DNA from: Leptothoe kymatousa TAU-MAC 1615
GTDB lineage: Bacteria; Cyanobacteriota; Cyanobacteriia; Phormidesmidales; Phormidesmidaceae
NCBI RefSeq assembly: GCF_018739865.1
Contig: NZ_JADOER010000011.1
Coordinates: 1-64,000 of the forward strand
Length of the DNA: 64,000 bases
Direction: 5' to 3'
A model generated the notes under the pieces. The model saw nothing but the letters and a program-made list of their open reading frames with translations, was not told the origin of the DNA and ran no database searches. Below are positions 1-64,000 of the stretch, in pieces. Both the position numbers and the translations under genes were made by a program. The number at the start of each line of letters is the position of its first letter. Within the stretch, counting starts at the first letter, position 1.

Positions 1-2456
1 CCGCTATGGCCCTGGAGGGGTTCACCGATGGGATTGCCCTCGCGATCCCACAGCCGCAGCGTATTGTCAGCGCTGCCGGAGACAATACGATCCCCCTCCG
101 GGCTAAAGGCCACCGCATTAACCAAGCCGCTATGGCCCTCCAGCGTTAGTCGCTCCCGAATTTTTGACCAGGCCCGCTGCAGCACATCCTGGGCCGGGGT
201 TTTCACCGTCTGATTAAACCGCTGTAGGCTATCCCCCACCATATCCAGGGCTTCCAGGGTGGCCTCCACGGTGTATTGGCCAAAGTTGTTTAGCTTGTTG
301 TTAACCCTATCGGCCCGCTCCTTTAGCTGAAGGGCGTCTAAAGTTCGCTGCAGTGCGGCAGCATTTGCCTGCTCTTGCTCGTCGCTCAGGGCAAAAAAGG
401 ATCGCAACTCGCCCTGGGGCAGCAGTGTCTCCCGCAACGGGGCGTCCAGCCCTCGCCATTCTTCTAGCAGTCCGCCCTGGAGCAGGTATTTTTCATTTTT
501 GCCCTTACTCACCCATTCTTCTCGGGCGTCCTCTAGGCGCTGCACCAGTCGGCGCTGGTCCCGGTTTTCTTGCCGCCAGTGGGCAAAGCGCTGCCAGCCA
601 GCCATCAATGCTTCGTGGGCAATATCCACATAGCCGCTGGTTTCATCACCGTCGGTGACCAGCAGCCGACCGGCAACAAACCCGTCGATTACATATTGAA
701 TGGTCTCTTTATCAACGTCGTTTGTTCCCAAAGCCAGCAATTCTGTCTTTAACCTGCGTCTGCGGGTATCCTTTTCATCTCGCCCAATGCGTACCAGGGC
801 CAAACACACCTGCCGAATCCTTTTTTGTTCGGTCTCCAAGAGCTTTTCATACTCATCCTCCGCCCGTTTGTTCAGGGCTCCCTTCAATCCCTGCATTTGC
901 CGATAGGCCGCTGCCGTTAGCAGCCGTTGTTCGACATCGCGGCACTTCCACAGTTCACTCAGGGCAAACTCCAACAATGGCAAGCTATTGGGTTCGGCTT
1001 CCACATCATTTAAAATCAGCTCCAGCAACCCAGGTCCAATATCGTATCCCTGGGTCTGGGCGGGTTTAACAATGGCATCATTCAGGTTTTGATCCTGCAA
1101 TGGGCCTAAATACACCGTCTGCCGCTGCACTACTTTGGGCGGTTGCCCCGTGGCTAGCCACAGGTCCAAAAAGTCAGACCGCATGGTGGTCACAATCTTC
1201 AGGCGCGATTCTGGCAAATCACTTACGGCTAAAATTTGCTGAATAAATCGGCTCTGTTCATCCGGTAATCGCTGCTGTTCTTCAGTTTCTTTCTCTTTCC
1301 GCTGGGTAAATACCTCCTCAAACTGGTCCACCACCAGCAGTAACCGATCGCCTCCTGGCAAAGCATTGGCCCAAGCCACTAAGTCCTGATCATCAAAGAT
1401 TTGGACTAACGTTTGCTGTTTTCGGCGAGGCATATGATTCTGGGTTTCGAGCCAGTCTTTAATGGCTCGCCGCAGTCGCCCCATGGGCTCATCATCTGGC
1501 TTCATGATCAACACCTGCCAGCCCCGTTCTTCTAGCCTGGGCAACAGTCCCGCCCGCACCACCGATGACTTACCCATGCCCGATGGTCCCACCACCGGTA
1601 CAAAGTTGCACTGGTCAAGTTTTTGTCGCAGGTCAATCACCTCATCCCGCCGCCCATAGAAATATTCCTGGGTATCGCGGTCAAAGGCATAGAGTCCCTG
1701 GTAAGGGCACACATCCGGGGTCGTCTTTGCGATCTCTGGTACGGCTCTATAGCTCACCAGTTCCAAATCACCGCCATAGCCGTAGTAAATGGCCTCTTGC
1801 CCAGAGCGCTTTAAGCGCTCGGCAATATATTGATGCACGCTGAGCGCCGTGATTTTGGGTTCATCTTTGCGGCCCAGGGCGGCTAACAAGGCCCCAGTAT
1901 AGATACTGTGGTCCTCAACTCGTTTGGCCCGGGCCACTTCAAAGCTGCGGCAGGCGGCACTGAGAAAATAGCCCTCTTGACTAAAGGCGGTGGTCAACCC
2001 TTTTTGCACCAGGGCCTGCTCAATAAAGTAACCACTGTGGCAACAGTCCAGCAGCATGACTAAACTGCTCAGATTCGCCTCGGCAATGAGCCCATTCAGG
2101 TCTTGAAACGGAATGGCTTTAGACGCACCAACAATTTGTTTATCGTCTAATTCGACCTGGCAATCGTAGGTGGAAAGATAGCCCTGTTGGCTGTATTTGC
2201 TTGGCCCCGCAGTAAACCCGTGCCCCGTAAAGTAAATCAGTACATCCTGGGTATTTCCCTGCTGGAGCAAAATCTTCTCCAGGGCGTTAAACAGCCGTTG
2301 TCGCGTAGCATTCTGATTTTGTAGTAACTCAATACTGTCAAAATTGCCGTGGGCCAACAGCAAATCGTGCACCGCCTGGGCATCACCGGCAGGCTTGGAC
2401 AAATCCGTTAGATATTTGTACTCACCAATACCAACGATTAGGGCATATCGCTTCAT
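1..2456 (-). CDS. Caspase-like / STAND ATPase / WD40 protein (3' part outside window)
   Basis: The reading frame is open from an ATG at 2456 to the window edge: 818 codons with no stop, so the C-terminus is missing. Residues 1-230 form a caspase-like (peptidase C14, orthocaspase) domain with the catalytic pair visible as His79 in YFTGHG and Cys138/139 in LLDCCHSG. A linker is followed by a STAND-type NTPase with Walker A GPSGMGKS, Walker B LLLVVDQFEE and a helical segment. The last residues seen enter WD40 repeats (VAFSPEGDRIVSGSADNTLRLWD), and the DNA repeats between 1-15 and 129-143 reflect the repeat units. This architecture is common in filamentous and other complex cyanobacteria and is thought to be a ligand-triggered protease switch. 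Its trigger and substrate are unknown. It lies 224 bp downstream of ftsH on the same strand and may be transcribed alone. Confidence 0.9.
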   Translation of the reverse strand, partial: MKRYALIVGIGEYKYLTDLSKPAGDAQAVHDLLLAHGNFDSIELLQNQNATRQRLFNALEKILLQQGNTQDVLIYFTGHGFTAGPSKYSQQGYLSTYDCQVELDDKQIVGASKAIPFQDLNGLIAEANLSSLVMLLDCCHSGYFIEQALVQKGLTTAFSQEGYFLSAACRSFEVARAKRVEDHSIYTGALLAALGRKDEPKITALSVHQYIAERLKRSGQEAIYYGYGGDLELVSYRAVPEIAKTTPDVCPYQGLYAFDRDTQEYFYGRRDEVIDLRQKLDQCNFVPVVGPSGMGKSSVVRAGLLPRLEERGWQVLIMKPDDEPMGRLRRAIKDWLETQNHMPRRKQQTLVQIFDDQDLVAWANALPGGDRLLLVVDQFEEVFTQRKEKETEEQQRLPDEQSRFIQQILAVSDLPESRLKIVTTMRSDFLDLWLATGQPPKVVQRQTVYLGPLQDQNLNDAIVKPAQTQGYDIGPGLLELILNDVEAEPNSLPLLEFALSELWKCRDVEQRLLTAAAYRQMQGLKGALNKRAEDEYEKLLETEQKRIRQVCLALVRIGRDEKDTRRRRLKTELLALGTNDVDKETIQYVIDGFVAGRLLVTDGDETSGYVDIAHEALMAGWQRFAHWRQENRDQRRLVQRLEDAREEWVSKGKNEKYLLQGGLLEEWRGLDAPLRETLLPQGELRSFFALSDEQEQANAAALQRTLDALQLKERADRVNNKLNNFGQYTVEATLEALDMVGDSLQRFNQTVKTPAQDVLQRAWSKIRERLTLEGHSGLVNAVAFSPEGDRIVSGSADNTLRLWDREGNPIGEPLQGHS

Positions 2457-2680
2457 TCCGGGACTACCATGCCTTGCAGTGTGCTTCTACCATACCCAAA
2501 GAAAACTGGATATATTCCGCATATTTTCCTTAAATCATGGCCAAAATCCCAGCTTCCGTAGGGGCATCCACAAGCCATAGCCCCCACAGGGGCTACCCCA
2601 ACCCATACATACAAAATTGCCCCAGGCATATACCCGAGGCAATCTGTAACTATTTAAAAACGATGGTCATAACGGCAACC

Positions 2681-4537
2681 CTAAACCGCCATCGCCTCCA
2701 GCGGCTTCACCTGGGCCAACATCCCCCGCAGCGTTTCCCCTTCAATTACTTCTTCCTTCAGTAACTGCTGCGAAATCGTCTCCAGCAGCTCCCGATTGCT
2801 GCGCAAAATCGTTAGCGCCTGGTCATGGGCCGACTCCACAATGCCCTTCACCTCCGCATCAATGGCGCGGGCCGTCTCTTCGCTCATATTGCGGCGCGCA
2901 TTGGGCATGCCACTATCCAAAAAGGAATTTTGCTGCCCCTTGTCGTAGGCCAAGGGCCCCAACACCTCGCTCATGCCGTAGGTGGTGACCATTTGCTCCG
3001 CCACTTCCGTCGCCCGCTGCAAATCGTTGGCGGCCCCGGTGGTAATGGAACCAAACACCACTTCCTCAGCGGAGCGCCCGCCTAGCAGGGTGGCGATTTG
3101 GCCCTTGAGTTCGTCGGCACTGCGCAAAAAGCGATCTTCGGTGGGTAGCTGCAGCGTATAGCCCAGGGCGGCCATGCCCCGGGGCACGATGGAGATTTTC
3201 TCCACCTGGCCACCGCCTTCCATCAGCGCCCCCACCATGGCGTGGCCCACTTCGTGGTAGGCAACGATTTCCTTTTCTTTTTCGTTTAGCACCCGGCTCT
3301 TTTTCTCTAAACCGGCCACCACCCGTTCAATGGCTTCGGCAAAGTCGGCCTGTTCCACGGCCTGGCGATGGTTGCGGGCCGCGAGGAGGGCGGCTTCGTT
3401 CACCAGGTTGGCCAGGTCGGCACCGGCAAAGCCGGGGGTGCGGGTGGCAATGGCGTTGAGGTCCACGGTGTCCCCCAGTTTTACTTCCTGGGCGTGGATT
3501 TCTAGAATGGCCTGGCGACCCTTGAGGTCAGGGCGGTCCACCAGCACCTGGCGGTCAAAGCGACCGGGGCGCAGCAGGGCCTGATCCAGAGTTTCGGGGC
3601 GGTTGGTGGCGGCCAGCACAATGATGGTGTTGTCCCCGGCGCTAAAGCCATCCATTTCGGTGAGGAGCTGGTTTAGGGTCTGCTCCCGTTCGTCATTGCC
3701 ACCGTAGAAACCGCCGGAGGCGCGGGACTTACCAATGGCATCGAGCTCGTCGATAAAGATAATGCAGGGGGCCTGCTTCTTGGCTTGTTCGAATAGGTCC
3801 CGCACTCGGGAGGAGCCCACCCCCACAAACATTTCGATAAATTCTGAACCGGAAATGCTAAAGAAGGGCACCCCGGCCTCGCCAGCGACGGCTTTGGCTA
3901 GCAAGGTTTTGCCGGTTCCCGGTGGCCCCACAAGCAAAACGCCCTTGGGGATTTTGGCCCCGATGTCGGTGAACCGTTTGGGGGTTTTGAGGAAGTCAAC
4001 GATTTCCACTAGTTCGGTTTTGGCTTCTTCCACACCGGCCACATCTTCAAAGGTGATTTTGGTGTCTTCGTCTTCCACATAGACCTTGGCTTTGCTTTTA
4101 CCGATGGACAAAGCACCCTGGGGGCCACCGCCACGGGCTAGGAAAAAGCGCCAAACGGCAACGAAAATTAAAGGGGGTAGCACCCAGCTCAGTAGGCTAC
4201 CAATCCACTGATTTTGGGCGGGCGGGGTGGCGGCAAATTCCACGCCGTTGGCTTCTAGTACATCCGGCAACTTCAGATCAAAAATTGGGGTGGTGGAATA
4301 GACGGCACCCGGGTCGCCTAGTTCGTTCTTCACCTGGTAGCGAATTTCGTTTTGCCCCACCGAAGCCTTGACCACTTCATGCTCCTGCACCTGGTGGATA
4401 AACATGCTGTAGGGGGTGCGAGGGGTGCGCTGAATGGGTAAAAAGATATTCAGCGACAGTACAACTGCCCCCAGCAGAAACAGTAGATTACTAATTTGGC
4501 GCGAGCGTGGCGGTCTTGGATCTTTGTTTACCGGCAT
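2681..4537 (-). CDS. ftsH: FtsH-family ATP-dependent zinc metalloprotease
   Basis: This is a membrane-anchored AAA+ protease of 618 aa, the usual cyanobacterial length. A first transmembrane helix lies at about 16-34, followed by a lumenal/periplasmic segment and a second helix at about 112-133. The AAA domain has Walker A GPPGTGKT (204-211), Walker B with IIFIDELDA (259-267) and the second region of homology ending RPGRFDR. The zinc site is HEVGH at 428-432. Sequence around the first helix and the VGQNEIRYQ segment looks like the FtsH1/FtsH3-type branch rather than FtsH2, but I cannot assign the paralogue firmly. In cyanobacteria these hexamers degrade damaged thylakoid or cytoplasmic membrane proteins. 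It appears to be a single gene. Confidence 0.95.
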
Positions 4538-4736
4538 ATACCCTAAAGCTCCTTAGGAATGTATCCTTATGTGTCCTTAGCTTTAGCCTATCAATGGGGT
4601 CATAGAAAAAAACTGATTGAAAACCGTACTCCAACGGTCGGGTTTCCAACGTTTTCGGTGCTGCCATGGCCAACTTTATGCCGTGGTTTTGCTAATTTAT
4701 GGTGTTTTTTGGCCCAGGGCAGCGTCAGCGCCCTGG

Positions 4737-6335
4737 CTAGAGCTGAGCGCCGATGTGCAAAGCGAGGGCGCGATAGGGGGGCACCTCAATTTGGGCGTTA
4801 CCAGAACTGTCGACTTCAATGGTGGCAAGGTCGCAGCCGGGCACGGCATCGCTAACGCCCGCGGCATTAGCGGGTAGGTTTTCCTCGGTGGTTTCTGGGA
4901 CAGCCAGGATATTGCAATAGACCCCGGCGGGCAATCCCGTCATTAGGGTTTGTTGCAACGCGACATCCTCATTATTAATGGCGACAAATCCGCGGCCTTC
5001 GCGGGCAAAGGCAATTTGGTTATGGCCGTTGTCCCACCAGTGTTCTACCGTGGGCACCCCCTGGGTGACGTTGTGAAATTCCACCATGTTGGCAATTTCG
5101 GGCCAGCGGTGTTCACACACCCAACCGTCATCGCAGGTAACGGGTAGGGTATTGCCTTGTTCATCGGCTGGGGGACCGACCGCTGTGCCCTGTTCTTTGG
5201 GCCACCAGTCATAGCTGGACATGACCCGTGGCATGCCATAGGGCCAGGCCAACATAAAGATATTGGCTAGGCGATAACGCACGCCGTCATCGGCTGGGGC
5301 GAAGAAGGTGAGAATGTTGCGATCGCGGCTGCGCTGGGTGATGTGGTTATCGGTAAATACCACGGCTTTGTGGCTGGGCATTAGGCCCCAGGCCTCATCC
5401 CCAAATAGCACCAGGTTTTTCAACTGTCCATAGCGCACCTGTTCGCCCAAATGACGACCATAGCCAAATTCAGTCACCGCACCATTGGTGAAATAGGCTT
5501 TGGGCCGAATGCTATCGGCCCCCTTGCCAGCCACGTCTTGATAGATAAATGGCCGACCACCATTGACATGGAACTGGGTGTTTAACGGTTGCAACTGTCG
5601 CAGAATCTTAGCGATGTGTTCTGGGGGAATGTGCTGGGCAGAATCGATCCGAAAGCCCGCCACGCCCATCGCCAGTAGCTCATTCATGGCATCTGCGATC
5701 GCAGTTTGCACCGCCTCGCTAGCCGTATCCAAATCCTGTTTTCCCAGCAGCTGGCACTCTTGCACACGCCAGGGCTTGTCGCCATAGTCGCTGGTTTCAA
5801 TGTCACAGGGCTCATGGAAATCTTTGCGGTCATAGGGCACCGCACCATAGTCAAAGGTGGCCGCATCAAATTCACTGCCGCCAATCCCCTGGCCAGACCC
5901 GGCACTGGCCATGTGGTTAATCACCACATCGGCATACACCTTCACACCAGCCCGGTGGCAGCGATGCACCATGTCCTCTAGGGCCGCGCGATCGCCGCTG
6001 CGGCTAGAAAGCTGATAGCTCACCGGTTGATAGCGCTGGTACCAAGGAAAAGGCACGCTGCCATCATCAATGACGCGATGCTCGTGGGGTGGGGAAATTT
6101 GCACAGCACCATACCCCTTGGGGCCCAGCCACGCCTCACATTCCTGAGCAATGTCAGACCAGCCCCATTCAAATAGCTGCACAATCACCGTGCGAGCAGC
6201 CGGCAACGAACGCCCCCCGGCAGCTGGGGGCAATTGTGCCGCCACCTGACAGCCACCCACCCCGAAGGCCAGGGCCACCGCCGCCGACCGTCTGACATAT
6301 TTAGCCAGACGCCTTGGAACTACCAAAGGATCCAC
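4737..6335 (-). CDS. GH13 alpha-amylase, lipoprotein-like, with Asp at the usual general-acid position
   Basis: This 532-aa protein has an N-terminal hydrophobic segment ending VGGC (Cys29), which suits a lipoprotein signal, so export and anchoring are likely. The GH13 barrel follows: region I DVVINH (136-141) and region II GFRIDSAQH with nucleophile Asp231. The segment aligning with the animal-type amylase motif FQEVID reads IYQDV, so the acid/base Glu is replaced by Asp267. Region IV is FTDNH with Asp329. A small beta C-terminal domain follows (about 440-532). The layout resembles animal-type or GH13_24/32 amylases that cut alpha-1,4-glucans. The Glu-to-Asp change may lower or alter activity. 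It is the only gene on this strand between ftsH and petJ and no other polysaccharide genes are nearby. Confidence 0.85.
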   Translation of the reverse strand: MDPLVVPRRLAKYVRRSAAVALAFGVGGCQVAAQLPPAAGGRSLPAARTVIVQLFEWGWSDIAQECEAWLGPKGYGAVQISPPHEHRVIDDGSVPFPWYQRYQPVSYQLSSRSGDRAALEDMVHRCHRAGVKVYADVVINHMASAGSGQGIGGSEFDAATFDYGAVPYDRKDFHEPCDIETSDYGDKPWRVQECQLLGKQDLDTASEAVQTAIADAMNELLAMGVAGFRIDSAQHIPPEHIAKILRQLQPLNTQFHVNGGRPFIYQDVAGKGADSIRPKAYFTNGAVTEFGYGRHLGEQVRYGQLKNLVLFGDEAWGLMPSHKAVVFTDNHITQRSRDRNILTFFAPADDGVRYRLANIFMLAWPYGMPRVMSSYDWWPKEQGTAVGPPADEQGNTLPVTCDDGWVCEHRWPEIANMVEFHNVTQGVPTVEHWWDNGHNQIAFAREGRGFVAINNEDVALQQTLMTGLPAGVYCNILAVPETTEENLPANAAGVSDAVPGCDLATIEVDSSGNAQIEVPPYRALALHIGAQL

Positions 6336-6675
6336 TGAGAGCCGCCCGCGATCGCAGAGAAATTAGCCACATTACAGAAGACCATACGTATCACATAGCC
6401 CCCAACTAAAGGTTTACAAGACACTGCTCGCCAAGTATTTACCAGGATAAACGCCCGACTAGGCAAGTAGCATTTTTTACATTGATTACGATACCTGAAC
6501 CAGGCTGCTTGAGATCTGTTTTAGACTTCGGGTCTTCTAGATTACCCAATACAAAAACCTGCTTCCAGGGGGGGAACACCCCTTAAAAACAGGTTAAACA
6601 GATAAATATTTAAACTTTGAACTCAGTGAAAATGATTACTCAGTTAAAGTTTTTTTTGTTAAAGGGCCAAGCAGA
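6336..6675. other. Intergenic region between petJ and the amylase gene
   Basis: It holds the petJ terminator hairpin in its centre and presumably the amylase promoter near 6340-6480. No open frame with coding character is seen. Confidence 0.5.
6556..6597 (-). terminator. Rho-independent terminator-like structure after petJ
   Basis: On the minus strand an outer stem AACCTG/CAGGTT encloses an inner GGGG-TGTT-CCCC hairpin, followed by a T run. It lies about 80 bp past the petJ stop codon. Confidence 0.6.
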
Positions 6676-7008
6676 TTACCAACCCTTATCAGACTGAGAC
6701 AAAACATAGGCAGCCACGTTCTCGATTTGCTCAGGGGTCAAACGACCACCAAACGCAGGCATACCGCCATTGCCATTAGTCACCTGCGTAATCACAGCCC
6801 CAGGCGTATCCTTAGCATTTGCAACTAAGTCATCCTTTTTCAGGGTCTTAGCAGGGTTTACGGCATTACCACCGCCAATGTGGCAAGCGGCACAGTTCGC
6901 AGAAAATACTTGGGCACCAGCTGCCGCATCAGCTGCCATCGCAGGGGATGCAAACAAGAACACGGCACTCGATACGAACGCCACGATTGTAGCCAGAATA
7001 GATTTCAT
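6676..7008 (-). CDS. petJ: Cytochrome c6 (cytochrome c553)
   Basis: This is the soluble lumenal electron carrier that moves electrons from cytochrome b6f to photosystem I or the terminal oxidase, in place of plastocyanin when copper is short. The 110-aa precursor has a Sec signal peptide ending ASPAMA|ADAAAG, so the mature protein is about 85 aa. The haem site is CAACH, with the axial Met in GGMPAFGG. The start is supported by GAGGAG a few bases upstream. It is divergent from petE across 429 bp, an arrangement that puts the two interchangeable carriers next to each other. Repeats in its upstream region are listed separately. Confidence 0.97.
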   Translation of the reverse strand: MKSILATIVAFVSSAVFLFASPAMAADAAAGAQVFSANCAACHIGGGNAVNPAKTLKKDDLVANAKDTPGAVITQVTNGNGGMPAFGGRLTPEQIENVAAYVLSQSDKGW

Positions 7009-7437
7009 CGGGTACTCCTCTCAAAGTTCATCGATTTTGGTCAATTACGGTCAATAACTTAAACCTTGACCAAAAAGTATCGTCCTTATCTTTTTGAGGC
7101 TGCGTCAAACGACGGTGGGTCAAACATGAACAACTGTAAAGTTTCCATTGCCCCCATGGAGTGTCCTTGAGTCTCTACGTCAATTTTTAAAATCGGGGTA
7201 ACAAAAACGATGAACCGCTTTTCTGACAACGGTTTTCAACCATGATTTTATCTGGATTTTCGGTGCGACCCAATTGCCCTAAATTTATGTCAATTAATTG
7301 AGCAACCGCTTCGTTCTTATCAGTCCGGCTTTTTTTTCTGTTTATTTACCTACGGAGACGGCAAGCATTCTAAAATAACTATGCAAAAGTAGCTGAGTAT
7401 ATTCAGCTACCCATAAATCAACCTTGAGAAAATCACC
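7009..7437. promoter_or_regulatory. Shared petJ/petE divergent control region
   Basis: The region between the two divergent genes has no coding frame. On the petJ side it has a 10-bp inverted repeat (TTTTGGTCAA at 7035-7044 and TTGACCAAAA at 7066-7075), with a further GGTCAAT half-site at 7049-7055. GTCAA recurs at about 7106, 7121 and 7181. On the petE side an 8-bp inverted repeat lies in the leader. In cyanobacteria with both carriers, copper status controls them in opposite directions, in Synechocystis through the BlaI/CopY-type repressor PetR and the protease PetP. I infer that some of these repeats are operators. No binding site is proven. Confidence 0.5.
7389..7410 (+). promoter_or_regulatory. 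Inverted repeat in the petE leader
   Basis: GTAGCTGA and TCAGCTAC form a perfect 8-bp inverted repeat with a 6-base spacer, ending 27 bases before the petE start codon. It could be a repressor operator or an mRNA hairpin. It is not followed by a T run. Confidence 0.45.
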
Positions 7438-7842
7438 ATGACCTTTATCAACCGCGCTTTGCGAGCCATCGGTGCACTGGTAGTTACCGCCGCATTGGTT
7501 TTCGCTGGCACTGTTTTCAATGCAGCTCCTGCTTACGCCACTGATCACACGGTTAAGATGGGCTCCGATGCAGGTCTGCTTCAGTTTGAGCCTGCTACTA
7601 TCACCATCAAGTCTGGCGATTCAGTTACTTGGGTCAACAACAAGATGGCCCCCCACAACGTTATCTTTGACGAAGCCGCTGTTCCCGGTGGTAAGGCCGT
7701 TGCTGACGCCCTATCCCAAGACCAGCTAACCTTCTCCCCTGGTGAGTCCTACTCTTCCACTTTCAGCGACCCTGGTGAGTACAGCTACTTCTGTGCCCCC
7801 CACCGTGGCGCTGGCATGGTTGGCAAAATCATCGTTGAGTAA
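7438..7842 (+). CDS. petE: Plastocyanin
   Basis: This is the blue copper protein of the thylakoid lumen that carries electrons from cytochrome f to photosystem I. The 134-aa precursor has a signal peptide ending [11 protein letters not shown]. Type I copper ligands are visible: His in KMAPHNV, then Cys, His and Met in [11 protein letters not shown]. The start ATG follows a weak ribosome binding site (TTGAGAAAA). The gene is transcribed away from petJ. Its last 44 bp, stop codon included, are duplicated directly downstream. Confidence 0.97.
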
Positions 7843-7896
7843 ACGTGGGGCACCCACCGTGGCGCTGGCATGGTTGGCAAAATCATCGTTGAGTAA
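7799..7896 (+). repeat. 44-bp tandem duplication of the petE 3' end
   Basis: Bases 7799-7842, ending at the petE stop, recur without change at 7853-7896, an offset of 54 bp. The second copy is in the same frame (54 = 18 codons) but follows the true stop, so it would only be read by readthrough. It would add a second copy of the copper-loop His/Met and the C-terminal strand without the Cys. Confidence 0.9.
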
Positions 7897-7935
7897 TCTC
7901 CCACCATCAGACGTTGCTCATTAATTGAAAAAGTC

Positions 7936-7966
7936 AAAAAGCCGACCTGATATGGGTCGGCTTTTT
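7936..7966 (+). terminator. Rho-independent terminator of petE
   Basis: The stem GCCGACC (7941-7947) pairs with GGTCGGC (7955-7961), and A and T runs lie on either side. It may also stop the convergent ABC ATPase transcript, although it lies just past that gene's stop. Confidence 0.85.
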
Positions 7967-7989
7967 GCTGGGTACTGATTTCATCGGGC

Positions 7990-9636
7990 CTATGGTTGCT
8001 TGGCCAGCAAGGGTGCCGCAGACAATAAACTCTTTGTATAGGGATGCTCGGGGCATTTAAACAACCGCTCGGTAGGGCCAATTTCAACGATTTTGCCACC
8101 GTTCATCACGGCAATGCGATCGCACAAATACCTGGCCACCCACAGATCGTGGGTAATAAATAAATAGGTCAGGTCCAGCTCATCCTTTAGCTCTAGCATG
8201 AGGGACAACACCTGGGCCTGGACGCTGGCATCCAGCATACTCACCGGTTCATCACAGATAACGAGCTTAGGCTTGGTAATCAGGGCGCGGGCAATGGCCA
8301 CCCGCTGCTGCTGACCGCCGGATAAGTCACTGGGGTAGCGCTGGTAGTACTCCTCTGTGGGGGTGAGCCCCACCCGTTCTAACATGGCATGGACCTGCTG
8401 CTTGGCAGCGGCAGCATTGGCCAACCCATGAATCAGCAAGGGATCCGCAATCCCTCGCCCCACGGTCATCATGGGGTTAAGGCAGGCATGGGGATCCTGA
8501 AAAATCATCTGAAAGTTCCGCCGCTGGGCCTGGAGGTCAGGGCGAGACAGACCGACTAAATTTTGTCCCATAAATTCCACCTGGCCAGATGTGGGCGGAA
8601 TAATCTGCATCAGGGTGCGGGAAAAGGTGCTTTTGCCACAGCCCGATTCCCCCACCAGGCCCAATACTTCACCGGGATGCAAATCGACGGAAACGCCATC
8701 CACCGCCTTGATGGTTTCCGGCGGTGTGCGGTTAAATAGCTTGGCCAGCAGACCTTGTTCAATGGCGTAGTGCTTTACCAGGTCCTGGACCCGCAATAGG
8801 GGAGCCGCCGTGGTCTCAACCACCGCCTCATCCGCGACATAGTTCTGTAGCTGGTGGGCGGCCTTGAGCAACCCCTGGGTATAGTCGGCCTGGGGCTGGT
8901 ATAGCACCTGTTGGGTTGGCCCCAGCTCTACGAGTTTGCCCTGGTACATGACGGCGATGCGATCGCAATATTCGCCCACCAGGGCCAGATCGTGGGAGAT
9001 CAAAATTAACGCCATGTCTCGCTCACGGCACAGCTGGGTGAGCAAATCCAAAATTTGGGCCGAGACGGTCACATCCAAACTGGTGGTTGGTTCGTCCGCC
9101 ACAATCAACTTCGGATCGAGCAACAAAGCCAGGGCAATGGCCACCCGCTGCCGCATGCCACCGCTAAATTCATGGGGATATTGGCCCCAACGATTGGCCG
9201 GGATGCTCACCGACTCTAAGGTGGCAATGGCAATGTCCTTAGCCGCCTGTTTAGACAACCCAGACCGATGGGCGCGGAGGGTCTCAACACAGTGATCCCC
9301 AATGGTCATCAAGGGATCTAACCGGGTCATCGGGTCTTGAAATACCAAGGAAACCGCTTCTCCTCGAAAACGGCGAATCTCTTGGGGGGAAAATTCAAAT
9401 ACATCGCGCCCTTCAAACAAAGACTGGCCCTGGGTACGACTGCCTTGGGGCAAGAGTCGCAGGGCCGCTCGCCCCAAGGTGGACTTCCCACAGCCAGACT
9501 CCCCCACCAGACCTAGCATTTCCCCTGGCTGCAACGATAGGGACACATGATCCACAGCCCAAGTCGCTTGTTGTGGATAGGCCACACAAAAGCTATCAAG
9601 CTGCAACAAAGGAAAGGTCATAAAAATGGAGCGCAA
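7990..9636 (-). CDS. Dipeptide/oligopeptide-type ABC transporter, two fused ATPase domains
   Basis: This is a 548-aa fusion of two nucleotide-binding domains of the Dpp/Opp (DppD-DppF, YejF-like) family. Each half has Walker [10 protein letters not shown], an LSGGQ-type signature (FSGGMRQR in the first, LSGGQQQR in the second), a Walker B (LIVADEPTT and LVICDEPVS) and a switch His. Such proteins energise import of peptides, nickel or similar small solutes. No permease or solute-binding gene is adjacent, so its partners lie elsewhere. The start could also be the Met at 9618 (MTFPLLQL). It is convergent with petE. Confidence 0.9.
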
Positions 9637-9644
9637 TACTTAAC

Positions 9645-9742
9645 ACATTCAACCCTTTGGGGGGCATTACATTCAACCCTTTGGGGCCTTTAACCCAGTA
9701 GGGGCCTTTAACCCCATAGGGGCAACGCATGCGTTGCCCCTA
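9645..9742. repeat. Cluster of short tandem repeats with a 26-bp palindrome
   Basis: ACATTCAACCCTTTGGGG occurs at 9645-9662 and 9669-9686. GGGGCCTTTAACCC occurs at 9683-9696 and 9701-9714. A perfect 26-bp palindrome then covers 9717-9742, based on GGGGCAACGC and its complement, and overlaps the stop codon of the zinc-ribbon gene. GGGGCAACG-type palindromes are a common small dispersed repeat in cyanobacterial genomes. The hairpin may also act as a terminator. Confidence 0.75.
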
Positions 9743-10309
9743 CTTATCAAATCGCCGCATTAAATAGGCCACCCCAAAATCGCCATTGGGATGATCTTCT
9801 AGCAGTTTGGCTAGCTCAAATAACTTTTCGGCAATGTCAGGCCCTAGCTTAGATGCCGTCGCTGTGCGCTCGCGATATTCTGCTTCGGCAACACGCACTC
9901 GGCTTTGCCATTCATCCGTAAACAGCAATGGAATATAGGCATTTAGGCACAAGGTTTGCAACAGATCCCACTCGCCATCGTCCAGCCACATCCCCTTACA
10001 ACCAGGACAGCGCTCAATAAAAAATGCTGTCTGGCTTAAGTTAATGCGCCCTCGCACCAAATAGAAGCCACAGCTCGGACAAAGACCAGCCCGATTGTCG
10101 TAGCGTGATGGCTGATAATCAACATCCTGGGTAATGGGAACCACCAGATTTTCTAGCTTTAGATCCGGATCGACATGGTCAACTTGCCAGGTCTGATAGT
10201 CGTCAGCCCCTAACCAGGAACCACTACAGGTAGGGCAGCTATGCGTTTGTAATCCATCCACTAACTGGCTTGATATCAATGCTTCTTGAGGATGTTTCGG
10301 ACAACGCAT
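9740..10309 (-). CDS. TFIIB-type zinc-ribbon protein
   Basis: This 189-aa soluble protein has two zf-TFIIB-like ribbons. The first is formed by CPKHP (residue 3 on) with CPTCSGSWLG, and the second by CPSCG with CPGCKGMWLDDGEWD. The CxxCxGxWLD pattern is typical of the family. The last third is helical and has no known domain. Its role is not known. It may bind nucleic acid or act as a metal-dependent scaffold. The stop codon falls inside a 26-bp palindrome. It is probably a single gene. Confidence 0.8.
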   Translation of the reverse strand: MRCPKHPQEALISSQLVDGLQTHSCPTCSGSWLGADDYQTWQVDHVDPDLKLENLVVPITQDVDYQPSRYDNRAGLCPSCGFYLVRGRINLSQTAFFIERCPGCKGMWLDDGEWDLLQTLCLNAYIPLLFTDEWQSRVRVAEAEYRERTATASKLGPDIAEKLFELAKLLEDHPNGDFGVAYLMRRFDK

Positions 10310-10441
10310 CGTCCACGCAGGTAAGGAACAAAAATGACATGGTGGCTAGGTTGTGATCACGGGCCGTATCCACCCCAGTACTTTAGGGTCTCCTAGGAGC
10401 AAACTCAAGCTTTGCAAAGAAGCGTAAGCAACTTGTGGCAG

Positions 10442-10816
10442 TCACAATGCCCTTTCGGTAACTTCATCGGCCATTAGGGACTGCAAAAGCTGCACAAACC
10501 CTTGCAGTCTTTCAATTCGCTGCTGGAGCTGCTCAAGGCGTTGTTGGCGAGTGTCGCGTTGATGGGCAGATTTGGCAAAGTTTACTTCCACCACCAAAAG
10601 GCGCATGTCTCGATACATTTCGGTCGCGATCGCATCCCAGCGAGACTGCCGCTGCCCCACATCAGCGGCCGTGATCCGTATCCATACAGTTTGCTGAAAA
10701 AACTGCTGAAGTTCAGCGGCGTGCGACGCCATACCATCCTCCCCCAACAACTGCTGCAACTGCCCCAGACGGTGGCTGTAACCAGCAATTGCTTCCACGA
10801 TCCCAACTAGCGCCAT
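10442..10816 (-). CDS. Small coiled-coil protein, PatD-like
   Basis: The 124-aa protein (ATG at 10816; a TTG eight codons earlier is less likely) is almost wholly helical and rich in Gln and Leu: a segment around AAELQQFFQQTV, then VEVNFAKSAHQRDTRQQRL and a C-terminal coiled coil. Length and pattern fit the cyanobacterial family that includes PatD, a factor affecting heterocyst frequency in Anabaena, but homologues also occur in species without heterocysts. The assignment is from recall and moderate. The neighbours give no functional hint. Confidence 0.5.
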   Translation of the reverse strand: MALVGIVEAIAGYSHRLGQLQQLLGEDGMASHAAELQQFFQQTVWIRITAADVGQRQSRWDAIATEMYRDMRLLVVEVNFAKSAHQRDTRQQRLEQLQQRIERLQGFVQLLQSLMADEVTERAL

Positions 10817-10840
10817 GGTAATGTCATATTTTAATAACAA

Positions 10841-11413
10841 AATGAGATTTCAATAAGGTTGATTTCCATCCTTTTTGCATACCTATACTCTTTTATATAA
10901 ATCCATTACCGCTTTACGGCTAATAATCATCTCCACATATGGGTATGCGCCTGCCGCAATCGGTAATATAACCACAACGCTAGAGATCACCGACCGTTGC
11001 AGCTCCAAACGTTGGTTCATCTGCGAAACACACCTTGTGTTTTACAGAGCGCTTCTTCCTTGGAACCAGCAACAGCGATTATCAAGTTAAGAAAATTAGA
11101 ATTTATTCTGGAAAGTCTGCTGGCAACAGCCCTGGGCTAAATTATTCCTTAGGCTAAAAATAGAAGATAAAACTTTCTTAGTCAGTCTTCTTGGGTCAGT
11201 GTAGGGATTACAGAATCGGTTTACTTGTCACAAGAGAAATTTTCTTAGGTTAATCGGATTGATTACGGGTCTTGCTTAATAGTCACACGCCTCCACTTTG
11301 AGGGCTTACTTACTCCATAAACGATTAACAACACGGATCGAAATGGGACCAGTAAATCTCCAGCGTGGAGTCAGCTTTGGCCTTTGTATTTATTCTCCTA
11401 ACTTCTATCTACC
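10841..11413. other. Intergenic region upstream of the (p)ppGpp gene
   Basis: It is AT-rich and has no frame of coding character. It should hold the rsh promoter and perhaps the promoter of the divergent PatD-like gene. A short hairpin, CTCCA-GCG-TGGAG, lies near 11359-11371. No clear Shine-Dalgarno precedes the rsh ATG. Confidence 0.4.
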
Positions 11414-13708
11414 ATGACTTTAGCGGCCCCTGTCCTGCCAAACGATTGCCCCTTACCCACCTGGTTAAGGTCCTGCATTCTGGAACACAGTCAGCCAGTA
11501 GCAGAAGATGGGGAGAATAGTGCCCCCATAAAGCTGCCCAAAGATAATAACCAGCTTGTATGTCGAGCCTTTGCCTTCGCTTACCAGCTACATAAAGGGC
11601 AAATGCGGGCCTCAGGGGATCCCTATATAGCCCATCCCGTAGCTGTCGCCAATATCCTCCGCAGTCTTGGGGGCGACAGTGCCATGATAGCCGCTGGGTT
11701 CCTACACGATGTCGTAGAAGATACAGACGTCACAGCGGATGAAATCGAAGCTCACTTTGGCGCAGAAGTCCGCCAAATGGTAGAGGGGGTGACTAAACTT
11801 TCAAAATTTCAATTTAACAGTAAGACAGAGCGCCAGGCCGAAAACTTTCGGCGCATGTTTTTGGCCATGGCCCAAGACATTCGGGTGATTGTGGTGAAGC
11901 TAGCAGACCGACTGCACAATATGCGCACGCTACAGCATATGCCGCCAGAAAAACGGGTACAAAAAGCTCGCGAAACCATTGAAATTTTTGCCCCCCTGGC
12001 CAACCGACTGGGCATCGGTCGCATGAAATGGGAGCTAGAGGATCTGTCCTTTAAATATTTAGAGGACCACGCTTACCAGAAAATAAAAAGCCTTATTTCC
12101 GAAAAACGCACCGACCGAGAAACCCGCTTGCAACAAGTGGCCGGTCTCCTGGAAACCCACTTAGAAGCCGATGGGATCAGCTGCGTTGAAATTAGCAGCC
12201 GTCCGAAACACCTCTACAGCATCTACCGCAAGATGCAGCGCCAGCAAAAAGATTTTCACCAGATCTATGACATTGCGGCCATCCGCATTATTGTCAGCAC
12301 CAAAGTTGAGTGCTATCGGGCCCTGGCGGTGGTTCACGACCGATTCAAACCCATACCAGGTCGATTTAAAGACTACATTGGCCTGCCCAAAGCGAACCGA
12401 TATCAGTCCCTCCATACGGCGGTTATTGGGGAACAAGGACGGCCCATTGAAGTGCAGATCCGCACCATGGAGATGCACCACATCGCGGAATACGGCATTG
12501 CCGCTCACTGGAAATATAAAGAAACTGGCAATAGCAATACTAAGGTGAACGCCGAAGACGAGAAATTCACCTGGCTACGTCAGCTACTGGAATGGCAAAG
12601 CGAACTCAAAGACGCCCAGGAATATTTAAGTGACGTCAAGGACAATCTCTTTGATGAAGAGGTATACGTGTTTACGCCAAAGGGGGATGTCTTTGCCCTC
12701 AGCCAAGGGGCTACGACCGTAGATTTTGCCTATCGTATCCACACCGAAGTCGGCAATCACTGCGCGGGGGCCAAGGTCAATGACCGCATTGTCACCCTCG
12801 ATACCCAACTCAAAAATGGCGATATCGTTGAAGTTTTAACCAACAAAAACAGTCATCCCAGCTTAGATTGGCTCAATTTTGTGGTTTCCGCCGGGGCCCG
12901 CAGTCGCATCCGACATTGGTACAAGCAGTGTCACCATGATGAAAATATGACCCGGGGCCATGCCATGTTGGAAAAAGTCATGGGTCGGGACGGTCTGGAT
13001 TCTTTACTCAAATCGGCCCCTGCCCAAGAGGCCGCCCAGCGCAGCAACTATCCCTGTGTGGAAGACATGCTGGCGGCCCTGGGCTATGGGGAAATCACCC
13101 TGAACTCTGTGGTTAATCGCTTGCAGGAAGCGGCGAAGGAACTGCAACCAGTCGAAGAAATCGATGATGAGTCCCTGGCCGAACAAATCAACAATGACGG
13201 CGCTGTTGTGCGCACACGCTGGCGAGGCGAATCTAGCGGGGATGCATCGGACAGCTCCATCATGGGGGTGGAAGGCCTGTTACATCACATTGCCGGTTGC
13301 TGCAATCCGCTACCGGGGGAATCTATTTTGGGCGCGGTATCCATGGGCGCACGGGGAATTGCGATTCACCGCCAGGGCTGTCCCAATATCGCCTCTGTGC
13401 CCGGAGATCGGCTGATCCCAGTGCAGTGGAACGCAACCGATGCGGCGACGGGTCGCCCCCAAACCTATCCAGTCACCCTGAAAGTGGAAGTTATTGACCG
13501 CGTCGGTGTGCTCAAGGATATTTTGAGTCATCTGTCTGATTTAAAGATCAATGTACATCGGGCCACGGTGACCACATTCCCGGATCAAATTGCGGAAATT
13601 GACCTGGGCCTGGATGTGAAAAACCATGCCCACTTTGACCAAACCATTCAAAAGCTCAGAAAAATGACCGATGTGTTAAAGCTCAAACGCATCAGTCAGA
13701 TGGACTAG
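11414..13708 (+). CDS. Bifunctional (p)ppGpp synthetase/hydrolase (RelA/SpoT, Rsh)
   Basis: This long RSH enzyme (764 aa) makes and breaks the alarmone (p)ppGpp for starvation, darkness and light-stress responses. The HD hydrolase domain (about 45-200) has HPVAVA and the HD pair in GFLHDVVEDT (His98, Asp99). The synthetase domain has RFKD at 317-320 and the substrate loop ANRYQSLHT. The RxKD motif is the form found in bifunctional enzymes. A TGS domain starts near 416 (VYVFTPKGDVFAL), then a helical/zinc-finger region (GCCNPLPG), then a C-terminal ACT domain (about 685-760). Both catalytic halves look intact. Its 3' end overlaps the convergent VOC gene by 17 bp. Confidence 0.95.
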   Translation: MTLAAPVLPNDCPLPTWLRSCILEHSQPVAEDGENSAPIKLPKDNNQLVCRAFAFAYQLHKGQMRASGDPYIAHPVAVANILRSLGGDSAMIAAGFLHDVVEDTDVTADEIEAHFGAEVRQMVEGVTKLSKFQFNSKTERQAENFRRMFLAMAQDIRVIVVKLADRLHNMRTLQHMPPEKRVQKARETIEIFAPLANRLGIGRMKWELEDLSFKYLEDHAYQKIKSLISEKRTDRETRLQQVAGLLETHLEADGISCVEISSRPKHLYSIYRKMQRQQKDFHQIYDIAAIRIIVSTKVECYRALAVVHDRFKPIPGRFKDYIGLPKANRYQSLHTAVIGEQGRPIEVQIRTMEMHHIAEYGIAAHWKYKETGNSNTKVNAEDEKFTWLRQLLEWQSELKDAQEYLSDVKDNLFDEEVYVFTPKGDVFALSQGATTVDFAYRIHTEVGNHCAGAKVNDRIVTLDTQLKNGDIVEVLTNKNSHPSLDWLNFVVSAGARSRIRHWYKQCHHDENMTRGHAMLEKVMGRDGLDSLLKSAPAQEAAQRSNYPCVEDMLAALGYGEITLNSVVNRLQEAAKELQPVEEIDDESLAEQINNDGAVVRTRWRGESSGDASDSSIMGVEGLLHHIAGCCNPLPGESILGAVSMGARGIAIHRQGCPNIASVPGDRLIPVQWNATDAATGRPQTYPVTLKVEVIDRVGVLKDILSHLSDLKINVHRATVTTFPDQIAEIDLGLDVKNHAHFDQTIQKLRKMTDVLKLKRISQMD

Positions 13709-14096
13709 GGGCCGATGTCTGATGCAAAATCAGGCGATTGCCAGCGGGGTCATAGGCGTAGATTTCTTGCCCGTGGCTAGCGTGGATAATTTCCCCTGGG
13801 GGCGGATAGCCCACATTGGTCAGGGTAGCGATCGCACCGGCTAAATCGTCCACCTCCAAGCAAATACTCATGCTGGCGGCCCCCCCCGCAAATTCTGCCC
13901 TGTGGTTAGAACTGGGTTGAAACAGGGCCAACTTGCAGCCGGGCAAACTAAATTCTGCGTAGCGGTTGGGCCTGTGGCTAGTGGGTGCCTGCTGGAAAAA
14001 CGCCTGATAAAACGCAACCACCTCCGATAAATTTTCTGCAGCCAGGGTGATAAATGCGGTTTGAATGTTCAATTTTCCCTCGTCCCTAAAGTCCAT
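13692..14096 (-). CDS. VOC (glyoxalase/bleomycin resistance) superfamily protein
   Basis: This 134-aa protein contains one VOC module: beta-alpha-beta-beta-beta units from ITLAAENLSEVVAFYQAFF to AYDPAGNRLILHQ. Members are metal-dependent lyases, dioxygenases or binding proteins. The substrate cannot be told from sequence. Its 3' end overlaps the convergent rsh gene by 17 bp and it lies 21 bp downstream of mnmE on the same strand, so the two may be cotranscribed. Confidence 0.8.
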   Translation of the reverse strand: MDFRDEGKLNIQTAFITLAAENLSEVVAFYQAFFQQAPTSHRPNRYAEFSLPGCKLALFQPSSNHRAEFAGGAASMSICLEVDDLAGAIATLTNVGYPPPGEIIHASHGQEIYAYDPAGNRLILHQTSAPSPSD

Positions 14097-14117
14097 GGAC
14101 GGTGGGCAGCACCCACC

Positions 14118-15503
14118 CTACTTGCCAATGCAAAATCGGCTAAAAATTTCATCCAACATCGATTCGGTCATTTCTTCTCCGGTGACTTCCCCTAGCGCCC
14201 GGATAGCATCCCGCAGGTCAATAGTCCAAAAGTCTAGGGGCAATAGGGCGGCAATGGTGGATTGCACCTGGCGCAGGGCGACATGGGCCCGAGTTAGCGC
14301 CGCTGCCTGGCGTTGGTTGACGGCCAATTCGGTATTCGCCGCAGTCACCTGCCCCGCATTCACAATGGTCAAAATCGCTTGCTCCAAGGCATCAATGCCC
14401 TCCCCCTGGGCTGCGGCTGTTTTCACCAAAGGAACTGACAAATCCGGCAGAGCCACAGGTGGCCCTAGATCCAACTTGTTCACCACAATGATGTGGGGCT
14501 TATGGCGGATGGTTGCGTATAGGTCGGTTTCGGCCTGGGTCCACCCCACAGAAGCATCCATGGTGAGGAGCACCACATCCGCCGCTTGGGCCGCTGACTG
14601 GGAACGCTCAATGCCCATTTGCTCCACCTGATCGGTGGCATCGCGAATGCCAGCGGTGTCTAAGACTTGTACGGGAATTCCACCGACGACCAACTGGGAT
14701 TCGACGACATCGCGGGTGGTGCCAGGCAGCGCGGTGACAATCGCACGATCGCTACGGCTCCAGGCATTCAACAAACTCGATTTACCCACATTGGGCTGGC
14801 CCACAATGGCCACCTTGAGGCCCGTGCGCAGCAGCTCTCCCTGGTGGGCCGTATCCAAAACCTGCGTCACATCCGCCAAGATGGCCCCTAGCTGTGCCTT
14901 CACCTCCCCTTGATCTAAGGGGGGCAGGTCATCGGCAAAATCAATGCGGGCTTCCACCTCAGCCAAAACATCCAAACAACGACTACGACAGTGACGAATC
15001 ACATCCGTTAGCTTCCCTCGAATCCCAGCCATGGCCGCTTGGGCCGCCTGGGGCGACTGGGCTCCCACCAAATCGGCAATGCCTTCGGCTTGGGTCAGGT
15101 CCAGCCGCCCGTTGAGAAACGCCCGCAGGGTAAATTCCCCCGGTGTGGCCAGCCTTGCCCCCTGGGCAATACACAGCTGCAACACCTGCTGCACTGCCAT
15201 GATGCCGCCATGGCAGTGAAACTCCACCACATCTTCACGAGTGTAGGAGCGCGGTGATTGCATCAATAGTAATAGGGCTTCATCCACCGTCGCCTGGGTC
15301 TCTGGATGGAGCACATAGCCATAAAGAATGCGGTGGCTCTCCCAAGCCTGCTGACCGGGGGCATGGAACAGCGTTTGCGCAATGGCTACAGCCGTCACCC
15401 CAGACAGGCGAACAATCCCCACACTGCCCTGCTGTGGCACAATGGCCGTTGCGATCGCAGCAATGGTTTCCCCCTGAATCACCGTTCCACCTTGACTGGA
15501 CAC
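14118..15503 (-). CDS. mnmE: tRNA modification GTPase MnmE
   Basis: With MnmG, MnmE installs the carboxymethylaminomethyl (or aminomethyl) group on the wobble uridine of certain tRNAs. The 461-aa protein has an N-terminal folate-binding domain (about 1-120), a helical domain and an inserted G domain. G1 is GQPNVGKS (235-242), G3 is DTAG (282-285) and G4 is NKLD. The C-terminal CIGK places the conserved Cys at 458. Length and motifs are normal. mnmG is not in the window. Confidence 0.97.
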
Positions 15504-15679
15504 CTATGCACGTTCCCCTTCAGCCATCTCAGTTTGTAACCATACCCTATGCCGCCTACTAAGCAGGACTATGGGGAATTGAATCAGCCGCCCATGTTGT
15601 CATAATTGATACTAGTAGGCCACTGAATCCTGGCCGGCACTCCGATTAAGATCGAATTACCCATAAAAGGAAATTTCCT

Positions 15680-16207
15680 GTGGCGGCTAAACCCGATGAT
15701 TCTAAATATCCCAATAGCGTTAGACCTCTGGTGAGCCAACGTTCTCTACGCAAAAGGCGCACTAAATTCCGACGGCTAGTCAGGTATATCTACATTCGGT
15801 TTATTCGGCTGAGAAGCCATCCCCAAGCCATTGCCAGAGGGTTGGCAGCCGGTATATTTGCAGGCAGCTACCCACTTTTCGGCCTGCAAACATTGGTGGG
15901 AGTTGCGATCGCAGCGGCCATCGGTGGTAACAAACTCATCGCCGCCGCTGGCACTTGGATCAGCAATCCCCTCACCTACGTCCCGATCTATGCCTTTAAC
16001 TACCAAATAGGTCGCTGGATTCTGCGGCAGCCGCTGGAAATCAGCATCAGCAACCGATCCCCTGAAGAATGGATGAACCTGGGCCTGGATATCACCATCG
16101 CGTTGATGGTAGGTAGTACAATTGTTGGACTATGTTTAGCCACCATTGGCTACTACAGCGGGTTGCATCTGGCCCACAGAGTTAAAACTAGCCGCAAAAA
16201 ATATTAG
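15680..16207 (+). CDS. DUF2062 membrane protein
   Basis: The 175-aa protein starts with GTG, placed by AAAGGA eight bases upstream. A basic N-terminus (about 20-45) is followed by the DUF2062 core: the RGLAAGIFAG helix with FGLQT, then NPLTYVPIYAFNYQIGRW, and a final transmembrane helix near 140-160. DUF2062 is a bacterial inner-membrane family of unknown role. The adjacent genes (mnmE divergent) give no hint. Confidence 0.85.
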   Translation: MAAKPDDSKYPNSVRPLVSQRSLRKRRTKFRRLVRYIYIRFIRLRSHPQAIARGLAAGIFAGSYPLFGLQTLVGVAIAAAIGGNKLIAAAGTWISNPLTYVPIYAFNYQIGRWILRQPLEISISNRSPEEWMNLGLDITIALMVGSTIVGLCLATIGYYSGLHLAHRVKTSRKKY

Positions 16208-16509
16208 ACCAATAGGTAATAGAACCCAGCTGTCCTTTAGGTCATACCTAAAGATAGACCGAGAAGCAACAGTTTCTTGATAGAAGCCGCTGCCAATCAG
16301 CCACGTATTGCCAAAATGCATGTGATCAAAAGTAATTAAATGTAATCACGATTTCGACATTACTTTTGACAACCTTAGGCAATATGGATTACGGTTCGTT
16401 TATTAGTACTCGTCAATAATATTAGGTAGGATAATTCTATAAATCCTATTTTATTAGCTAGCTGGTTCATCTTGGCCGCACTACCAGAATCACCTTTTTT
16501 CAAAGTGAA
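16208..16509. other. AT-rich intergenic stretch
   Basis: No coding frame is supported and no RNA or clear terminator was recognised. The DUF2062 gene ends at its left edge. Confidence 0.35.
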
Positions 16510-16863
16510 ATGTTCCCCAACACAGCTCGCCACACTATTAAGTACCGCATTAGCTGCCAACATAATTCACCTAAAACTACTCGCCTAACGTTTCGAGAAA
16601 CAGCTCCTCGCAATCAAAACCGACTGAAGCCATATCTCTACGCAGCCAATTACACCGTTAGCAGCATAGATGATGCCTACCGATTGCTGCGAGATTATCT
16701 ATATACCAACGGTGTCACGTCCGTGGAAAATCTCAATTTTCCCCATCGGGGCAAAATCGAAGTGATCCCAGGAGCCTCTTGGTGTGGCTCCCAGGCCAAC
16801 ATAAAGGTAGATGGAGATCCATCTGAAAATGACTCTGACAGAAGCGAGCGCTTAGCCAGCTAG
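16510..16863 (+). CDS. Possible small protein of unknown function
   Basis: A 117-codon frame from an ATG, not recognised. The first 45 residues are basic and low in hydrophobic pattern. The middle (about 48-92, DAYRLLRDYLYTNGVTSVEN and following) looks like a folded domain, so the true start may lie inside. The tail is acidic and hydrophilic. No ribosome binding site stands out. It is convergent with ssb and could be spurious. Confidence 0.35.
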   Translation: MFPNTARHTIKYRISCQHNSPKTTRLTFRETAPRNQNRLKPYLYAANYTVSSIDDAYRLLRDYLYTNGVTSVENLNFPHRGKIEVIPGASWCGSQANIKVDGDPSENDSDRSERLAS

Positions 16864-16931
16864 GGCAAATGCCGAACTGGGCACCCACAGGCCTGCAGCG
16901 CCCGCTCCGTCAGAAAGATTGCTTGATTCGT

Positions 16932-17297
16932 CTAAAACTGGTCATCGTCATAGTTACTGGACATGGGAGCCGCATTGTCCCGTTTGGAACCTAGCAACTC
17001 TAGACGATCAACACGAATAACCGGGCTAGAACGCTGTGCCCCCGTTGAACGATCTTCCCAACTATCTAGCTTCAAGGCCCCGACAATACCAACAAGACTG
17101 CCTTTTTTGACGTAATTTGCAGCCACCTCGGCGTTCCGTCCCCACAGTTCTAAGTTGAACCAGTCGGGTTGCTCGCTATTGCGAGTGCGGCGATTTACTG
17201 CGATCGCAAATTTACACAGAACATTGCCCGACTCAAAATAGCGAACCTCAGGATCTCGGCCTGCACGTCCAACAAGATTGACAACATTTAAACTCAT
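16932..17297 (-). CDS. ssb: Single-stranded DNA-binding protein
   Basis: This SSB of 121 aa, the short cyanobacterial form, coats ssDNA in replication, repair and recombination. The OB fold runs from NVVNLVGRAGRDPEVRYF to IRVDRLELLG. The acidic C-terminal tip YDDDQF matches the partner-binding tail, with Gln in place of the usual Ile/Pro. The start MSLNVVNLVG is that expected of the family. It is divergent from mreB. Confidence 0.93.
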   Translation of the reverse strand: MSLNVVNLVGRAGRDPEVRYFESGNVLCKFAIAVNRRTRNSEQPDWFNLELWGRNAEVAANYVKKGSLVGIVGALKLDSWEDRSTGAQRSSPVIRVDRLELLGSKRDNAAPMSSNYDDDQF

Positions 17298-18701
<1,404 letters not shown>

Positions 18702-18744
18702 GTCTCTGTAGACAAATAACGACTATTTTTATTGCAAATTAATT

Positions 18745-19539
18745 ATGTTTGCACTCAGGCGCTGGTGGGATAGGCATGCAGCAAGGGCAGGTGTTGCTTC
18801 CCTTGTAATTGTCCTAGCGTGGGCCATGCGACAAAGTCAGGGAGCGTTTATTTATGAAATTTATCAGGTGCTTACATCCCCCCTGCATCCTGGATTAACC
18901 CAGGCAGAACGGCTAGAAAATGCCTATGTGCTGGAACTTCAGCAGCGGGTAATCGAGCTGGAAAATCAAAATCGGAGCCTGCGGGAAAATATTGACTACG
19001 CCGCCAACCAGGGCCAAGTAACCGTTGCAGCGGTGATTGGCCGTGGTGCTGATAATTGGTGGCAGCAGATTACGGTCAATAAGGGCACCAACGATGGCAT
19101 TACGGAAGGCGACATGGTCACCGGCCCTGGGGGGTTGGTCGGCAGGGTCACCAGTGCTTCGGCCAACACTAGTCAGGTTTTACTGATTACGGATCCGGTT
19201 AGCCAAATGGGGGTGAAGGTCAGCCGCAGCCGTGCGTTGGGTGTGGTCAGGGGCAATGTTGACGGGCGCGTGGTGATGCAGTTTTTCGAAACCACCCCGG
19301 ATGTTAAACCTGGGGACGTAATTGTGACATCGTCCTATAGCCGACTCTTTCCCCAAGGGGTACCTGTGGGCCGCATTGAAAGTATGGATTTGAAAAAGAG
19401 TCCAGCACCTGAAGCGGTGATCCAACTTTCGTCACCCCTCAGTTTTTTAGAGTGGGTCACTATCCACCCCTTCGAAGCAAAGACCGATGTCAATGCTCCA
19501 CCGGCAGAAATCGCAGACGATAGTTCCACGACGCCCTAG
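18745..19539 (+). CDS. mreC: Rod shape-determining protein MreC
   Basis: This 264-aa bitopic protein links cytoplasmic MreB to periplasmic cell-wall enzymes. A transmembrane helix near 18-32 is followed by a coiled coil (about 50-90, ELQQRVIELENQNRSLREN) and the two-lobed beta domain containing GPGGLVGRV and PDVKPGDVIVTS. It lies between mreB and mreD, 16 bp before mreD. Confidence 0.93.
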   Translation: MFALRRWWDRHAARAGVASLVIVLAWAMRQSQGAFIYEIYQVLTSPLHPGLTQAERLENAYVLELQQRVIELENQNRSLRENIDYAANQGQVTVAAVIGRGADNWWQQITVNKGTNDGITEGDMVTGPGGLVGRVTSASANTSQVLLITDPVSQMGVKVSRSRALGVVRGNVDGRVVMQFFETTPDVKPGDVIVTSSYSRLFPQGVPVGRIESMDLKKSPAPEAVIQLSSPLSFLEWVTIHPFEAKTDVNAPPAEIADDSSTTP

Positions 19540-19555
19540 CTAGCCCCCAATTGCT

Positions 19556-20113
19556 ATGACCACTTCTAAGGGGAAGTCTCAGCTATCTGATTTCCAAAAA
19601 ACCTGTCTCAACATTGCCATTGTGTTGGGATCGGGGTTGCTATGTTTGCTGCTCTCACCGATGCGATTTCCGGGCATCGAGCTTTTGGGGGTAGCCCCCA
19701 ATTGGCTACTGATTTGGGTCGTGATTTGGAGCATTCACCATCCCATTGTGGACGGCGCGATCGCAGGTATCGTCCTAGGCCTTTTGCAAGATGGCCTCAC
19801 TGGCCCGTTTCCCACCCATGCCCTGAGCCTGATGATAGTGGGCATGCTGACTGCGCGTCTCCAGCGGCAGCGCCTGATTCAAGAAAATGTAGTGCTCGTA
19901 GCCTTTATCGTTTTTGGCATGGCGGTAGTTGCTGCCACAACTATGGCCTTGCAAATGAGTCTCCGCCATCTCCTATGGCCCAATTCACCCTATTTAACGC
20001 TTTGGCAAATCTGGCGCACCCATCAGCGCGTCGCCCTCAGCTCAGCCATCCTTAGCAGCCTGTGGACCCCTGCCATCTACTACCCATTGCACCGCTGGTG
20101 GAAGAGCCTATAG
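19556..20113 (+). CDS. mreD: Rod shape-determining protein MreD
   Basis: This 185-aa integral membrane protein has about five hydrophobic helices, starting near residues 17-35. MreD completes the elongasome scaffold with MreC and RodA/PBP2. Position after mreC, size and the GLLQDGLTG loop support the call; the family has weak sequence conservation. A Trp-rich C-terminal helix precedes the stop. It ends the operon and is convergent with the HAD gene. Confidence 0.88.
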   Translation: MTTSKGKSQLSDFQKTCLNIAIVLGSGLLCLLLSPMRFPGIELLGVAPNWLLIWVVIWSIHHPIVDGAIAGIVLGLLQDGLTGPFPTHALSLMIVGMLTARLQRQRLIQENVVLVAFIVFGMAVVAATTMALQMSLRHLLWPNSPYLTLWQIWRTHQRVALSSAILSSLWTPAIYYPLHRWWKSL

Positions 20114-20123
20114 GCCCTAACCA

Positions 20124-20166
20124 GCGCTCCTAGGCCGCCTGCAAGCGCGCTCCTAGGCCGCCTGCA
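20124..20166. repeat. 20-bp direct repeat at the 3' end of the HAD gene
   Basis: GCGCTCCTAGGCCGCCTGCA is present at 20124-20143 and 20147-20166. The second copy contains the HAD stop codon and last codons; the first is the duplicated tail beyond the stop. Confidence 0.85.
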
Positions 20167-20926
20167 CAACCTGCTGCATACAGTGGCTTTGAACAGCCTG
20201 GAGTAAATTAGAGACAATCTCAGTAGGCTGATAGCGGGTCAAATAATCCTGGCTACGGATACCGCTGGTCACAGCCACAGTGGTAATTCCGGCTTGCTGC
20301 CCGGCAATAATATCGGCCTCAGTATCCCCAATCATGCAAGTGGGGCTGGTCTGATATCCCTGGCTTTGCTGCGCCGTAATCGCTCGCTCTAACAGGGCAA
20401 CCTTTTGTTCTGCACGATTTAAGTGGGCCGCATTAATATCAGAGGCACCAAAAATTTCATCAATGCACTGACTCAAATCGTGGGCTTGCAAAAAAGCTTG
20501 CACCTGTCGCGGGTGGCGCAAGGTGACAATCACCAGCCGGATCCCCCTAGCCTTGAGCTGACGTATGGCCGCATCAGCCCCCAGCTGCAACCCATCCCAC
20601 TGAAGCAAATGGGGATGATTAACAATGCGCTGCACCTGACCCAACAAAGATTCGACTAAGTCACTGGGCACACCAGAACGAAGCGCAATCTCCACATCCG
20701 CCACACGGTTGCGCTTCATGGACCAAAACTGATTTTTAGACAGAAGCTGCAGCGGCAGATCGGTACCATGGTCTTCTCGATAACTAGCCTGAAGCGCTGA
20801 GAGACCAAGTTTATAGGTGCGGTAGTAGCGTTCTGAGACATCAACAATAGGCCCGTCAAAATCGCAGAATAATACTTGTTCAGACAGTTCTTGAAACGAG
20901 GACATCTGATTATGAATGCGCAACAT
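20153..20926 (-). CDS. HAD-superfamily hydrolase
   Basis: This 257-aa hydrolase resembles phosphoglycolate phosphatase or pyrophosphatase PpaX. Motif I is DFDGPIVD (near 22-29, nucleophile Asp), motif II is VIVTLRH, and motif III/IV is CMIGDTEADI with an invariant Asp pair. A helical cap lies between motifs I and II. In motif I the usual DGTL/V is DGPIVD. The substrate is unknown; a phosphoglycolate role would fit photorespiration but is only a guess. The last codons are part of a 20-bp repeat. Confidence 0.85.
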   Translation of the reverse strand: MLRIHNQMSSFQELSEQVLFCDFDGPIVDVSERYYRTYKLGLSALQASYREDHGTDLPLQLLSKNQFWSMKRNRVADVEIALRSGVPSDLVESLLGQVQRIVNHPHLLQWDGLQLGADAAIRQLKARGIRLVIVTLRHPRQVQAFLQAHDLSQCIDEIFGASDINAAHLNRAEQKVALLERAITAQQSQGYQTSPTCMIGDTEADIIAGQQAGITTVAVTSGIRSQDYLTRYQPTEIVSNLLQAVQSHCMQQVVQAA

Positions 20927-21294
20927 GAGGAGGATGGGATAGTCGTATTTCGATATGGTTTCTATAAAAACTAGCTAGCCCGCTTAATGTTTCTTTACCT
21001 TATCAAGGGAACCCGGAAGTTACACCACAACATTAAGACAAAATAAAGTGTCACAGTTCCTGAACTAAAGGCGCAATGACTCTTTCCACTAGAGAATAAA
21101 CGCGACAGATTGTCCCCTAGACAAACCAATATGCGGAAAACTACATAGTGGTAAAAATTTGAGTTTTATAACAACCATAGTACCGATGTCACTATGGTTT
21201 TATCGGCAAACAAAGGCTGAACCAAGCATTCTACAGATTATCTCAACCTCCAATCAGTAACGGTAAAACGACAAGTACAGCAGCTGTCTTAGGC
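20927..21294. other. Intergenic region between the HAD gene and dtd
   Basis: It is AT-rich and non-coding, with one hairpin described separately. It must include the HAD promoter. Confidence 0.4.
21173..21199 (-). terminator. Hairpin downstream of dtd
   Basis: AACCATAGT and ACTATGGTT form a perfect 9-bp stem with a 9-base loop. On the minus strand it is followed by a T/A-rich stretch. It lies about 95 bp past the dtd stop and may end the cobW-dtd transcript. Confidence 0.5.
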
Positions 21295-21750
21295 TTAAGA
21301 CTGCCCAGCATTTCGCTCCAAAATCAACGTTACTGGGCCTTCATTCTCAATGTTGACTTGCATGTGGGCCCCAAACTTCCCAGTTTCCACAGACAATCCA
21401 CTGCGCTGTAGTTTAGATACAAATTGGTCATAGAGCTTTACGGCCTGAGTGGGCGCAGCGGCTGCACTAAAAGATGGACGCCGGCCTTTTTGGCAATCGC
21501 CATACAGGGTGAACTGGCTAACCACCAGGAGCGATCCCTGGATATCCTGCACCGATAAATCAAACCGGCCTGACTCCGATGATGGAAAAAGCCTGAGGGA
21601 TAGACATTTTTGAACCATCCAATCGAGTTCTGCCTCAGTGTCCGTCGCCGCAATGCCAACTAATAAATTTAAGCCCCGACCAATGCGACCCACTAACTCG
21701 CCATTCACCATGACGTGGGAGGATAAAACCCGTTGAATGATGACCCTCAC
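21295..21750 (-). CDS. dtd: D-aminoacyl-tRNA deacylase
   Basis: This enzyme hydrolyses D-amino acids (and glycine mischarged on tRNA-Ala) from tRNA. The 151-aa protein has the signature SQFTLYGD and a C-terminal NEGPVT, the usual NDGPVT with Asp to Glu. It starts with GTG that overlaps the cobW stop by one base (TAGTG), so it is translationally coupled to the upstream GTPase. Confidence 0.93.
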
Positions 21751-23006
21751 TAACTGCCAAAGCCTCGACCGCGGGCTTTGGATTCAACGCAGAAACAATT
21801 TTCAATTTCAGCTTTTAACGCATCATGGTCAAGATTCTGACCAATTAAGACTAGCTGCGTCTTACGGGGACGGTTGTTCCACTCTTCATCCTCTAAGGAA
21901 AAGCGCTTACCGCTGAGGTGAAATACGTGACGCTTTTCACTTTCGTCGAACCACAAAATTCCCTTAGCTCGAAAAACGTTCTCAGGCAGCTTGTTATCTA
22001 GGAAATATTGAAATTTGCGAATCGCTAGGGGCTGATCCCGCACAATCGAAACGGATGTGAACCCATCCACATCTAAATGAGAGTGGCTGTGGTCATGCTC
22101 GTGGTCGTGCTCACAATGGCCATGATCGTGATCGCAGTTGGCATGATCGTGGTGGTCGTGTTCAGCATGGCTATGCTCGCCATGGCTATGGTCGGTATGA
22201 TCGTGTTCAGCATGACTATGCTCAGAATGGTCATGTTCAGCATGACTATGGTCGGTATGATCGTGTTCACCATGACCATGGTCGGCATGGTCGTGTTCAG
22301 CGTGGCTATGCTCTGCATGATCATGCTCTTTGTCAGCAGTCGACTCAAAATATTGATCTGACTCAAACAAGCCGACACTTAAAATTAACGGCAACGGCAC
22401 TTGGGACTGTGTAGTTCGTAAGATTCGGGCCCCTTCTTTAATGTCGCGAACCTTGACCTCCAGTAGATCTAGATCGGCTTCATCAACCAAATCGGACTTA
22501 TTGAGCAAAATGATATCGCCATAGGCAATTTGGTTGTGGGCAGCCTGGCTGTTAAACAGATCCACGCTGTAATTTTCGGAATCCACCAGGGTAACAATGG
22601 AGTCTAGCCGCGTTAGATCCCGCAGTTCTGTGCCCAAAAATGTGAGCGCCACCGGCAACGGATCGGCCAAGCCTGTGGTCTCTACCACCAAGTAGTCAAT
22701 TTTATCCTTCCGCTCTAGGACTTTATAGACTGCCTCTAGCAAATCGTTATTGATGGTGCAGCAAATACAGCCGTTGCTCAGCTCCACCATGGTGTCATCG
22801 CCAGTGGTGATCAGCAGATCGTTATCGATGCCAATTTCACCAAACTCGTTCACGAGCACCGCCGTTCTCACACCTTCTTGGTTGGTCAAGATGTGGTTCA
22901 GCAGGGTGGTTTTACCACTTCCTAAAAAACCGGTAATGATGGTCACCGGCAATCCGTGTTTGGAGTCATCCATCTGCTTTGATGGGGCTGATACGGCAGC
23001 AGTCAT
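21750..23006 (-). CDS. CobW/G3E-family GTPase with a long His-rich insert
   Basis: This 418-aa metallochaperone-type GTPase has G1 GFLGSGKT (26-33), the metal-binding CICC (80-83, NGCICCT), ETTGLADP and G4 NKSD. Residues 228-310 are a low-complexity insert with about 35 His, made of decapeptide units such as [11 protein letters not shown] CobW C-terminal domain follows (about 315-405). The family inserts zinc, cobalt or nickel into client proteins. The CxCC motif and His insert suggest zinc, but this is inference. The dtd gene is coupled to its 3' end. A possible Fur/Zur-like half-site lies upstream. Confidence 0.92.
22081..22324 (-). repeat. 30-bp tandem repeats coding for the His-rich insert
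   Basis: The His-rich part of the CobW gene is made of degenerate 30-bp units coding for xxHxHxxHxH decapeptides, at least six in a row. Such arrays can gain or lose units by slippage without changing frame. Confidence 0.75.
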
Positions 23007-23047
23007 AGAGGTTAATTGTGGGTTGGATTAGCTTTATTATCTCGTAC

Positions 23048-23062
23048 TTATCAGATAATGAT
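23048..23062. promoter_or_regulatory. Possible Fur/Zur-like site upstream of cobW
   Basis: TTATCAGATAA followed by an overlapping GATAATGAT lies about 45 bases upstream of the start. GATAAT units are the core of Fur-family boxes. A full 19-bp box is not present, so this is weak. Confidence 0.25.
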
Positions 23063-23094
23063 GTTCAGACTTAATTGAAGTAAAAGTTTTTACT

Positions 23095-23526
23095 TCAACC
23101 GCGATTTTTGATCGTCATCACCTCAACAATGGTGAGCGCTTGCTCACTAGGAATCTCTAAAATACGATGCAAATCGTCTAAAAAGGCTTGCTCTTGAGGG
23201 GTAACGTTGCCATCTGCTAAGACCAGATCAGTCGCTAGAGCAAACGCCGTGGGCTTGAGTTCTACGGGCAAGACGGCATTGGCGGCTTCTACTAAGCGAC
23301 TGGGGCTATACTGCTGCAGCTTTTGCAACAGGCCATCCTTCATGCGGTTCACCATCTCGGATGAATAGCTTTTGAATAGTCGCATGCGGCTGAGCAACAT
23401 ATCCATTTCGCGGCTTTCTTGGTTGGAGAGATAGCCGTCAGCTGCGATCGCAACCAAGCAAATGGCCGCCAGAGCTTCTGCCGGGCTTAACGCTAACGAA
23501 TCCGGCGATGGATCAAACAGTCCCAT
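23095..23526 (-). CDS. TerB-like (tellurite resistance) family protein
   Basis: The ATG at 23526 (MGLFD) is preferred because AGGGG precedes it; an in-frame Met 13 codons upstream is less likely. The 143-aa product is a single TerB-like helical domain with two acidic metal-type motifs, AADGYLSNQE and LADGNVTPQE, spaced as in the family. TerB domains bind divalent metal and occur in stress proteins; a role in tellurite resistance is not implied. It lies about 90 bp upstream of the cobW gene on the same strand. Confidence 0.8.
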   Translation of the reverse strand: MGLFDPSPDSLALSPAEALAAICLVAIAADGYLSNQESREMDMLLSRMRLFKSYSSEMVNRMKDGLLQKLQQYSPSRLVEAANAVLPVELKPTAFALATDLVLADGNVTPQEQAFLDDLHRILEIPSEQALTIVEVMTIKNRG

Positions 23527-23590
23527 AGCACCCCTACAACTAACTCTTGGCTCAGAATATCCCAAGACTATTGAGAAACATCATGAAAAT

Positions 23591-23620
23591 AAAAAGGAGA
23601 GACTGAATCAGCCTCTCCTT
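23591..23620 (-). terminator. Rho-independent terminator of the DUF4278 gene
   Basis: AAGGAGAG (23594-23601) pairs with CTCTCCTT (23613-23620) around an 11-base loop. On the minus strand it is followed by T residues. Confidence 0.8.
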
Positions 23621-23664
23621 AACTTACTCTAGCCACAAACTTAGGGAACTATGCGGATTGACCG

Positions 23665-24087
23665 CTAAGCCATCTGCCGCATTTCATCTTCCAACTGCTG
23701 TAGCAAGTTGGAGTTACCCTGCTCACGGGCGATCGCAATGCGACGCTCCAACGAACGCTGAATACTATCGCTATGGCTGCGAGCAGAGTGACGCAACATC
23801 TGACGACGCTCATCCATCAAAGGCGTAAGCTGTGCCAGCTTGCGCTGAAAAGCTGAAAATACAGAATTAGACTCTGCAGCAGAAACCGATTGACGCTGAC
23901 CATAGCGATCGGTTTTGTAGGCAGCGCCACGGTAGGTTAACCCTGTTTGAGACTGGGGAAAAGGCACGTGACCCACATAGGTATAACGATGGGTTCGGCC
24001 ACGATAGTTACAAAGAATATCGCTTTCAGAAACCTCTAACATAGGCGGGTTGTGGTCGTATTCGACACCACGGTAAGTCAGTTTCAT
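23665..24087 (-). CDS. DUF4278 domain protein
   Basis: The start at 24087 (MKLTYRGVEY) is chosen because GAGGAG precedes it and family members begin this way. The 140-aa protein has two copies of the short beta motif LTYRG(V/A)xY (near 3 and 50) that define DUF4278, a family largely confined to cyanobacteria. The helical C-terminal tail is rich in Arg and Gln. The function is unknown. It is a single gene with its own terminator. Confidence 0.85.
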   Translation of the reverse strand: MKLTYRGVEYDHNPPMLEVSESDILCNYRGRTHRYTYVGHVPFPQSQTGLTYRGAAYKTDRYGQRQSVSAAESNSVFSAFQRKLAQLTPLMDERRQMLRHSARSHSDSIQRSLERRIAIAREQGNSNLLQQLEDEMRQMA

Positions 24088-24565
24088 AAGTGTGTCTCCT
24101 CTTGAAATATGCACTAATTAAGTAGGGATAGTGCGTTCCTTCAGGTAGACCAATACAACCTATGGGACAATGGCTGTAGCGGACACCTTACTTCCGTCTC
24201 ATCGCCGAATAGGGACGAATTCATGGAGATGAACGAGGATGTGTTCTGTATCTATTTTTACCGTTTTCAGCTTAAATTATCAACTCCTGATATTTCTGAT
24301 TAGAAATTCTAAACAGTAGTCTTATCAAGCCTTTTGCCGTTTTCTCTCAGTAAAATGACTGAAAATTGTGTCAAAACTTCATAACTTTTCAAGCGACTAC
24401 TACTAGTCAAGAATCTTCGGTTTCAGATGTTTCCCTTTCACCTAAGAGCCTGCCATAGGAAGTCATACAGGCCATTGTTTGCACCATAGACCCACGGCCA
24501 TGGTCTATGCTGAAGAAAAGCGTTTAATAAAAGTTAATATTCGTTTTGCTCTTCTTGTTCCTGCT
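24088..24565. other. Divergent intergenic region
   Basis: It lies between the DUF4278 gene and the queD-like gene. The frame upstream of the chosen queD start is open from 24479, but its translation does not look like the family. No RNA or repeat was recognised. Confidence 0.4.
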
Positions 24566-25453
24566 ATGAAATGCACTATCAACCGTCGGGCTCAATTTTC
24601 CGCCAGCCATCGCTACTGGCTGCCCGAACTCAGTGACGTGGACAATCAAGCCAAATTTGGCCGATGTACTCGCGCCCCTGGTCACGGTCACAATTATGAG
24701 CTGTTCGTCTCTATGGAAGGAGACTTGGATGAATATGGCATGGTGCTCAATTTATCCGATGTCAAAAAGGTCATTAAACAGGAAGTGACCGAGCAGCTAG
24801 ATTTTTCCTACCTCAATGATGTTTGGCCCGAGTTTCAGATTGACCGTTCCGGGGCCGGACTGCCGACCACGGAAAATATCGCTCGAGTTATTTGGCAACG
24901 TTTAGCCCCCCACTTGCCCATCACCAACGTTCAACTATTTGAAACCTCTACCCTCTGGGCTGATTACCAAGGAAACGACATGGAAGCTTATTTGACCATC
25001 TCCACCCACTTTAGTGCCGCCCATCGTCTGGCATTACCCACACTCACCCTTGAGCAAAATAGTGAAATCTATGGTCTCTGTGCCAGGGAAAATGGCCATG
25101 GCCACAACTATCACCTAGAAGTCACGATCAAAGGCAAAATGGACCCACGCACAGGCATGATTGCCGACCTGGTGGAGTTTCAAAATGCGGTCAAAGCCCA
25201 TGTGGTTAAACCCTTTGACCACACTTTTTTGAATAAGGACATTCCCTACTTTGCAGAAGTAGTCCCCACCGCTGAAAATATTGCTGTGCACATTCGTGAC
25301 CTGCTGCGCCAACCCATCCAAGAAATCGGTGCCAGCCTACATAAGGTCAAGTTGATTGAAAGCCCCAACAATTCGGCTGAAGTTTACTGCGAGGAACCAG
25401 CAGAGTCGAATGTTGAGCAAGCCATGAAAACACCGGAATTAGCGGCGGTTTAA
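24566..25453 (+). CDS. queD: Tandem 6-carboxytetrahydropterin synthase (QueD-like) fusion
   Basis: The 295-aa protein is two PTPS/QueD domains in tandem. The first has His15 (FSASHRYW), Cys34 (GRCTR) and His40/His42 (GHGHNY). The second has His153 (FSAAHRL), Cys172 (LCAREN) and His178/His180 (GHGHNY). Zinc ligands and catalytic Cys are thus kept in both halves. QueD converts dihydroneopterin triphosphate to 6-carboxytetrahydropterin for queuosine or other 7-deazaguanines; pterin synthesis is an alternative. The Met at 24566 starts directly before the first strand, as in single-domain homologues. Confidence 0.87.
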   Translation: MKCTINRRAQFSASHRYWLPELSDVDNQAKFGRCTRAPGHGHNYELFVSMEGDLDEYGMVLNLSDVKKVIKQEVTEQLDFSYLNDVWPEFQIDRSGAGLPTTENIARVIWQRLAPHLPITNVQLFETSTLWADYQGNDMEAYLTISTHFSAAHRLALPTLTLEQNSEIYGLCARENGHGHNYHLEVTIKGKMDPRTGMIADLVEFQNAVKAHVVKPFDHTFLNKDIPYFAEVVPTAENIAVHIRDLLRQPIQEIGASLHKVKLIESPNNSAEVYCEEPAESNVEQAMKTPELAAV

Positions 25454-25717
25454 AGCTGTTAGAACCTGGAATGGGTAGCTAGTGTAGCGTCAACGCTAAA
25501 AAGTTAGGGTTGAGATGGGGAATGGAGAATAGTAAGGCGTGAATGGTGTGTCAGGTTGAACCGCGTTTTAGCCCATCCCCCCATCCATCCTAAATTTAAT
25601 CTTGACAGACTAGGTTGCGGCCATTCCAGGCTATTCCTGGATTAGTTACAGTCACCACATCCTGGCTGTTAGCCGCAGTGGGATAACGTTTCACTCTTGT
25701 AAATCAGCAATGACGCA

Positions 25718-26281
25718 TTATCCAGGCCACTGGATAATGCCCTTGGTCGGACTCGAATTCCAAGCCCAATCACCATGATTACCGATCGCCTTTTGTAATT
25801 CAGCTAAGTAACGACTGGCATCACACACGTTGGGCAGCTCGCTGGATATCTCGTCCGAGTCTAAATATTGCACCTCGTCCAGCCTAGTGGCCAGCGCCAA
25901 GACCTTGCTCCAATGCTCCGTAAGCACCCCATAGGTAAACGGAATCAACGCCTCCAGCAAATGCTCAACGCCGCATTTTTGTATCCAAGCGTAGTCGCCC
26001 TGGCCACCGCCACACGTTAGCTCAGTCAATATGGCGTTGACCCGCACATCCCCGTGGTTATAAATGGCCTCGCCGACAACGCCTGCCACTGATATCGCCC
26101 CATCTTGAACCTTGGCCATCAATGGCGGAGTTTCCTGCTGCAGTTCAAAATTGTAGCGATGCACCCGCCCGGTGCCGTCAGAATTAATTCTGACTCCATT
26201 CATCACGATACCGAACGCTTGATAGAGACAGCAGTGGCTAGCCTCATGAATGGCGGTTAGAGATAGGTCGTTTTCAGTCAC
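25718..26281 (-). CDS. Stand-alone M41-like zinc peptidase domain protein
   Basis: The 187-aa protein begins almost directly with LTAIHEASHCC, where HEASH (12-16) is an HExxH zinc motif as in the FtsH peptidase domain (M41). The following helices, including VAGVVGEAIYNHGDV and GGGQGDY, resemble the stretch that carries the third ligand in FtsH. No AAA domain or membrane helix is present. It could be a small protease of unknown target or an inactive relative. It lies 8 bp downstream of ycf37, so the two are probably cotranscribed. Confidence 0.7.
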   Translation of the reverse strand: MTENDLSLTAIHEASHCCLYQAFGIVMNGVRINSDGTGRVHRYNFELQQETPPLMAKVQDGAISVAGVVGEAIYNHGDVRVNAILTELTCGGGQGDYAWIQKCGVEHLLEALIPFTYGVLTEHWSKVLALATRLDEVQYLDSDEISSELPNVCDASRYLAELQKAIGNHGDWAWNSSPTKGIIQWPG

Positions 26282-26289
26282 CGCAAAAA

Positions 26290-26838
26290 CTACTGCTTCA
26301 TCGGAATCGCCACCCGCTTACGTAAAGACTGAGCCCGTCGCTTCGCCGTTGCATTGTCTGGCTCAATTTTTAGAGCTTGGTCATAGGTTTCTAATGCTTG
26401 CACAGTCAGTTGCTTTTTTTCGTAGCTATGGCCCAAGTTATTCAGGGCAGTCACATAGCCTGGAGCAATTTTTAAAGCTGACTTGTACTGACGAATGGCT
26501 AAATCGTATTGACCTTGAGCAAAGTAGGCATACCCAAGGGCGTTATAAATCAGTGGCGCATTTTCTTCTGCTTCTTTTTCTTCTTCTGTCAGAGCCTTCA
26601 AAGCCTGTTGCAGATACAGTGCCGACTGAGAAAATAACTTTTTATCTAACAGCAAGCTGCCTAGCTCGTAATACTCCTGGGCGGTTCCCTTTTCTTTGGT
26701 TAGTTTTTTCTGCAAACGCCCTAGGGTGTTTTCAATACGGCGAGTCTTAAATACCTGGCGAATAATAAAAAAGGCGGATAACCCTAGCAGTGTTAGCAAA
26801 ATGCCTAGGTATGTCAGAAATAGGGTGCTATTCTCCAT
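26290..26838 (-). CDS. ycf37: Photosystem I assembly factor Ycf37 (TPR protein)
   Basis: The 182-aa protein (Met at 26838; four codons earlier is an alternative) has an N-terminal membrane anchor (about 7-27), a conserved basic segment (VFKTRRIENTLGRLQKKL) and three TPR units (about 56-165, YYELGSLLLDKKLFSQSALYL and following). Ycf37/Pyg7 assists photosystem I accumulation or stability on the stromal side of the thylakoid. The assignment rests on the anchor-plus-TPR pattern and recalled similarity. The M41-like gene follows 8 bp downstream. Confidence 0.78.
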   Translation of the reverse strand: MENSTLFLTYLGILLTLLGLSAFFIIRQVFKTRRIENTLGRLQKKLTKEKGTAQEYYELGSLLLDKKLFSQSALYLQQALKALTEEEKEAEENAPLIYNALGYAYFAQGQYDLAIRQYKSALKIAPGYVTALNNLGHSYEKKQLTVQALETYDQALKIEPDNATAKRRAQSLRKRVAIPMKQ

Positions 26839-26897
26839 GAACTCGCTCAATCAGTGAATACTTACAGCAGTGGTCCAAGTTTATTCTCCCACGGTAG

Positions 26898-27668
26898 TTA
26901 CCGTAACCCCCAGTAGGTAGCCCGATCTTGTAACCAACCTTCGCTATCCCATTGCCCCATGGCTTGGTTAATGGCACGACGCAGATCGCTATGGTGAGTG
27001 CCTTTTGGAATTGCGATCGCCACCGGCTCTATGGAAATCACGTCATCCAATAGCCGATAGCGACTATCTTGCTGCTGCCAACCCGTGAGCAACGAAACAT
27101 TGCCACTAAAGGCATCGACCTGGCCCGCATCTAGTTGGGTCAGCGCCGCTTGATAGGATGGCACTGTTACGAGGGTGGCCTGGGGCAGTTGCGCCCGCAC
27201 ATGGGCCAAGGTACTAGAATTTGCCAGCACAGCAATGCGGCCAAAGGTCAGGTCGCCTAGACCATTGATGCGCTGTGACGTCGTTATAAACCCGGCACCG
27301 TCTAAATAATAGGGCTCACTAAAGCTGGTAATGCGCTGTCGCTGGGCGGTGACGGTGATGCCTGCGATCGCAATATCTGCATTGCCCTCAACCACCACAT
27401 TCACCCGGTCTACATTACTGACCGGCAGCAATTCCACCGCATCGGCATCACCCAATAAATCTGTCGCCAAACGACGGGCCAGATCAATTTCGAAACCCCG
27501 TAGCTCACCCGTGGCATCACGATAGCCCAAAGGATAATGATTGTCTTTCACAGCCACAATCAAACGGCCACGGGCTTGAATTTCTGATAATTCTGAAGAT
27601 ACAGCAATTGGGGGCACAGACACCTGTACCCCCAACATTAGAGCTGTAACCAGCACATATCTCCACAT
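26898..27668 (-). CDS. Amino-acid-type extracellular solute-binding protein (family 3)
   Basis: The 256-aa protein has a signal peptide (about 1-25) and the bacterial SBP family 3 fold. It has RLIVAVKDNHYPLGYRD near the start, GFEIDLARRLA, and the hinge region ITVTAQRQRITSFSEPYY. These capture polar amino acids or similar solutes for an ABC importer, or act as sensors. No permease or ATPase adjoins, so it is an orphan binding protein. It lies just downstream of rplT on the same strand (17 bp). Confidence 0.88.
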   Translation of the reverse strand: MWRYVLVTALMLGVQVSVPPIAVSSELSEIQARGRLIVAVKDNHYPLGYRDATGELRGFEIDLARRLATDLLGDADAVELLPVSNVDRVNVVVEGNADIAIAGITVTAQRQRITSFSEPYYLDGAGFITTSQRINGLGDLTFGRIAVLANSSTLAHVRAQLPQATLVTVPSYQAALTQLDAGQVDAFSGNVSLLTGWQQQDSRYRLLDDVISIEPVAIAIPKGTHHSDLRRAINQAMGQWDSEGWLQDRATYWGLR

Positions 27669-27685
27669 CGGCTATGGGAGAATGC

Positions 27686-28039
27686 CTACCCTTTTTTACC
27701 CGCTAGCTCAACCACCTGGGTAAAGGTATCTGGATCTAGAACGGCCATCTGGGCCAGCATTTTACGATTGATCTGAATATTCGCTGTCTTCAGGTCACCA
27801 ATTAAACGACTGTAGGTAGTGCCGTTTAGGCGAGCTGCAGCATTAATACGAGTAATCCACAACCGGCGAAAATCACGTTTCTTATTACGACGGTCGCGAT
27901 AGGCATACCGCAGGGCTTTCATCACCTGCTGGTTAGCCGTCCGGAAGAGTTTAGAATGGGAGCCCCGGTACCCCTTCGCAAGCTTGAGGATTTTCTTGCG
28001 GCGCTTGCGAGCTACATTGCCGCGTTTTACACGTGCCAT
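27686..28039 (-). CDS. rplT: 50S ribosomal protein L20
   Basis: The 117-aa L20 has the family start ([19 protein letters not shown]), is highly basic, and has the usual length. L20 binds 23S rRNA early in assembly. It is downstream of rpmI by 83 bp, the order found in most bacteria. In other bacteria L20 represses its own operon through an mRNA leader. No such structure was identified here. Confidence 0.98.
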
Positions 28040-28122
28040 ACTTGGTCGTTTTAACTAACTGTAAACAATTGGAAAGTTGCAGACTCATTACCTATGCCAC
28101 CAAGGACATTAGCGTAATCGGT

Positions 28123-28320
28123 CTACAAATAAGGCATCATACCTTCGATGTTGGGTACATCTGCATCAACCACAACAGCCTTCTTAGAAAGACGGCTCTT
28201 ACGGCATGTTGACTTGTGCTGCAGCAGGTGATTCTTAAACGCCTTACGACGCATAATTTTACCGCTTCCACTACGGCGAAAACGCTTTGCAGCAGCCCGA
28301 CGAGTTTTGAGCTTGGGCAT
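28123..28320 (-). CDS. rpmI: 50S ribosomal protein L35
   Basis: The 65-aa protein has the family pattern [20 protein letters not shown], is basic throughout and of normal size. It heads the rpmI-rplT operon and is divergent from adk across 161 bp. Confidence 0.98.
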
Positions 28321-28481
28321 AATTAAACCTGTTAGACTTTAGCCGCTTTTACACGGTCTACAAGTCTACTACGTTTGCAGGGTTAGCTTCAATAGTCGCC
28401 ACTAAAATCGGCTATGGCCACCAGGTCTGTGGAAGCAGTACCCCTCGCTTTTTACTTTTTAGCCCATAACTAAGGATATTG

Positions 28482-29027
28482 ATGCAGCTAGTAATCTTAG
28501 GTGGCCCTGGCTCGGGGAAAGGGACGCAGTCTAACAAACTTAGTCAGCACTTTGGGATTCCATGGATTTCGACCGGGGATATCCTGCGCGCAGAAATTAC
28601 AGCAAATTCCACCTTGGGAAAACAGGTCTCTGATACCTTGACCCAGGGCAAACTGGTGCCCGACACCTTAATGATTGATGTGATTAAACAGCGATTGCAA
28701 GCCACAGATACTCACAACGGCTGGATTTTGGATGGCTATCCCCGCACGGCCTTTCAAGCAGAAGAACTCGACTTCTTTCTCGATACGCTCAACCGCAAGG
28801 TAAACCACGTTATTTGGCTCGATTTGCCCATTCACTGCCTAATTGAACGTTCGGAACATCGAGGAGCGATTGATGACACCCCAGATGCCATCCGACGGCG
28901 CATTGAAACCCTTCTGGCCACAACCGTGCCCATGCTGGACTACTACGACTACCGACAACGGCTAATGCGGGTTGATGGCAACCAGGCCCCAGATGAGGTG
29001 AAACGGTCGATTTTAGCGAACCTGTAA
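28482..29027 (+). CDS. adk: Adenylate kinase
   Basis: It interconverts AMP and ATP with ADP. The ATG at 28482 follows AAGGA, so the TTG one codon earlier is dismissed. At 181 aa it is the short type without an inserted LID domain. P-loop GGPGSGKGT (7-15), the NMP region STGDILR and DGYPRT are present. Unlike many bacteria it is not next to secY in the ribosomal cluster; this may be a second adenylate kinase-like paralogue. Confidence 0.92.
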   Translation: MQLVILGGPGSGKGTQSNKLSQHFGIPWISTGDILRAEITANSTLGKQVSDTLTQGKLVPDTLMIDVIKQRLQATDTHNGWILDGYPRTAFQAEELDFFLDTLNRKVNHVIWLDLPIHCLIERSEHRGAIDDTPDAIRRRIETLLATTVPMLDYYDYRQRLMRVDGNQAPDEVKRSILANL

Positions 29028-29154
29028 GCCATGGCTCAATTCTGACAGGAGCTCAAAAACCATAATCAGGGTTGCCCGGAGCATGATTTTTAACCATTGG
29101 CCGCCCCCACATCTGGCACAATAGCCCTGAATCGATCTTGTCCGATAACGACTT

Positions 29155-29904
29155 ATGACTATCCACCCCAACCTCCGCACAGCATTTGCCCAAGGTCATG
29201 CATTAAAGATTATTAGCGGCTTGACCAACTTTGATACGGCCCATGTTTTAGCGGTTGCCAAATCCGCCCAGCAGGGCGGCGCCACATTTGTTGATATTGC
29301 AGCCGACGCTGAACTGGTACGCCAGGTTAATCAACAGATAAACCTACCTATCTGTGTTTCGGCCATTGACCCTGAGGCATTTTTAGCCCCTGTCGCCGCA
29401 GGGGCCACCCTGATTGAAATTGGTAATTTCGATGCATTTTATGCCCAGGGTCTGAAGTTCACAGCAGAGGATGTCCTCAGCCTGACCCGACGCACCCGGG
29501 AACTACTGCCCCACATTACGTTGTCGGTGACTGTTCCCCACACGCTGCCGTTAGATGCCCAGGTCAAACTGGCGGAGGACTTAGTGGGCCTCGGCGCAGA
29601 CATTATTCAAACTGAAGGCGGCACCAGTAGCCAGCCGCTTCACTCGGGTACCGTTGGCTTGATTGAAAAAGCAACGCCGACCTTAGCCGCAGCCCACGCA
29701 ATCTCACGGGCTGTGGGCATCCCGGTGCTTTGTGCCTCTGGGATTTCAGACATCACCGCACCGATGGCGATCGCAGCCGGTGCGGCGGGTGTGGGTGTAG
29801 GCTCCGCCGTGAATAAACTGAATGACACCATTGCCATGGTGGCAGCGGTCCGGAGCCTACGCGAAGCTCTGCACGTCGTGACGCGTACAACCGTGAACGC
29901 GTAA
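29155..29904 (+). CDS. ycf23: Ycf23 / DUF561 protein
   Basis: The 249-aa protein is a TIM-barrel-like DUF561 member shared by cyanobacteria and some algal plastids. Phosphate-binding-type motifs at the C-terminal end include VPVLCASGISD-like and GVGVGSAVN. In the middle, GADIIQTEGG is typical of the family. Its enzymatic role is not known to me. It starts at an ATG without a strong Shine-Dalgarno. An 18-bp-arm inverted repeat follows its stop. Confidence 0.83.
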   Translation: MTIHPNLRTAFAQGHALKIISGLTNFDTAHVLAVAKSAQQGGATFVDIAADAELVRQVNQQINLPICVSAIDPEAFLAPVAAGATLIEIGNFDAFYAQGLKFTAEDVLSLTRRTRELLPHITLSVTVPHTLPLDAQVKLAEDLVGLGADIIQTEGGTSSQPLHSGTVGLIEKATPTLAAAHAISRAVGIPVLCASGISDITAPMAIAAGAAGVGVGSAVNKLNDTIAMVAAVRSLREALHVVTRTTVNA

Positions 29905-29913
29905 GAGAATCGC

Positions 29914-29959
29914 CTCTAGAATAAGAGATAGCACTGATTGCCTCTCTCTTATTCTAGAG
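29914..29959. terminator. Long inverted repeat between ycf23 and the Nudix gene
   Basis: CTCTAGAATAAGAGATAG (29914-29931) pairs with CTCTCTCTTATTCTAGAG (29942-29959) with one mismatch and a 10-base loop. There is no T run directly after, so it may be an attenuator, an RNA-processing site or a terminator of ycf23. Confidence 0.6.
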
Positions 29960-29992
29960 ACACCATTATCTCCTCATAAATGGAGAAAATCC

Positions 29993-30427
29993 ATGGGAAA
30001 GCCCCGCATTCGCCCCATTGCCCTGGGGTTGATTAAACACCAGGGTCATATTTTTGTCAGCAAAGGATACGACCCCGTCAAAGACCAAGGGTTTTATCGG
30101 TTTCTAGGGGGCGGCATTGATTTTGGGGAGACCAGCCTCGATGCCCTACAACGGGAATTTCGAGAAGAGATCCAAGCCGAGCTCACCAATATTCGATACC
30201 TGGGCTGTCTAGAAAATATTTTTACCTGCCGGGGCAAGCCAGGTCACGAACTGATCCAACTGTTTCAATGCGATTTTGTAGATTCCAAGTTTCACAACCT
30301 GGAAAAAATCTACCCCCTAGTGGAAGGCAAAAACGTGCACGATGCCATGTGGATATCCATTGACCAGGTGCAAGCCGGCAACTTAAATCTAGTCCCGGAA
30401 AGCTGTTATCGCTATCTCTACGACTGA
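29993..30427 (+). CDS. Nudix hydrolase
   Basis: The 144-aa protein has a full Nudix box, GGGIDFGET...REFREEIQAE (near 39-63), with catalytic Glu residues intact. Such enzymes hydrolyse nucleoside diphosphate derivatives; the substrate is unknown. The ATG follows GGAGAAAATCC. The extra C-terminal segment is WISIDQVQAGNLN-like, usual for the family. It is convergent with the ankyrin gene. Confidence 0.9.
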   Translation: MGKPRIRPIALGLIKHQGHIFVSKGYDPVKDQGFYRFLGGGIDFGETSLDALQREFREEIQAELTNIRYLGCLENIFTCRGKPGHELIQLFQCDFVDSKFHNLEKIYPLVEGKNVHDAMWISIDQVQAGNLNLVPESCYRYLYD

Positions 30428-30438
30428 GCCAGCTGCCC

Positions 30439-31323
30439 CTACATGGCATTGCGTAACATCGTGGAAATTGTTTGATTCCCTTGGGTTTGGGCAAGTTTCA
30501 ACACACTGACGCCCCGTTGGCTCGCCCGTGGATTTGCACCGTAGCGCAGCAACAACCTCACTAGCTCGCTATTGCCAGCCTCTACAGCCCGGTACAAGGG
30601 CATCGCCACATCGGGGTCGGCACTGCCCTCCAGCAATAGACGCACAATGGCAATATTGCCAGCTTCCACCGCCTTATATAGGGGTGTGATGCCGGCTACT
30701 TGGGCGTTGGCATTGGCGCCGCCACGCAATAGTAGCTGCACCATTTCGACGTTACCAACTTCGGTTGCGCGGTAAAGCAACGGCACACCATAGGCGGTAC
30801 GCCGATCTGGAGATGCCCCAGCCTCGACTAAAATACGCACCAGCTCCAGGTTGCCCATGTCCACCGCTCGGCCCAGGGCCGTTTGTCCACCGGCACTGAC
30901 AACATCGACATCGGCCCCCTGGGCCACTAACAGTTGCACCATGGTTCGATTGCCTTGCTCAGCTGCGATCGCAACCGGATACCCCAGATACCGATTCCCT
31001 GCATTCACCCGAGCGCCCCGCCCAAGCAATAGCTCTGTCTGCGGCACATCACCACGCCGGACCGCATCCAACAACCGCCGATCTAACTCCGGCAAACCGT
31101 TATCCAACGCCTCTGCCTGAGCCACCGAAGCACCGAACAACAAACGCTGGGACTGGACCTTCAGAAAGCTAGTACTGAAAAAACTAATAACCAACAAAGT
31201 GCTGGCTAACCGCAAAATAGATGTGCCTTTAACCATGGTTGTAAACGGATAATAGATAGCCCTTTGCCAAAGCAACGAAGCGAACCGCACATAGCTGTTG
31301 CCTACCAGCCAGCTAGCAAGCAC
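30439..31323 (-). CDS. Ankyrin-repeat protein
   Basis: The 294-aa protein has a hydrophobic segment (about 35-55) that may be a signal or anchor, then about six ankyrin repeats (from about 78 to 285). Typical units are GNRTMVQLLVAQGADVDV and GNIAIVRLLLEGSADPDV. Ankyrin repeats mediate protein binding; no catalytic domain is seen. Periplasmic or membrane-anchored location is inferred. A start nearer MVKGTSILRLA (31233) is possible. Confidence 0.82.
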   Translation of the reverse strand: MLASWLVGNSYVRFASLLWQRAIYYPFTTMVKGTSILRLASTLLVISFFSTSFLKVQSQRLLFGASVAQAEALDNGLPELDRRLLDAVRRGDVPQTELLLGRGARVNAGNRYLGYPVAIAAEQGNRTMVQLLVAQGADVDVVSAGGQTALGRAVDMGNLELVRILVEAGASPDRRTAYGVPLLYRATEVGNVEMVQLLLRGGANANAQVAGITPLYKAVEAGNIAIVRLLLEGSADPDVAMPLYRAVEAGNSELVRLLLRYGANPRASQRGVSVLKLAQTQGNQTISTMLRNAM

Positions 31324-31433
31324 TGACTTTCACCAAACGCTATATTCACAGTCCGTCAACTACAGCACAAAGTTTCCACTGCCGGTACAACACACCCTAA
31401 CCTTCATCACCTCATCATCAAGGTGACACAAGG

Positions 31434-31524
31434 GATAGGCACACCCCTAAGCCCAATATTTAAAACTATAAAAAAGCTATTCTCCTGATGCTCAACATCC
31501 CAAAAAAATTAGGGGATGCCTATC
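31434..31524. repeat. Inverted-repeat element of about 90 bp downstream of prs
   Basis: GATAGGCACACCCCTAA (31434-31450) is matched by the reverse complement of TTAGGGGATGCCTATC (31509-31524), apart from a one-base gap and one mismatch. The 58-bp interior is AT-rich. It could be a transcription terminator region of prs or a small non-autonomous element. Confidence 0.5.
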
Positions 31525-31571
31525 AAAGACTTCCCCCAATCAGCGTATACAGAACTGAGCAAACCTAGACT

Positions 31572-32564
31572 TTAACGAAACATGCTGCTCACAGAGCTCT
31601 CTTCATGAATCCGCCAAATAGTTTCTCCCACCAAATTAGCAATGGTGAGGGTAGTTAGCTGCGGAAACTGACGGTCGAGGGGCACAGGAATTGTATTGGT
31701 CACAATGACTTCTTCGAACACACCACTGGATAGCCGCTCAACCGCAGGGGGCGAAAAAACAGCATGGGTGGCGCAGGCATAGACCTGACGAGCCCCTTGG
31801 GCACGCAACAGTCGAGCCCCTTCAGAAATCGTGCCACCGGTGTCAATCATGTCGTCAACGAGGACAGCCGTTTTGCCATCCACATCGCCAATCAGGTTCA
31901 TCACCTCAGCCACATTATGGGCCTGGCGACGCTTATCAATAATGGCCAAAGGTGCATCGTTTAGGCGTTTTGCAAATGCGCGTGCCCGCGCAACGCCACC
32001 AACATCGGGAGAAACCACCACCAGGTCGCTCAAACGTTTACTGGCCAAATAGTCAACCAGCACAGGTGAACCGTAGATATGATCGCAGGGAATATCGAAA
32101 TACCCCTGAATCTGAGACGAATGCAGGTCCATCGCTAGGACACGATTCGCCCCAGATTTAGTGATCAAATTAGCCACCAGCTTGGCTGTGATGGATTCAC
32201 GCCCAGCCGTTTTACGATCGGCTCGGGCATAGCCATAATAAGGAATCACAGCCGTAATCTGACGTGCAGACGCACGCCGACAGGCATCGACCATGATGAG
32301 CAATTCCATCAAATGGTCATTAACAGGCTGACAGGTGGGCTGAATTAAATAGACATCACACCCCCGAATGGATTCCTGAATTTGCACATATAGTTCACCA
32401 TCGGCAAATCGCTTACGCACCATCGGTCCTAAATCAATTCCGAGGTAACGAGCAATCTCCCTGGAAAGGGCTATATTAGACGACCCTGAAAATAACTTCA
32501 GGCGACTGTTATCTTCCAAACTTGGCAGGGTTGTTTTAGCAGGCAACGTTGCAGAGCGGATCAC
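31572..32564 (-). CDS. prs: Ribose-phosphate pyrophosphokinase
   Basis: It makes PRPP from ribose 5-phosphate and ATP for purine, pyrimidine, His and Trp synthesis. The 330-aa protein has the ATP loop RFADGELYVQI, the GREST-type catalytic flexible loop and the PRPP loop VLVDDMIDTGGT. It has an N-terminal extension of about 20 residues (MIRSATLPAKTTL) before the conserved LKLFSGSSN; this is usual for cyanobacterial homologues. It appears monocistronic. Confidence 0.97.
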   Translation of the reverse strand: MIRSATLPAKTTLPSLEDNSRLKLFSGSSNIALSREIARYLGIDLGPMVRKRFADGELYVQIQESIRGCDVYLIQPTCQPVNDHLMELLIMVDACRRASARQITAVIPYYGYARADRKTAGRESITAKLVANLITKSGANRVLAMDLHSSQIQGYFDIPCDHIYGSPVLVDYLASKRLSDLVVVSPDVGGVARARAFAKRLNDAPLAIIDKRRQAHNVAEVMNLIGDVDGKTAVLVDDMIDTGGTISEGARLLRAQGARQVYACATHAVFSPPAVERLSSGVFEEVIVTNTIPVPLDRQFPQLTTLTIANLVGETIWRIHEESSVSSMFR

Positions 32565-32872
32565 GGCAAGCCCTCAAAGCATACTGAGCGAGTTCATGCA
32601 AATCGTAACATCGGTCCTAGGCAAATCTGACTGGATTTTACCTAAGCGAGTTAACTTTTGAAGACACACTAGTGTCTGAAATTAGCAAAAATATTAAACG
32701 CGTAACAGACCACTCAATGCTGCACAACATTATTGATTTTCATGGCGATCTGAACGCCTGGCCGCTTTCTTAAGTATGACAATAGTGACAAGCAGCCAAT
32801 GAGATTTAGATATCTGTTAAAAGTGCAGTACATCCGGCAGTTTAGCCAGTTCACATCATCCCAATAATGCCC

Positions 32873-32903
32873 ATTTACATGAACACTATTTATTCATGTA
32901 AAT
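32873..32903. repeat. Perfect 11-bp inverted repeat in the prs upstream region
   Basis: ATTTACATGAA and TTCATGTAAAT flank a 9-base loop. The AT-rich stem could be a protein-binding site or part of a small transcript. Confidence 0.5.
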
Positions 32904-33018
32904 AGCCAATAATTTATGAAAAGAACTAATGGCAAACATAACGCCTTAAAGCCCGTTTAAAATTTACTTTTGCACACATGCAAAACTAATCTGAGCTCAC
33001 ATTAAAGATGATTTATCA

Positions 33019-33050
33019 AAAGTGCGCCTGGTTCAGTAGATCCAGGCACT
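33019..33050 (-). terminator. Terminator-like hairpin after DUF3067
   Basis: On the minus strand AGTGCCTGG pairs with CCAGG(CG)CACT around a 10-base loop, with TTTT next. A second hairpin (AATGTGTT/AACACATT, 33055-33074) directly precedes it in that direction. Confidence 0.6.
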
Positions 33051-33195
33051 AATTAATGTGTTCTTTAACACATTTTCAATTAATGGTATCAGACGAGTTA
33101 AAGATTGAGTATCCGTATCTTTTAATTCCGCAATTAGCCCGTTCACGGGACTTAAGCGCTGCCGCAAAGGTACGGCTCAGAATATCAACAGGCCC

Positions 33196-33507
33196 CTAAT
33201 CCAATAGCCATTCCGAGGAACGTCGGCCTAAATCAATGGGAATGTTGACGGCTTTGCCTAGACGCGGCCGCTCATTGGTTTGCTCGATAGCTTCTTGCAC
33301 CTGGGTCAAGCAGCCCATGGCCTCAAGATACATAACAACGTCCTTTAGATGGGCCAAATACTCCTCTTCGTCCATAGGAAATGAGACTTGCTCCAAATAA
33401 CGCCACATGATTTGAAAAAACACCTTAGTGGCTGTTTTACGAATTTGGACATCAAAGGAGTATCCCCATTTATCAATCAGGAGCTCTTGAAAGTCTTCGG
33501 GAGTCAT
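33196..33507 (-). CDS. DUF3067 family protein
   Basis: The 103-aa protein fits DUF3067, a family of cyanobacteria and chloroplasts. It has the pattern ELLIDKWGYSFDVQIRK near the start, FFQIMWRYLEQ in the middle and the C-terminal RPRLGKAVNIPIDLG. It is soluble and without cysteine-based motifs. The function is unknown. It lies divergent from petC. Confidence 0.87.
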   Translation of the reverse strand: MTPEDFQELLIDKWGYSFDVQIRKTATKVFFQIMWRYLEQVSFPMDEEEYLAHLKDVVMYLEAMGCLTQVQEAIEQTNERPRLGKAVNIPIDLGRRSSEWLLD

Positions 33508-33905
33508 AGGGCACCTACGGGTCTTTACATTTATTTACACTATTCCAAAGAATAAACTAACCCTGGCGTGGCATGGCCCACATGCTTTCGCTACCGCCAA
33601 GGACCAAGATTTTGTCTCCAACGTTACCTTCATAGTGCCTGAGTTCGCGGGGGCTGTAGGTCTTGTTACAGATGTATGCGATCGCATACATCTGTAGCTG
33701 CCCCAACCAATTACGCAGGTTATTAGCAGTAAAACCCTTAGGAAGAGCGCGTTATCTGAGACGGTGAAATGTAATAATACTCATAGCAATTTGCAAACTT
33801 CTGTGACGATAAAAGCTGTGCGTATATGGCTACTATCGATTTCAGAGGTTTTGCACTGGGCGATGCAGCCTTTGAATTCATACTCGCGTACATAGTCTGA
33901 TAGTT
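33508..33905. other. Upstream region of petCA
   Basis: It is non-coding as far as I can see. It contains a 30-bp HIP1-centred palindrome (33667-33696) and presumably the petCA promoter. Confidence 0.5.
33667..33696. repeat. Perfect 30-bp palindrome centred on a HIP1 site
   Basis: The HIP1 octamer is flanked by 11 further symmetric bases on each side (arms beginning TACAGATGTAT), with no mismatch. It lies about 210 bp upstream of the petC start. Confidence 0.8.
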
Positions 33906-34448
33906 ATGGCTCAAGCTTCTGGAAACCCTGATGTCCCCGATTTGGGGCGTCGCCAATTCATGAATCTGCTCACCTTTGGAGCAGCCACTGGTACAGCTGT
34001 GGGCGCACTATATCCCATTGTTAAGTACTTTCTACCTCCCAGCAGTGGTTCTGCTGGCGGCGGTGTAACTGCTAAAGATGAGTTGGGTAACGACGTCATC
34101 GCTAGCACTTATTTGGAAACCCATGGCGCTGGTGATCGTTCCCTAGTGCAAGGCCTCAAGGGTGATCCAACATACTTGGTCATAACTGATGATGGCGGCA
34201 TTGATAGCTATGCTGTTAACGCTGTTTGCACTCACCTTGGTTGTGTTGTTCCTTGGAACGCTGGCGCCAATAAGTTTATGTGCCCCTGCCATGGTTCTCA
34301 GTATGACTCTACCGGCAAGGTAGTCCGTGGCCCAGCGCCTCTTTCTTTACCGTTGGCGAAGTCAGAGGTTGCAGAAGATGGCAAGGTAGTTTTGAGCCCT
34401 TGGACAGAGACTGACTTCAGAACCGGCGAAGCACCCTACTGGGCTTAG
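33906..34448 (+). CDS. petC: Cytochrome b6f complex Rieske iron-sulfur subunit
   Basis: This 180-aa Rieske protein passes electrons from plastoquinol to cytochrome f. The N-terminus carries a twin-arginine motif (GRRQFMN) and one transmembrane helix (about 21-42). The [2Fe-2S] ligands lie in CTHLGC and CPCHGS. A Pro/Gly hinge ([10 protein letters not shown]) follows the helix. It is first in the petCA operon. Confidence 0.97.
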
Positions 34449-34502
34449 GTATCTGTTTCACTTGATTTCTCTCTACGTAATTGAATTGCTGGCGTGCGAC
34501 GG

Positions 34503-35471
34503 ATGAAATTTAATTTTTTAAGTGTGTTCAATAAGCTGCTGAAAGCCGCTGTTTCTGGGACAGTAGTTGCGGTTGCAACTATGGGTCTTGTTCTCAGCAA
34601 TGCGCAATCTGCAGAGGCCTATCCCTTTTGGGCCCAGGAAAATTACGATGTGCCTCGGGAAGCCACTGGCAAAATCGTTTGTGCCAACTGTCACCTCGGT
34701 AAAAAGAAGACCGAGATTGAGGTCCCCCAGGCAGTTTTACCCGACACAGTGTTCGAAGCTGTGGTTAAAGTTCCCTACGACCTAGATGCTCAGCAAGTAT
34801 TGGGCGACGGTAGTAAGGGTGGTCTAAATGTGGGCGCATTGCTGATGCTGCCCGATGGATTTACATTGGCTCCCGACGACCGTATTCCTGAAGAAATGAA
34901 GGAAGAGATCGGTAGCACTTTCTATACTCCCTACAGTGATGAGCACCCCAACTGGTTGCTAGTGGGTCCTGTACCTGGTGAGCAGTATCAGGAAATTATT
35001 TTTCCTGTGCTTTCTCCTGACCCTGCTGCTGACAAGAACGTTAGCTTTGGTAAGTATCAGGTACACGTAGGCGGTAACCGCGGCCGTGGTCAGGTTTATC
35101 CCACCGGTCAAGCAACTAACAATGTTGTTTACACAGCCTCCAAGGGCGGTGTGATTACCAAGATCGACAAGGGCGACTATGGCACCGAGGTCACCATCAA
35201 GACTGCTGATGGCGACACCGTTACTGAAAGCCTGCAGCCTGGACCTGAGCTCATTGTTGCTGAAGGCGAGGCTGTTGAAGCAGGTGCTGCATTGACTAAT
35301 GACCCCAATGTCGGTGGTTTTGGTCAGCACGATACTGAAATCGTGCTGCAGAGCCCCAACCGCATCAAAGGGTTACTAGCGTTTCTGGCTGCTGCTGCCC
35401 TGACCCAAATCATGCTTGTTCTGAAGAAGAAGCAGGTTGAAACTGTACAGGCTGCCAACATGACGTTCTAA
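34503..35471 (+). CDS. petA: Cytochrome f
   Basis: Cytochrome f receives electrons from the Rieske protein and gives them to plastocyanin or cytochrome c6. The 322-aa precursor (ATG at 34503; a GTG three codons upstream is possible) has a signal peptide ending AEA|YPFWAQ, whose N-terminal Tyr is the haem ligand. The haem motif is CANCH. The C-terminal transmembrane helix is near 288-307. Its soluble partners are both in this window, 27 kb away. A terminator follows. Confidence 0.97.
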
Positions 35472-35505
35472 TGGTGTTGGCTTAGTCAAATTACTTCAAT
35501 CCTTG

Positions 35506-35535
35506 GGGAGGGCACTTATGTGTCCTCCCTTTTTT
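35506..35535 (+). terminator. Rho-independent terminator of petCA
   Basis: A 10-bp stem (GGGAGGGCAC/GTGTCCTCCC, one G-T pair) with loop TTAT is followed by six or more T. Confidence 0.88.
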
Positions 35536-35631
35536 ATTTGGCTTCCACATAACATTCAGGCCAATAGGAGCCCAAAGCGGCTTACCATAAAAGGCAATTA
35601 AGCTTTCGCGCAGTTATTTAGTCCCTTTTCA

Positions 35632-37080
35632 ATGAGCGTAGTCCTTTACAACACCCTGTCCCGCCGCAAAGAACCGTTTCAACCGTTAGAAGCTGGCACT
35701 GCCAAAATTTACTGCTGTGGGGTGACCGTATACGACTACTGCCATTTGGGCCATGCCCGCTGCTACGTGGTGTGGGATACGGTGCGACGTTATTTACAAT
35801 GGCGCGGCTACGATGTGCACTACGTGCAAAACTTTACTGACATCGACGACAAAATTTTGAACCGTGCCCGTAAAGAAGGCACCACCATGGAAGCCATTTC
35901 CCAGCGTTTTATTGACGCCTACCACGAGGACATGGCGCGGCTCAATATCCAAGCAGCGGATGAGTATACCTATGCCACCCACACCATTGATGGCATCAAG
36001 CGGCTGATTGGAGAACTGGAGAACAAGGGTTACGCCTATGCCGCCGGTGGAGACGTTTATTACAAGGTGCGAAAGTTTGACGGCTATGGCAAACTTTCGG
36101 GTCGCAAGCTAGAGGATATGCAGGCTGGAGCCAGCGGTCGTGTGGCTGGGGGCGATGCCATCAAGGAATATCCCTTTGACTTTGCCCTGTGGAAAGGGGC
36201 TAAACCTGAGGAACCCTCCTGGGACTCTCCTTGGGGTGCAGGCCGACCGGGCTGGCACATTGAGTGTTCTGCCATGGTGCGCGATCGCATGGGCGACACC
36301 ATCGATATTCACATGGGTGGCGGCGACCTCACCTTCCCCCACCATGAAAATGAAATTGCCCAGTCGGAGGCAGCCACCGGGCATCCCCTGTCTCAGTACT
36401 GGATGCACAATGGCATGGTGAATGTGAACGGAGAAAAAATGTCCAAATCCTTGGGCAACTTCACCACCATTCGTCAGCTGCTGGATGCCGAGGATGGATT
36501 AGATCCTATGGCACTGCGGCTATTTCTCTCCCAAGCCCAATATCGTAAACCGGTGGACTTTACGGCAGACGCGATCGCATCCGCCACCAAAAGCTGGCAA
36601 ACCCTAAAAGACGGTTTACTGTTTGGCCATAACTACGGCCCGCAGCTCAATTGGCCTGACTCTGATGTCACCCTAAACCCTGAAAATGATGCGGTGCAGC
36701 GGTTCCAAATTGCCATGGACGACGACTTCAACACCCCGGAAGCTGTCGCTGTGCTATTTGAGCTGGCAAAAGAGCTACGGCGTCAGGGCAACCTATTGGT
36801 CCATGAAGGCAGCATTGATGCAGATAGTGAAGGTTTGCAACAGCAGTGGCACACCCTGATTTGCTTAGCCCAGGTCCTCGGCATTGAAGCGACTGCTGAT
36901 AATATTGCTGTTCAGCATGATGGTCCTAGCGATGACGAAATCGCAGGATTAATTGAACAACGCCTCGCCGCTAAAAAAGGCAAGGACTTTGCCCTAGCCG
37001 ATAAAATCCGCGATGACCTCACTGCCCAGGGAATTACGTTGATCGATAAGCCGGGTGGTGTGACCGAATGGCACCGGTGA
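35632..37080 (+). CDS. cysS: Cysteinyl-tRNA synthetase
   Basis: It charges tRNA-Cys. The 482-aa class I enzyme has HLGH (38-41), KMSKS (269-273) and zinc ligands including Cys28 and a downstream HxxE (HHENE). The C-terminal DALR and anticodon-binding domains follow. A few bases before the end lies the start of the trmH gene; the genes are probably cotranscribed. Confidence 0.97.
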   Translation: MSVVLYNTLSRRKEPFQPLEAGTAKIYCCGVTVYDYCHLGHARCYVVWDTVRRYLQWRGYDVHYVQNFTDIDDKILNRARKEGTTMEAISQRFIDAYHEDMARLNIQAADEYTYATHTIDGIKRLIGELENKGYAYAAGGDVYYKVRKFDGYGKLSGRKLEDMQAGASGRVAGGDAIKEYPFDFALWKGAKPEEPSWDSPWGAGRPGWHIECSAMVRDRMGDTIDIHMGGGDLTFPHHENEIAQSEAATGHPLSQYWMHNGMVNVNGEKMSKSLGNFTTIRQLLDAEDGLDPMALRLFLSQAQYRKPVDFTADAIASATKSWQTLKDGLLFGHNYGPQLNWPDSDVTLNPENDAVQRFQIAMDDDFNTPEAVAVLFELAKELRRQGNLLVHEGSIDADSEGLQQQWHTLICLAQVLGIEATADNIAVQHDGPSDDEIAGLIEQRLAAKKGKDFALADKIRDDLTAQGITLIDKPGGVTEWHR

Positions 37081-37125
37081 ATGGTGAGGCCTGAGCGCCC
37101 CGTCGTAGCACTGGCTAAACCATGG

Positions 37126-37830
37126 ATGGCAGCAACTGACACCATGGATGCTGAGGCAATAGACGCCCTGATGAACTATTTGGGGACGTTTCTCACAGCC
37201 GAACGAAAGGCCAAAATTGAAACAATTCTGGCTGCTCGCACTCGCTATGTCACCGTCGCCCTAGAAGATATTCACACCAGTCAAAATGCCGGGGCCGTCC
37301 TGCGCAACTGCGATAACTTTGGCATTCAGGATGTTTATATTATTGAGAAAACCACCAGCTTTAAGGTAAACCTCAATGTGACGCGGGGTTGCCAAAAGTG
37401 GTTAACCACCCACCGCTACAGGCAACAGCAAAATAATACCCATGACTGTATTGCAGCCTTGAAAGCAAAGGGCTATGCCATTGTGGCCACTACGCCCCAC
37501 ACCGATGCGTGTGAGCTACCAGGGCTACCGTTAGATCGGCCCCTTGTCCTACTGTTTGGTAATGAATTAGACGGTCTATCGGCAATGGCAATGGCCCAGG
37601 CGGATCTCCATTTGAAAATTCCCATGTATGGGTTCAGCGAGAGTTTTAATATTTCGGTGAGCACAGCCCTGTGTTTTCAGAGTGTGTGCGATCGCTTGCG
37701 CCAATCCTCCATATCCTGGCGGCTATCTCCCTTAGAACAAAAAGCCCTAAAGCTACAGTGGTATCGCAACTCTTGCAAAAATTTGCAGGCGATAGAAGCT
37801 AACTTTTGGACCACACAAGCCCGTACTTAA
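37126..37830 (+). CDS. trmH: TrmH-type (SpoU) tRNA 2'-O-methyltransferase
   Basis: This SPOUT-class enzyme methylates G18 in tRNA D-loops if it is a true TrmH. Motif 1 is NAGAVLRN, motif 2 LLFGNELDGLS, motif 3 IPMYGFSESFNISVSTA. The start is uncertain: ATG codons at 37081 (just after the cysS stop), 37126 and 37144 are in frame. The first seems too far upstream for the family, so I take 37126 (234 aa). It follows cysS on the same strand. Confidence 0.85.
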   Translation: MAATDTMDAEAIDALMNYLGTFLTAERKAKIETILAARTRYVTVALEDIHTSQNAGAVLRNCDNFGIQDVYIIEKTTSFKVNLNVTRGCQKWLTTHRYRQQQNNTHDCIAALKAKGYAIVATTPHTDACELPGLPLDRPLVLLFGNELDGLSAMAMAQADLHLKIPMYGFSESFNISVSTALCFQSVCDRLRQSSISWRLSPLEQKALKLQWYRNSCKNLQAIEANFWTTQART

Positions 37831-37839
37831 TCAGGCTTG

Positions 37840-38946
37840 CTAGAAGCCATACTCTTCTAAAACAGCATCATCCAAATCATCAATGGAATCCGCGCCCATC
37901 ACGTCATAACACATGTCCTGCAAATCCTGATGTTTGCGACGACGGGACTTTTGACGATACTTTTTCGCTTCCAGCTTAGGCTCGTGCTGCACTTGGCCAT
38001 CGCTGCCCATTTTCACTTTTTCCACCGCTTCAGCATCGGGCCGATGTTCCTGCTGCTGCTGATGTTGCAACACCTCATCTAATAGCGACAAATAGTGGGG
38101 GTAGCGTTCCCAATCCCCCCGCACACAGCACCCGGGCTCGTCGCGGTGCACACAATCATTGAACTGACACTGCCCCTGGCTACGGCGAATTTCTGGAAAA
38201 CACCGCATCAGCATTGCCACATCACAGGTAATGTCGGGTTGGTTAAATCCAGGCGTATCAGCCAGTAGCCCTCCTCCGGGCAAACCAAATAGTTCCACAT
38301 GGCGGGTGGTATGGCGCCCGCGACCTAACTTGCCTGACACGGTATTCGTGCGAGCGTCCACATCGGGCACCAATCGATTTAACAGACTCGATTTACCCAC
38401 ACCAGAAGGCCCCGCCACAACGGTCACCCGCTGCTTTAGGGTATCCATTAATGTGGATGGCAGGCATGGATCAGTCTGTACGCTTACAAATGTAGGTTTA
38501 TAGCCCCAAACCCCAAGGCGAGCCTGCCACTGCTCAATGTCCTCCGGCGTTAATAAATCTCGCTTATTAAGACATAAACGAACGGGAATCCCGGTGGATT
38601 CTGCTTTGACTAAAAAACGACTGAGCTGAATTGGATCTAACTGGGGTTCCGCCAGGGCAAACACCAACAGAATTTGATCCACATTGGAAACCGGCGGTCG
38701 ATCTAGTAGGTTATTGCGGGGATGAATGGTTGCGATCGCGCCACGCTGATCTTGCCAATCCATTTCCTCGACGACTACCTGATCCCCCACCACCACCTGC
38801 TGGCCTAGCTTTTTCAGCCGAGCCCGACGGGTGCACAAAAAATACAAAGGCTCACCAGCGACCAGAAATCTAACCTGATAATAATTCGCCTGACAGGCAA
38901 CAACGGTACCCACTTGAGACGAAACTTGTTGGGCCTCCTGCTTCAT
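37840..38946 (-). CDS. rsgA: Ribosome small subunit-dependent GTPase A
   Basis: RsgA checks late 30S subunit assembly. The G motifs are circularly permuted: NKRDLL, then [12 protein letters not shown], then DTPGF, as is diagnostic. The N-terminal OB domain (VGTVVACQANYYQVRF) and C-terminal zinc finger (CQFNDCVHRDEPGCCV) are present. The Met at 38946 (GGTGAG upstream, no overlap with tusA) is preferred over the Met 11 codons earlier, giving 368 aa. A basic tail (KYRQKSRRRKHQD) extends the C-terminus. It ends the grpE-dnaK-dnaJ-tusA run. Confidence 0.94.
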   Translation of the reverse strand: MKQEAQQVSSQVGTVVACQANYYQVRFLVAGEPLYFLCTRRARLKKLGQQVVVGDQVVVEEMDWQDQRGAIATIHPRNNLLDRPPVSNVDQILLVFALAEPQLDPIQLSRFLVKAESTGIPVRLCLNKRDLLTPEDIEQWQARLGVWGYKPTFVSVQTDPCLPSTLMDTLKQRVTVVAGPSGVGKSSLLNRLVPDVDARTNTVSGKLGRGRHTTRHVELFGLPGGGLLADTPGFNQPDITCDVAMLMRCFPEIRRSQGQCQFNDCVHRDEPGCCVRGDWERYPHYLSLLDEVLQHQQQQEHRPDAEAVEKVKMGSDGQVQHEPKLEAKKYRQKSRRRKHQDLQDMCYDVMGADSIDDLDDAVLEEYGF

Positions 38947-38956
38947 ACACTCACCA

Positions 38957-39208
38957 TCAACCCACTGGCTGCCGCACATGAAGCATAAAATACCCCTCAG
39001 TCGTTTCCTCTAATTTCTCAACCAGAAACCCAGACGAACGCAAACTATCGGGCACCTGCTCAATCGGTTCACCGGCATCTAGCCAAATCTCAAGCAACGC
39101 ACCCACAGCCATTTTCTGCAGCTTCAACTTGGTGCGCACAAAATTCAAAGGGCAAGGCGTTCCGCGTAAATCAAGCGTCTCATCGGGGCTAGACAAAGCG
39201 TCCATCAT
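38957..39208 (-). CDS. TusA-like sulfurtransferase
   Basis: The 83-aa protein has the SirA/TusA fold with the conserved Cys in TPCPLNFVRTKL (near 18-29). The motif is CPLN rather than CPxP, as I recall for other cyanobacterial members. TusA proteins carry persulfide sulfur, for tRNA thiolation or cofactor synthesis. It is placed between dnaJ (18 bp) and rsgA (10 bp), so these are very likely one operon. Confidence 0.85.
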   Translation of the reverse strand: MMDALSSPDETLDLRGTPCPLNFVRTKLKLQKMAVGALLEIWLDAGEPIEQVPDSLRSSGFLVEKLEETTEGYFMLHVRQPVG

Positions 39209-39226
39209 CTTGTGAAATCTCCCGAC

Positions 39227-40354
39227 TTATCCCTTAAAAAGACCACCTAGAAACCCCTCAAGTCCTTTTTTTGAAATAGAATCTCCACGCACTTCCGCCA
39301 GCTTAGCCAGCAATTCCCGTTCCTCAGGCTTAATGCGCGTAGGAATATCCACTAAAACCGTCAGCAAATGATTACCACGACTGACCGGATTACCCAATTT
39401 CGGCACTCCGCGATTTTCCAGCGTCAACACCGTATTGGGCTGCGTTCCAGCAGGCACCTGAACTTCCAAAGGCCCGTCCACCGTTTCCACCTGTAAGTCA
39501 CAGCCTAAAATCGCCTGCAAATAGCTCACCTTCAAATCTGACAACACATTAATGCCATCGCGCTTGAACTTGGCATGCTCTTTGACAAATAAGTAAACAT
39601 ACAAATCGCCAGGAGGGCCACCGCGCATCCCCGCATCGCCCTCATTAGAAACACGCAGGCGGGTCCCATTGTCCACACCAGCAGGCACCGTAATCTTTAA
39701 CTTCTTGGTCTCCTGCTTTCGCCCAGCACCGCCACAAACTTCACAGCGGTCCTCAACCACTTCACCAGTACCGTTGCATGTAGGGCAAGCCGATACCTGA
39801 GTAAAGCTACCAAATGGGGTGCGTGTAGCCCGACGTACCTGTCCCGAACCACTACAGGTGGAACAGGTGCGAGGACGAGTTCCAGGCTTAGCCCCCGACC
39901 CCTTACAGGTCATACAATTTTCTAGATGGCTAATCTTGATTTCTTTCTCACCACCAAAAATAGCCTCCGAGAAATCCAATTTCAGATCTAAACGCAGATC
40001 ATCACCGCGCACAGGCCCACGCCGCTTTGTCTGGGTAGGGCCCCCAGAAAAGCCACTGAAAAAACTTTCAAAGATATCAGCAAAACCGCCCATATCTGAA
40101 AAGTCTTGGAAGCCTGGCCCACCAGCGGCTGCACCACCTACACCAGCTTCACCAAATCGATCATAACGAGCACGAATCTCAGGTTCCGATAGGACCTCAT
40201 ACGCTCGATTGATCTCTTTGAACTTATCTTCAGCGCCCGGATCTTTATTAACGTCAGGGTGATACTTACGTGCCAGCCGACGATAAGCGCGTTTTACTTC
40301 GTCCTGATCGGCCCCCCGGGAAACACCGAGTACCTCATAGTAATCACGAGCCAT
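39227..40354 (-). CDS. dnaJ: Chaperone protein DnaJ (type I)
   Basis: The 375-aa type I Hsp40 has a J domain with HPD (KYHPDVNKD), a Gly/Phe region with FSGGP and GGF, and four CxxCxGxG zinc repeats (about 145-215). A C-terminal substrate domain follows. It stimulates DnaK ATPase and presents substrates. It is 104 bp downstream of dnaK and 18 bp upstream of tusA on the same strand. Confidence 0.97.
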
Positions 40355-40458
40355 AGCGTGCTAGCTGAACAACGACAACTGAAAACCTTTCCAACTATTC
40401 TACGCAAGCACGGAACATTAATAATTAGCAATTCCCGTACCCTGAGCCATTCGGTCTG

Positions 40459-42579
40459 CTATTCAATCGCCTCATAATCAGCCGTGATCGTGGCATCCAA
40501 GTCAAACTCAGGCTCATCTGCCAACAAATCAATTGCATCAGGTGTAGGCGTTACAGCTGGTTCAGAAGATTCCATCACCACAGCAAACGGATCCATACTC
40601 GCATCAGCCTCTACAGACGCACTAGGAGTAGCCGCAGGCGGTGCCGGTGGAACATTGGGTGCCGGTGGCGGTGGAACATCTGGTGCCGATGAACCATCTG
40701 ACGCCGGCGGAACGTCTGGCGTTGTCTCATCCATGGCAATGTCGTAGCTATCTTCATTGACCTGACGATACATCTCAGCGCCAATGGCAAAGATAGTCTG
40801 CTGCAGTGCATCCAAAGCGGCTTGCAATGCTTCAGGCATAATGTCTTTATCATTTAGGGCCGCTCTTAGGGCCGCTTCCGACGACTGGGCCTGGGCCTTT
40901 TGCTCATCACTAATCCACTCGGCGTTTTCTCGCATTGTGGACTCATAGCTATAGAAAAGTGAATCCGCCTTATTTTTCATTTCAGCGACCACCTTGCGAC
41001 GAGAATCTTCATCAGCGTAGGCCTCGGCCTCTTCACGCATTTTGTCAATTTCGTCAGAGGTCAACCCCCCTGTATTCGTGATTCGAATACTTTGAGCCCG
41101 ACCAGTCCCCTTATCTTTTGCCGCCACCTGCAAGATACCGTCAGCATCAATTTCAAAGGAAACTTCGATTTGCGGTATTCCTCGGGGCGCCGGTGGAATC
41201 CCCGTTAATTCAAACCGTCCCAGGCTTTTATTATCCCTAGCCATGGCACGCTCTCCTTGTAGAGCATGCACTTCCACAGACGTTTGGCCATCCGTTGCCG
41301 TTGAAAACGTCTGGGACTTACTAGTAGGAATCGTGGTATTCCGCTCAATCACCTTAGTGAAAACCTCACCCAACGTCTCAATCCCCAAAGACAGAGGCGT
41401 CACATCCAATAACAGCAGATCTTTAACCTCACCACCCAGCACACCGGCTTGAATAGAAGCACCCAAGGCCACGGCTTCATCAGGGTTTACGGAGCGATCC
41501 GGAGCTTTGCCATTGAAATACCCGGTAATAGCTTTTTGCACCGCCGGAATCCTGGTGGAACCGCCTACGAGCAAAATTCGATCAATGCCCTCCGGGGATA
41601 ATTCAGCATCTTTGAGCGCTTGAGCCACAGGCTCCAAAGTAGCTTCCACCAGCGACTTAGCCAGCTCTTCAAATTGAGTCCGAGACATATCGGCTTCAAG
41701 ATGCTTAGGCCCCGATTCGTCAGCAGCTATAAACGGTAAATTAATAGACGTTGTAGATCGACTTGAAAGCTCAATCTTAGATTTTTCTGCTGCTTCACGA
41801 ATCCGCTGTAACGCCATCCGATCGGCCGAAAGATCCATCCCTTCTTGCTCTCTAAATTGATCTAGCAAAAAGGTCACAATGCTATTGTCAAAATCGTCTC
41901 CCCCCAGGTGATTGTTGCCAGAGGTCGCCTTCACCTCAAAAACACCATCACCGAGCTGCAAAATAGAGACATCAAATGTTCCTCCACCCAAGTCAAACAC
42001 CAATACGGTTTGGTCTTGATCCAACTTATCAAGGCCGTAGGATAAAGCCGCTGCTGTTGGCTCGTTGATGATTCGAAGAACCTCTAGTCCGGAAATCTTA
42101 CCGGCGTCCTTAGTTGCCTGTCGCTGAGCATCGGTAAAGTAAGCGGGCACAGTGATAACCGCTTGAGTTACCTCTTCGCCCAAATACGCTTCCGCATCTT
42201 GCTTTAGTTTCTGCAGAGTCATGGCAGACACTTCTTGAGGAGTGTAGGCCTTACCACGAATCAAAACATCTACAGTGTCATCCTTGCCTCGGACACACGT
42301 ATAGGGGACTCGAGAACGCTCGCTCTCGGTATCATCCCAACGACGACCAATAAACCGCTTAATGCTGTAGACAGTGTTTTCAGCATTAGTCACTGCCTGA
42401 CGCTTCGCAAGCTGGCCCACCAACCGCTCACCATTTTTAGCAAAGCCAACAATGCTAGGCATTGTTCGACCGCCTTCCGTGTTAGTAATTACTTCGGGTT
42501 TACCGCCCTCGAGAACCGCAACACAGCTATTTGTCGTCCCTAAATCAATGCCAATAACTTTTCCCATCTGAGAGCTCAC
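40459..42579 (-). CDS. dnaK: Chaperone protein DnaK (DnaK2-type)
   Basis: The 706-aa Hsp70 has the ATPase start [13 protein letters not shown], phosphate loop [10 protein letters not shown] and the conserved linker [13 protein letters not shown]. The substrate domain and a helical lid follow. The C-terminus (about 605-706) is longer than usual and rich in Pro/Ala with PDVPP and NVPPAP repeats, then an acidic end DYEAIE. Position next to grpE and dnaJ fits the essential DnaK2 paralogue of cyanobacteria. The 394 bp after grpE may carry its own promoter. Confidence 0.96.
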
Positions 42580-42973
42580 TCACTCTAGCAAATCACTTAA
42601 TTTTTAAGGAATTTAAATACTTATAGATACGCACATGCCATTTGAACTGCAATATTCAAATGTTAAAGATTAAGCACTCGGTAAAAACCACCGAAAACTT
42701 ACCGATCTACAAGAAAAATTAATCGTAAGGGTGCCAAATATACTTGAGTAGAATTATTACAACGTAAAACTCTGAATCAGCAAAAAATCCCTAAATTCCT
42801 GACTTTATTCAAAGCCTAACAGGACAGTTCAAACAAACTGCCTTTGTATATAGATACAATACCCAAAACTCAAAGCTCTGATAAAGCGTTTCAATTTCAA
42901 GAAAGCTTTATACCTGAGCCAGCATTGCAGCTAGCTCAGCAATGAACGGAATATCCATACTAGAGCTGTCAAG
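42580..42973. other. grpE-dnaK intergenic region
   Basis: It is AT-rich and non-coding. No CIRCE operator (TTAGCACTC-N9-GAGTGCTAA) is seen. Its size suggests a separate dnaK promoter. Confidence 0.45.
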
Positions 42974-43654
42974 CTAGTCCTCAAGAGGCGTTGCCACCTT
43001 AACCATTGCATGACGGAGAACCCGCTCTCCTAGCATGTAGCCCCTCACAAGTTCTTCAAGGACTGTACCGTCAGGATGCTCATCCGTAGGCTCGCGCATC
43101 ACGGCTTCATGCAAATTCGGATCAAACTCTTTACCTTCGGCCCGCATGGGAGAAACCCCAATACGCTTTAGAGCTTCTACCAGTTGCTTATAAACGCTTT
43201 GATAGCTCTTGTGAACTGCCATCTCACCATCATTCTGGGGCTTAATTTGAGCACGAGCGCGCTCAAAGTTATCCACGACCTCCAACATGTTGCTGATGGT
43301 ACTGCACTGCACCTGCACTTCCAGCTCTTCTTTCTCTCGACCAGTACGCTTGCGGAAATTTTCGAAATCAGCCGTGAGTCTTAGATACTGACCATTCCTA
43401 TCTTCCAACTGAGCCTGTAACTGAGCCACTTTTTCTATCAATGCAGCGCTACCAGCATCGCCCGCGTCGTCTGTCACGCCAGCAACAGCTTCATCACCAG
43501 GGGCAGCTTCGGAAAATTCTTCCTCGAAATCAATTTCAACGTCAGCATCTTCCAGCTTTAGCTCTTCAATATTGACCTCCGGATTATTAGCGGAAGAAAT
43601 GTCTTCATCCTCTTGAATAGAGCTATTTTCTGTGGGATTAACGTCCTCTACCAT
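42974..43654 (-). CDS. grpE: Nucleotide exchange factor GrpE
   Basis: The 226-aa protein has an acidic, disordered N-terminus (about 1-75), the dimerising coiled coil (VAQLQAQLEDRNGQYLRLTADFENFRKR) and the C-terminal beta wing ending EELVRGYMLGERVLRHAMVKVA. GrpE releases ADP from DnaK. It heads the chaperone run and is divergent from pilB. Confidence 0.96.
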   Translation of the reverse strand: MVEDVNPTENSSIQEDEDISSANNPEVNIEELKLEDADVEIDFEEEFSEAAPGDEAVAGVTDDAGDAGSAALIEKVAQLQAQLEDRNGQYLRLTADFENFRKRTGREKEELEVQVQCSTISNMLEVVDNFERARAQIKPQNDGEMAVHKSYQSVYKQLVEALKRIGVSPMRAEGKEFDPNLHEAVMREPTDEHPDGTVLEELVRGYMLGERVLRHAMVKVATPLED

Positions 43655-44108
43655 CGTTGAACCTCATCAATAACAGAACCAAGGGGCAATTTTTATCTTA
43701 GACGCAGACTATTCTAGAGGAGTTGCCTCCCTTACGTCCTATCAAACCGTAGAATTTAAGAGTTTAAAACTGCTGTCTAAGCAGACCACTCATCAATAGT
43801 TCAATCTATAACACTTAGAGGTTAGTTGAGCGTCTTAGCGATATCACGATAGTCCATTTTGCAACGTGATGGCTATCACATTTCAGATCAAAATGCACTA
43901 CTCACATATCCTACACAGTAGAACTGAGTAAGCATGTAGCTAGCTGGATACCAAGGTTCAAGTTATTATCGGTGAATGGGGCAACATTGGAATATCACGG
44001 TGTGCCCTCTTGAAGCATTGCAAGCTCCTAGCTCGGAATTCTTTCCTGTAGCTGTCTACAGAAAAGCATTTTGTGGGCAACCTTCTTTAAGGATTTTCTG
44101 CGGCGACT
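43655..44108. other. Divergent region between grpE and pilB
   Basis: No coding frame is supported. It should hold the grpE and pilB promoters. No CIRCE element was found in it. Confidence 0.45.
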
Positions 44109-46118
44109 ATGACCAACTCCTCCTCCTCTAGAAAAGCGCTTGTTTTACAACGAAGCTTTTCTCCATTTAGTAATCAGCTGATTAAGGCTGGTTACGTTGA
44201 TACGGACCAAATGCAACAAGCATTGGTTGAGAGTCGCAAGTCAGGGCGCTCATTAACAGATGTTTTAGAATCTCTAACCGGTCAACAGCTGAGTCCAGAG
44301 CTCCTACGGCAATATAAGAAGCAGCAGCTGTTTGAACTAAAAATTCTCTACGGAGTAGAGTCCCTCGACCCAGAAATTGAAAGCGTATCCGATACAAAAG
44401 TTGGCAGTCTTATTGATGACTTGATTCCAGTCGATATCTGCCGCCGCCATCGTTTACTCCCCCTTTCGCAAACAACTCAAGATGGGGTGTCCACCGTGCT
44501 AGTTGCCATGGTGGACCCAGAAAATTTAGAGGCTCAGGATGATCTAAATAGGATATTACGTCCTAAATCCCTCAAGTTGCGCCGCATGGTTATCACCGTT
44601 GAAGACTATCAACGGATGATTTCAGCTTATTTGGATGAGCAGGTCGCTAAGGAAAAGCAGCGAGATTTTGAGCAATCCGTTGATGTCAATACGACGTTAG
44701 AGGATTTAGATCTTGATGGAGCCGATCTTGAAGAGGCCATCGATGAAGAGGCTGATCTGGGTGCAGCAGTTCAGGATGCTGGAGCCGCGCCCGTCATTGC
44801 ATTAGTCAACAAAATTTTAGTCAAAGCTCTGCAAGAAGGCGCATCTGACATTCATGTTGAACCCCAAGAAGAATTTCTGCGCATTCGATTTCGTAGGGAT
44901 GGCGTTTTACGACAAGCTTTTCAAAAGTTACCCAAAAAGATTATTCCAGCGGTTACGGCTCGTCTAAAAATCATTTCTGAGTTAGATATTGCCGAACGCC
45001 GTGTGCCTCAAGATGGTCGTATTCGCCGAGTTTTCCAGGGACGAAAAGTAGACTTTCGCGTTAGTACTATCCCCAGCCGCTATGGCGAGAAGGTGGTTCT
45101 ACGGATCTTAGACAACAGTACGACTCAATTAGGCTTAGATAAGCTCATTACTGACGACGATACCCTCAACATTGTGAGGGAAATGACTAGTTCACCCTAT
45201 GGGTTGATTCTAGTTACGGGCCCTACCGGTTCAGGTAAAACAACGACACTTTACTCGGTCCTCGCAGAGCGTAACGATCCAGGCATTAATATCAGTACCG
45301 CTGAAGACCCGATTGAATATGCTTTGCCTGGGATCACCCAGGTACAGGTAATTCGTGAAAAGGGCATTGATTTTTCCCTGTTGCTGCGGGCATTTCTGCG
45401 CCAGGACCCCGACGTTATTTTGGTCGGTGAAACTCGGGATGCGGAAACTGCTAAGACAGCGATTGAAGCTGCCTTGACCGGGCACCTTGTTTTAACCACA
45501 CTGCACACCAATGATGCGGCAGGTGCCATTTCTCGACTTGGGGAAATGGAGATAGAAGCCTTCCAGGTGTCTAGTTCATTGGTGGGCATACTGGCCCAGC
45601 GCTTAGTTAGACGGGTATGCAGTGATTGCCGCATACCCTATACACCCAGCAGTGAAGAATTGGCGCGATTTGGCTTAAGTGCTTCCGGGAGCGATGTTAC
45701 GTTCTATCGTGCGAATACTATTTCCCCCGACCAGGTAGAATCTAGTCAAAATGCAGACGAGCTTTGCCAAACATGTCAGGGAGCAGGCTATAAAGGTCGA
45801 GTTGGTGTGTATGAGGTCATGCGCATCACAGAAAATCTGCAGCAAATGATTTCTGATGGTGCGCCTGCTGAGAACATTAAGGAAGCAGCCGTCGGTGAGG
45901 GCATGCAAACTTTACTGGCCTATAGTCTCAAGCTGGTAGAGCAGGGGTATACCACCTTGGAAGAAGTTGAGCGAGTGACCTTTACGGATACGGGCTTAGA
46001 AGCCGAGCTAAAAGCACGACGTAAAAGTGTACTCAGCTGCCTCACTTGTAGCGCAGAACTTCATCACGATTGGCTTGATTGTCCTTACTGCTTAACTCCA
46101 CGCTTTCAAAATGCATAG
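44109..46118 (+). CDS. pilB: Type IV pilus assembly ATPase PilB
   Basis: This 669-aa GspE/PilB-type hexameric ATPase powers pilus extension for motility and DNA uptake. An N-terminal MshEN-type domain spans about 15-180. The ATPase domain has Walker A GPTGSGKT (371-378), the Asp box and Walker B region DPDVILVGETRD, and the zinc tetracysteine (CSDC and CQTC). An extra C-terminal zinc ribbon, CLTCSAE with CPYCL, is added. It is first of pilB-pilT-pilC. Confidence 0.96.
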   Translation: MTNSSSSRKALVLQRSFSPFSNQLIKAGYVDTDQMQQALVESRKSGRSLTDVLESLTGQQLSPELLRQYKKQQLFELKILYGVESLDPEIESVSDTKVGSLIDDLIPVDICRRHRLLPLSQTTQDGVSTVLVAMVDPENLEAQDDLNRILRPKSLKLRRMVITVEDYQRMISAYLDEQVAKEKQRDFEQSVDVNTTLEDLDLDGADLEEAIDEEADLGAAVQDAGAAPVIALVNKILVKALQEGASDIHVEPQEEFLRIRFRRDGVLRQAFQKLPKKIIPAVTARLKIISELDIAERRVPQDGRIRRVFQGRKVDFRVSTIPSRYGEKVVLRILDNSTTQLGLDKLITDDDTLNIVREMTSSPYGLILVTGPTGSGKTTTLYSVLAERNDPGINISTAEDPIEYALPGITQVQVIREKGIDFSLLLRAFLRQDPDVILVGETRDAETAKTAIEAALTGHLVLTTLHTNDAAGAISRLGEMEIEAFQVSSSLVGILAQRLVRRVCSDCRIPYTPSSEELARFGLSASGSDVTFYRANTISPDQVESSQNADELCQTCQGAGYKGRVGVYEVMRITENLQQMISDGAPAENIKEAAVGEGMQTLLAYSLKLVEQGYTTLEEVERVTFTDTGLEAELKARRKSVLSCLTCSAELHHDWLDCPYCLTPRFQNA

Positions 46119-46261
46119 CATCGGGGGCATGCGATGTAATTCCTCACCCTAGAGTGGGTAGTATCATCACTATCGGCTGGTTACGCGACCTACAAGGTTC
46201 CTGTGACTTCTTTATATTTTTGTTTATAACGTTTTTGTAGATATCTACCTGAGGTGGCGCC

Positions 46262-47404
46262 ATGGAAATGATGATCGAAGACTTGATGGAAGAAGTCGTT
46301 GAACGGGGAGGGTCTGACCTTCACTTATCAGCTGGTCTTCCTCCTTATATCCGCATCAGTGGACACCTCACACCGACAGAACATCCCCCGATGACACCGG
46401 AACAGTGTCAGCGCCTCATTTTCAGTATGCTCAACAATACCCAGCGAAAGCATTTGGAGCAAAACTGGGAGTTGGACTGTTCCTATGGCGTCAAAGGGTT
46501 AGCCCGTTTTCGCGTCAATGTTTATAAAGACCGGGGTACCTATGCGGCTTGTTTGCGTGCCCTAAGCTCCAAAATCCCCAGTGCTGAACTGTTGGGATTA
46601 CCTAACATTGTGATTGAGCTTGCGCGTAAGCCACGGGGTCTGATTTTGGTAACTGGGCCCACAGGTTCTGGTAAGTCGACCACACTGGCGTCCATGATTA
46701 ACGATATTAATCACTCCAGGGCGGAACACATTCTCACGGTGGAAGATCCCATTGAGTTTGTGTATGAACCGATCAAGAGCTTAATTCACCAACGCCAAAT
46801 CGGAGAGGATACGAAAAGTTTCTCTAACGCATTGAGGGCTGCATTACGGGAAGATCCAGACGTTATTCTGGTGGGTGAAATGCGAGATTTGGAAACTATC
46901 TCCCTAGCCATTTCGGCGGCAGAAACCGGCCACTTAGTATTTGGCACCCTCCACACAAGCTCTGCAGCTCAAACCGTAGACCGGATGGTAGATGTTTTCC
47001 CTCCCGACCAGCAGCAGCAAGTTAGGGTACAGCTTTCCAACTCGTTGGTCGCTGTGCTCAGCCAAACCCTTGTGCCTAAGGCTAATCCTAAACCTGGTGA
47101 ATTTGGCCGTGTGATGGCCCAAGAAATCATGGTGGTCACGCCTGCCATCTCTAACCTAATTCGGGAAGGTAAGACGGCGCAGATTTATGGTGCCATCCAA
47201 ACTGGCGGAAAACTTGGCATGCAAACGCTGGAAATGGTTCTGGCGGATCTACACAAGTCTGGAACTATTAAGTTTGAAGATGCCATTGGTAAGTCCTCTA
47301 GAGTCGACGAACTCCAACGTTTAATCTCTGCGGGCGGCGCAGGGACAGCTAATCGGAATCCGGCCCAAAGAGGTCGTCCCGCCACTGGCGGTGTACGGCG
47401 ATAG
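46262..47404 (+). CDS. pilT: Twitching motility ATPase PilT
   Basis: The 380-aa retraction ATPase has Walker A GPTGSGKS (132-139), the Walker B region DPDVILVGEMRD and the AIRNLIRE-like element (here AISNLIREGK), which is diagnostic of PilT. The C-terminal tail is Gly/Arg-rich. The start follows GAGGTGG. It lies between pilB (143 bp) and pilC (122 bp). Confidence 0.96.
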   Translation: MEMMIEDLMEEVVERGGSDLHLSAGLPPYIRISGHLTPTEHPPMTPEQCQRLIFSMLNNTQRKHLEQNWELDCSYGVKGLARFRVNVYKDRGTYAACLRALSSKIPSAELLGLPNIVIELARKPRGLILVTGPTGSGKSTTLASMINDINHSRAEHILTVEDPIEFVYEPIKSLIHQRQIGEDTKSFSNALRAALREDPDVILVGEMRDLETISLAISAAETGHLVFGTLHTSSAAQTVDRMVDVFPPDQQQQVRVQLSNSLVAVLSQTLVPKANPKPGEFGRVMAQEIMVVTPAISNLIREGKTAQIYGAIQTGGKLGMQTLEMVLADLHKSGTIKFEDAIGKSSRVDELQRLISAGGAGTANRNPAQRGRPATGGVRR

Positions 47405-47526
47405 CGGCCTTACTCCAACCCCTGGATTTCACCTTAACCGGTAACCAGGGGTTGCTTAAGTTTAAGGCAACACTGTATAAAGCCTTCAATGACGTCTAAG
47501 CATAAAACTTTGCAGAGGTAAAACCC

Positions 47527-48750
47527 ATGCCTACCTATGTTGCGACAGGGCGAGATACTACCGGGCGTACTCGACGAGAAAAGGTGATCGCCGCTACCCC
47601 TGGTGAAGCTCGAACAATGCTCAAGGAGCGTGGTGTCTTTATTCAAAGTATCAAGCAGGAGCGAGGGCTTAATTTTAATCTTGAGGACATTAAAACGTCC
47701 TTAGCTCAGGTTTCTGTAAAGGATAAAGCGGTTTTTTCGCGGCAGTTTGCAGCCCTGGTAAGTGCGGGGGTTGGTCTGGTGCGGGGAATTGGCATTTTAG
47801 GCGAGCAATGCCCAAACCCGAAGCTGAAAAAAGCCCTATTGGCCATTAACGCTGACGTGCAGCAGGGTAATAACCTGTCTGACTCTATGCGAAAACATCC
47901 ATCTAGCTTCGACTTGCTGTATGTCAGCATGGTGCAAGCTGGCGAGGTGGGTGGTGTCCTCGATGAGGTTTTAAATCGTTTAGCCAAGCTTCTAGAAGAC
48001 CTCAACCGGTTGCAGAACCAAATTAAGTCTGCCATGGCTTATCCGGTGACCGTAGGCATCCTGGCAGTGACTATCTTCGTCGGCATGACGGTGTTTTTGC
48101 TCCCTATTTTCGAGAATATTTTTATTGAATTAGGGGCGGAACTGCCTGCGTTTACGCAGTTTATGATCAACATTAGCCGCTTCTTGCGTAATCCAATTCT
48201 GGTTTTATTAACCATTGCGGGATTTATTGTGGGAGGGTTTGCCTATAGGCAGTATTACAAGACCCGTGCCGGTCGAGAAACCATGGACCGTCTGTATTTG
48301 AAGCTGCCCCTATTTGGCGACTTGGTACAAAAGTCTTCCACAGCAAGATTTTGCCGAACATTTGGTTCTCTTTCTCGCTCTGGCGTGCCCATTTTGACGG
48401 CACTGGAAATTGTTCGAGATACGTCTGGCAACCAGGTAATTGCCAATGCAATTGAAGAAGCTCGTTCGGAAATTCAGACGGGTGGAATGATTAGCTTGGC
48501 ACTCCAAAAGCACCAGGTATTTCCAGTGATGGCGATTCAGATGATTAGTATTGGTGAGGAAACAGGCGAACTGGACCAGATGCTGATGAAGGTCGCTGAC
48601 TTTTATGAGGATGAGGTCGAGCAGGCTGTTAAAGCCTTAACCAGTATTATGGAACCCTTAATGATTGTCTTTTTGGGCGGCATGGTGGGGTCCATTTTGA
48701 TTGCGATGTATTTGCCAATCTTTGCGTTACCGAATGCGGTGGGTGGTTAA
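47527..48750 (+). CDS. pilC: Type IV pilus inner-membrane platform protein PilC
   Basis: The 407-aa protein has two GspF domains (about 70-192 and 275-397) with transmembrane helices near 170-195, 225-245 and 375-400. It docks PilB and PilT. Start preceded by GAGGTAAAACCC. Unlike in Synechocystis, where I recall a split, it is a single intact frame here. A terminator follows. Confidence 0.95.
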   Translation: MPTYVATGRDTTGRTRREKVIAATPGEARTMLKERGVFIQSIKQERGLNFNLEDIKTSLAQVSVKDKAVFSRQFAALVSAGVGLVRGIGILGEQCPNPKLKKALLAINADVQQGNNLSDSMRKHPSSFDLLYVSMVQAGEVGGVLDEVLNRLAKLLEDLNRLQNQIKSAMAYPVTVGILAVTIFVGMTVFLLPIFENIFIELGAELPAFTQFMINISRFLRNPILVLLTIAGFIVGGFAYRQYYKTRAGRETMDRLYLKLPLFGDLVQKSSTARFCRTFGSLSRSGVPILTALEIVRDTSGNQVIANAIEEARSEIQTGGMISLALQKHQVFPVMAIQMISIGEETGELDQMLMKVADFYEDEVEQAVKALTSIMEPLMIVFLGGMVGSILIAMYLPIFALPNAVGG

Positions 48751-48780
48751 CAACGGCATTATTTTTGGATGCAGGAAATA

Positions 48781-48812
48781 AAAAAGCAACGGCATAAGCC
48801 GTTGCTTTTTTT
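48781..48812. terminator. Bidirectional rho-independent terminator
   Basis: AGCAACGGC (48785-48793) pairs with GCCGTTGCT (48798-48806) around ATAA, with A and T runs on the two sides. It can end both pilC and the convergent ABC gene. Confidence 0.9.
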
Positions 48813-48818
48813 GTAGCT

Positions 48819-50567
48819 TTATTGCAGTACTTCTTTCAGCTTGTGCTGATTCCAGAGTTTTTGATAGAGACCTGGTCTGGTGACAAGACTATCGTGGGTG
48901 CCTGTTTGGACGATCTTTCCTTTCTCCATCACCATGATGCGATCGCAATTAGCAGCAGCTGACATTTGGTGGGTAATAAAAATCACCGTCTTCCGCTGGG
49001 TTCCCTGGGACAAATTATCCAAAATTTGAGTCGCCGTTTGATTATCCACACTCGAAAGCGCATCATCTAGAACCAAAATTGGCGCATCAATCAACAACGC
49101 CCGTCCAAGGGCCGTCCGCTGTCGTTGCCCCCCAGATAGCGTGATGCCACGTTCACCCACCAAGGTTTCATACTGACTCGGAAAATTAAGAATCTCCCCT
49201 TGGATTTGCGCTAGCTTTGCTGCCCCCTCAATTTCGGGCATTTCTGCCAGGGGCATACCGTAGCGCAAATTATTTTTGATTTTGGTACTAAACAAGAAAC
49301 TATCCTGCGGGACAAATGCGATCGCCCGCCGCAAATCCTCCAGGGTCACCTGGGTCACATCGTGGCCATCAATATATAGCTGCCCCGCAGAAATCTCCAA
49401 AATTCGAGGCAGTGCCTTAGCTAAAGTAGATTTCCCCGAACCAATCGGCCCCACTAGCGCCACCGTTTCCCCCGGCTCTAGCGTAAAGGCAATATTCTCA
49501 ATGGCAGGCGTCGATGTACCAGGGTATTGATACGTTAACCCCTTAGCTTGCAACCGACCGGCCACATGGTCTATGGGCAATGTAATGGCACCACTGACAT
49601 TGGCCACTTTCGGCTGGGCCGTAAAAATGGCCTCAATGCGGTCCACACTGACCTCACCCCGCTGGTAGGCCGTAATCGTAAACCCAAGCAATGCAGTGGG
49701 GAAAACCAAGTTATTGACATACAGCAATAACGTAACGAAGTCGCCCACGGCTAACGTACCAGCGGCAATGCTGCGAGCCCCCACAGCCAAAATAATCGCC
49801 AAACTGAGACTGGCCAAACCACCCAAGAGAGGAAATAAGGTGTTGCGGGTGCGGGCCAGGGCCAAATTAGCATCTAACAACGCATGGTTTCGCTGGGCAA
49901 AGGCTTGCTGCTCATTGGACTCTTGGGCATAGATTTTGATCAGCCCAATGCCGCTCATATCCTCTTGAATCAGCGTACTCAAATCCGATAGGGACTGTTG
50001 CACATCTAGCTGCTGCTGCCGTAGACGATTGCTAAAGGACCCCACCAAGAACATCATGACTGGATAGATGACTAACGCCACCAGCGTCAGTCGCACACTG
50101 ATCCGCAACATGGCTGGCACCGTAAAGGTATAGGCAAATAACGTATTCGCCAGACTCAGTACGGCAAATCCAAGCAAGCGACGAATATTATCCACATCGC
50201 TGGTGGCTCGGTTGATCAGATCGCCAATGGTGTTCTCTGCAAAATATGCAGATTCCAGAGACAACAGATGCTCAAAAATACGCTGCTTAAGATCGAACTC
50301 AACCTTACGCCCCACCCCAAAAAGCATTACTCGCGACGCCATCCGAATGGCCCACATAACCGTTGCTAGGGCCAAAATCAGCACCACATAGCGCAGAATA
50401 GTGCCCTGGCTAAAGGCAATTTTCAGACGTTCAACGGCATCCCCAATAATTAGGGGAATCCAAACACTGAGAATATTGACCAGCAAAAGAGCCCCAACCC
50501 CCAGCATGAGCTGCTGGCGATGGGGCCGAAGATAACCTTGTAGATACTGCAGCCTCGACTGTGCCAT
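48819..50567 (-). CDS. ABC exporter half-transporter with a degenerate Walker B
   Basis: The 582-aa protein has six transmembrane helices (about 15-300) fused to one ATPase domain. Walker A is GPIGSGKST, signature LSGGQRQR, and the Walker B end is LVLDDALSSVD, where Asp replaces the catalytic Glu. This is typical of the degenerate half of heterodimeric exporters (BmrC/YheI, TmrA-like). A normal partner half should exist elsewhere; it is not in this window. Exported substrate unknown. It is convergent with pilC. Confidence 0.88.
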   Translation of the reverse strand: MAQSRLQYLQGYLRPHRQQLMLGVGALLLVNILSVWIPLIIGDAVERLKIAFSQGTILRYVVLILALATVMWAIRMASRVMLFGVGRKVEFDLKQRIFEHLLSLESAYFAENTIGDLINRATSDVDNIRRLLGFAVLSLANTLFAYTFTVPAMLRISVRLTLVALVIYPVMMFLVGSFSNRLRQQQLDVQQSLSDLSTLIQEDMSGIGLIKIYAQESNEQQAFAQRNHALLDANLALARTRNTLFPLLGGLASLSLAIILAVGARSIAAGTLAVGDFVTLLLYVNNLVFPTALLGFTITAYQRGEVSVDRIEAIFTAQPKVANVSGAITLPIDHVAGRLQAKGLTYQYPGTSTPAIENIAFTLEPGETVALVGPIGSGKSTLAKALPRILEISAGQLYIDGHDVTQVTLEDLRRAIAFVPQDSFLFSTKIKNNLRYGMPLAEMPEIEGAAKLAQIQGEILNFPSQYETLVGERGITLSGGQRQRTALGRALLIDAPILVLDDALSSVDNQTATQILDNLSQGTQRKTVIFITHQMSAAANCDRIMVMEKGKIVQTGTHDSLVTRPGLYQKLWNQHKLKEVLQ

Positions 50568-50657
50568 AGAAATACTCGAAACGTGATTGCAGCCTGCGCC
50601 GCTTCACTATCCTAGTACTCCAGAGGAAGAGTTAACTGGGGAACCCCAGAGAACAGA

Positions 50658-51752
50658 TTAGACCTCAATATTTGGATTCCAACCAAAGTCGAACCCAGGT
50701 AGCCAGCCTCTCAAAAAGTAATAGGTAGATGTCAGGACTTCATCCCAATAGCGGGAAGTGAGCTGTAGAGCATCCACACTGGGAATAATGTCAGGCAATC
50801 TTGAAAAGGTATCGCCACCGGACCAGGTATTCACCGAATAAAAGTCGGTGGGCTTAGCAATGACCTGCATCCCCATTTCCTCAAATGTGAGAGCTGAGCG
50901 GGTCATGGTCATCGCGGGTGCCACCAACAGAATACGTGCATCGGTGGGCTCGTCGCGATTGCTCAGGGCGGGTAAGACCTGGCGATCTTGTAAAAAACCA
51001 TCCACTTGACGCGCCGTACTGTGAACATTTAGCCCGGTTGATTCAAAGGCAATAGCCCGCTCAGGTACACCATTGTTGAGCAAAACAGTGCGCATATTGC
51101 GACGCTTGGCTTCGCTCGCTTCGCTCTCACCACCGGGATCTGCGGTCACGATGACAAAGGGGTCTGCCCCAGCTTGACGAGCATCACCATATAGCTGAGA
51201 GGCATAGATTAACCGAGGCACTAAATTTGAGTTGTAGGCTTGGTCAGTGGAGCTTTGAAACGCAACAGATTCTTTTGCATCCCCCGCATCACTGCCTAGG
51301 ACCACAATAGCGCCCGCGCGATTTAGCTGCCCACCAATGACGCTGGCTGGACAAACTTCAGCACATTGCTCAGCCCGAGCCGTAAATGCTCTTTGCACCT
51401 CCAGCTCTGAGCGACTGACGATGTAGCGGCTAAAAATTGGCAAGCTTGTCACTAGCAAAATGGCTAAAGCTGCAACGACCTGCCTCCCCTTAACTTTTTC
51501 TATGCCATCACTGATGGATGAGCCCAGCAGTAACACCGTCGCCCCCAAAGGCGTTAACGGCATAGAAATCAATCGCCAAATGGTGCCAATCGTTTCATCG
51601 TTAGGATCGGCAAATGAAGCAATAATCAGGGTTAGGACGACTACGCCGCCAAACCAAGTGAGGTACTTTTGCGGGATAATTTTGGTCAGGATATACCAAA
51701 TTAGTAGCCCAAGGGTGGCCCAAAGTAAAACACGGGTGAGCAGGACAAGCAT
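50658..51752 (-). CDS. DUF218 (YdcF/ElyC-like) membrane protein
   Basis: The 364-aa protein has four N-terminal hydrophobic helices (about 5-22, 33-48, 62-80, 92-108), then a DUF218 domain (about 145-330: AIVVLGSD, FVIVTADPGGESEASEAKRM-like, EST-containing FESTGLNVHSTARQVDGFL). ElyC is linked to envelope integrity in E. coli. The exact reaction is unknown. The central segment includes a short insertion with two Cys. It is a single gene. Confidence 0.85.
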   Translation of the reverse strand: MLVLLTRVLLWATLGLLIWYILTKIIPQKYLTWFGGVVVLTLIIASFADPNDETIGTIWRLISMPLTPLGATVLLLGSSISDGIEKVKGRQVVAALAILLVTSLPIFSRYIVSRSELEVQRAFTARAEQCAEVCPASVIGGQLNRAGAIVVLGSDAGDAKESVAFQSSTDQAYNSNLVPRLIYASQLYGDARQAGADPFVIVTADPGGESEASEAKRRNMRTVLLNNGVPERAIAFESTGLNVHSTARQVDGFLQDRQVLPALSNRDEPTDARILLVAPAMTMTRSALTFEEMGMQVIAKPTDFYSVNTWSGGDTFSRLPDIIPSVDALQLTSRYWDEVLTSTYYFLRGWLPGFDFGWNPNIEV

Positions 51753-51953
51753 AGTGACCTTTTAAAGAACAGGCGCGGAATTGTTCAAAAGTTAAGCACA
51801 TTCGCTTCGTTTCGGCTACTGGGTCAAGCCCTAAAGCCGGAACCAATATACCTGGATCTGTACGTAGATGGACTCAAAACTGTTAAAAACATTTGACAAT
51901 ATTTATCGCTAGCGCCAGCAACAGCCCGCCCACCCTACTAAAACAAAATAAAA

Positions 51954-51975
51954 CGGGAGCCCTGGCAGGCTCCCG
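51954..51975 (-). terminator. Rho-independent terminator of the DUF1517 gene
   Basis: CGGGAGCC pairs with GGCTCCCG around six bases, and on the minus strand a T-rich run (TTTTATTTTG) follows. Confidence 0.85.
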
Positions 51976-52021
51976 CAATGCGTTGGATGGAAACTGATAA
52001 ATAATGTTTCAGGGAAGAAAA

Positions 52022-52981
52022 TTACACCAGCTTGAGATTGGGATATTGGGCAATGACTTCGTCGTTGGTGAGGGTTTGTCCACTTGCCTGGGGGGTCCAC
52101 AATACCTCCACCGCCATTAAGGAATCGCTGGAAATTGCTCCGATTTGATTCAGGGCATCCCGTACCGTTTGCTCTGACTGCACGTCGGGCAACGCGAACT
52201 TACCTTGGGTGGCCACAATTAGTGTCGCAATGATGTACTCACCAGGATCCTCGTTACCATTACCATCCGCTAGGGCCGCAGCGTTATTACCCGATACCTG
52301 ATTGTTCACATTGGAAATGGCTTCATGGCTAAATTTACTGCGTTCCATCAGGGCTAGACGGTTAAATTCAGCTTCTGCGGACATGAGCTTAGTCGCGACG
52401 GTATCTGTATCAGCGTAGGCCCAATATTCGGGGTGTCGCAGCAACGATAGGGTGCTTTCTTGCAACACCTTGGTTAACCCTGCCGAGGAGCTGGTATCGG
52501 CCGACATTGCTAAACGATTGAGATCGTCTTGTAAATGGCGTGCCTTGGCCAGCAAACCCACTTGCAAACGGGCGACGGAGACCTTGGGATTAGCGCTGTA
52601 AACTTCTCCCATGTCGCCATCCCCCAAACCGCTGGCCCGAAAGCTGCGAACTAGGAAGGATGCGATCGCAAAGAAGACCAGCAAACTAAACAGACCGCCA
52701 CCGCCAAAACCAAACAGCGGCATCATGAAGGGAAAGCCAAAGCCAAAACCGCCACCAGGGTAGTACCCCCTAGACGGTCCCCGATAGGAGCGAGGCGCAG
52801 AATAGGTGCGGCCATAGGAAGGTCTAGGAGCCCTAAAACTACCACCGCCAATACGTCCACCAGCCCGTGCGGCCCAAGCACCATCAGCTTGAGAAAACAC
52901 TAAAACCAATGCTAGAGCACACACCAAAAAAGGTTTGATAAGGGGACGTAGCCAAGACTTTACTCGGAATAATCGACTCAT
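52022..52981 (-). CDS. DUF1517 membrane protein
   Basis: The 319-aa protein (Met at 52981; an earlier in-frame Met 20 codons up is less like the family) has a signal-like helix (about 16-32) ending in AWAARAGG. A disordered Gly/Arg/Ser/Tyr-rich stretch (about 38-78) is followed by a Gly/Phe-rich membrane helix and the conserved DUF1517 domain (from about 125). The family is found in cyanobacteria and chloroplasts; function unknown. Confidence 0.85.
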   Translation of the reverse strand: MSRLFRVKSWLRPLIKPFLVCALALVLVFSQADGAWAARAGGRIGGGSFRAPRPSYGRTYSAPRSYRGPSRGYYPGGGFGFGFPFMMPLFGFGGGGLFSLLVFFAIASFLVRSFRASGLGDGDMGEVYSANPKVSVARLQVGLLAKARHLQDDLNRLAMSADTSSSAGLTKVLQESTLSLLRHPEYWAYADTDTVATKLMSAEAEFNRLALMERSKFSHEAISNVNNQVSGNNAAALADGNGNEDPGEYIIATLIVATQGKFALPDVQSEQTVRDALNQIGAISSDSLMAVEVLWTPQASGQTLTNDEVIAQYPNLKLV

Positions 52982-53244
52982 GATGCAAGTTGCCAAAACG
53001 CGAGGATTTGCCGTTGTTGATTGAGGGGATAAAGCGATCATCCGCGAACAATGCCATCGAGCAAAATTTCACAAAAAAACCGCCCCAAAGATCAGCAACG
53101 CCGAAATTTTCATGGCCCACCAAAGGTGTAACCATCTTTACTGTAACGCGTTTAGCTAGCTCAACCCGATAGCACCCAGAGGACGGATTACCGACCCTAA
53201 AGGATGCTGGCCCATGGCCCTAGCCAGCCAATAGCTACAACAGA

Positions 53245-53478
53245 TTAGCCCCCCCCCACAATGGTCACCACCTCTAGGCGATCGTCCGTCTGCATCACCG
53301 TCGTTTCCCAAAACTGACGATGTAAAATCTCACCGTTATATTCCACCGCCACCAGCCGCGGATCCATCTCCAACTGAATCAATAACTGTGGCAACGTCGT
53401 CCCTTCTGCACAGGCTTGACGCTCACCATTCACCTGCAACGTAATCGCATCTGAGCCAGGAGTTTGAGCATTGTTCAT
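53245..53478 (-). CDS. thiS: Thiamine biosynthesis sulfur carrier ThiS
   Basis: The 77-aa ubiquitin-like protein ends in the diagnostic Gly-Gly (VGGG) that is adenylated and thiocarboxylated to give sulfur for the thiazole ring. The Met at 53478 (MNNAQTPGSD) avoids overlap with thiE. It is 10 bp downstream of thiE on the same strand. Confidence 0.92.
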   Translation of the reverse strand: MNNAQTPGSDAITLQVNGERQACAEGTTLPQLLIQLEMDPRLVAVEYNGEILHRQFWETTVMQTDDRLEVVTIVGGG

Positions 53479-53488
53479 AGTTGGCCCC

Positions 53489-54526
53489 TTAACTAAAATA
53501 CTGATTAAACTCACGGGTCACCTGGGTGGGCTCATCGGCCTGCATAATGGCACGCACAATCGCCACCCCTGGGGCCCCCGCATCGCGCACAGCGGCAACA
53601 TTAGTCAGATCAATGCCCCCAATGGCAAACCAAGGCATCGGCGCCTGCTCCACCGCATAGCGCACATACCCATAGCCCGCTGCCGCTTTACCAGGCTTCG
53701 TAGGCGTAGCATACACAGGGCCCACACCAATGTAATCAGCACCCTCATCAATGGCTCGACGCATTTCTGCAGGATTCGTCGTGGAACGCCCCACAATGGG
53801 CATGGGACCTAAAATTCGTCGGGCGGCGTCCATCGGCATATCCTGCTGCCCCAAGTGCACACCGTCTGCGCCCACCGCCACGGCAATATCTACCCGATCA
53901 TTCACAATGAACAAACTATTGTACTGATGGCAGAGTTGTTTTAGCTGAGTCGCCAGCTTTAACCGAATTTCATCATCCGCCGATTTTTCACGGTACTGCA
54001 CAATATCCACCCCACCCTTGAGGGCAGATTCCACGATGGCCACCAGGCGCTCACTGGGGGATGTGACCAAATAGGTACGGGCTTTGGCCAACTGCTGACG
54101 AAGAGAATGGCCAAGCAGTTGACTCTCCAACGTATAGAGCTGGTAACGCATTTGCTTGGCACCACTCGCCATTTCCGCAGAATGCAGCTTGCCATATTCT
54201 TCTAAGACCCGCAAAGCTTCTTGTACCCGACAACAATTGACCTGCACCACCGTTTGCAACGAATCCCGTTGCTCTTCCTGGGGATGACTCAAGCCTGTCC
54301 CCGGATCGCCAGGCGTATCACGGCATTGGCGCATGGCATCACTATGCCACCCCCCTAAGGTTTGCCGAAAATGCTTGAGCATCTCAGTCAAGGTGCCATC
54401 ATTCAAACCAAATCGACACCATTCTTCTAGAATGCGCAATCCTTCACGAGCCCGATCTAAATTGGCATCCAAAATTCGATACAGAACTTGCTGAGATGAT
54501 TGTTCAGCAATGGGTCCAGAGTTCAT
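53489..54526 (-). CDS. thiE: Thiamine phosphate synthase with N-terminal extension
   Basis: The C-terminal part (about 148-345) is the ThiE TIM barrel joining HMP-PP and thiazole phosphate: QYREK, DGVHLGQQDMP, GRST and GVGPVYATPTK are present. The N-terminal about 135 residues (YRILDANLDRAREGLRILEE and following) form a helical domain found on cyanobacterial ThiE proteins, of unclear role. Together with thiS it makes a two-gene unit. No TPP riboswitch was seen upstream. Confidence 0.93.
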   Translation of the reverse strand: MNSGPIAEQSSQQVLYRILDANLDRAREGLRILEEWCRFGLNDGTLTEMLKHFRQTLGGWHSDAMRQCRDTPGDPGTGLSHPQEEQRDSLQTVVQVNCCRVQEALRVLEEYGKLHSAEMASGAKQMRYQLYTLESQLLGHSLRQQLAKARTYLVTSPSERLVAIVESALKGGVDIVQYREKSADDEIRLKLATQLKQLCHQYNSLFIVNDRVDIAVAVGADGVHLGQQDMPMDAARRILGPMPIVGRSTTNPAEMRRAIDEGADYIGVGPVYATPTKPGKAAAGYGYVRYAVEQAPMPWFAIGGIDLTNVAAVRDAGAPGVAIVRAIMQADEPTQVTREFNQYFS

Positions 54527-54869
54527 AAAAAAGCTTACGGCAGCACAACAGCGTCAAAGCTACCCCATGGTATCAGCTGTAAACTCAGCCTTAACTTGGT
54601 TACAACGGCATCAACCCAATTGCCAATTCTCGACATCACCATGGGACTTCTACACCGATCTGTTACAAAGGCTTGACAAATAACGGAGTCGCCACCACAA
54701 TTCCAAACACAATCTAGGTCAACTCACCTGGAATTCAGGCGACATCCTGCTCCACGCACCCACAGCAAATTTTGCAGCAACTGTAACTATCGATTTGGGA
54801 CGGTGGGCAGAGCGTCATCGTATTTAAATATGGAGAAGCCCCCATGTAGCCTCTCCAAAATCTCACCTT
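54527..54869. other. Divergent intergenic region
   Basis: It lies between thiE and the beta-helix gene. No frame, riboswitch or repeat was recognised. Confidence 0.4.
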
Positions 54870-56696
54870 GTGAATGTGACGATGGACGCAACAACCTACA
54901 TAAAATCAATTCATAGCAAACTCAATAGTGTTTCCCTTGGGGGGCTGGTGCTAGCGTTAGCCACCCTGCTGACTCCGTTAGCGGCCCCAGCTCAAACCAG
55001 GTCGCCCGAAACCCAGGTATTGACGAGAAGTCCACAACCGCAAAATTATTCTGTGCTCCACGTGGATGCGGCCAATGGGAACGATCAGCAAGGCACCGGG
55101 GAAACGTCTCAACCCTATAAAACCGTGACCCAAGCCCTAGAGGTAGCCCCCCCTGGCCGAAGTACGGTGATTCTGTTAGCCCCGGGTCACTATAGCCAAA
55201 CCTCGGGAGAAACGTTCCCACTACGGCTTAGAGCTGGCATTACTATCCAGGGAAGTGCAGGGGAAGCTCGCAACACAATGATTGTTGGCAGTGGCCCAGT
55301 GACCGCTGGTAGCAGCCACAGCGCTACGGTTGTAACCGCTGAACGCTCAGGTTTAGCCAACGTTGCTATTTCGAATCCTAAGGGAAATGGGGTATGGATT
55401 GAGGCCGGTTCACCAGTCCTACGCCGCATAGCGCTTGTTTCCAACGGAGTCACCGGAATTCACGTTAGCAATGGTGCTCCGATCATTGAAAACAGCTACT
55501 TTAATAGCAACCAAAATGGTTTATCAATTGAAGGCACCAGTCGCGCTGTAGTGCGCGGCAATTATTTTGAGGCCACGGGTCGAGCCATCACCATTACAAA
55601 CCCCGCCACCCCCACTATCAACAATAATCGGATTGCTCGTAACGATGTGGGCATTGCCCTAAAAAACAATGCTCGCCCGATTCTGGAGGCGAACATTCTC
55701 GATCAGAATCGGCGCAATGGTGTTGTCGAAGTAGATACCGTCGCGGTAGCCTCTGACCCAGCAGGTTCCACACCCACAGCGCCTGAACCAGCAGCCTCTA
55801 TACCCACAGCTAACATCGCACTGCCGGCCCAAGCCAGCGCACCTACACCGCTGGCCCATAATATAAGGGCACTGTCTGCACTATCGAATGCACCTACCCC
55901 CAGCCCCACTCCCGTAGAGACTACCGCCACTGCGGACGCAGGGGACGCCGACACAAGTGTGGCCGAGCCCCCTGAGGTAGACGCTGTGCCCTCACCAGAG
56001 CAGACGGCGTCTGATCCCGAGGTAGACGCTGTACCCTCGCCAGAGCAGACGACCCCTGACGAAATCCAGCTCTCTAAATTATTGAGCCCAGAAAGTCTCG
56101 AAGCTGAGGCAGAAGCAACGCCATCAGACACATTGGAAATCCTTGGGGCGCAACCCAGGGAGACAGAAGAGACTCCAGAGGAAACAGAGCCAGATGTTGC
56201 CGGTGAAGCTGATAGCCCGCCTTTAGCATCAGACGCTATCCCCATAGCGGTGATTCCGATTGAAAATGAGGCAGCGGCTTCTGCAACGTCGGTAGAGGAC
56301 AGCCCGAACGACACTAATATTTCTAAACTATTGGCCCGGTTAAATCGTCAGCCGTCTGCCCCAGTCAACAGTAGCCCGCGGCCAAACAATGTTCCTCGCG
56401 ATGGGCAGGCTGGGCGGCTACCTGTCCCGGCAGTGGCGATTCCCAGCAGTCTGGGCACGAACCAACTACCGCCACCGGGCACAGCATCCTTAGCCCAAGC
56501 GTTTCGCTATCGGATTCTGGTGGATATGGATGATGCGGACCATTTAAAGGACTTAGTCCCCGATGCGTTTCGTACCCAGGTTGGTAGACGTACGTTTATG
56601 CAAGCTGGGGCTTATGTCGATGAAGCAGAAGCACAAGAACGGCTGGAATGGCTTGAGGAACATGATATTGAAGCCCGCATTAATGTGAGGGATTAA
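54870..56696 (+). CDS. Secreted DUF1565 beta-helix protein with SPOR-like C-terminus
   Basis: The 608-aa protein starts with GTG (an ATG at 54882 is an alternative). A signal peptide (about 20-42, ending APAQT) is followed by a right-handed beta-helix of DUF1565 type (about 62-285: VDAANGNDQQGTGE, then ladder repeats). A disordered acidic Pro/Thr/Ala linker (about 290-520) contains a 15-residue tandem duplication (EVDAVPSPEQT). The last 70 residues (FRYRILVDMDD...AYVDEAEAQERLEWLEE) resemble a SPOR peptidoglycan-binding module. It is likely a cell-wall-associated or surface protein. The ligand is unknown. Confidence 0.78.
   Translation: MNVTMDATTYIKSIHSKLNSVSLGGLVLALATLLTPLAAPAQTRSPETQVLTRSPQPQNYSVLHVDAANGNDQQGTGETSQPYKTVTQALEVAPPGRSTVILLAPGHYSQTSGETFPLRLRAGITIQGSAGEARNTMIVGSGPVTAGSSHSATVVTAERSGLANVAISNPKGNGVWIEAGSPVLRRIALVSNGVTGIHVSNGAPIIENSYFNSNQNGLSIEGTSRAVVRGNYFEATGRAITITNPATPTINNNRIARNDVGIALKNNARPILEANILDQNRRNGVVEVDTVAVASDPAGSTPTAPEPAASIPTANIALPAQASAPTPLAHNIRALSALSNAPTPSPTPVETTATADAGDADTSVAEPPEVDAVPSPEQTASDPEVDAVPSPEQTTPDEIQLSKLLSPESLEAEAEATPSDTLEILGAQPRETEETPEETEPDVAGEADSPPLASDAIPIAVIPIENEAAASATSVEDSPNDTNISKLLARLNRQPSAPVNSSPRPNNVPRDGQAGRLPVPAVAIPSSLGTNQLPPPGTASLAQAFRYRILVDMDDADHLKDLVPDAFRTQVGRRTFMQAGAYVDEAEAQERLEWLEEHDIEARINVRD
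55974..56051 (+). repeat. 45-bp tandem repeat in the beta-helix gene linker
   Basis: A 33-bp core beginning GAGGTAGACGCTGT occurs at 55974-56006 and 56019-56051 with two substitutions, keeping the frame. A looser 36-bp pair lies upstream near 55757-55820. Confidence 0.8.
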
Positions 56697-56780
56697 GGGT
56701 GTAAAGGCTGCTGATAACAAATCTGTCCCTCGCAGTTTGCATATCTCTGAGTAGAGGGCGGCTAAACGATAGTCTGCGTC

Positions 56781-58553
56781 CTAAAAAATCATATCGAGGT
56801 CATACTCTTGCAAATTTAAGCAGTAAAGTTGGCCCTGGGTGTCTTTTTGCCAGGTCGCCACCAACAGGTCATGGGAATTTAGGGATGCGATCGCAGTAAT
56901 ACCAGCGGGCCCTTGAATCCCACCAATGGGATGAAAATCTCGATCGAGCAACAGAATTTTTCCAGCCTTATCCGCGAACAAATATCCCCAGGGCAGATCT
57001 AACATCAGCACAGGACAAATATCCAGATTCAAACGGGTCATGCGCAAAGGCTTTAGACCGAGTAAGATCACCGTTTCAGGTGCATGGCGATCCAGGGCCA
57101 GCCATTGGTGGCGCTGACGGGTGGAGGTAAACTGACAAAGGGTAATGCCGAGATCTAAGGTCGTAAGGTATAGACTGCGCCGATTCCAAAACTGTAGCTG
57201 GGTTCCGTTTTGGGGAGACTGGCTAACAATGGCAAAATGTCCCCCATCCACCGCAATCACCTGATGTACTGCCAAATCTGGCGGCAGGGGGCGACGAATG
57301 GGATGGTCCACCTGATTGGGCTTACGTAAATGGGTCAGGGTAAGCTGTTTCGTTTGATTCACCACCCCCACCGCCCACCGATGATTCTGATCCACGGCGA
57401 TCAAGGCCGGTTCGGACCATCGCATTAGGGGGGTTAATAATTTGGGATATAGACCACACCATAGGGCCCGGTGAGTCGCCACCATTACGCCTGTTTTAGT
57501 TGGATAAATCCCCTGAATAGGGCTATCTAAAACCTGCTGACATACATGGACACGACGGCTCTCTTCCAACGTGGCCAGCTGAGAACCATGGGACATCAGC
57601 CAAGGGTGAACCTTGTCGGCCGCCGGGGATAGCTCCGAGGGCAACGGCTGGATATGACCGAGGGGTTGAGGCCCGCTATGCACGGCGGCTTGACCATGGG
57701 ACGAATACGCTAATGACGAAAAGTGATAGCTAGGAGAACAAAACTCCGCACTCAAAGCCGGTGCCAGGTGTTCCAAATCGGCGAGCATTTCCACAGCCGT
57801 GGGATAACGGCGGGCGGGCAATTTCTCCAATGCTTTGCTAATTAAAGGTTGTAGTATCTCGATGGATGGATCTAGGTGGGGAACTTTTTGATGCAGGTGA
57901 GCAGACTGCAACACTGCGGGGGTTCCCCTAAACGGGCGTTGCCCCACCAGGAGTTCAAATAGGATCACCCCCACCGCATAGACATCGGCCGCTGGGGAAT
58001 ATTGTCGAAAAAAGCGTTCGGGGGCCATGTACGCAGGAGATCCCGTTTGCCCAGCCCCCCGGCGATAGGATTGTTCTTGAATCAGTTTGGCAATGCCAAA
58101 GTCAGAGATTTTGGCTCGCCAGCGCCCTTGATGGTAACCGAGCAAAATATTTTCGGGCTTAATATCACAGTGCACAATGCCCTGTTGATGGGCATGGGCA
58201 AGACCGCGCAGTATATCGAAACTGAGCTTGAGAATTTCCCCCAACTTGAGGGGACTGAGCATGTGCGATCGCAAAGTCCCCCCGGTACCATATTCCAGCA
58301 CCAGCCGGCGACCATCGCGACAATGCTCTACCGCATAGCAAGCAACAATATTAGGATGAGCCAGACTCAACAAACAACGCAGCTCTCGCAAAAAAGCATG
58401 GGTAGGCAAACTATGACGCTGCAGATATTTAAGCGCCACCAACTGGCCTGTCTTACGATGTACGCCACAGTAAACGCGTCCAAATTGACCATTGCCCACT
58501 AACCCCAGAAGTCGATAGCTGGACCGCTGCTGGTTACGTATCCCTATATTCAT
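56781..58553 (-). CDS. Ser/Thr protein kinase with C-terminal beta-rich domain (SpkG-like)
   Basis: The 590-aa protein starts at ATG 58553, eight bases after the V4R gene stop; open codons upstream overlap that gene and are not coding. The kinase domain (about 12-275) has GNGQFG (20-25), Lys42, HCDIKPEN (Asp130, Asn135), DFG (151-153) and APE. The HCD form replaces HRD. The C-terminal 300 residues contain regular beta-strand units like a propeller (VAVDGGHFAIVSQSP, LLVATWQKDTQGQLYCL). No membrane helix is seen. It ends the V4R/phycobilisome-fold cluster; the equivalent in Synechocystis, as I recall, is SpkG (slr0152). Confidence 0.85.
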   Translation of the reverse strand: MNIGIRNQQRSSYRLLGLVGNGQFGRVYCGVHRKTGQLVALKYLQRHSLPTHAFLRELRCLLSLAHPNIVACYAVEHCRDGRRLVLEYGTGGTLRSHMLSPLKLGEILKLSFDILRGLAHAHQQGIVHCDIKPENILLGYHQGRWRAKISDFGIAKLIQEQSYRRGAGQTGSPAYMAPERFFRQYSPAADVYAVGVILFELLVGQRPFRGTPAVLQSAHLHQKVPHLDPSIEILQPLISKALEKLPARRYPTAVEMLADLEHLAPALSAEFCSPSYHFSSLAYSSHGQAAVHSGPQPLGHIQPLPSELSPAADKVHPWLMSHGSQLATLEESRRVHVCQQVLDSPIQGIYPTKTGVMVATHRALWCGLYPKLLTPLMRWSEPALIAVDQNHRWAVGVVNQTKQLTLTHLRKPNQVDHPIRRPLPPDLAVHQVIAVDGGHFAIVSQSPQNGTQLQFWNRRSLYLTTLDLGITLCQFTSTRQRHQWLALDRHAPETVILLGLKPLRMTRLNLDICPVLMLDLPWGYLFADKAGKILLLDRDFHPIGGIQGPAGITAIASLNSHDLLVATWQKDTQGQLYCLNLQEYDLDMIF

Positions 58554-58563
58554 GCGACCATGG

Positions 58564-59229
58564 TTAAGCAGCTTCCCCAACCAGCGCAGCCATAATATCA
58601 GCGTGGGAAAGCCGTTGTTCCACCCCCGCTGTCGCCACCGCCAAGCGCTCTGGCAAACCCAAGACAAAACAACTTTCCTCGGCCCCCAAAGATTCACAGG
58701 CCGTTTGGACACAGTGCAACGGCTGACCGCTCAGCTCACTAAAAAAGGCCTGGAGTGCCCCGGTCTCTAGAAACCCAACGGGACGTTCCAACTTAGGCGC
58801 ATGTTCAATAAACGCCGAGCCTTGCACTTTAATCACCAAAAAACCCTGGGCACGATACGTGGGATCTAAGCTGATCTGCCCCCAACCGTGGGTTAGCCAA
58901 CACTGCTGCAAAGCCTGAATAAACTCAGCCATGGGTAAGCCACTCACTGGTCGATGGTGATAGTCCGACAGCTCCTCACAGAAACGCGTATAAAAGTTTT
59001 TCCCCCACCACAGGCCACAGTTATACAGCACCAACATCGACGCCTGCCCCGTTTCATTATCTAACCCAGCATAAATAGCTCGAATTAGGGTTTCCGGCAA
59101 CGCTAGCAGCCGATCGCCACGGCGATTCTCCAACAGCCCTAACTCAAGGGTGCCGTGAACATACACATCACTGGCAAAATAATTAGCCGTCAGGTTGATA
59201 TCTGAAAGCAAATCGGCAACAAGCACCAT
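58564..59229 (-). CDS. V4R-domain protein (Slr0147-like)
   Basis: The 221-aa protein has the 4-vinyl reductase (V4R) small-molecule-binding fold: a helical N-terminal half (LIRAIYAGLDNETGQASMLVLYNCGLWWGK) and the C-terminal alpha/beta half. The latter has the conserved Cys pattern CVQTACESLGAEESCFVLG. V4R proteins bind hydrophobic ligands or metal and include BchJ. Order and neighbours match the slr0147 position of the Synechocystis photosystem II assembly operon. It is 8 bp upstream of the kinase. Confidence 0.8.
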   Translation of the reverse strand: MVLVADLLSDINLTANYFASDVYVHGTLELGLLENRRGDRLLALPETLIRAIYAGLDNETGQASMLVLYNCGLWWGKNFYTRFCEELSDYHHRPVSGLPMAEFIQALQQCWLTHGWGQISLDPTYRAQGFLVIKVQGSAFIEHAPKLERPVGFLETGALQAFFSELSGQPLHCVQTACESLGAEESCFVLGLPERLAVATAGVEQRLSHADIMAALVGEAA

Positions 59230-59587
59230 AATGATTAAACTCCCAAGGTGTTTTCAAGGTAAACAAAGCACCTGAACGTGGAGAAATTTTATCACCCAAA
59301 GAGTTTCAGCCGTTGCTGATCCTCGGGATGATTTTATTTCGCATATTCAGATCATCAGCCCGCCCCCCAGATCGTTTCATCCTCTAAATCAGCAACGACA
59401 GGTTGCCAGCCATAAATCCTAGACATGGCGATTCAATAAATTCCCATGTTGCCACGTGCCCATTAGTCTGGCCCAAGCCCATGGGGCTATGGGACTCTGC
59501 TCAGTCCTCTGTGACGGCTAGGAAAACTATGGATTTAATTGATTTCGCTTTTCCTAAGCCAGGAAATCAGCAACGACAACCAGCAAG
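59230..59587. repeat. Non-coding gap inside the V4R operon with repeated 15-mers
   Basis: AAATCAGCAACGACA occurs at 59386-59400 and 59564-59578. An inverted copy of its core (CGTTGCTGAT) lies at 59311-59320. No gene is supported. It may contain a promoter for the two downstream genes or a decayed gene. Confidence 0.5.
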
Positions 59588-60076
59588 CTACTCCTTGGTC
59601 TCGGATTGATATAAAAGTTGCTGGGCCGCTTCTAGGGCAGGTTGCAGGAGAGCAAACTGCACGGGCGTTAGGGACCGCAGCAGGTGCTGATTTAAAGCAC
59701 GGTGGATCAGGGCATCAACCGTTTGGGTCTGATAGACCTCAACCATGGTAGGCAACCACCCCTCCAAACGGCGGCAGCCCAAATTAGCATCATCCACCAA
59801 CATACCCAGGGCGGCATATCGCAAAATAAGCACGGCCTGTTTAATACTTTGCTCTAGGGCCTCCGCATCATTTTGCACCTCTCCGGGCAAGCCATCCACC
59901 AGCTCTTGCATCAGATTCATTTCCCACTCCCGCAGCTGGCGATAGACCCGAATGCGCTCTGATAACCCGCCGACATATTGCCCCAGATTGGCCAATTCCT
60001 GAGAATTTAGATAGCCTTTCTCTGGCTGTAATTCAAGCTGTCGGAAAATATGTTGATGGGGCAAGGAAGATGACAT
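59588..60076 (-). CDS. Phycobilisome-fold protein without bilin cysteine (first paralogue, Slr0146-like)
   Basis: The 162-aa protein (ATG at 60076; a TTG seven codons earlier is discounted) is all helical. The segment SIKQAVLILRYAALGMLVDD aligns with the phycobiliprotein chromophore helix [20 protein letters not shown]. The bilin-binding Cys is Ser77 and the following Arg-Asp is lost, so no covalent bilin is expected. By analogy with other uncoloured phycobiliprotein-fold proteins it could be a scaffold or sensor. Alignment is by eye. Follows the small acidic gene. Confidence 0.7.
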   Translation of the reverse strand: MSSSLPHQHIFRQLELQPEKGYLNSQELANLGQYVGGLSERIRVYRQLREWEMNLMQELVDGLPGEVQNDAEALEQSIKQAVLILRYAALGMLVDDANLGCRRLEGWLPTMVEVYQTQTVDALIHRALNQHLLRSLTPVQFALLQPALEAAQQLLYQSETKE

Positions 60077-60165
60077 GGCAAGCTTAGACGATGACAATTC
60101 TCTAAAACAGTGACATGGGCGTGCATGGGGGCACCCGCACGCCCTCTAGTTTATTGCCTCTCAGC

Positions 60166-60468
60166 CTAAAATAATGCCGATAGATCGTCCAATGTCAGGG
60201 CATCGTCCTCGGCGAGCAGTTGGTCAAAGGCTGCTTCATCGATGTCTATCGCCAAGCGCCTCGCCGATGGAGCTGCCGTGGCGCCCTGCCAAGGAAACGT
60301 GGCAAAAAACTGCCCCACGGTGTCATAGGGAGTCTCGGGGGCACCGCTATTTTCACGCGCTGATCGCTGTTGCGTTCCAGACCAGTTAATCTGCTGAAAG
60401 AAATGATCAACCGTTAGCGTGGATAGGGGCTGTCCCTGGGCATCTAACACCTGCGTCAGATCAGTCAT
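60166..60468 (-). CDS. Small acidic protein of the V4R operon (Slr0145-like)
   Basis: The 100-aa protein is not recognised beyond its place. Its ATG overlaps the stop of the upstream V4R gene (ATGA), a sign of coupled translation. The C-terminal third is acidic and could form an amphipathic helix (DEAAFDQLLAEDDALTLDDL). The middle is rich in Pro/Ala. Such a tail may be a docking peptide. The Slr0145 link is positional only. Confidence 0.65.
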   Translation of the reverse strand: MTDLTQVLDAQGQPLSTLTVDHFFQQINWSGTQQRSARENSGAPETPYDTVGQFFATFPWQGATAAPSARRLAIDIDEAAFDQLLAEDDALTLDDLSALF

Positions 60469-61148
60469 GATGATGTATATCCGGCACGGAGTCGATTTTC
60501 AATATCACTGGCTGTCGCCCCTTCATTGAGCCAAAACGCTGCCGCATCAATTCGATCTTTAGCCCCCAGTAAAAATTTGCAGTAGGTTTCTCCCATGGAG
60601 TAGCACTGAATCTCAATACAGCTGAGTTGTTTACGCACCATTTCGGTAAAAAACCCTGCATATAGGCCTGCGTAGAGATAGCAAACAGGTTTACCGACAT
60701 CCCCCAGGGTACGGGCCACCGCCGAATCAAATAGGTTAATAAACATAAACCCCTGTTGGCGATCGGTCATATCGATTTCCCAGCGGCCCCAGCCCTGGGC
60801 CGTAAAGGGCCACCACCAGGTTTCGAGTAAAAACATCAGGTTCGCCTGTTGGGGGCGGATGTTGTATTCGCGCTCAAACCATTGGTCAAAAAATAAAGAA
60901 TCTTGCTTCCCCCATTCCACACCGATGGAGTACATCACGGCCGCAGAAGCCGCACCCACTTCTTCTTCTAAGCCTTCCAGCAGACCGATAATAAAATGTT
61001 CGCTAGTAATAATATTGCGGCTACCGTTCCAATCAGCAATGGTGCCCTCGGTGGCATTGAACTGAAAAAATTCAGAGAACTTGTAGTGGCTATGTTTTTG
61101 TGGGTGTTGCTGACGTAGTTTGTGGGCAGAAACCGACGGGGTATCCAT
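60465..61148 (-). CDS. V4R-domain protein (Slr0144-like)
   Basis: The 227-aa protein has a full V4R domain like its downstream paralogue, with helical N-part (IIGLLEGLEEEVGAASAAVMYSIG) and the Cys-rich end CIEIQCYSMGETYCKFLLG. The C-terminal ATASDIENRLR motif recurs in the paralogue as SHADIMAALV, so duplication is likely. Photosystem II assembly or pigment handling is proposed for the family by analogy. It is second in the cluster, 36 bp after the second phycobilisome-fold gene. Confidence 0.82.
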   Translation of the reverse strand: MDTPSVSAHKLRQQHPQKHSHYKFSEFFQFNATEGTIADWNGSRNIITSEHFIIGLLEGLEEEVGAASAAVMYSIGVEWGKQDSLFFDQWFEREYNIRPQQANLMFLLETWWWPFTAQGWGRWEIDMTDRQQGFMFINLFDSAVARTLGDVGKPVCYLYAGLYAGFFTEMVRKQLSCIEIQCYSMGETYCKFLLGAKDRIDAAAFWLNEGATASDIENRLRAGYTSS

Positions 61149-61184
61149 AGATTTAATCTACGTGGGTGTACTTTTAGGGTAACG

Positions 61185-61655
61185 CTATTGCCCTAGCAAG
61201 CGCCGAGCCCGGGCTAAAATCGGACAAAATAGTTCCGCCTCTTGGGGAGTCAGATACTGACGCACAACGTCTTGCATTGTTTTATAGGTAATATCACAAC
61301 TCTGTTGTGCTTTGAAGGCGCGCATAATTGACTGGAACCACAGCAGTAAGCTCTCTTCTAGCCCCTCTTCATCGGCCACAAGCATGGCATGGGCGCAGAA
61401 GCGGAGAACCCGCACAGTATCTCGCTGCCATTTGGCACTGATGTCTGCCTTGCCCCGCCTTAGCAGCTGAGGTTCGGTAGCTTTGAGTTTTTGCTTAACC
61501 TGTTGAATGATGGCCCGCTCAGATTTTTGAATTTTTTGATAGGCATTAAACCGCAGGCGTGCTGTTTGCAGGTAGTTTTGCATAAACAGCAGTTCGTTAT
61601 CGGTGGCATAGCGACCATCCACTTCACGGATGAGGGTTTCAATGTGACTCAGCAT
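61185..61655 (-). CDS. Phycobilisome-fold protein without bilin cysteine (second paralogue)
   Basis: The 156-aa helical protein has a helix set like phycobiliprotein subunits. The KWQRDTVRVLRFCAHAMLVADEEGLEE stretch aligns with [22 protein letters not shown]: Arg-Asp is kept and the bilin Cys is Trp76. It also has RFNAYQKIQKSERAI, similar to RIxxAEKIT of phycobiliproteins. It should not carry a covalent bilin. It heads the minus-strand cluster of V4R genes and could be the partner of the first paralogue. No clear counterpart position is known to me in slr0144-slr0152. Confidence 0.7.
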   Translation of the reverse strand: MLSHIETLIREVDGRYATDNELLFMQNYLQTARLRFNAYQKIQKSERAIIQQVKQKLKATEPQLLRRGKADISAKWQRDTVRVLRFCAHAMLVADEEGLEESLLLWFQSIMRAFKAQQSCDITYKTMQDVVRQYLTPQEAELFCPILARARRLLGQ

Positions 61656-61696
61656 AGAAAATGGGTGAGTAGAAAGGGAACTGGCCTGATGACGGA

Positions 61697-62041
61697 TTAG
61701 TAGCGAGGAATGGAATTATCCACCAATCGAGCATAGGCATCAATCCCACCCACCAGGTTTTTGGTTCGTTCAAACCCTTGGCGCTGTAACCACTGGCACA
61801 TTTGGGCAGATCGCATACCGTGGTGACACATCACGATGGTCTCTAGACTAGGATCTAAGTGGGTGAAAATTTGCTCCGCCCAATCAGCGTACTGACCAAA
61901 GGGTAAATGGATAAAGTTGGGCAGATTTGCGATCGCAACTTCCTCCGGCTCCCGCACATCCACCAGCTGTAAATCGCCTTCTGCCAAACGTTGGGCAAAG
62001 TCAATGGGTGAGATTTCGTCAACTCCAGCAATTCCGTACAT
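61697..62041 (-). CDS. Single-domain rhodanese-like protein
   Basis: The 114-aa protein is a single rhodanese fold with LVDVREPEE and the active loop CHHGMRS, where the Cys could carry a persulfide. Such proteins give sulfur or act in redox control. It is 41 bp upstream of the phycobilisome-fold gene on the same strand and may share its transcript. Confidence 0.9.
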   Translation of the reverse strand: MYGIAGVDEISPIDFAQRLAEGDLQLVDVREPEEVAIANLPNFIHLPFGQYADWAEQIFTHLDPSLETIVMCHHGMRSAQMCQWLQRQGFERTKNLVGGIDAYARLVDNSIPRY

Positions 62042-62190
62042 CGATACTTTCCGATAGAGCCTACTGCCCCCATTATTGATGAAGCTAGCCAGAAAAGTAG
62101 CAATAAACCCTCGAAGGGCTCGCCCATCGTCTGGGATCGGGCAATCTTAACCTGTTAATTCTATTAACCCCCTCCCTGAAAATTCCACCC

Positions 62191-63408
62191 ATGGCCTCCC
62201 CAGAACCGAACCCTTTAGCCAAACCAACCAAGCAGGAACGCCCTAACCAGCCCCGCAACCTCCTAGGTAAAATCGCTAGCGCTCTGGGGGCGGCGACCGG
62301 AGCATTGGGCAAACAAACCGAAAAAACCGCCCACACCCTTGGCAACACCGCCAAAAATACCGGCAACACCTTGACCCATGCCGCCAGCCAAACCAGCCAA
62401 ATTGTCATCAATACGGCCACTAACTTGACCCATGCCGCTGGCCATAGCGCCCAGCGAGCAACCAGCAGCATCGGACAATTAACAGGATGGATCCAGGCCA
62501 ATCCCCTGTTTCGCACCGCTACCGAAAGCCTAAATCTAGACTGGTTAGTGGAACTGCTAGATACCGTCGATGTGCAAAAAGCCACCGCAGAAGTAGACAA
62601 AATTCGAGCCAAACACCCGAACGATAGCCCTGGCCAGTTGGCCCATCGTCTCATGGTGCGCAAAGCTACCCTAGCCGCGAGCACCGGTCTCGCCAGCAGC
62701 GCCTTACCCGGCATGGCCACCGCCCTCTTTGCCCTCGACTTTGCCGTCACCATGTCGCTCCAGGCAGAGTTGGTCTACCAAATTGCAGCAGCCTACGGGT
62801 TAGGGTTAGAAAACCCTGCCCGCAAAGGTGAAGTGCTCGCCATTTTCGGGCTGTCTATGGGCGGCAATAAAGCCATTGAAGGGGGTGTGAAATATGCCAC
62901 CCGGGCCGGGCTATTGGGATTTTTGAAAAACGTGCCAGCCGCAGGAGCCGTGATCGGCTGCAGTACCAATGCCGCCATGACCTACTCCCTAGGCTATGCT
63001 GCCTGTCGGTTTTACGAAGCAAAGCTCAACCCGCTACAGTCAGAGCAAGCGCTCGCAGCATCCACTAGCGACAGCGACACCTATTTGCAACAGGCCATTG
63101 CCCAAGAGGTGGTCATGGATCTGATTTTGGTGCACATTATGTTGGCCAATACCCCAGAACAATCTTTAACAGACAGCCTATCCACCCTAAAAACAACCCT
63201 AGGGTTGGCACCAGCCACATTAGAGACCCTAGAAAAAGAAGGGCTGCCAGAACTCTCAACATTGTTACCCAAAGTCAATGAAGACTTTGCCATTCCCCTT
63301 ATCATCCGTTGTCAGAAAATCATTGAACTAGATGGCACAGTCACCGATGCTGAAGCGAAAATCATCCATGAGATTCGTACAACATTAGATGTAAAAACCG
63401 AAGATTAA
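62191..63408 (+). CDS. EcsC-like protein with LEA-type N-terminal repeats and TerB-like C-terminus
   Basis: The 405-aa protein has three parts. Residues about 25-100 are an amphipathic, Ala/Thr/Asn-rich series (KTAHTLGNTAKNTGNTLTHA) like LEA-type 11-mer repeats. The middle (about 150-290) has hydrophobic, Gly/Ala-rich helices (LASSALPGMATALFALDFAV) like EcsC/DUF697 proteins. The end (about 365-403) has IELDGTVTDAEAKIIHE, a TerB-like acidic motif. Role unknown; membrane association is likely. It is divergent from the rhodanese gene. Confidence 0.6.
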   Translation: MASPEPNPLAKPTKQERPNQPRNLLGKIASALGAATGALGKQTEKTAHTLGNTAKNTGNTLTHAASQTSQIVINTATNLTHAAGHSAQRATSSIGQLTGWIQANPLFRTATESLNLDWLVELLDTVDVQKATAEVDKIRAKHPNDSPGQLAHRLMVRKATLAASTGLASSALPGMATALFALDFAVTMSLQAELVYQIAAAYGLGLENPARKGEVLAIFGLSMGGNKAIEGGVKYATRAGLLGFLKNVPAAGAVIGCSTNAAMTYSLGYAACRFYEAKLNPLQSEQALAASTSDSDTYLQQAIAQEVVMDLILVHIMLANTPEQSLTDSLSTLKTTLGLAPATLETLEKEGLPELSTLLPKVNEDFAIPLIIRCQKIIELDGTVTDAEAKIIHEIRTTLDVKTED

Positions 63409-63574
63409 CGACTTTATCATTAGAACGACAGATTTTTATCTCTCAACAGAACATACACTTTTGCCAAAATCAGAGATTCCAAGAAAGGGGAGAGAAGTCA
63501 AATTTCATCTTAATTCTAGGCATCCAAACCATCACTTTTGGCAACCCAGTCCTCCAGCCAAATAGCAAAATCAC

Positions 63575-64000
63575 CTAGGGAAATAAACAAGGGGGCAGCA
63601 CAGGACGTGGCTCAACCACAATTCCCATACCAAATTGCGGCAGACTACTCATAAAACAACCATATTGATATTTCACATCGGTCCGTTGCGAAAAAATAGT
63701 GTGCGCATCGGCAATGCCATCACCTTCGTACTGCACCACCACGCCGGTGTAGGGCACCCCCGTCTCACTCACAACATTATTAGACACCGGATAGGAGATA
63801 ATTCCATCTAGCCCACCCAATGCTAAAGACCCTTGCATTTCAGGCCATAGACTCGGGCCAGCCTGTTGCACACCACTGGCCAAAGCGACTGCATTAAACA
63901 CCTCTTCAGGAAAATCGCTATCTCCCTGGCCCACCGGTTGATAAATGGAGCGCACTGGATGCCCAGGCAAGGGATCCTTAGCAATGCGTGGCATATAGAC
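63575..64000 (-). CDS. Unrecognised protein, C-terminal part (start may lie outside window)
   Basis: The frame is open from the right edge of the window. The first Met seen is at 63994, two codons in, so the N-terminus is probably missing. The 139-140 residues seen contain GGLDGIISYPVSNNV, VVQYEGDGIADAHTIF and a final PRPVLPPCLFP. The HTIF and YEGDG segments recall alpha/beta hydrolases, but no family is assigned. It is convergent with the EcsC-like gene. Confidence 0.5.
   Translation of the reverse strand, partial: VYMPRIAKDPLPGHPVRSIYQPVGQGDSDFPEEVFNAVALASGVQQAGPSLWPEMQGSLALGGLDGIISYPVSNNVVSETGVPYTGVVVQYEGDGIADAHTIFSQRTDVKYQYGCFMSSLPQFGMGIVVEPRPVLPPCLFP

Follow-up and report, generated by a model that had tools for sequence, protein, structure and literature searches.

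The run of seven genes between positions 56,781 and 62,041 of the 64,000-nt stretch of Leptothoe kymatousa TAU-MAC 1615 DNA analyzed here (the window) raises the question of whether it is a minimal form of the slr0144-slr0152 (Pap) operon of Synechocystis, as proposed in a sequence-only reading, or the genome's own copy of a widely shared gene set. An ORF check found all seven ORFs claimed, each on the minus strand, in the following arrangement:

61697..62041, minus strand: single-domain rhodanese of 114 aa, loop CHHGMRS, first in the run (Pfam Rhodanese, 3.9e-14)
61185..61655, minus strand: slr0149-type phycobiliprotein-fold protein (PBPa, P0006; BBAG-like; Pfam Phycobilisome, 4e-20)
60465..61148, minus strand: slr0144-type V4R protein (V4Ra; Pfam V4R, 1.1e-18, over the cut-off)
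60166..60468, minus strand: slr0145-type small acidic protein with FF....W.G motifs and an acidic tail
59588..60076, minus strand: slr0146-type phycobiliprotein-fold protein (PBPb, P0003), assigned by AlphaFold2/Foldseek and by homology at the slr0146 position
59230..59587, no strand: gap of 358 nt with two dispersed repeats (~59311-59400 and ~59477-59559)
58564..59229, minus strand: slr0147-type V4R protein (V4Rb; Pfam V4R, 1.6e-12, over the cut-off)
56781..58553, minus strand: SpkG-type (slr0152) Ser/Thr kinase, best start ATG at 58553 (Pfam Pkinase, 3.5e-48)

The small acidic protein (100 aa) has 15 D+E versus 4 K+R residues and a calculated pI of 4.05, and an alternative TTG start at 60097 is possible for the PBPb gene. 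The small gene follows V4Ra in 102 of 108 other loci, and the 4-nt overlap at 60465-60468, correctly read before, is conserved in 76 of those 102. The V4R-kinase gap measures 10 nt rather than the 8 bp previously given. Because of the 358-nt gap, a single transcript is less certain than the earlier word compact implied.

Identities were determined against three loci with the Synechocystis gene order (L171, L172, and L108). V4Ra was 61-63% identical to the slr0144-position genes, V4Rb 47-49% to those at the slr0147 position, PBPa 32-39% to those at the slr0149 position, and PBPb 30-34% to those at the slr0146 position; the small protein reached 33-35% with the slr0145-position genes in the best alignments (best E 2.2e-8). 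The kinase was 35-36% identical over its length to its counterparts in L171 and L108 (36% over 619 columns for the slr0152-position gene of L171), and its kinase domain was 52% identical to that of L172. The likeness to the Synechocystis operon was therefore real: six genes are homologues of slr0144, slr0145, slr0146, slr0147, slr0149, and slr0152, with the V4R, PBP-fold, and kinase proteins all matched in the similarity search against slr0144-slr0152-type genes.

As in the Pap operon of Synechocystis sp. PCC 6803, the slr0144- and slr0147-type V4R genes of the window flank the slr0145- and slr0146-type genes in the order V4Ra-small-PBPb-V4Rb, and an SpkG-type kinase is present. The slr0149-type (apcA-like) gene is also present but lies upstream rather than downstream, the kinase gene directly follows V4Rb, unlike spkG, and a rhodanese gene has been added. 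The Synechocystis operon includes Fed5, Fed4-, and Slr0151-type genes, whereas in the window genome Fed5 is unlinked and the other two were not found (75%-complete assembly). Of 108 other loci, 29, from many genera by group code, have the order PBP-V4R-small-PBP-V4R-kinase, which places the cluster beyond chance; collinearity with the Synechocystis order was seen at L171-L174 and L108. Although one PBP-fold protein had been regarded as an addition, both types are standard members found in Synechocystis-order loci, and an apcB-like and an apcA-like gene are described in the Synechocystis cluster (cluster e; PMC4284462). The same source gives the operon as slr0144-slr0151, kinase not included, and its text places fed4 ahead of the apcA-like gene and fed5 behind it, opposite to the locus numbers that it states; we followed the numbers. 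Taken as a whole, the locus is a rearrangement, found in many genomes, of an already known cyanobacterial gene cluster that is associated with the building and repair of photosystem II (PSII). It is likely the form of the Pap set carried by the window genome, in a common order (slr0149-type, slr0144-type V4R, slr0145-type, slr0146-type, slr0147-type V4R, and SpkG-type kinase, here with the rhodanese first), with its Fed5 partner elsewhere. In this analysis the reading is based on homology, order, and co-inheritance; the complex, phenotype, and phosphorylation discussed below were reported for Synechocystis.

The ferredoxins were said to have been lost or never gained. This does not apply to Fed5, whose slr0148-type gene lies on another contig (G000:C4:200452-200931), and is consistent with the result for Fed4. 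Across 388 genomes of the class, where shared losses are partly clade-wide so that the counts are not independent events, Fed5-type proteins (counted at E up to 1e-40) occurred in 209 of 211 genomes with a V4R match (all but G108 and G145) and in 0 of 177 without. The PBP-fold profile, which catches PBPa and PBPb alike and does not separate them at the threshold used, matched 210 of 211 and 0 of 177, respectively. Some of the V4R matches (G057, G074, G168, and G267) are weak single ones that fit V4Rb rather than V4Ra. Among the 39 nearest genomes, a set overlapping the 388, Fed5 was found in 31 of 32 with V4R and in none of the 7 without. In three genera (g2, g10, and g12) most members possess V4R, Fed5, PBP-fold, and kinase matches, and the V4R-less members (G096; G186; G262 and G292, respectively) lack the other three as well. 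The kinase was present in 195 of 211 genomes with V4R; since it also occurred in 6 of 177 V4R-less genomes (full-length in G009, G011, and G012, with weaker matches in G019, G086, and G116) and was missing at the threshold used from 16 of 211 with V4R, its link to V4R is looser.

Linkage is variable. Within the window's genus, Fed5 lies 1.1 Mb (G005) and 1.9 Mb (G004) away on the same contig, and in G070 it is the SpkG-type kinase that is unlinked, 484 kb from V4Ra. Fed5 stands just upstream of the window-type order in four loci (L036, L040, L077, and L082) and in seven more (L118, L120, L124, L126, L127, L129, and L138). In what we saw of the open-licence literature on slr0144-slr0149, V4R, BBAG, and SpkG, an unlinked Fed5 was not mentioned. 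Positions 18 and 72 of Fed5, which we take to be phosphosites, carry Thr in 114 and 112, respectively, of 116 sequences (duplicates kept), which counts for little given the protein's strong conservation. Fed4-type (slr0150) and Slr0151-type genes are absent from the seven-gene run. A tblastn search of five stretches of the 75%-complete assembly, holding 5 of its 6 Fer2 matches, gave only ordinary plant-type ferredoxins and no Fed4-type one. Likewise, a full-length Slr0151-type relative was not seen in that assembly among the matches listed, which covered TPR repeats only (best E in the window genome 4.5e-12).

The freshest observation of the analysis is a recurrent exchange of Cys and Trp in the slr0149-type protein. 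In PBPa, Trp replaces the usual bilin Cys (KWQRD), while the slr0149-type proteins of Pap-order loci L171-L174 have Cys at this site. Among 95 slr0149-type sequences the site is W in 50, C in 42, F in 2, and S in 1, and the Asp three places further on is kept in 93; the tree shows at least four Cys/Trp changes, with an apparent return to Cys. The earlier description of the scaffold as uncoloured is partly right: PBPa lacks the usual bilin cysteine, as does PBPb, which has no CxRD cysteine in the alignment. Adjacency of Fed5 as the cause of the Cys loss was rejected because Trp also occurs beside Fed5 (L036, L040, and L077) and because L080, where the stretch examined contains no Fed5, has Cys. 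PBPb itself scored only 7e-4 with Pfam Phycobilisome, under the cut-off. Its AlphaFold2 model (pLDDT 87.8, pTM 0.80) matched phycobilisome-core, allophycocyanin, and other phycobiliprotein chains in all 50 Foldseek matches listed (TM by query length 0.60-0.75; best E 6.5e-4, 2 under 0.001), and the PBPa profile gave P0003 70 bits and the PBPb profile gave P0006 85 bits. On this model, PBPb is predicted to have the globin-like phycobiliprotein fold.

A related comparison is with the BBAG / pre-PcyA clusters (PMC10151467), which share with the window set an Fe-S protein, two V4R proteins, and a phycobiliprotein-like globin; in the window genome the Fe-S gene is unlinked. The seven genes include neither an FDBR nor a heme oxygenase, and P0006 has WQRD in place of the CXRD with the attachment cysteine, a motif present in some cyanobacterial BBAGs but not universal. 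The main text of that article contains neither "Trp" nor "slr0146", and in the parts of the open-licence literature on slr0144-slr0149, V4R, BBAG, and SpkG that we covered, nothing was found on the exchange.

V4Ra keeps a C-E-C-C metal-type site, with C156 in 113/113 sequences and E179, C182, and C190 each in 112/113. The kinase matched its family profile, built with the window sequence included, at E 2.1e-211 and shares with SpkG the kinase domain, a long C-terminal region, and co-inheritance with the cluster; HCD replaces HRD in 68 of 70 family sequences, the window protein among them. Kinase activity is putative for the window protein, as it is for SpkG (PMC11863333). The AlphaFold2 model (pLDDT 80.3) has 23 strands between residues 346 and 580; since the best 50 of 2000 Foldseek matches were protein kinases or kinase holoenzymes, the C-terminal fold is read from these predicted strands, which suggest a beta-propeller.

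In Synechocystis, Slr0144-Slr0149 are reported to associate at the thylakoid (PMC9880817), PSII activity falls when the operon is lost (PMC9145668, PMC5970561), and Fed5 phosphorylation depends on SpkG (PMC11863333, PMC10651672). Network analysis ties the cluster also to PSI subunits, and its loss left growth unaffected (PMC5970561); fed4 and fed5 deletion strains grew well (PMC4284462), and the photosystem effects may belong to the adjacent slr0150-slr0152 (PMC10151467). That V4R, an uncoloured scaffold, and a kinase suffice as a minimal unit working without ferredoxin is very improbable. The lack of Fed5 beside the cluster, the Fed4- and Slr0151-type genes not found in the incomplete assembly, and the two PBP-fold proteins devoid of a bilin cysteine agree with it, but of the two ferredoxins taken to be lost, one persists on contig C4, so the locus is not a cut-down unit; Fed5 is moreover co-inherited with V4R, and the order is common to many genomes, 11 of the 29 loci that have it carrying a Fed5-type gene just upstream, within the stretch itself.

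Rather unlikely is a regulatory module whose action is not confined to PSII, in which the V4R and PBP-fold proteins would detect a bilin or chlorophyll intermediate and signal through the kinase to several targets. V4Ra shows a weak alignment (E 0.011 and 0.22) with PoxR/MopR, regulators that sense aromatics, at their ligand-domain end, and the aligned C-E-C-C residues are nearly invariant in V4Ra; the kinase has a large predicted beta-rich domain and is retained in some V4R-less genomes; and spkG mutants show salt and H2O2 effects (PMC11863333, PMC10651672). Against this, the substrate tied to SpkG is Fed5, and the passage reporting the Slr0144-Slr0149 complex does not mention SpkG (PMC9880817). 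We also doubt that the locus is a loose neighbourhood of two or three transcripts with the rhodanese an unrelated passenger. The repeats of the 358-nt gap, which has inverted arms at 59311-59331/59377-59397, match at least 31 other places in the assembly, with 40 of 94 candidates scored, and the rhodanese, rightly seen before as extra to the Pap set, lies next to the cluster, on its upstream side, in just 10 of 108 loci, every one of them belonging to the window's genus or family. The same gap, however, spans 14-139 nt in seven genus relatives (ORF starts taken mechanically), and gene order and the 4-nt overlap are conserved. Promoter- and terminator-like matches showed no excess over shuffles (6 against an expected 5.6, and 7 against an expected 6.6) and so neither place nor exclude a transcript break.

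Returning to the locus as a copy of the Pap set, the cluster probably encodes a thylakoid V4R/pseudo-phycobiliprotein/Fed5 complex under SpkG-type control. Both V4R proteins would have a hydrophobic ligand, most plausibly a tetrapyrrole or chlorophyll intermediate, and the two phycobiliprotein-fold proteins may pair as an alpha/beta-like scaffold, here presumably unable to attach bilin at the usual cysteine. Fed5 would supply electrons to the complex, and the kinase might sense its state via the beta-rich C-terminal domain and set Fed5 activity, the net effect being support of photosystem assembly or repair. We suggest, tentatively and at rather long odds, that a bilin-carrying complex has become pigment-switching or pigment-free, and that the slr0149-type subunit may hold a tetrapyrrole non-covalently. 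If so, a bilin protein would have turned into a carrier that serves the V4R pair by loading and releasing a ligand; its partners, irrespective of gene location, would be Fed5 and the SpkG-type kinase. V4R, PBP-fold, and Fed5 proteins are inherited together almost without exception, followed closely by the SpkG-type kinase, and this defines a functional unit regardless of linkage. The natural Cys/Trp exchange in the slr0149-type protein of that unit makes it possible to ask directly whether covalent bilin matters to the protein.

Open reading frames and domain searches placed seven same-strand genes in the window, as the sequence-only reading had described, and a Fed5-type gene was found elsewhere in the assembly:

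56781-62041, minus strand: seven-gene run in the order rhodanese, PBPa, V4Ra, small acidic protein, PBPb, V4Rb, Ser/Thr kinase
54870-56696, plus strand: beta-helix (DUF1565) protein, opposite-strand neighbour of the run
62191-63408, plus strand: EcsC-family protein, opposite-strand neighbour of the run
Contig C4 of the window genome (G000), 200452-200931: Fed5-type protein, 159 aa, 53-73% identical to Fed5 of 17 other loci

PBPa (P0006) and PBPb (P0003) denote the slr0149- and slr0146-type phycobiliprotein-fold proteins, V4Ra and V4Rb the slr0144- and slr0147-type V4R proteins, and Fed5 the slr0148-type ferredoxin. Pfam searches backed the seven genes, with PBPb scoring below the cut-off. Intergenic gaps from rhodanese to kinase were 41, 36, -4, 89, 358 and 10 nt. 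The PBPb-V4Rb gap (59230-59587) is 358 nt long, against 14-139 nt in seven genus relatives. Within it lie short dispersed repeats of two kinds, at about 59311-59400 and 59477-59559; with 40 of 94 candidates scored, 31 more matches to them turned up in the assembly.

The proposed resemblance to the Synechocystis slr0144-slr0152 operon was borne out: six window proteins match, position by position, genes of five loci (L171-L174, and L108 from Cyanobacteria bacterium RI_101) with the Synechocystis-type order V4Ra, small gene, PBPb, V4Rb, Fed5-type, PBPa, gap, TPR-type, kinase. This is the published order slr0144 to slr0152, the slr numbering of these genes being set by gene order and not by Synechocystis sequences. 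The literature gives the V4R proteins as slr0144 and slr0147 (PMC13326532), Fed5 as slr0148 and Fed4 as slr0150 (PMC4284462), a globin as slr0149 (PMC10151467) and SpkG as slr0152 (PMC11863333). A Fed4-like ferredoxin lies inside the gap in L171, L173, L174 and L108; none was found there in L172 by strict motif. The window run is a rearranged member of this known gene set.

The run had also been interpreted as a reduced minimal unit of V4R, uncoloured scaffold and kinase, without ferredoxins. This is contradicted because Fed5 is retained in the window genome and co-inherited with V4R. Among 388 genomes of the class (completeness of at least 90% asked for, the 75%-complete window genome also included), V4R matched in 211 and Fed5 (E up to 1e-40) in 209, the latter list being the V4R list minus G108 and G145. 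The 39 nearest genomes, a set overlapping the first, gave V4R in 32 and Fed5 in 31, the one genome with V4R and no Fed5 being 83% complete (G022); a full-length Fed5 match was found in none of the seven V4R-less genomes. Where losses occur within genera g2, g10 and g12, V4R and Fed5 are lost together. Fed5 is unlinked to the cluster in all eight genomes of the window's genus. A 248-aa protein (L088:8605-9351) is encoded immediately upstream of the unlinked Fed5 gene of the window genome, and one Fed5-type match (G003:C166:3040-3519) carries an internal TAG, through assembly error or decay. Searches of the window genome turned up neither a Fed4-type nor an Slr0151-type (TPR) gene, although its 75% completeness leaves room for them.

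The SpkG-type kinase profile (E up to 1e-90) matched in 201 of the 388 genomes, comprising 195 of 211 with V4R versus 6 of 177 without. Three of these six (G009, G011, G012) are full-length matches, kept in genomes of the window's family that lack V4R and Fed5 matches; the others (G019, G086, G116) are weaker. The catalytic HRD is HCD in 68 of 70 SpkG-type sequences (window 56781-58553 and 69 relatives), one of the remaining two having HRD and one no match; judged from sequence, HCD is a conserved trait of this family. The predicted model has a kinase domain and 23 strands (residues 346 to 580), which we read as a beta-propeller.

The gene-order survey covered 108 loci, each with a different V4Ra protein and none of them the window locus; many were obtained via Fed5, so the following shares differ from those in nature. 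The small gene follows V4Ra in 102 (4-nt overlap in 76), V4Rb lies near V4Ra in 104, and the kinase lies up to 5 kb downstream of V4Rb in 66, at no more than 450 nt in 44 of these. Fed5 immediately follows V4Rb in 34 loci and precedes V4Ra by up to 2.5 kb in 29. Twenty-nine loci have the order PBPa-V4Ra..V4Rb-kinase, 18 of them with no Fed5 in the fetched stretch, and the rhodanese lies upstream of the cluster in 10, all from the window's genus or family. The alternative order Fed5, V4Ra, (small), PBP-fold, V4Rb was observed in L044, L169, L170 (Synechococcus sp. M44_DOE_062), L184, L185 and L189, with no kinase seen in their fetched stretches; it may be nearer to the ancestral order.

In V4Ra, C156 is conserved in 113/113 sequences and E179, C182 and C190 each in 112/113. 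These residues align weakly (E 0.011 and 0.22) with the aromatic-sensor regulators PoxR/MopR, in which we take the corresponding C-E-C-C residues to be zinc ligands. In the window V4Rb, Gly replaces the first Cys and Gln the Glu, as judged by eye. The two later Cys are mostly retained across V4Rb sequences.

All 50 matches listed for the predicted PBPb structure are phycobiliprotein chains (TM by query length 0.60-0.75; best E 6.5e-4). Scored with the PBPa profile, P0003 reached 70 bits, against no more than 41 for eight phycobilisome proteins encoded in this genome; with the PBPb profile, P0006 reached 85 bits and those eight no more than 27. PBPa and PBPb are therefore more similar to one another than either is to the antenna.

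At the bilin attachment column, Cys was present in all eight phycobilisome proteins tested, and 95 PBPa rows (the window and 94 ORFs, duplicates included) carried Trp in 50, Cys in 42, Phe in 2 and Ser in 1 (48, 40, 2 and 1 among 91 distinct sequences). The window's PBPa and those of its genus carry Trp. In a quick tree built from the 91 sequences, with this column excluded and many forks weak, the Trp label must be gained or lost at least four times along well-supported branches, and a minimum of five times overall. The deepest branches carry Cys. An apparent return to Cys is seen in rows L073, L125 and L146, which sit within groups of Trp rows. Three places after the column is Asp in 93/95 (Asn in 2), preceded by Arg in only 66/95; the CxRD cysteine is absent from PBPb (34 rows of alignment A3, by eye). 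One report describes CxRD in some cyanobacterial BBAGs, which implies that others lack the Cys (PMC10151467). Trp at this site and its recurrence were not found in the accessible portions of the open-licence literature on slr0144-slr0149, V4R, BBAG and SpkG.

Reports on Synechocystis describe Slr0144-Slr0149 as associating at the thylakoid (PMC9880817), the operon as supporting PSII activity (PMC9145668, PMC5970561) and Fed5 phosphorylation as dependent on SpkG (PMC11863333, PMC10651672). We infer that the same complex probably forms in the window organism: the V4R pair would be a putative ligand binder, the PBP pair a scaffold, Fed5 an electron donor to the complex and the SpkG-type kinase its regulator. 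Co-inheritance of the V4R, Fed5 and kinase genes offers a way to define the functional unit, and the Cys/Trp exchange in PBPa is a second point of interest.
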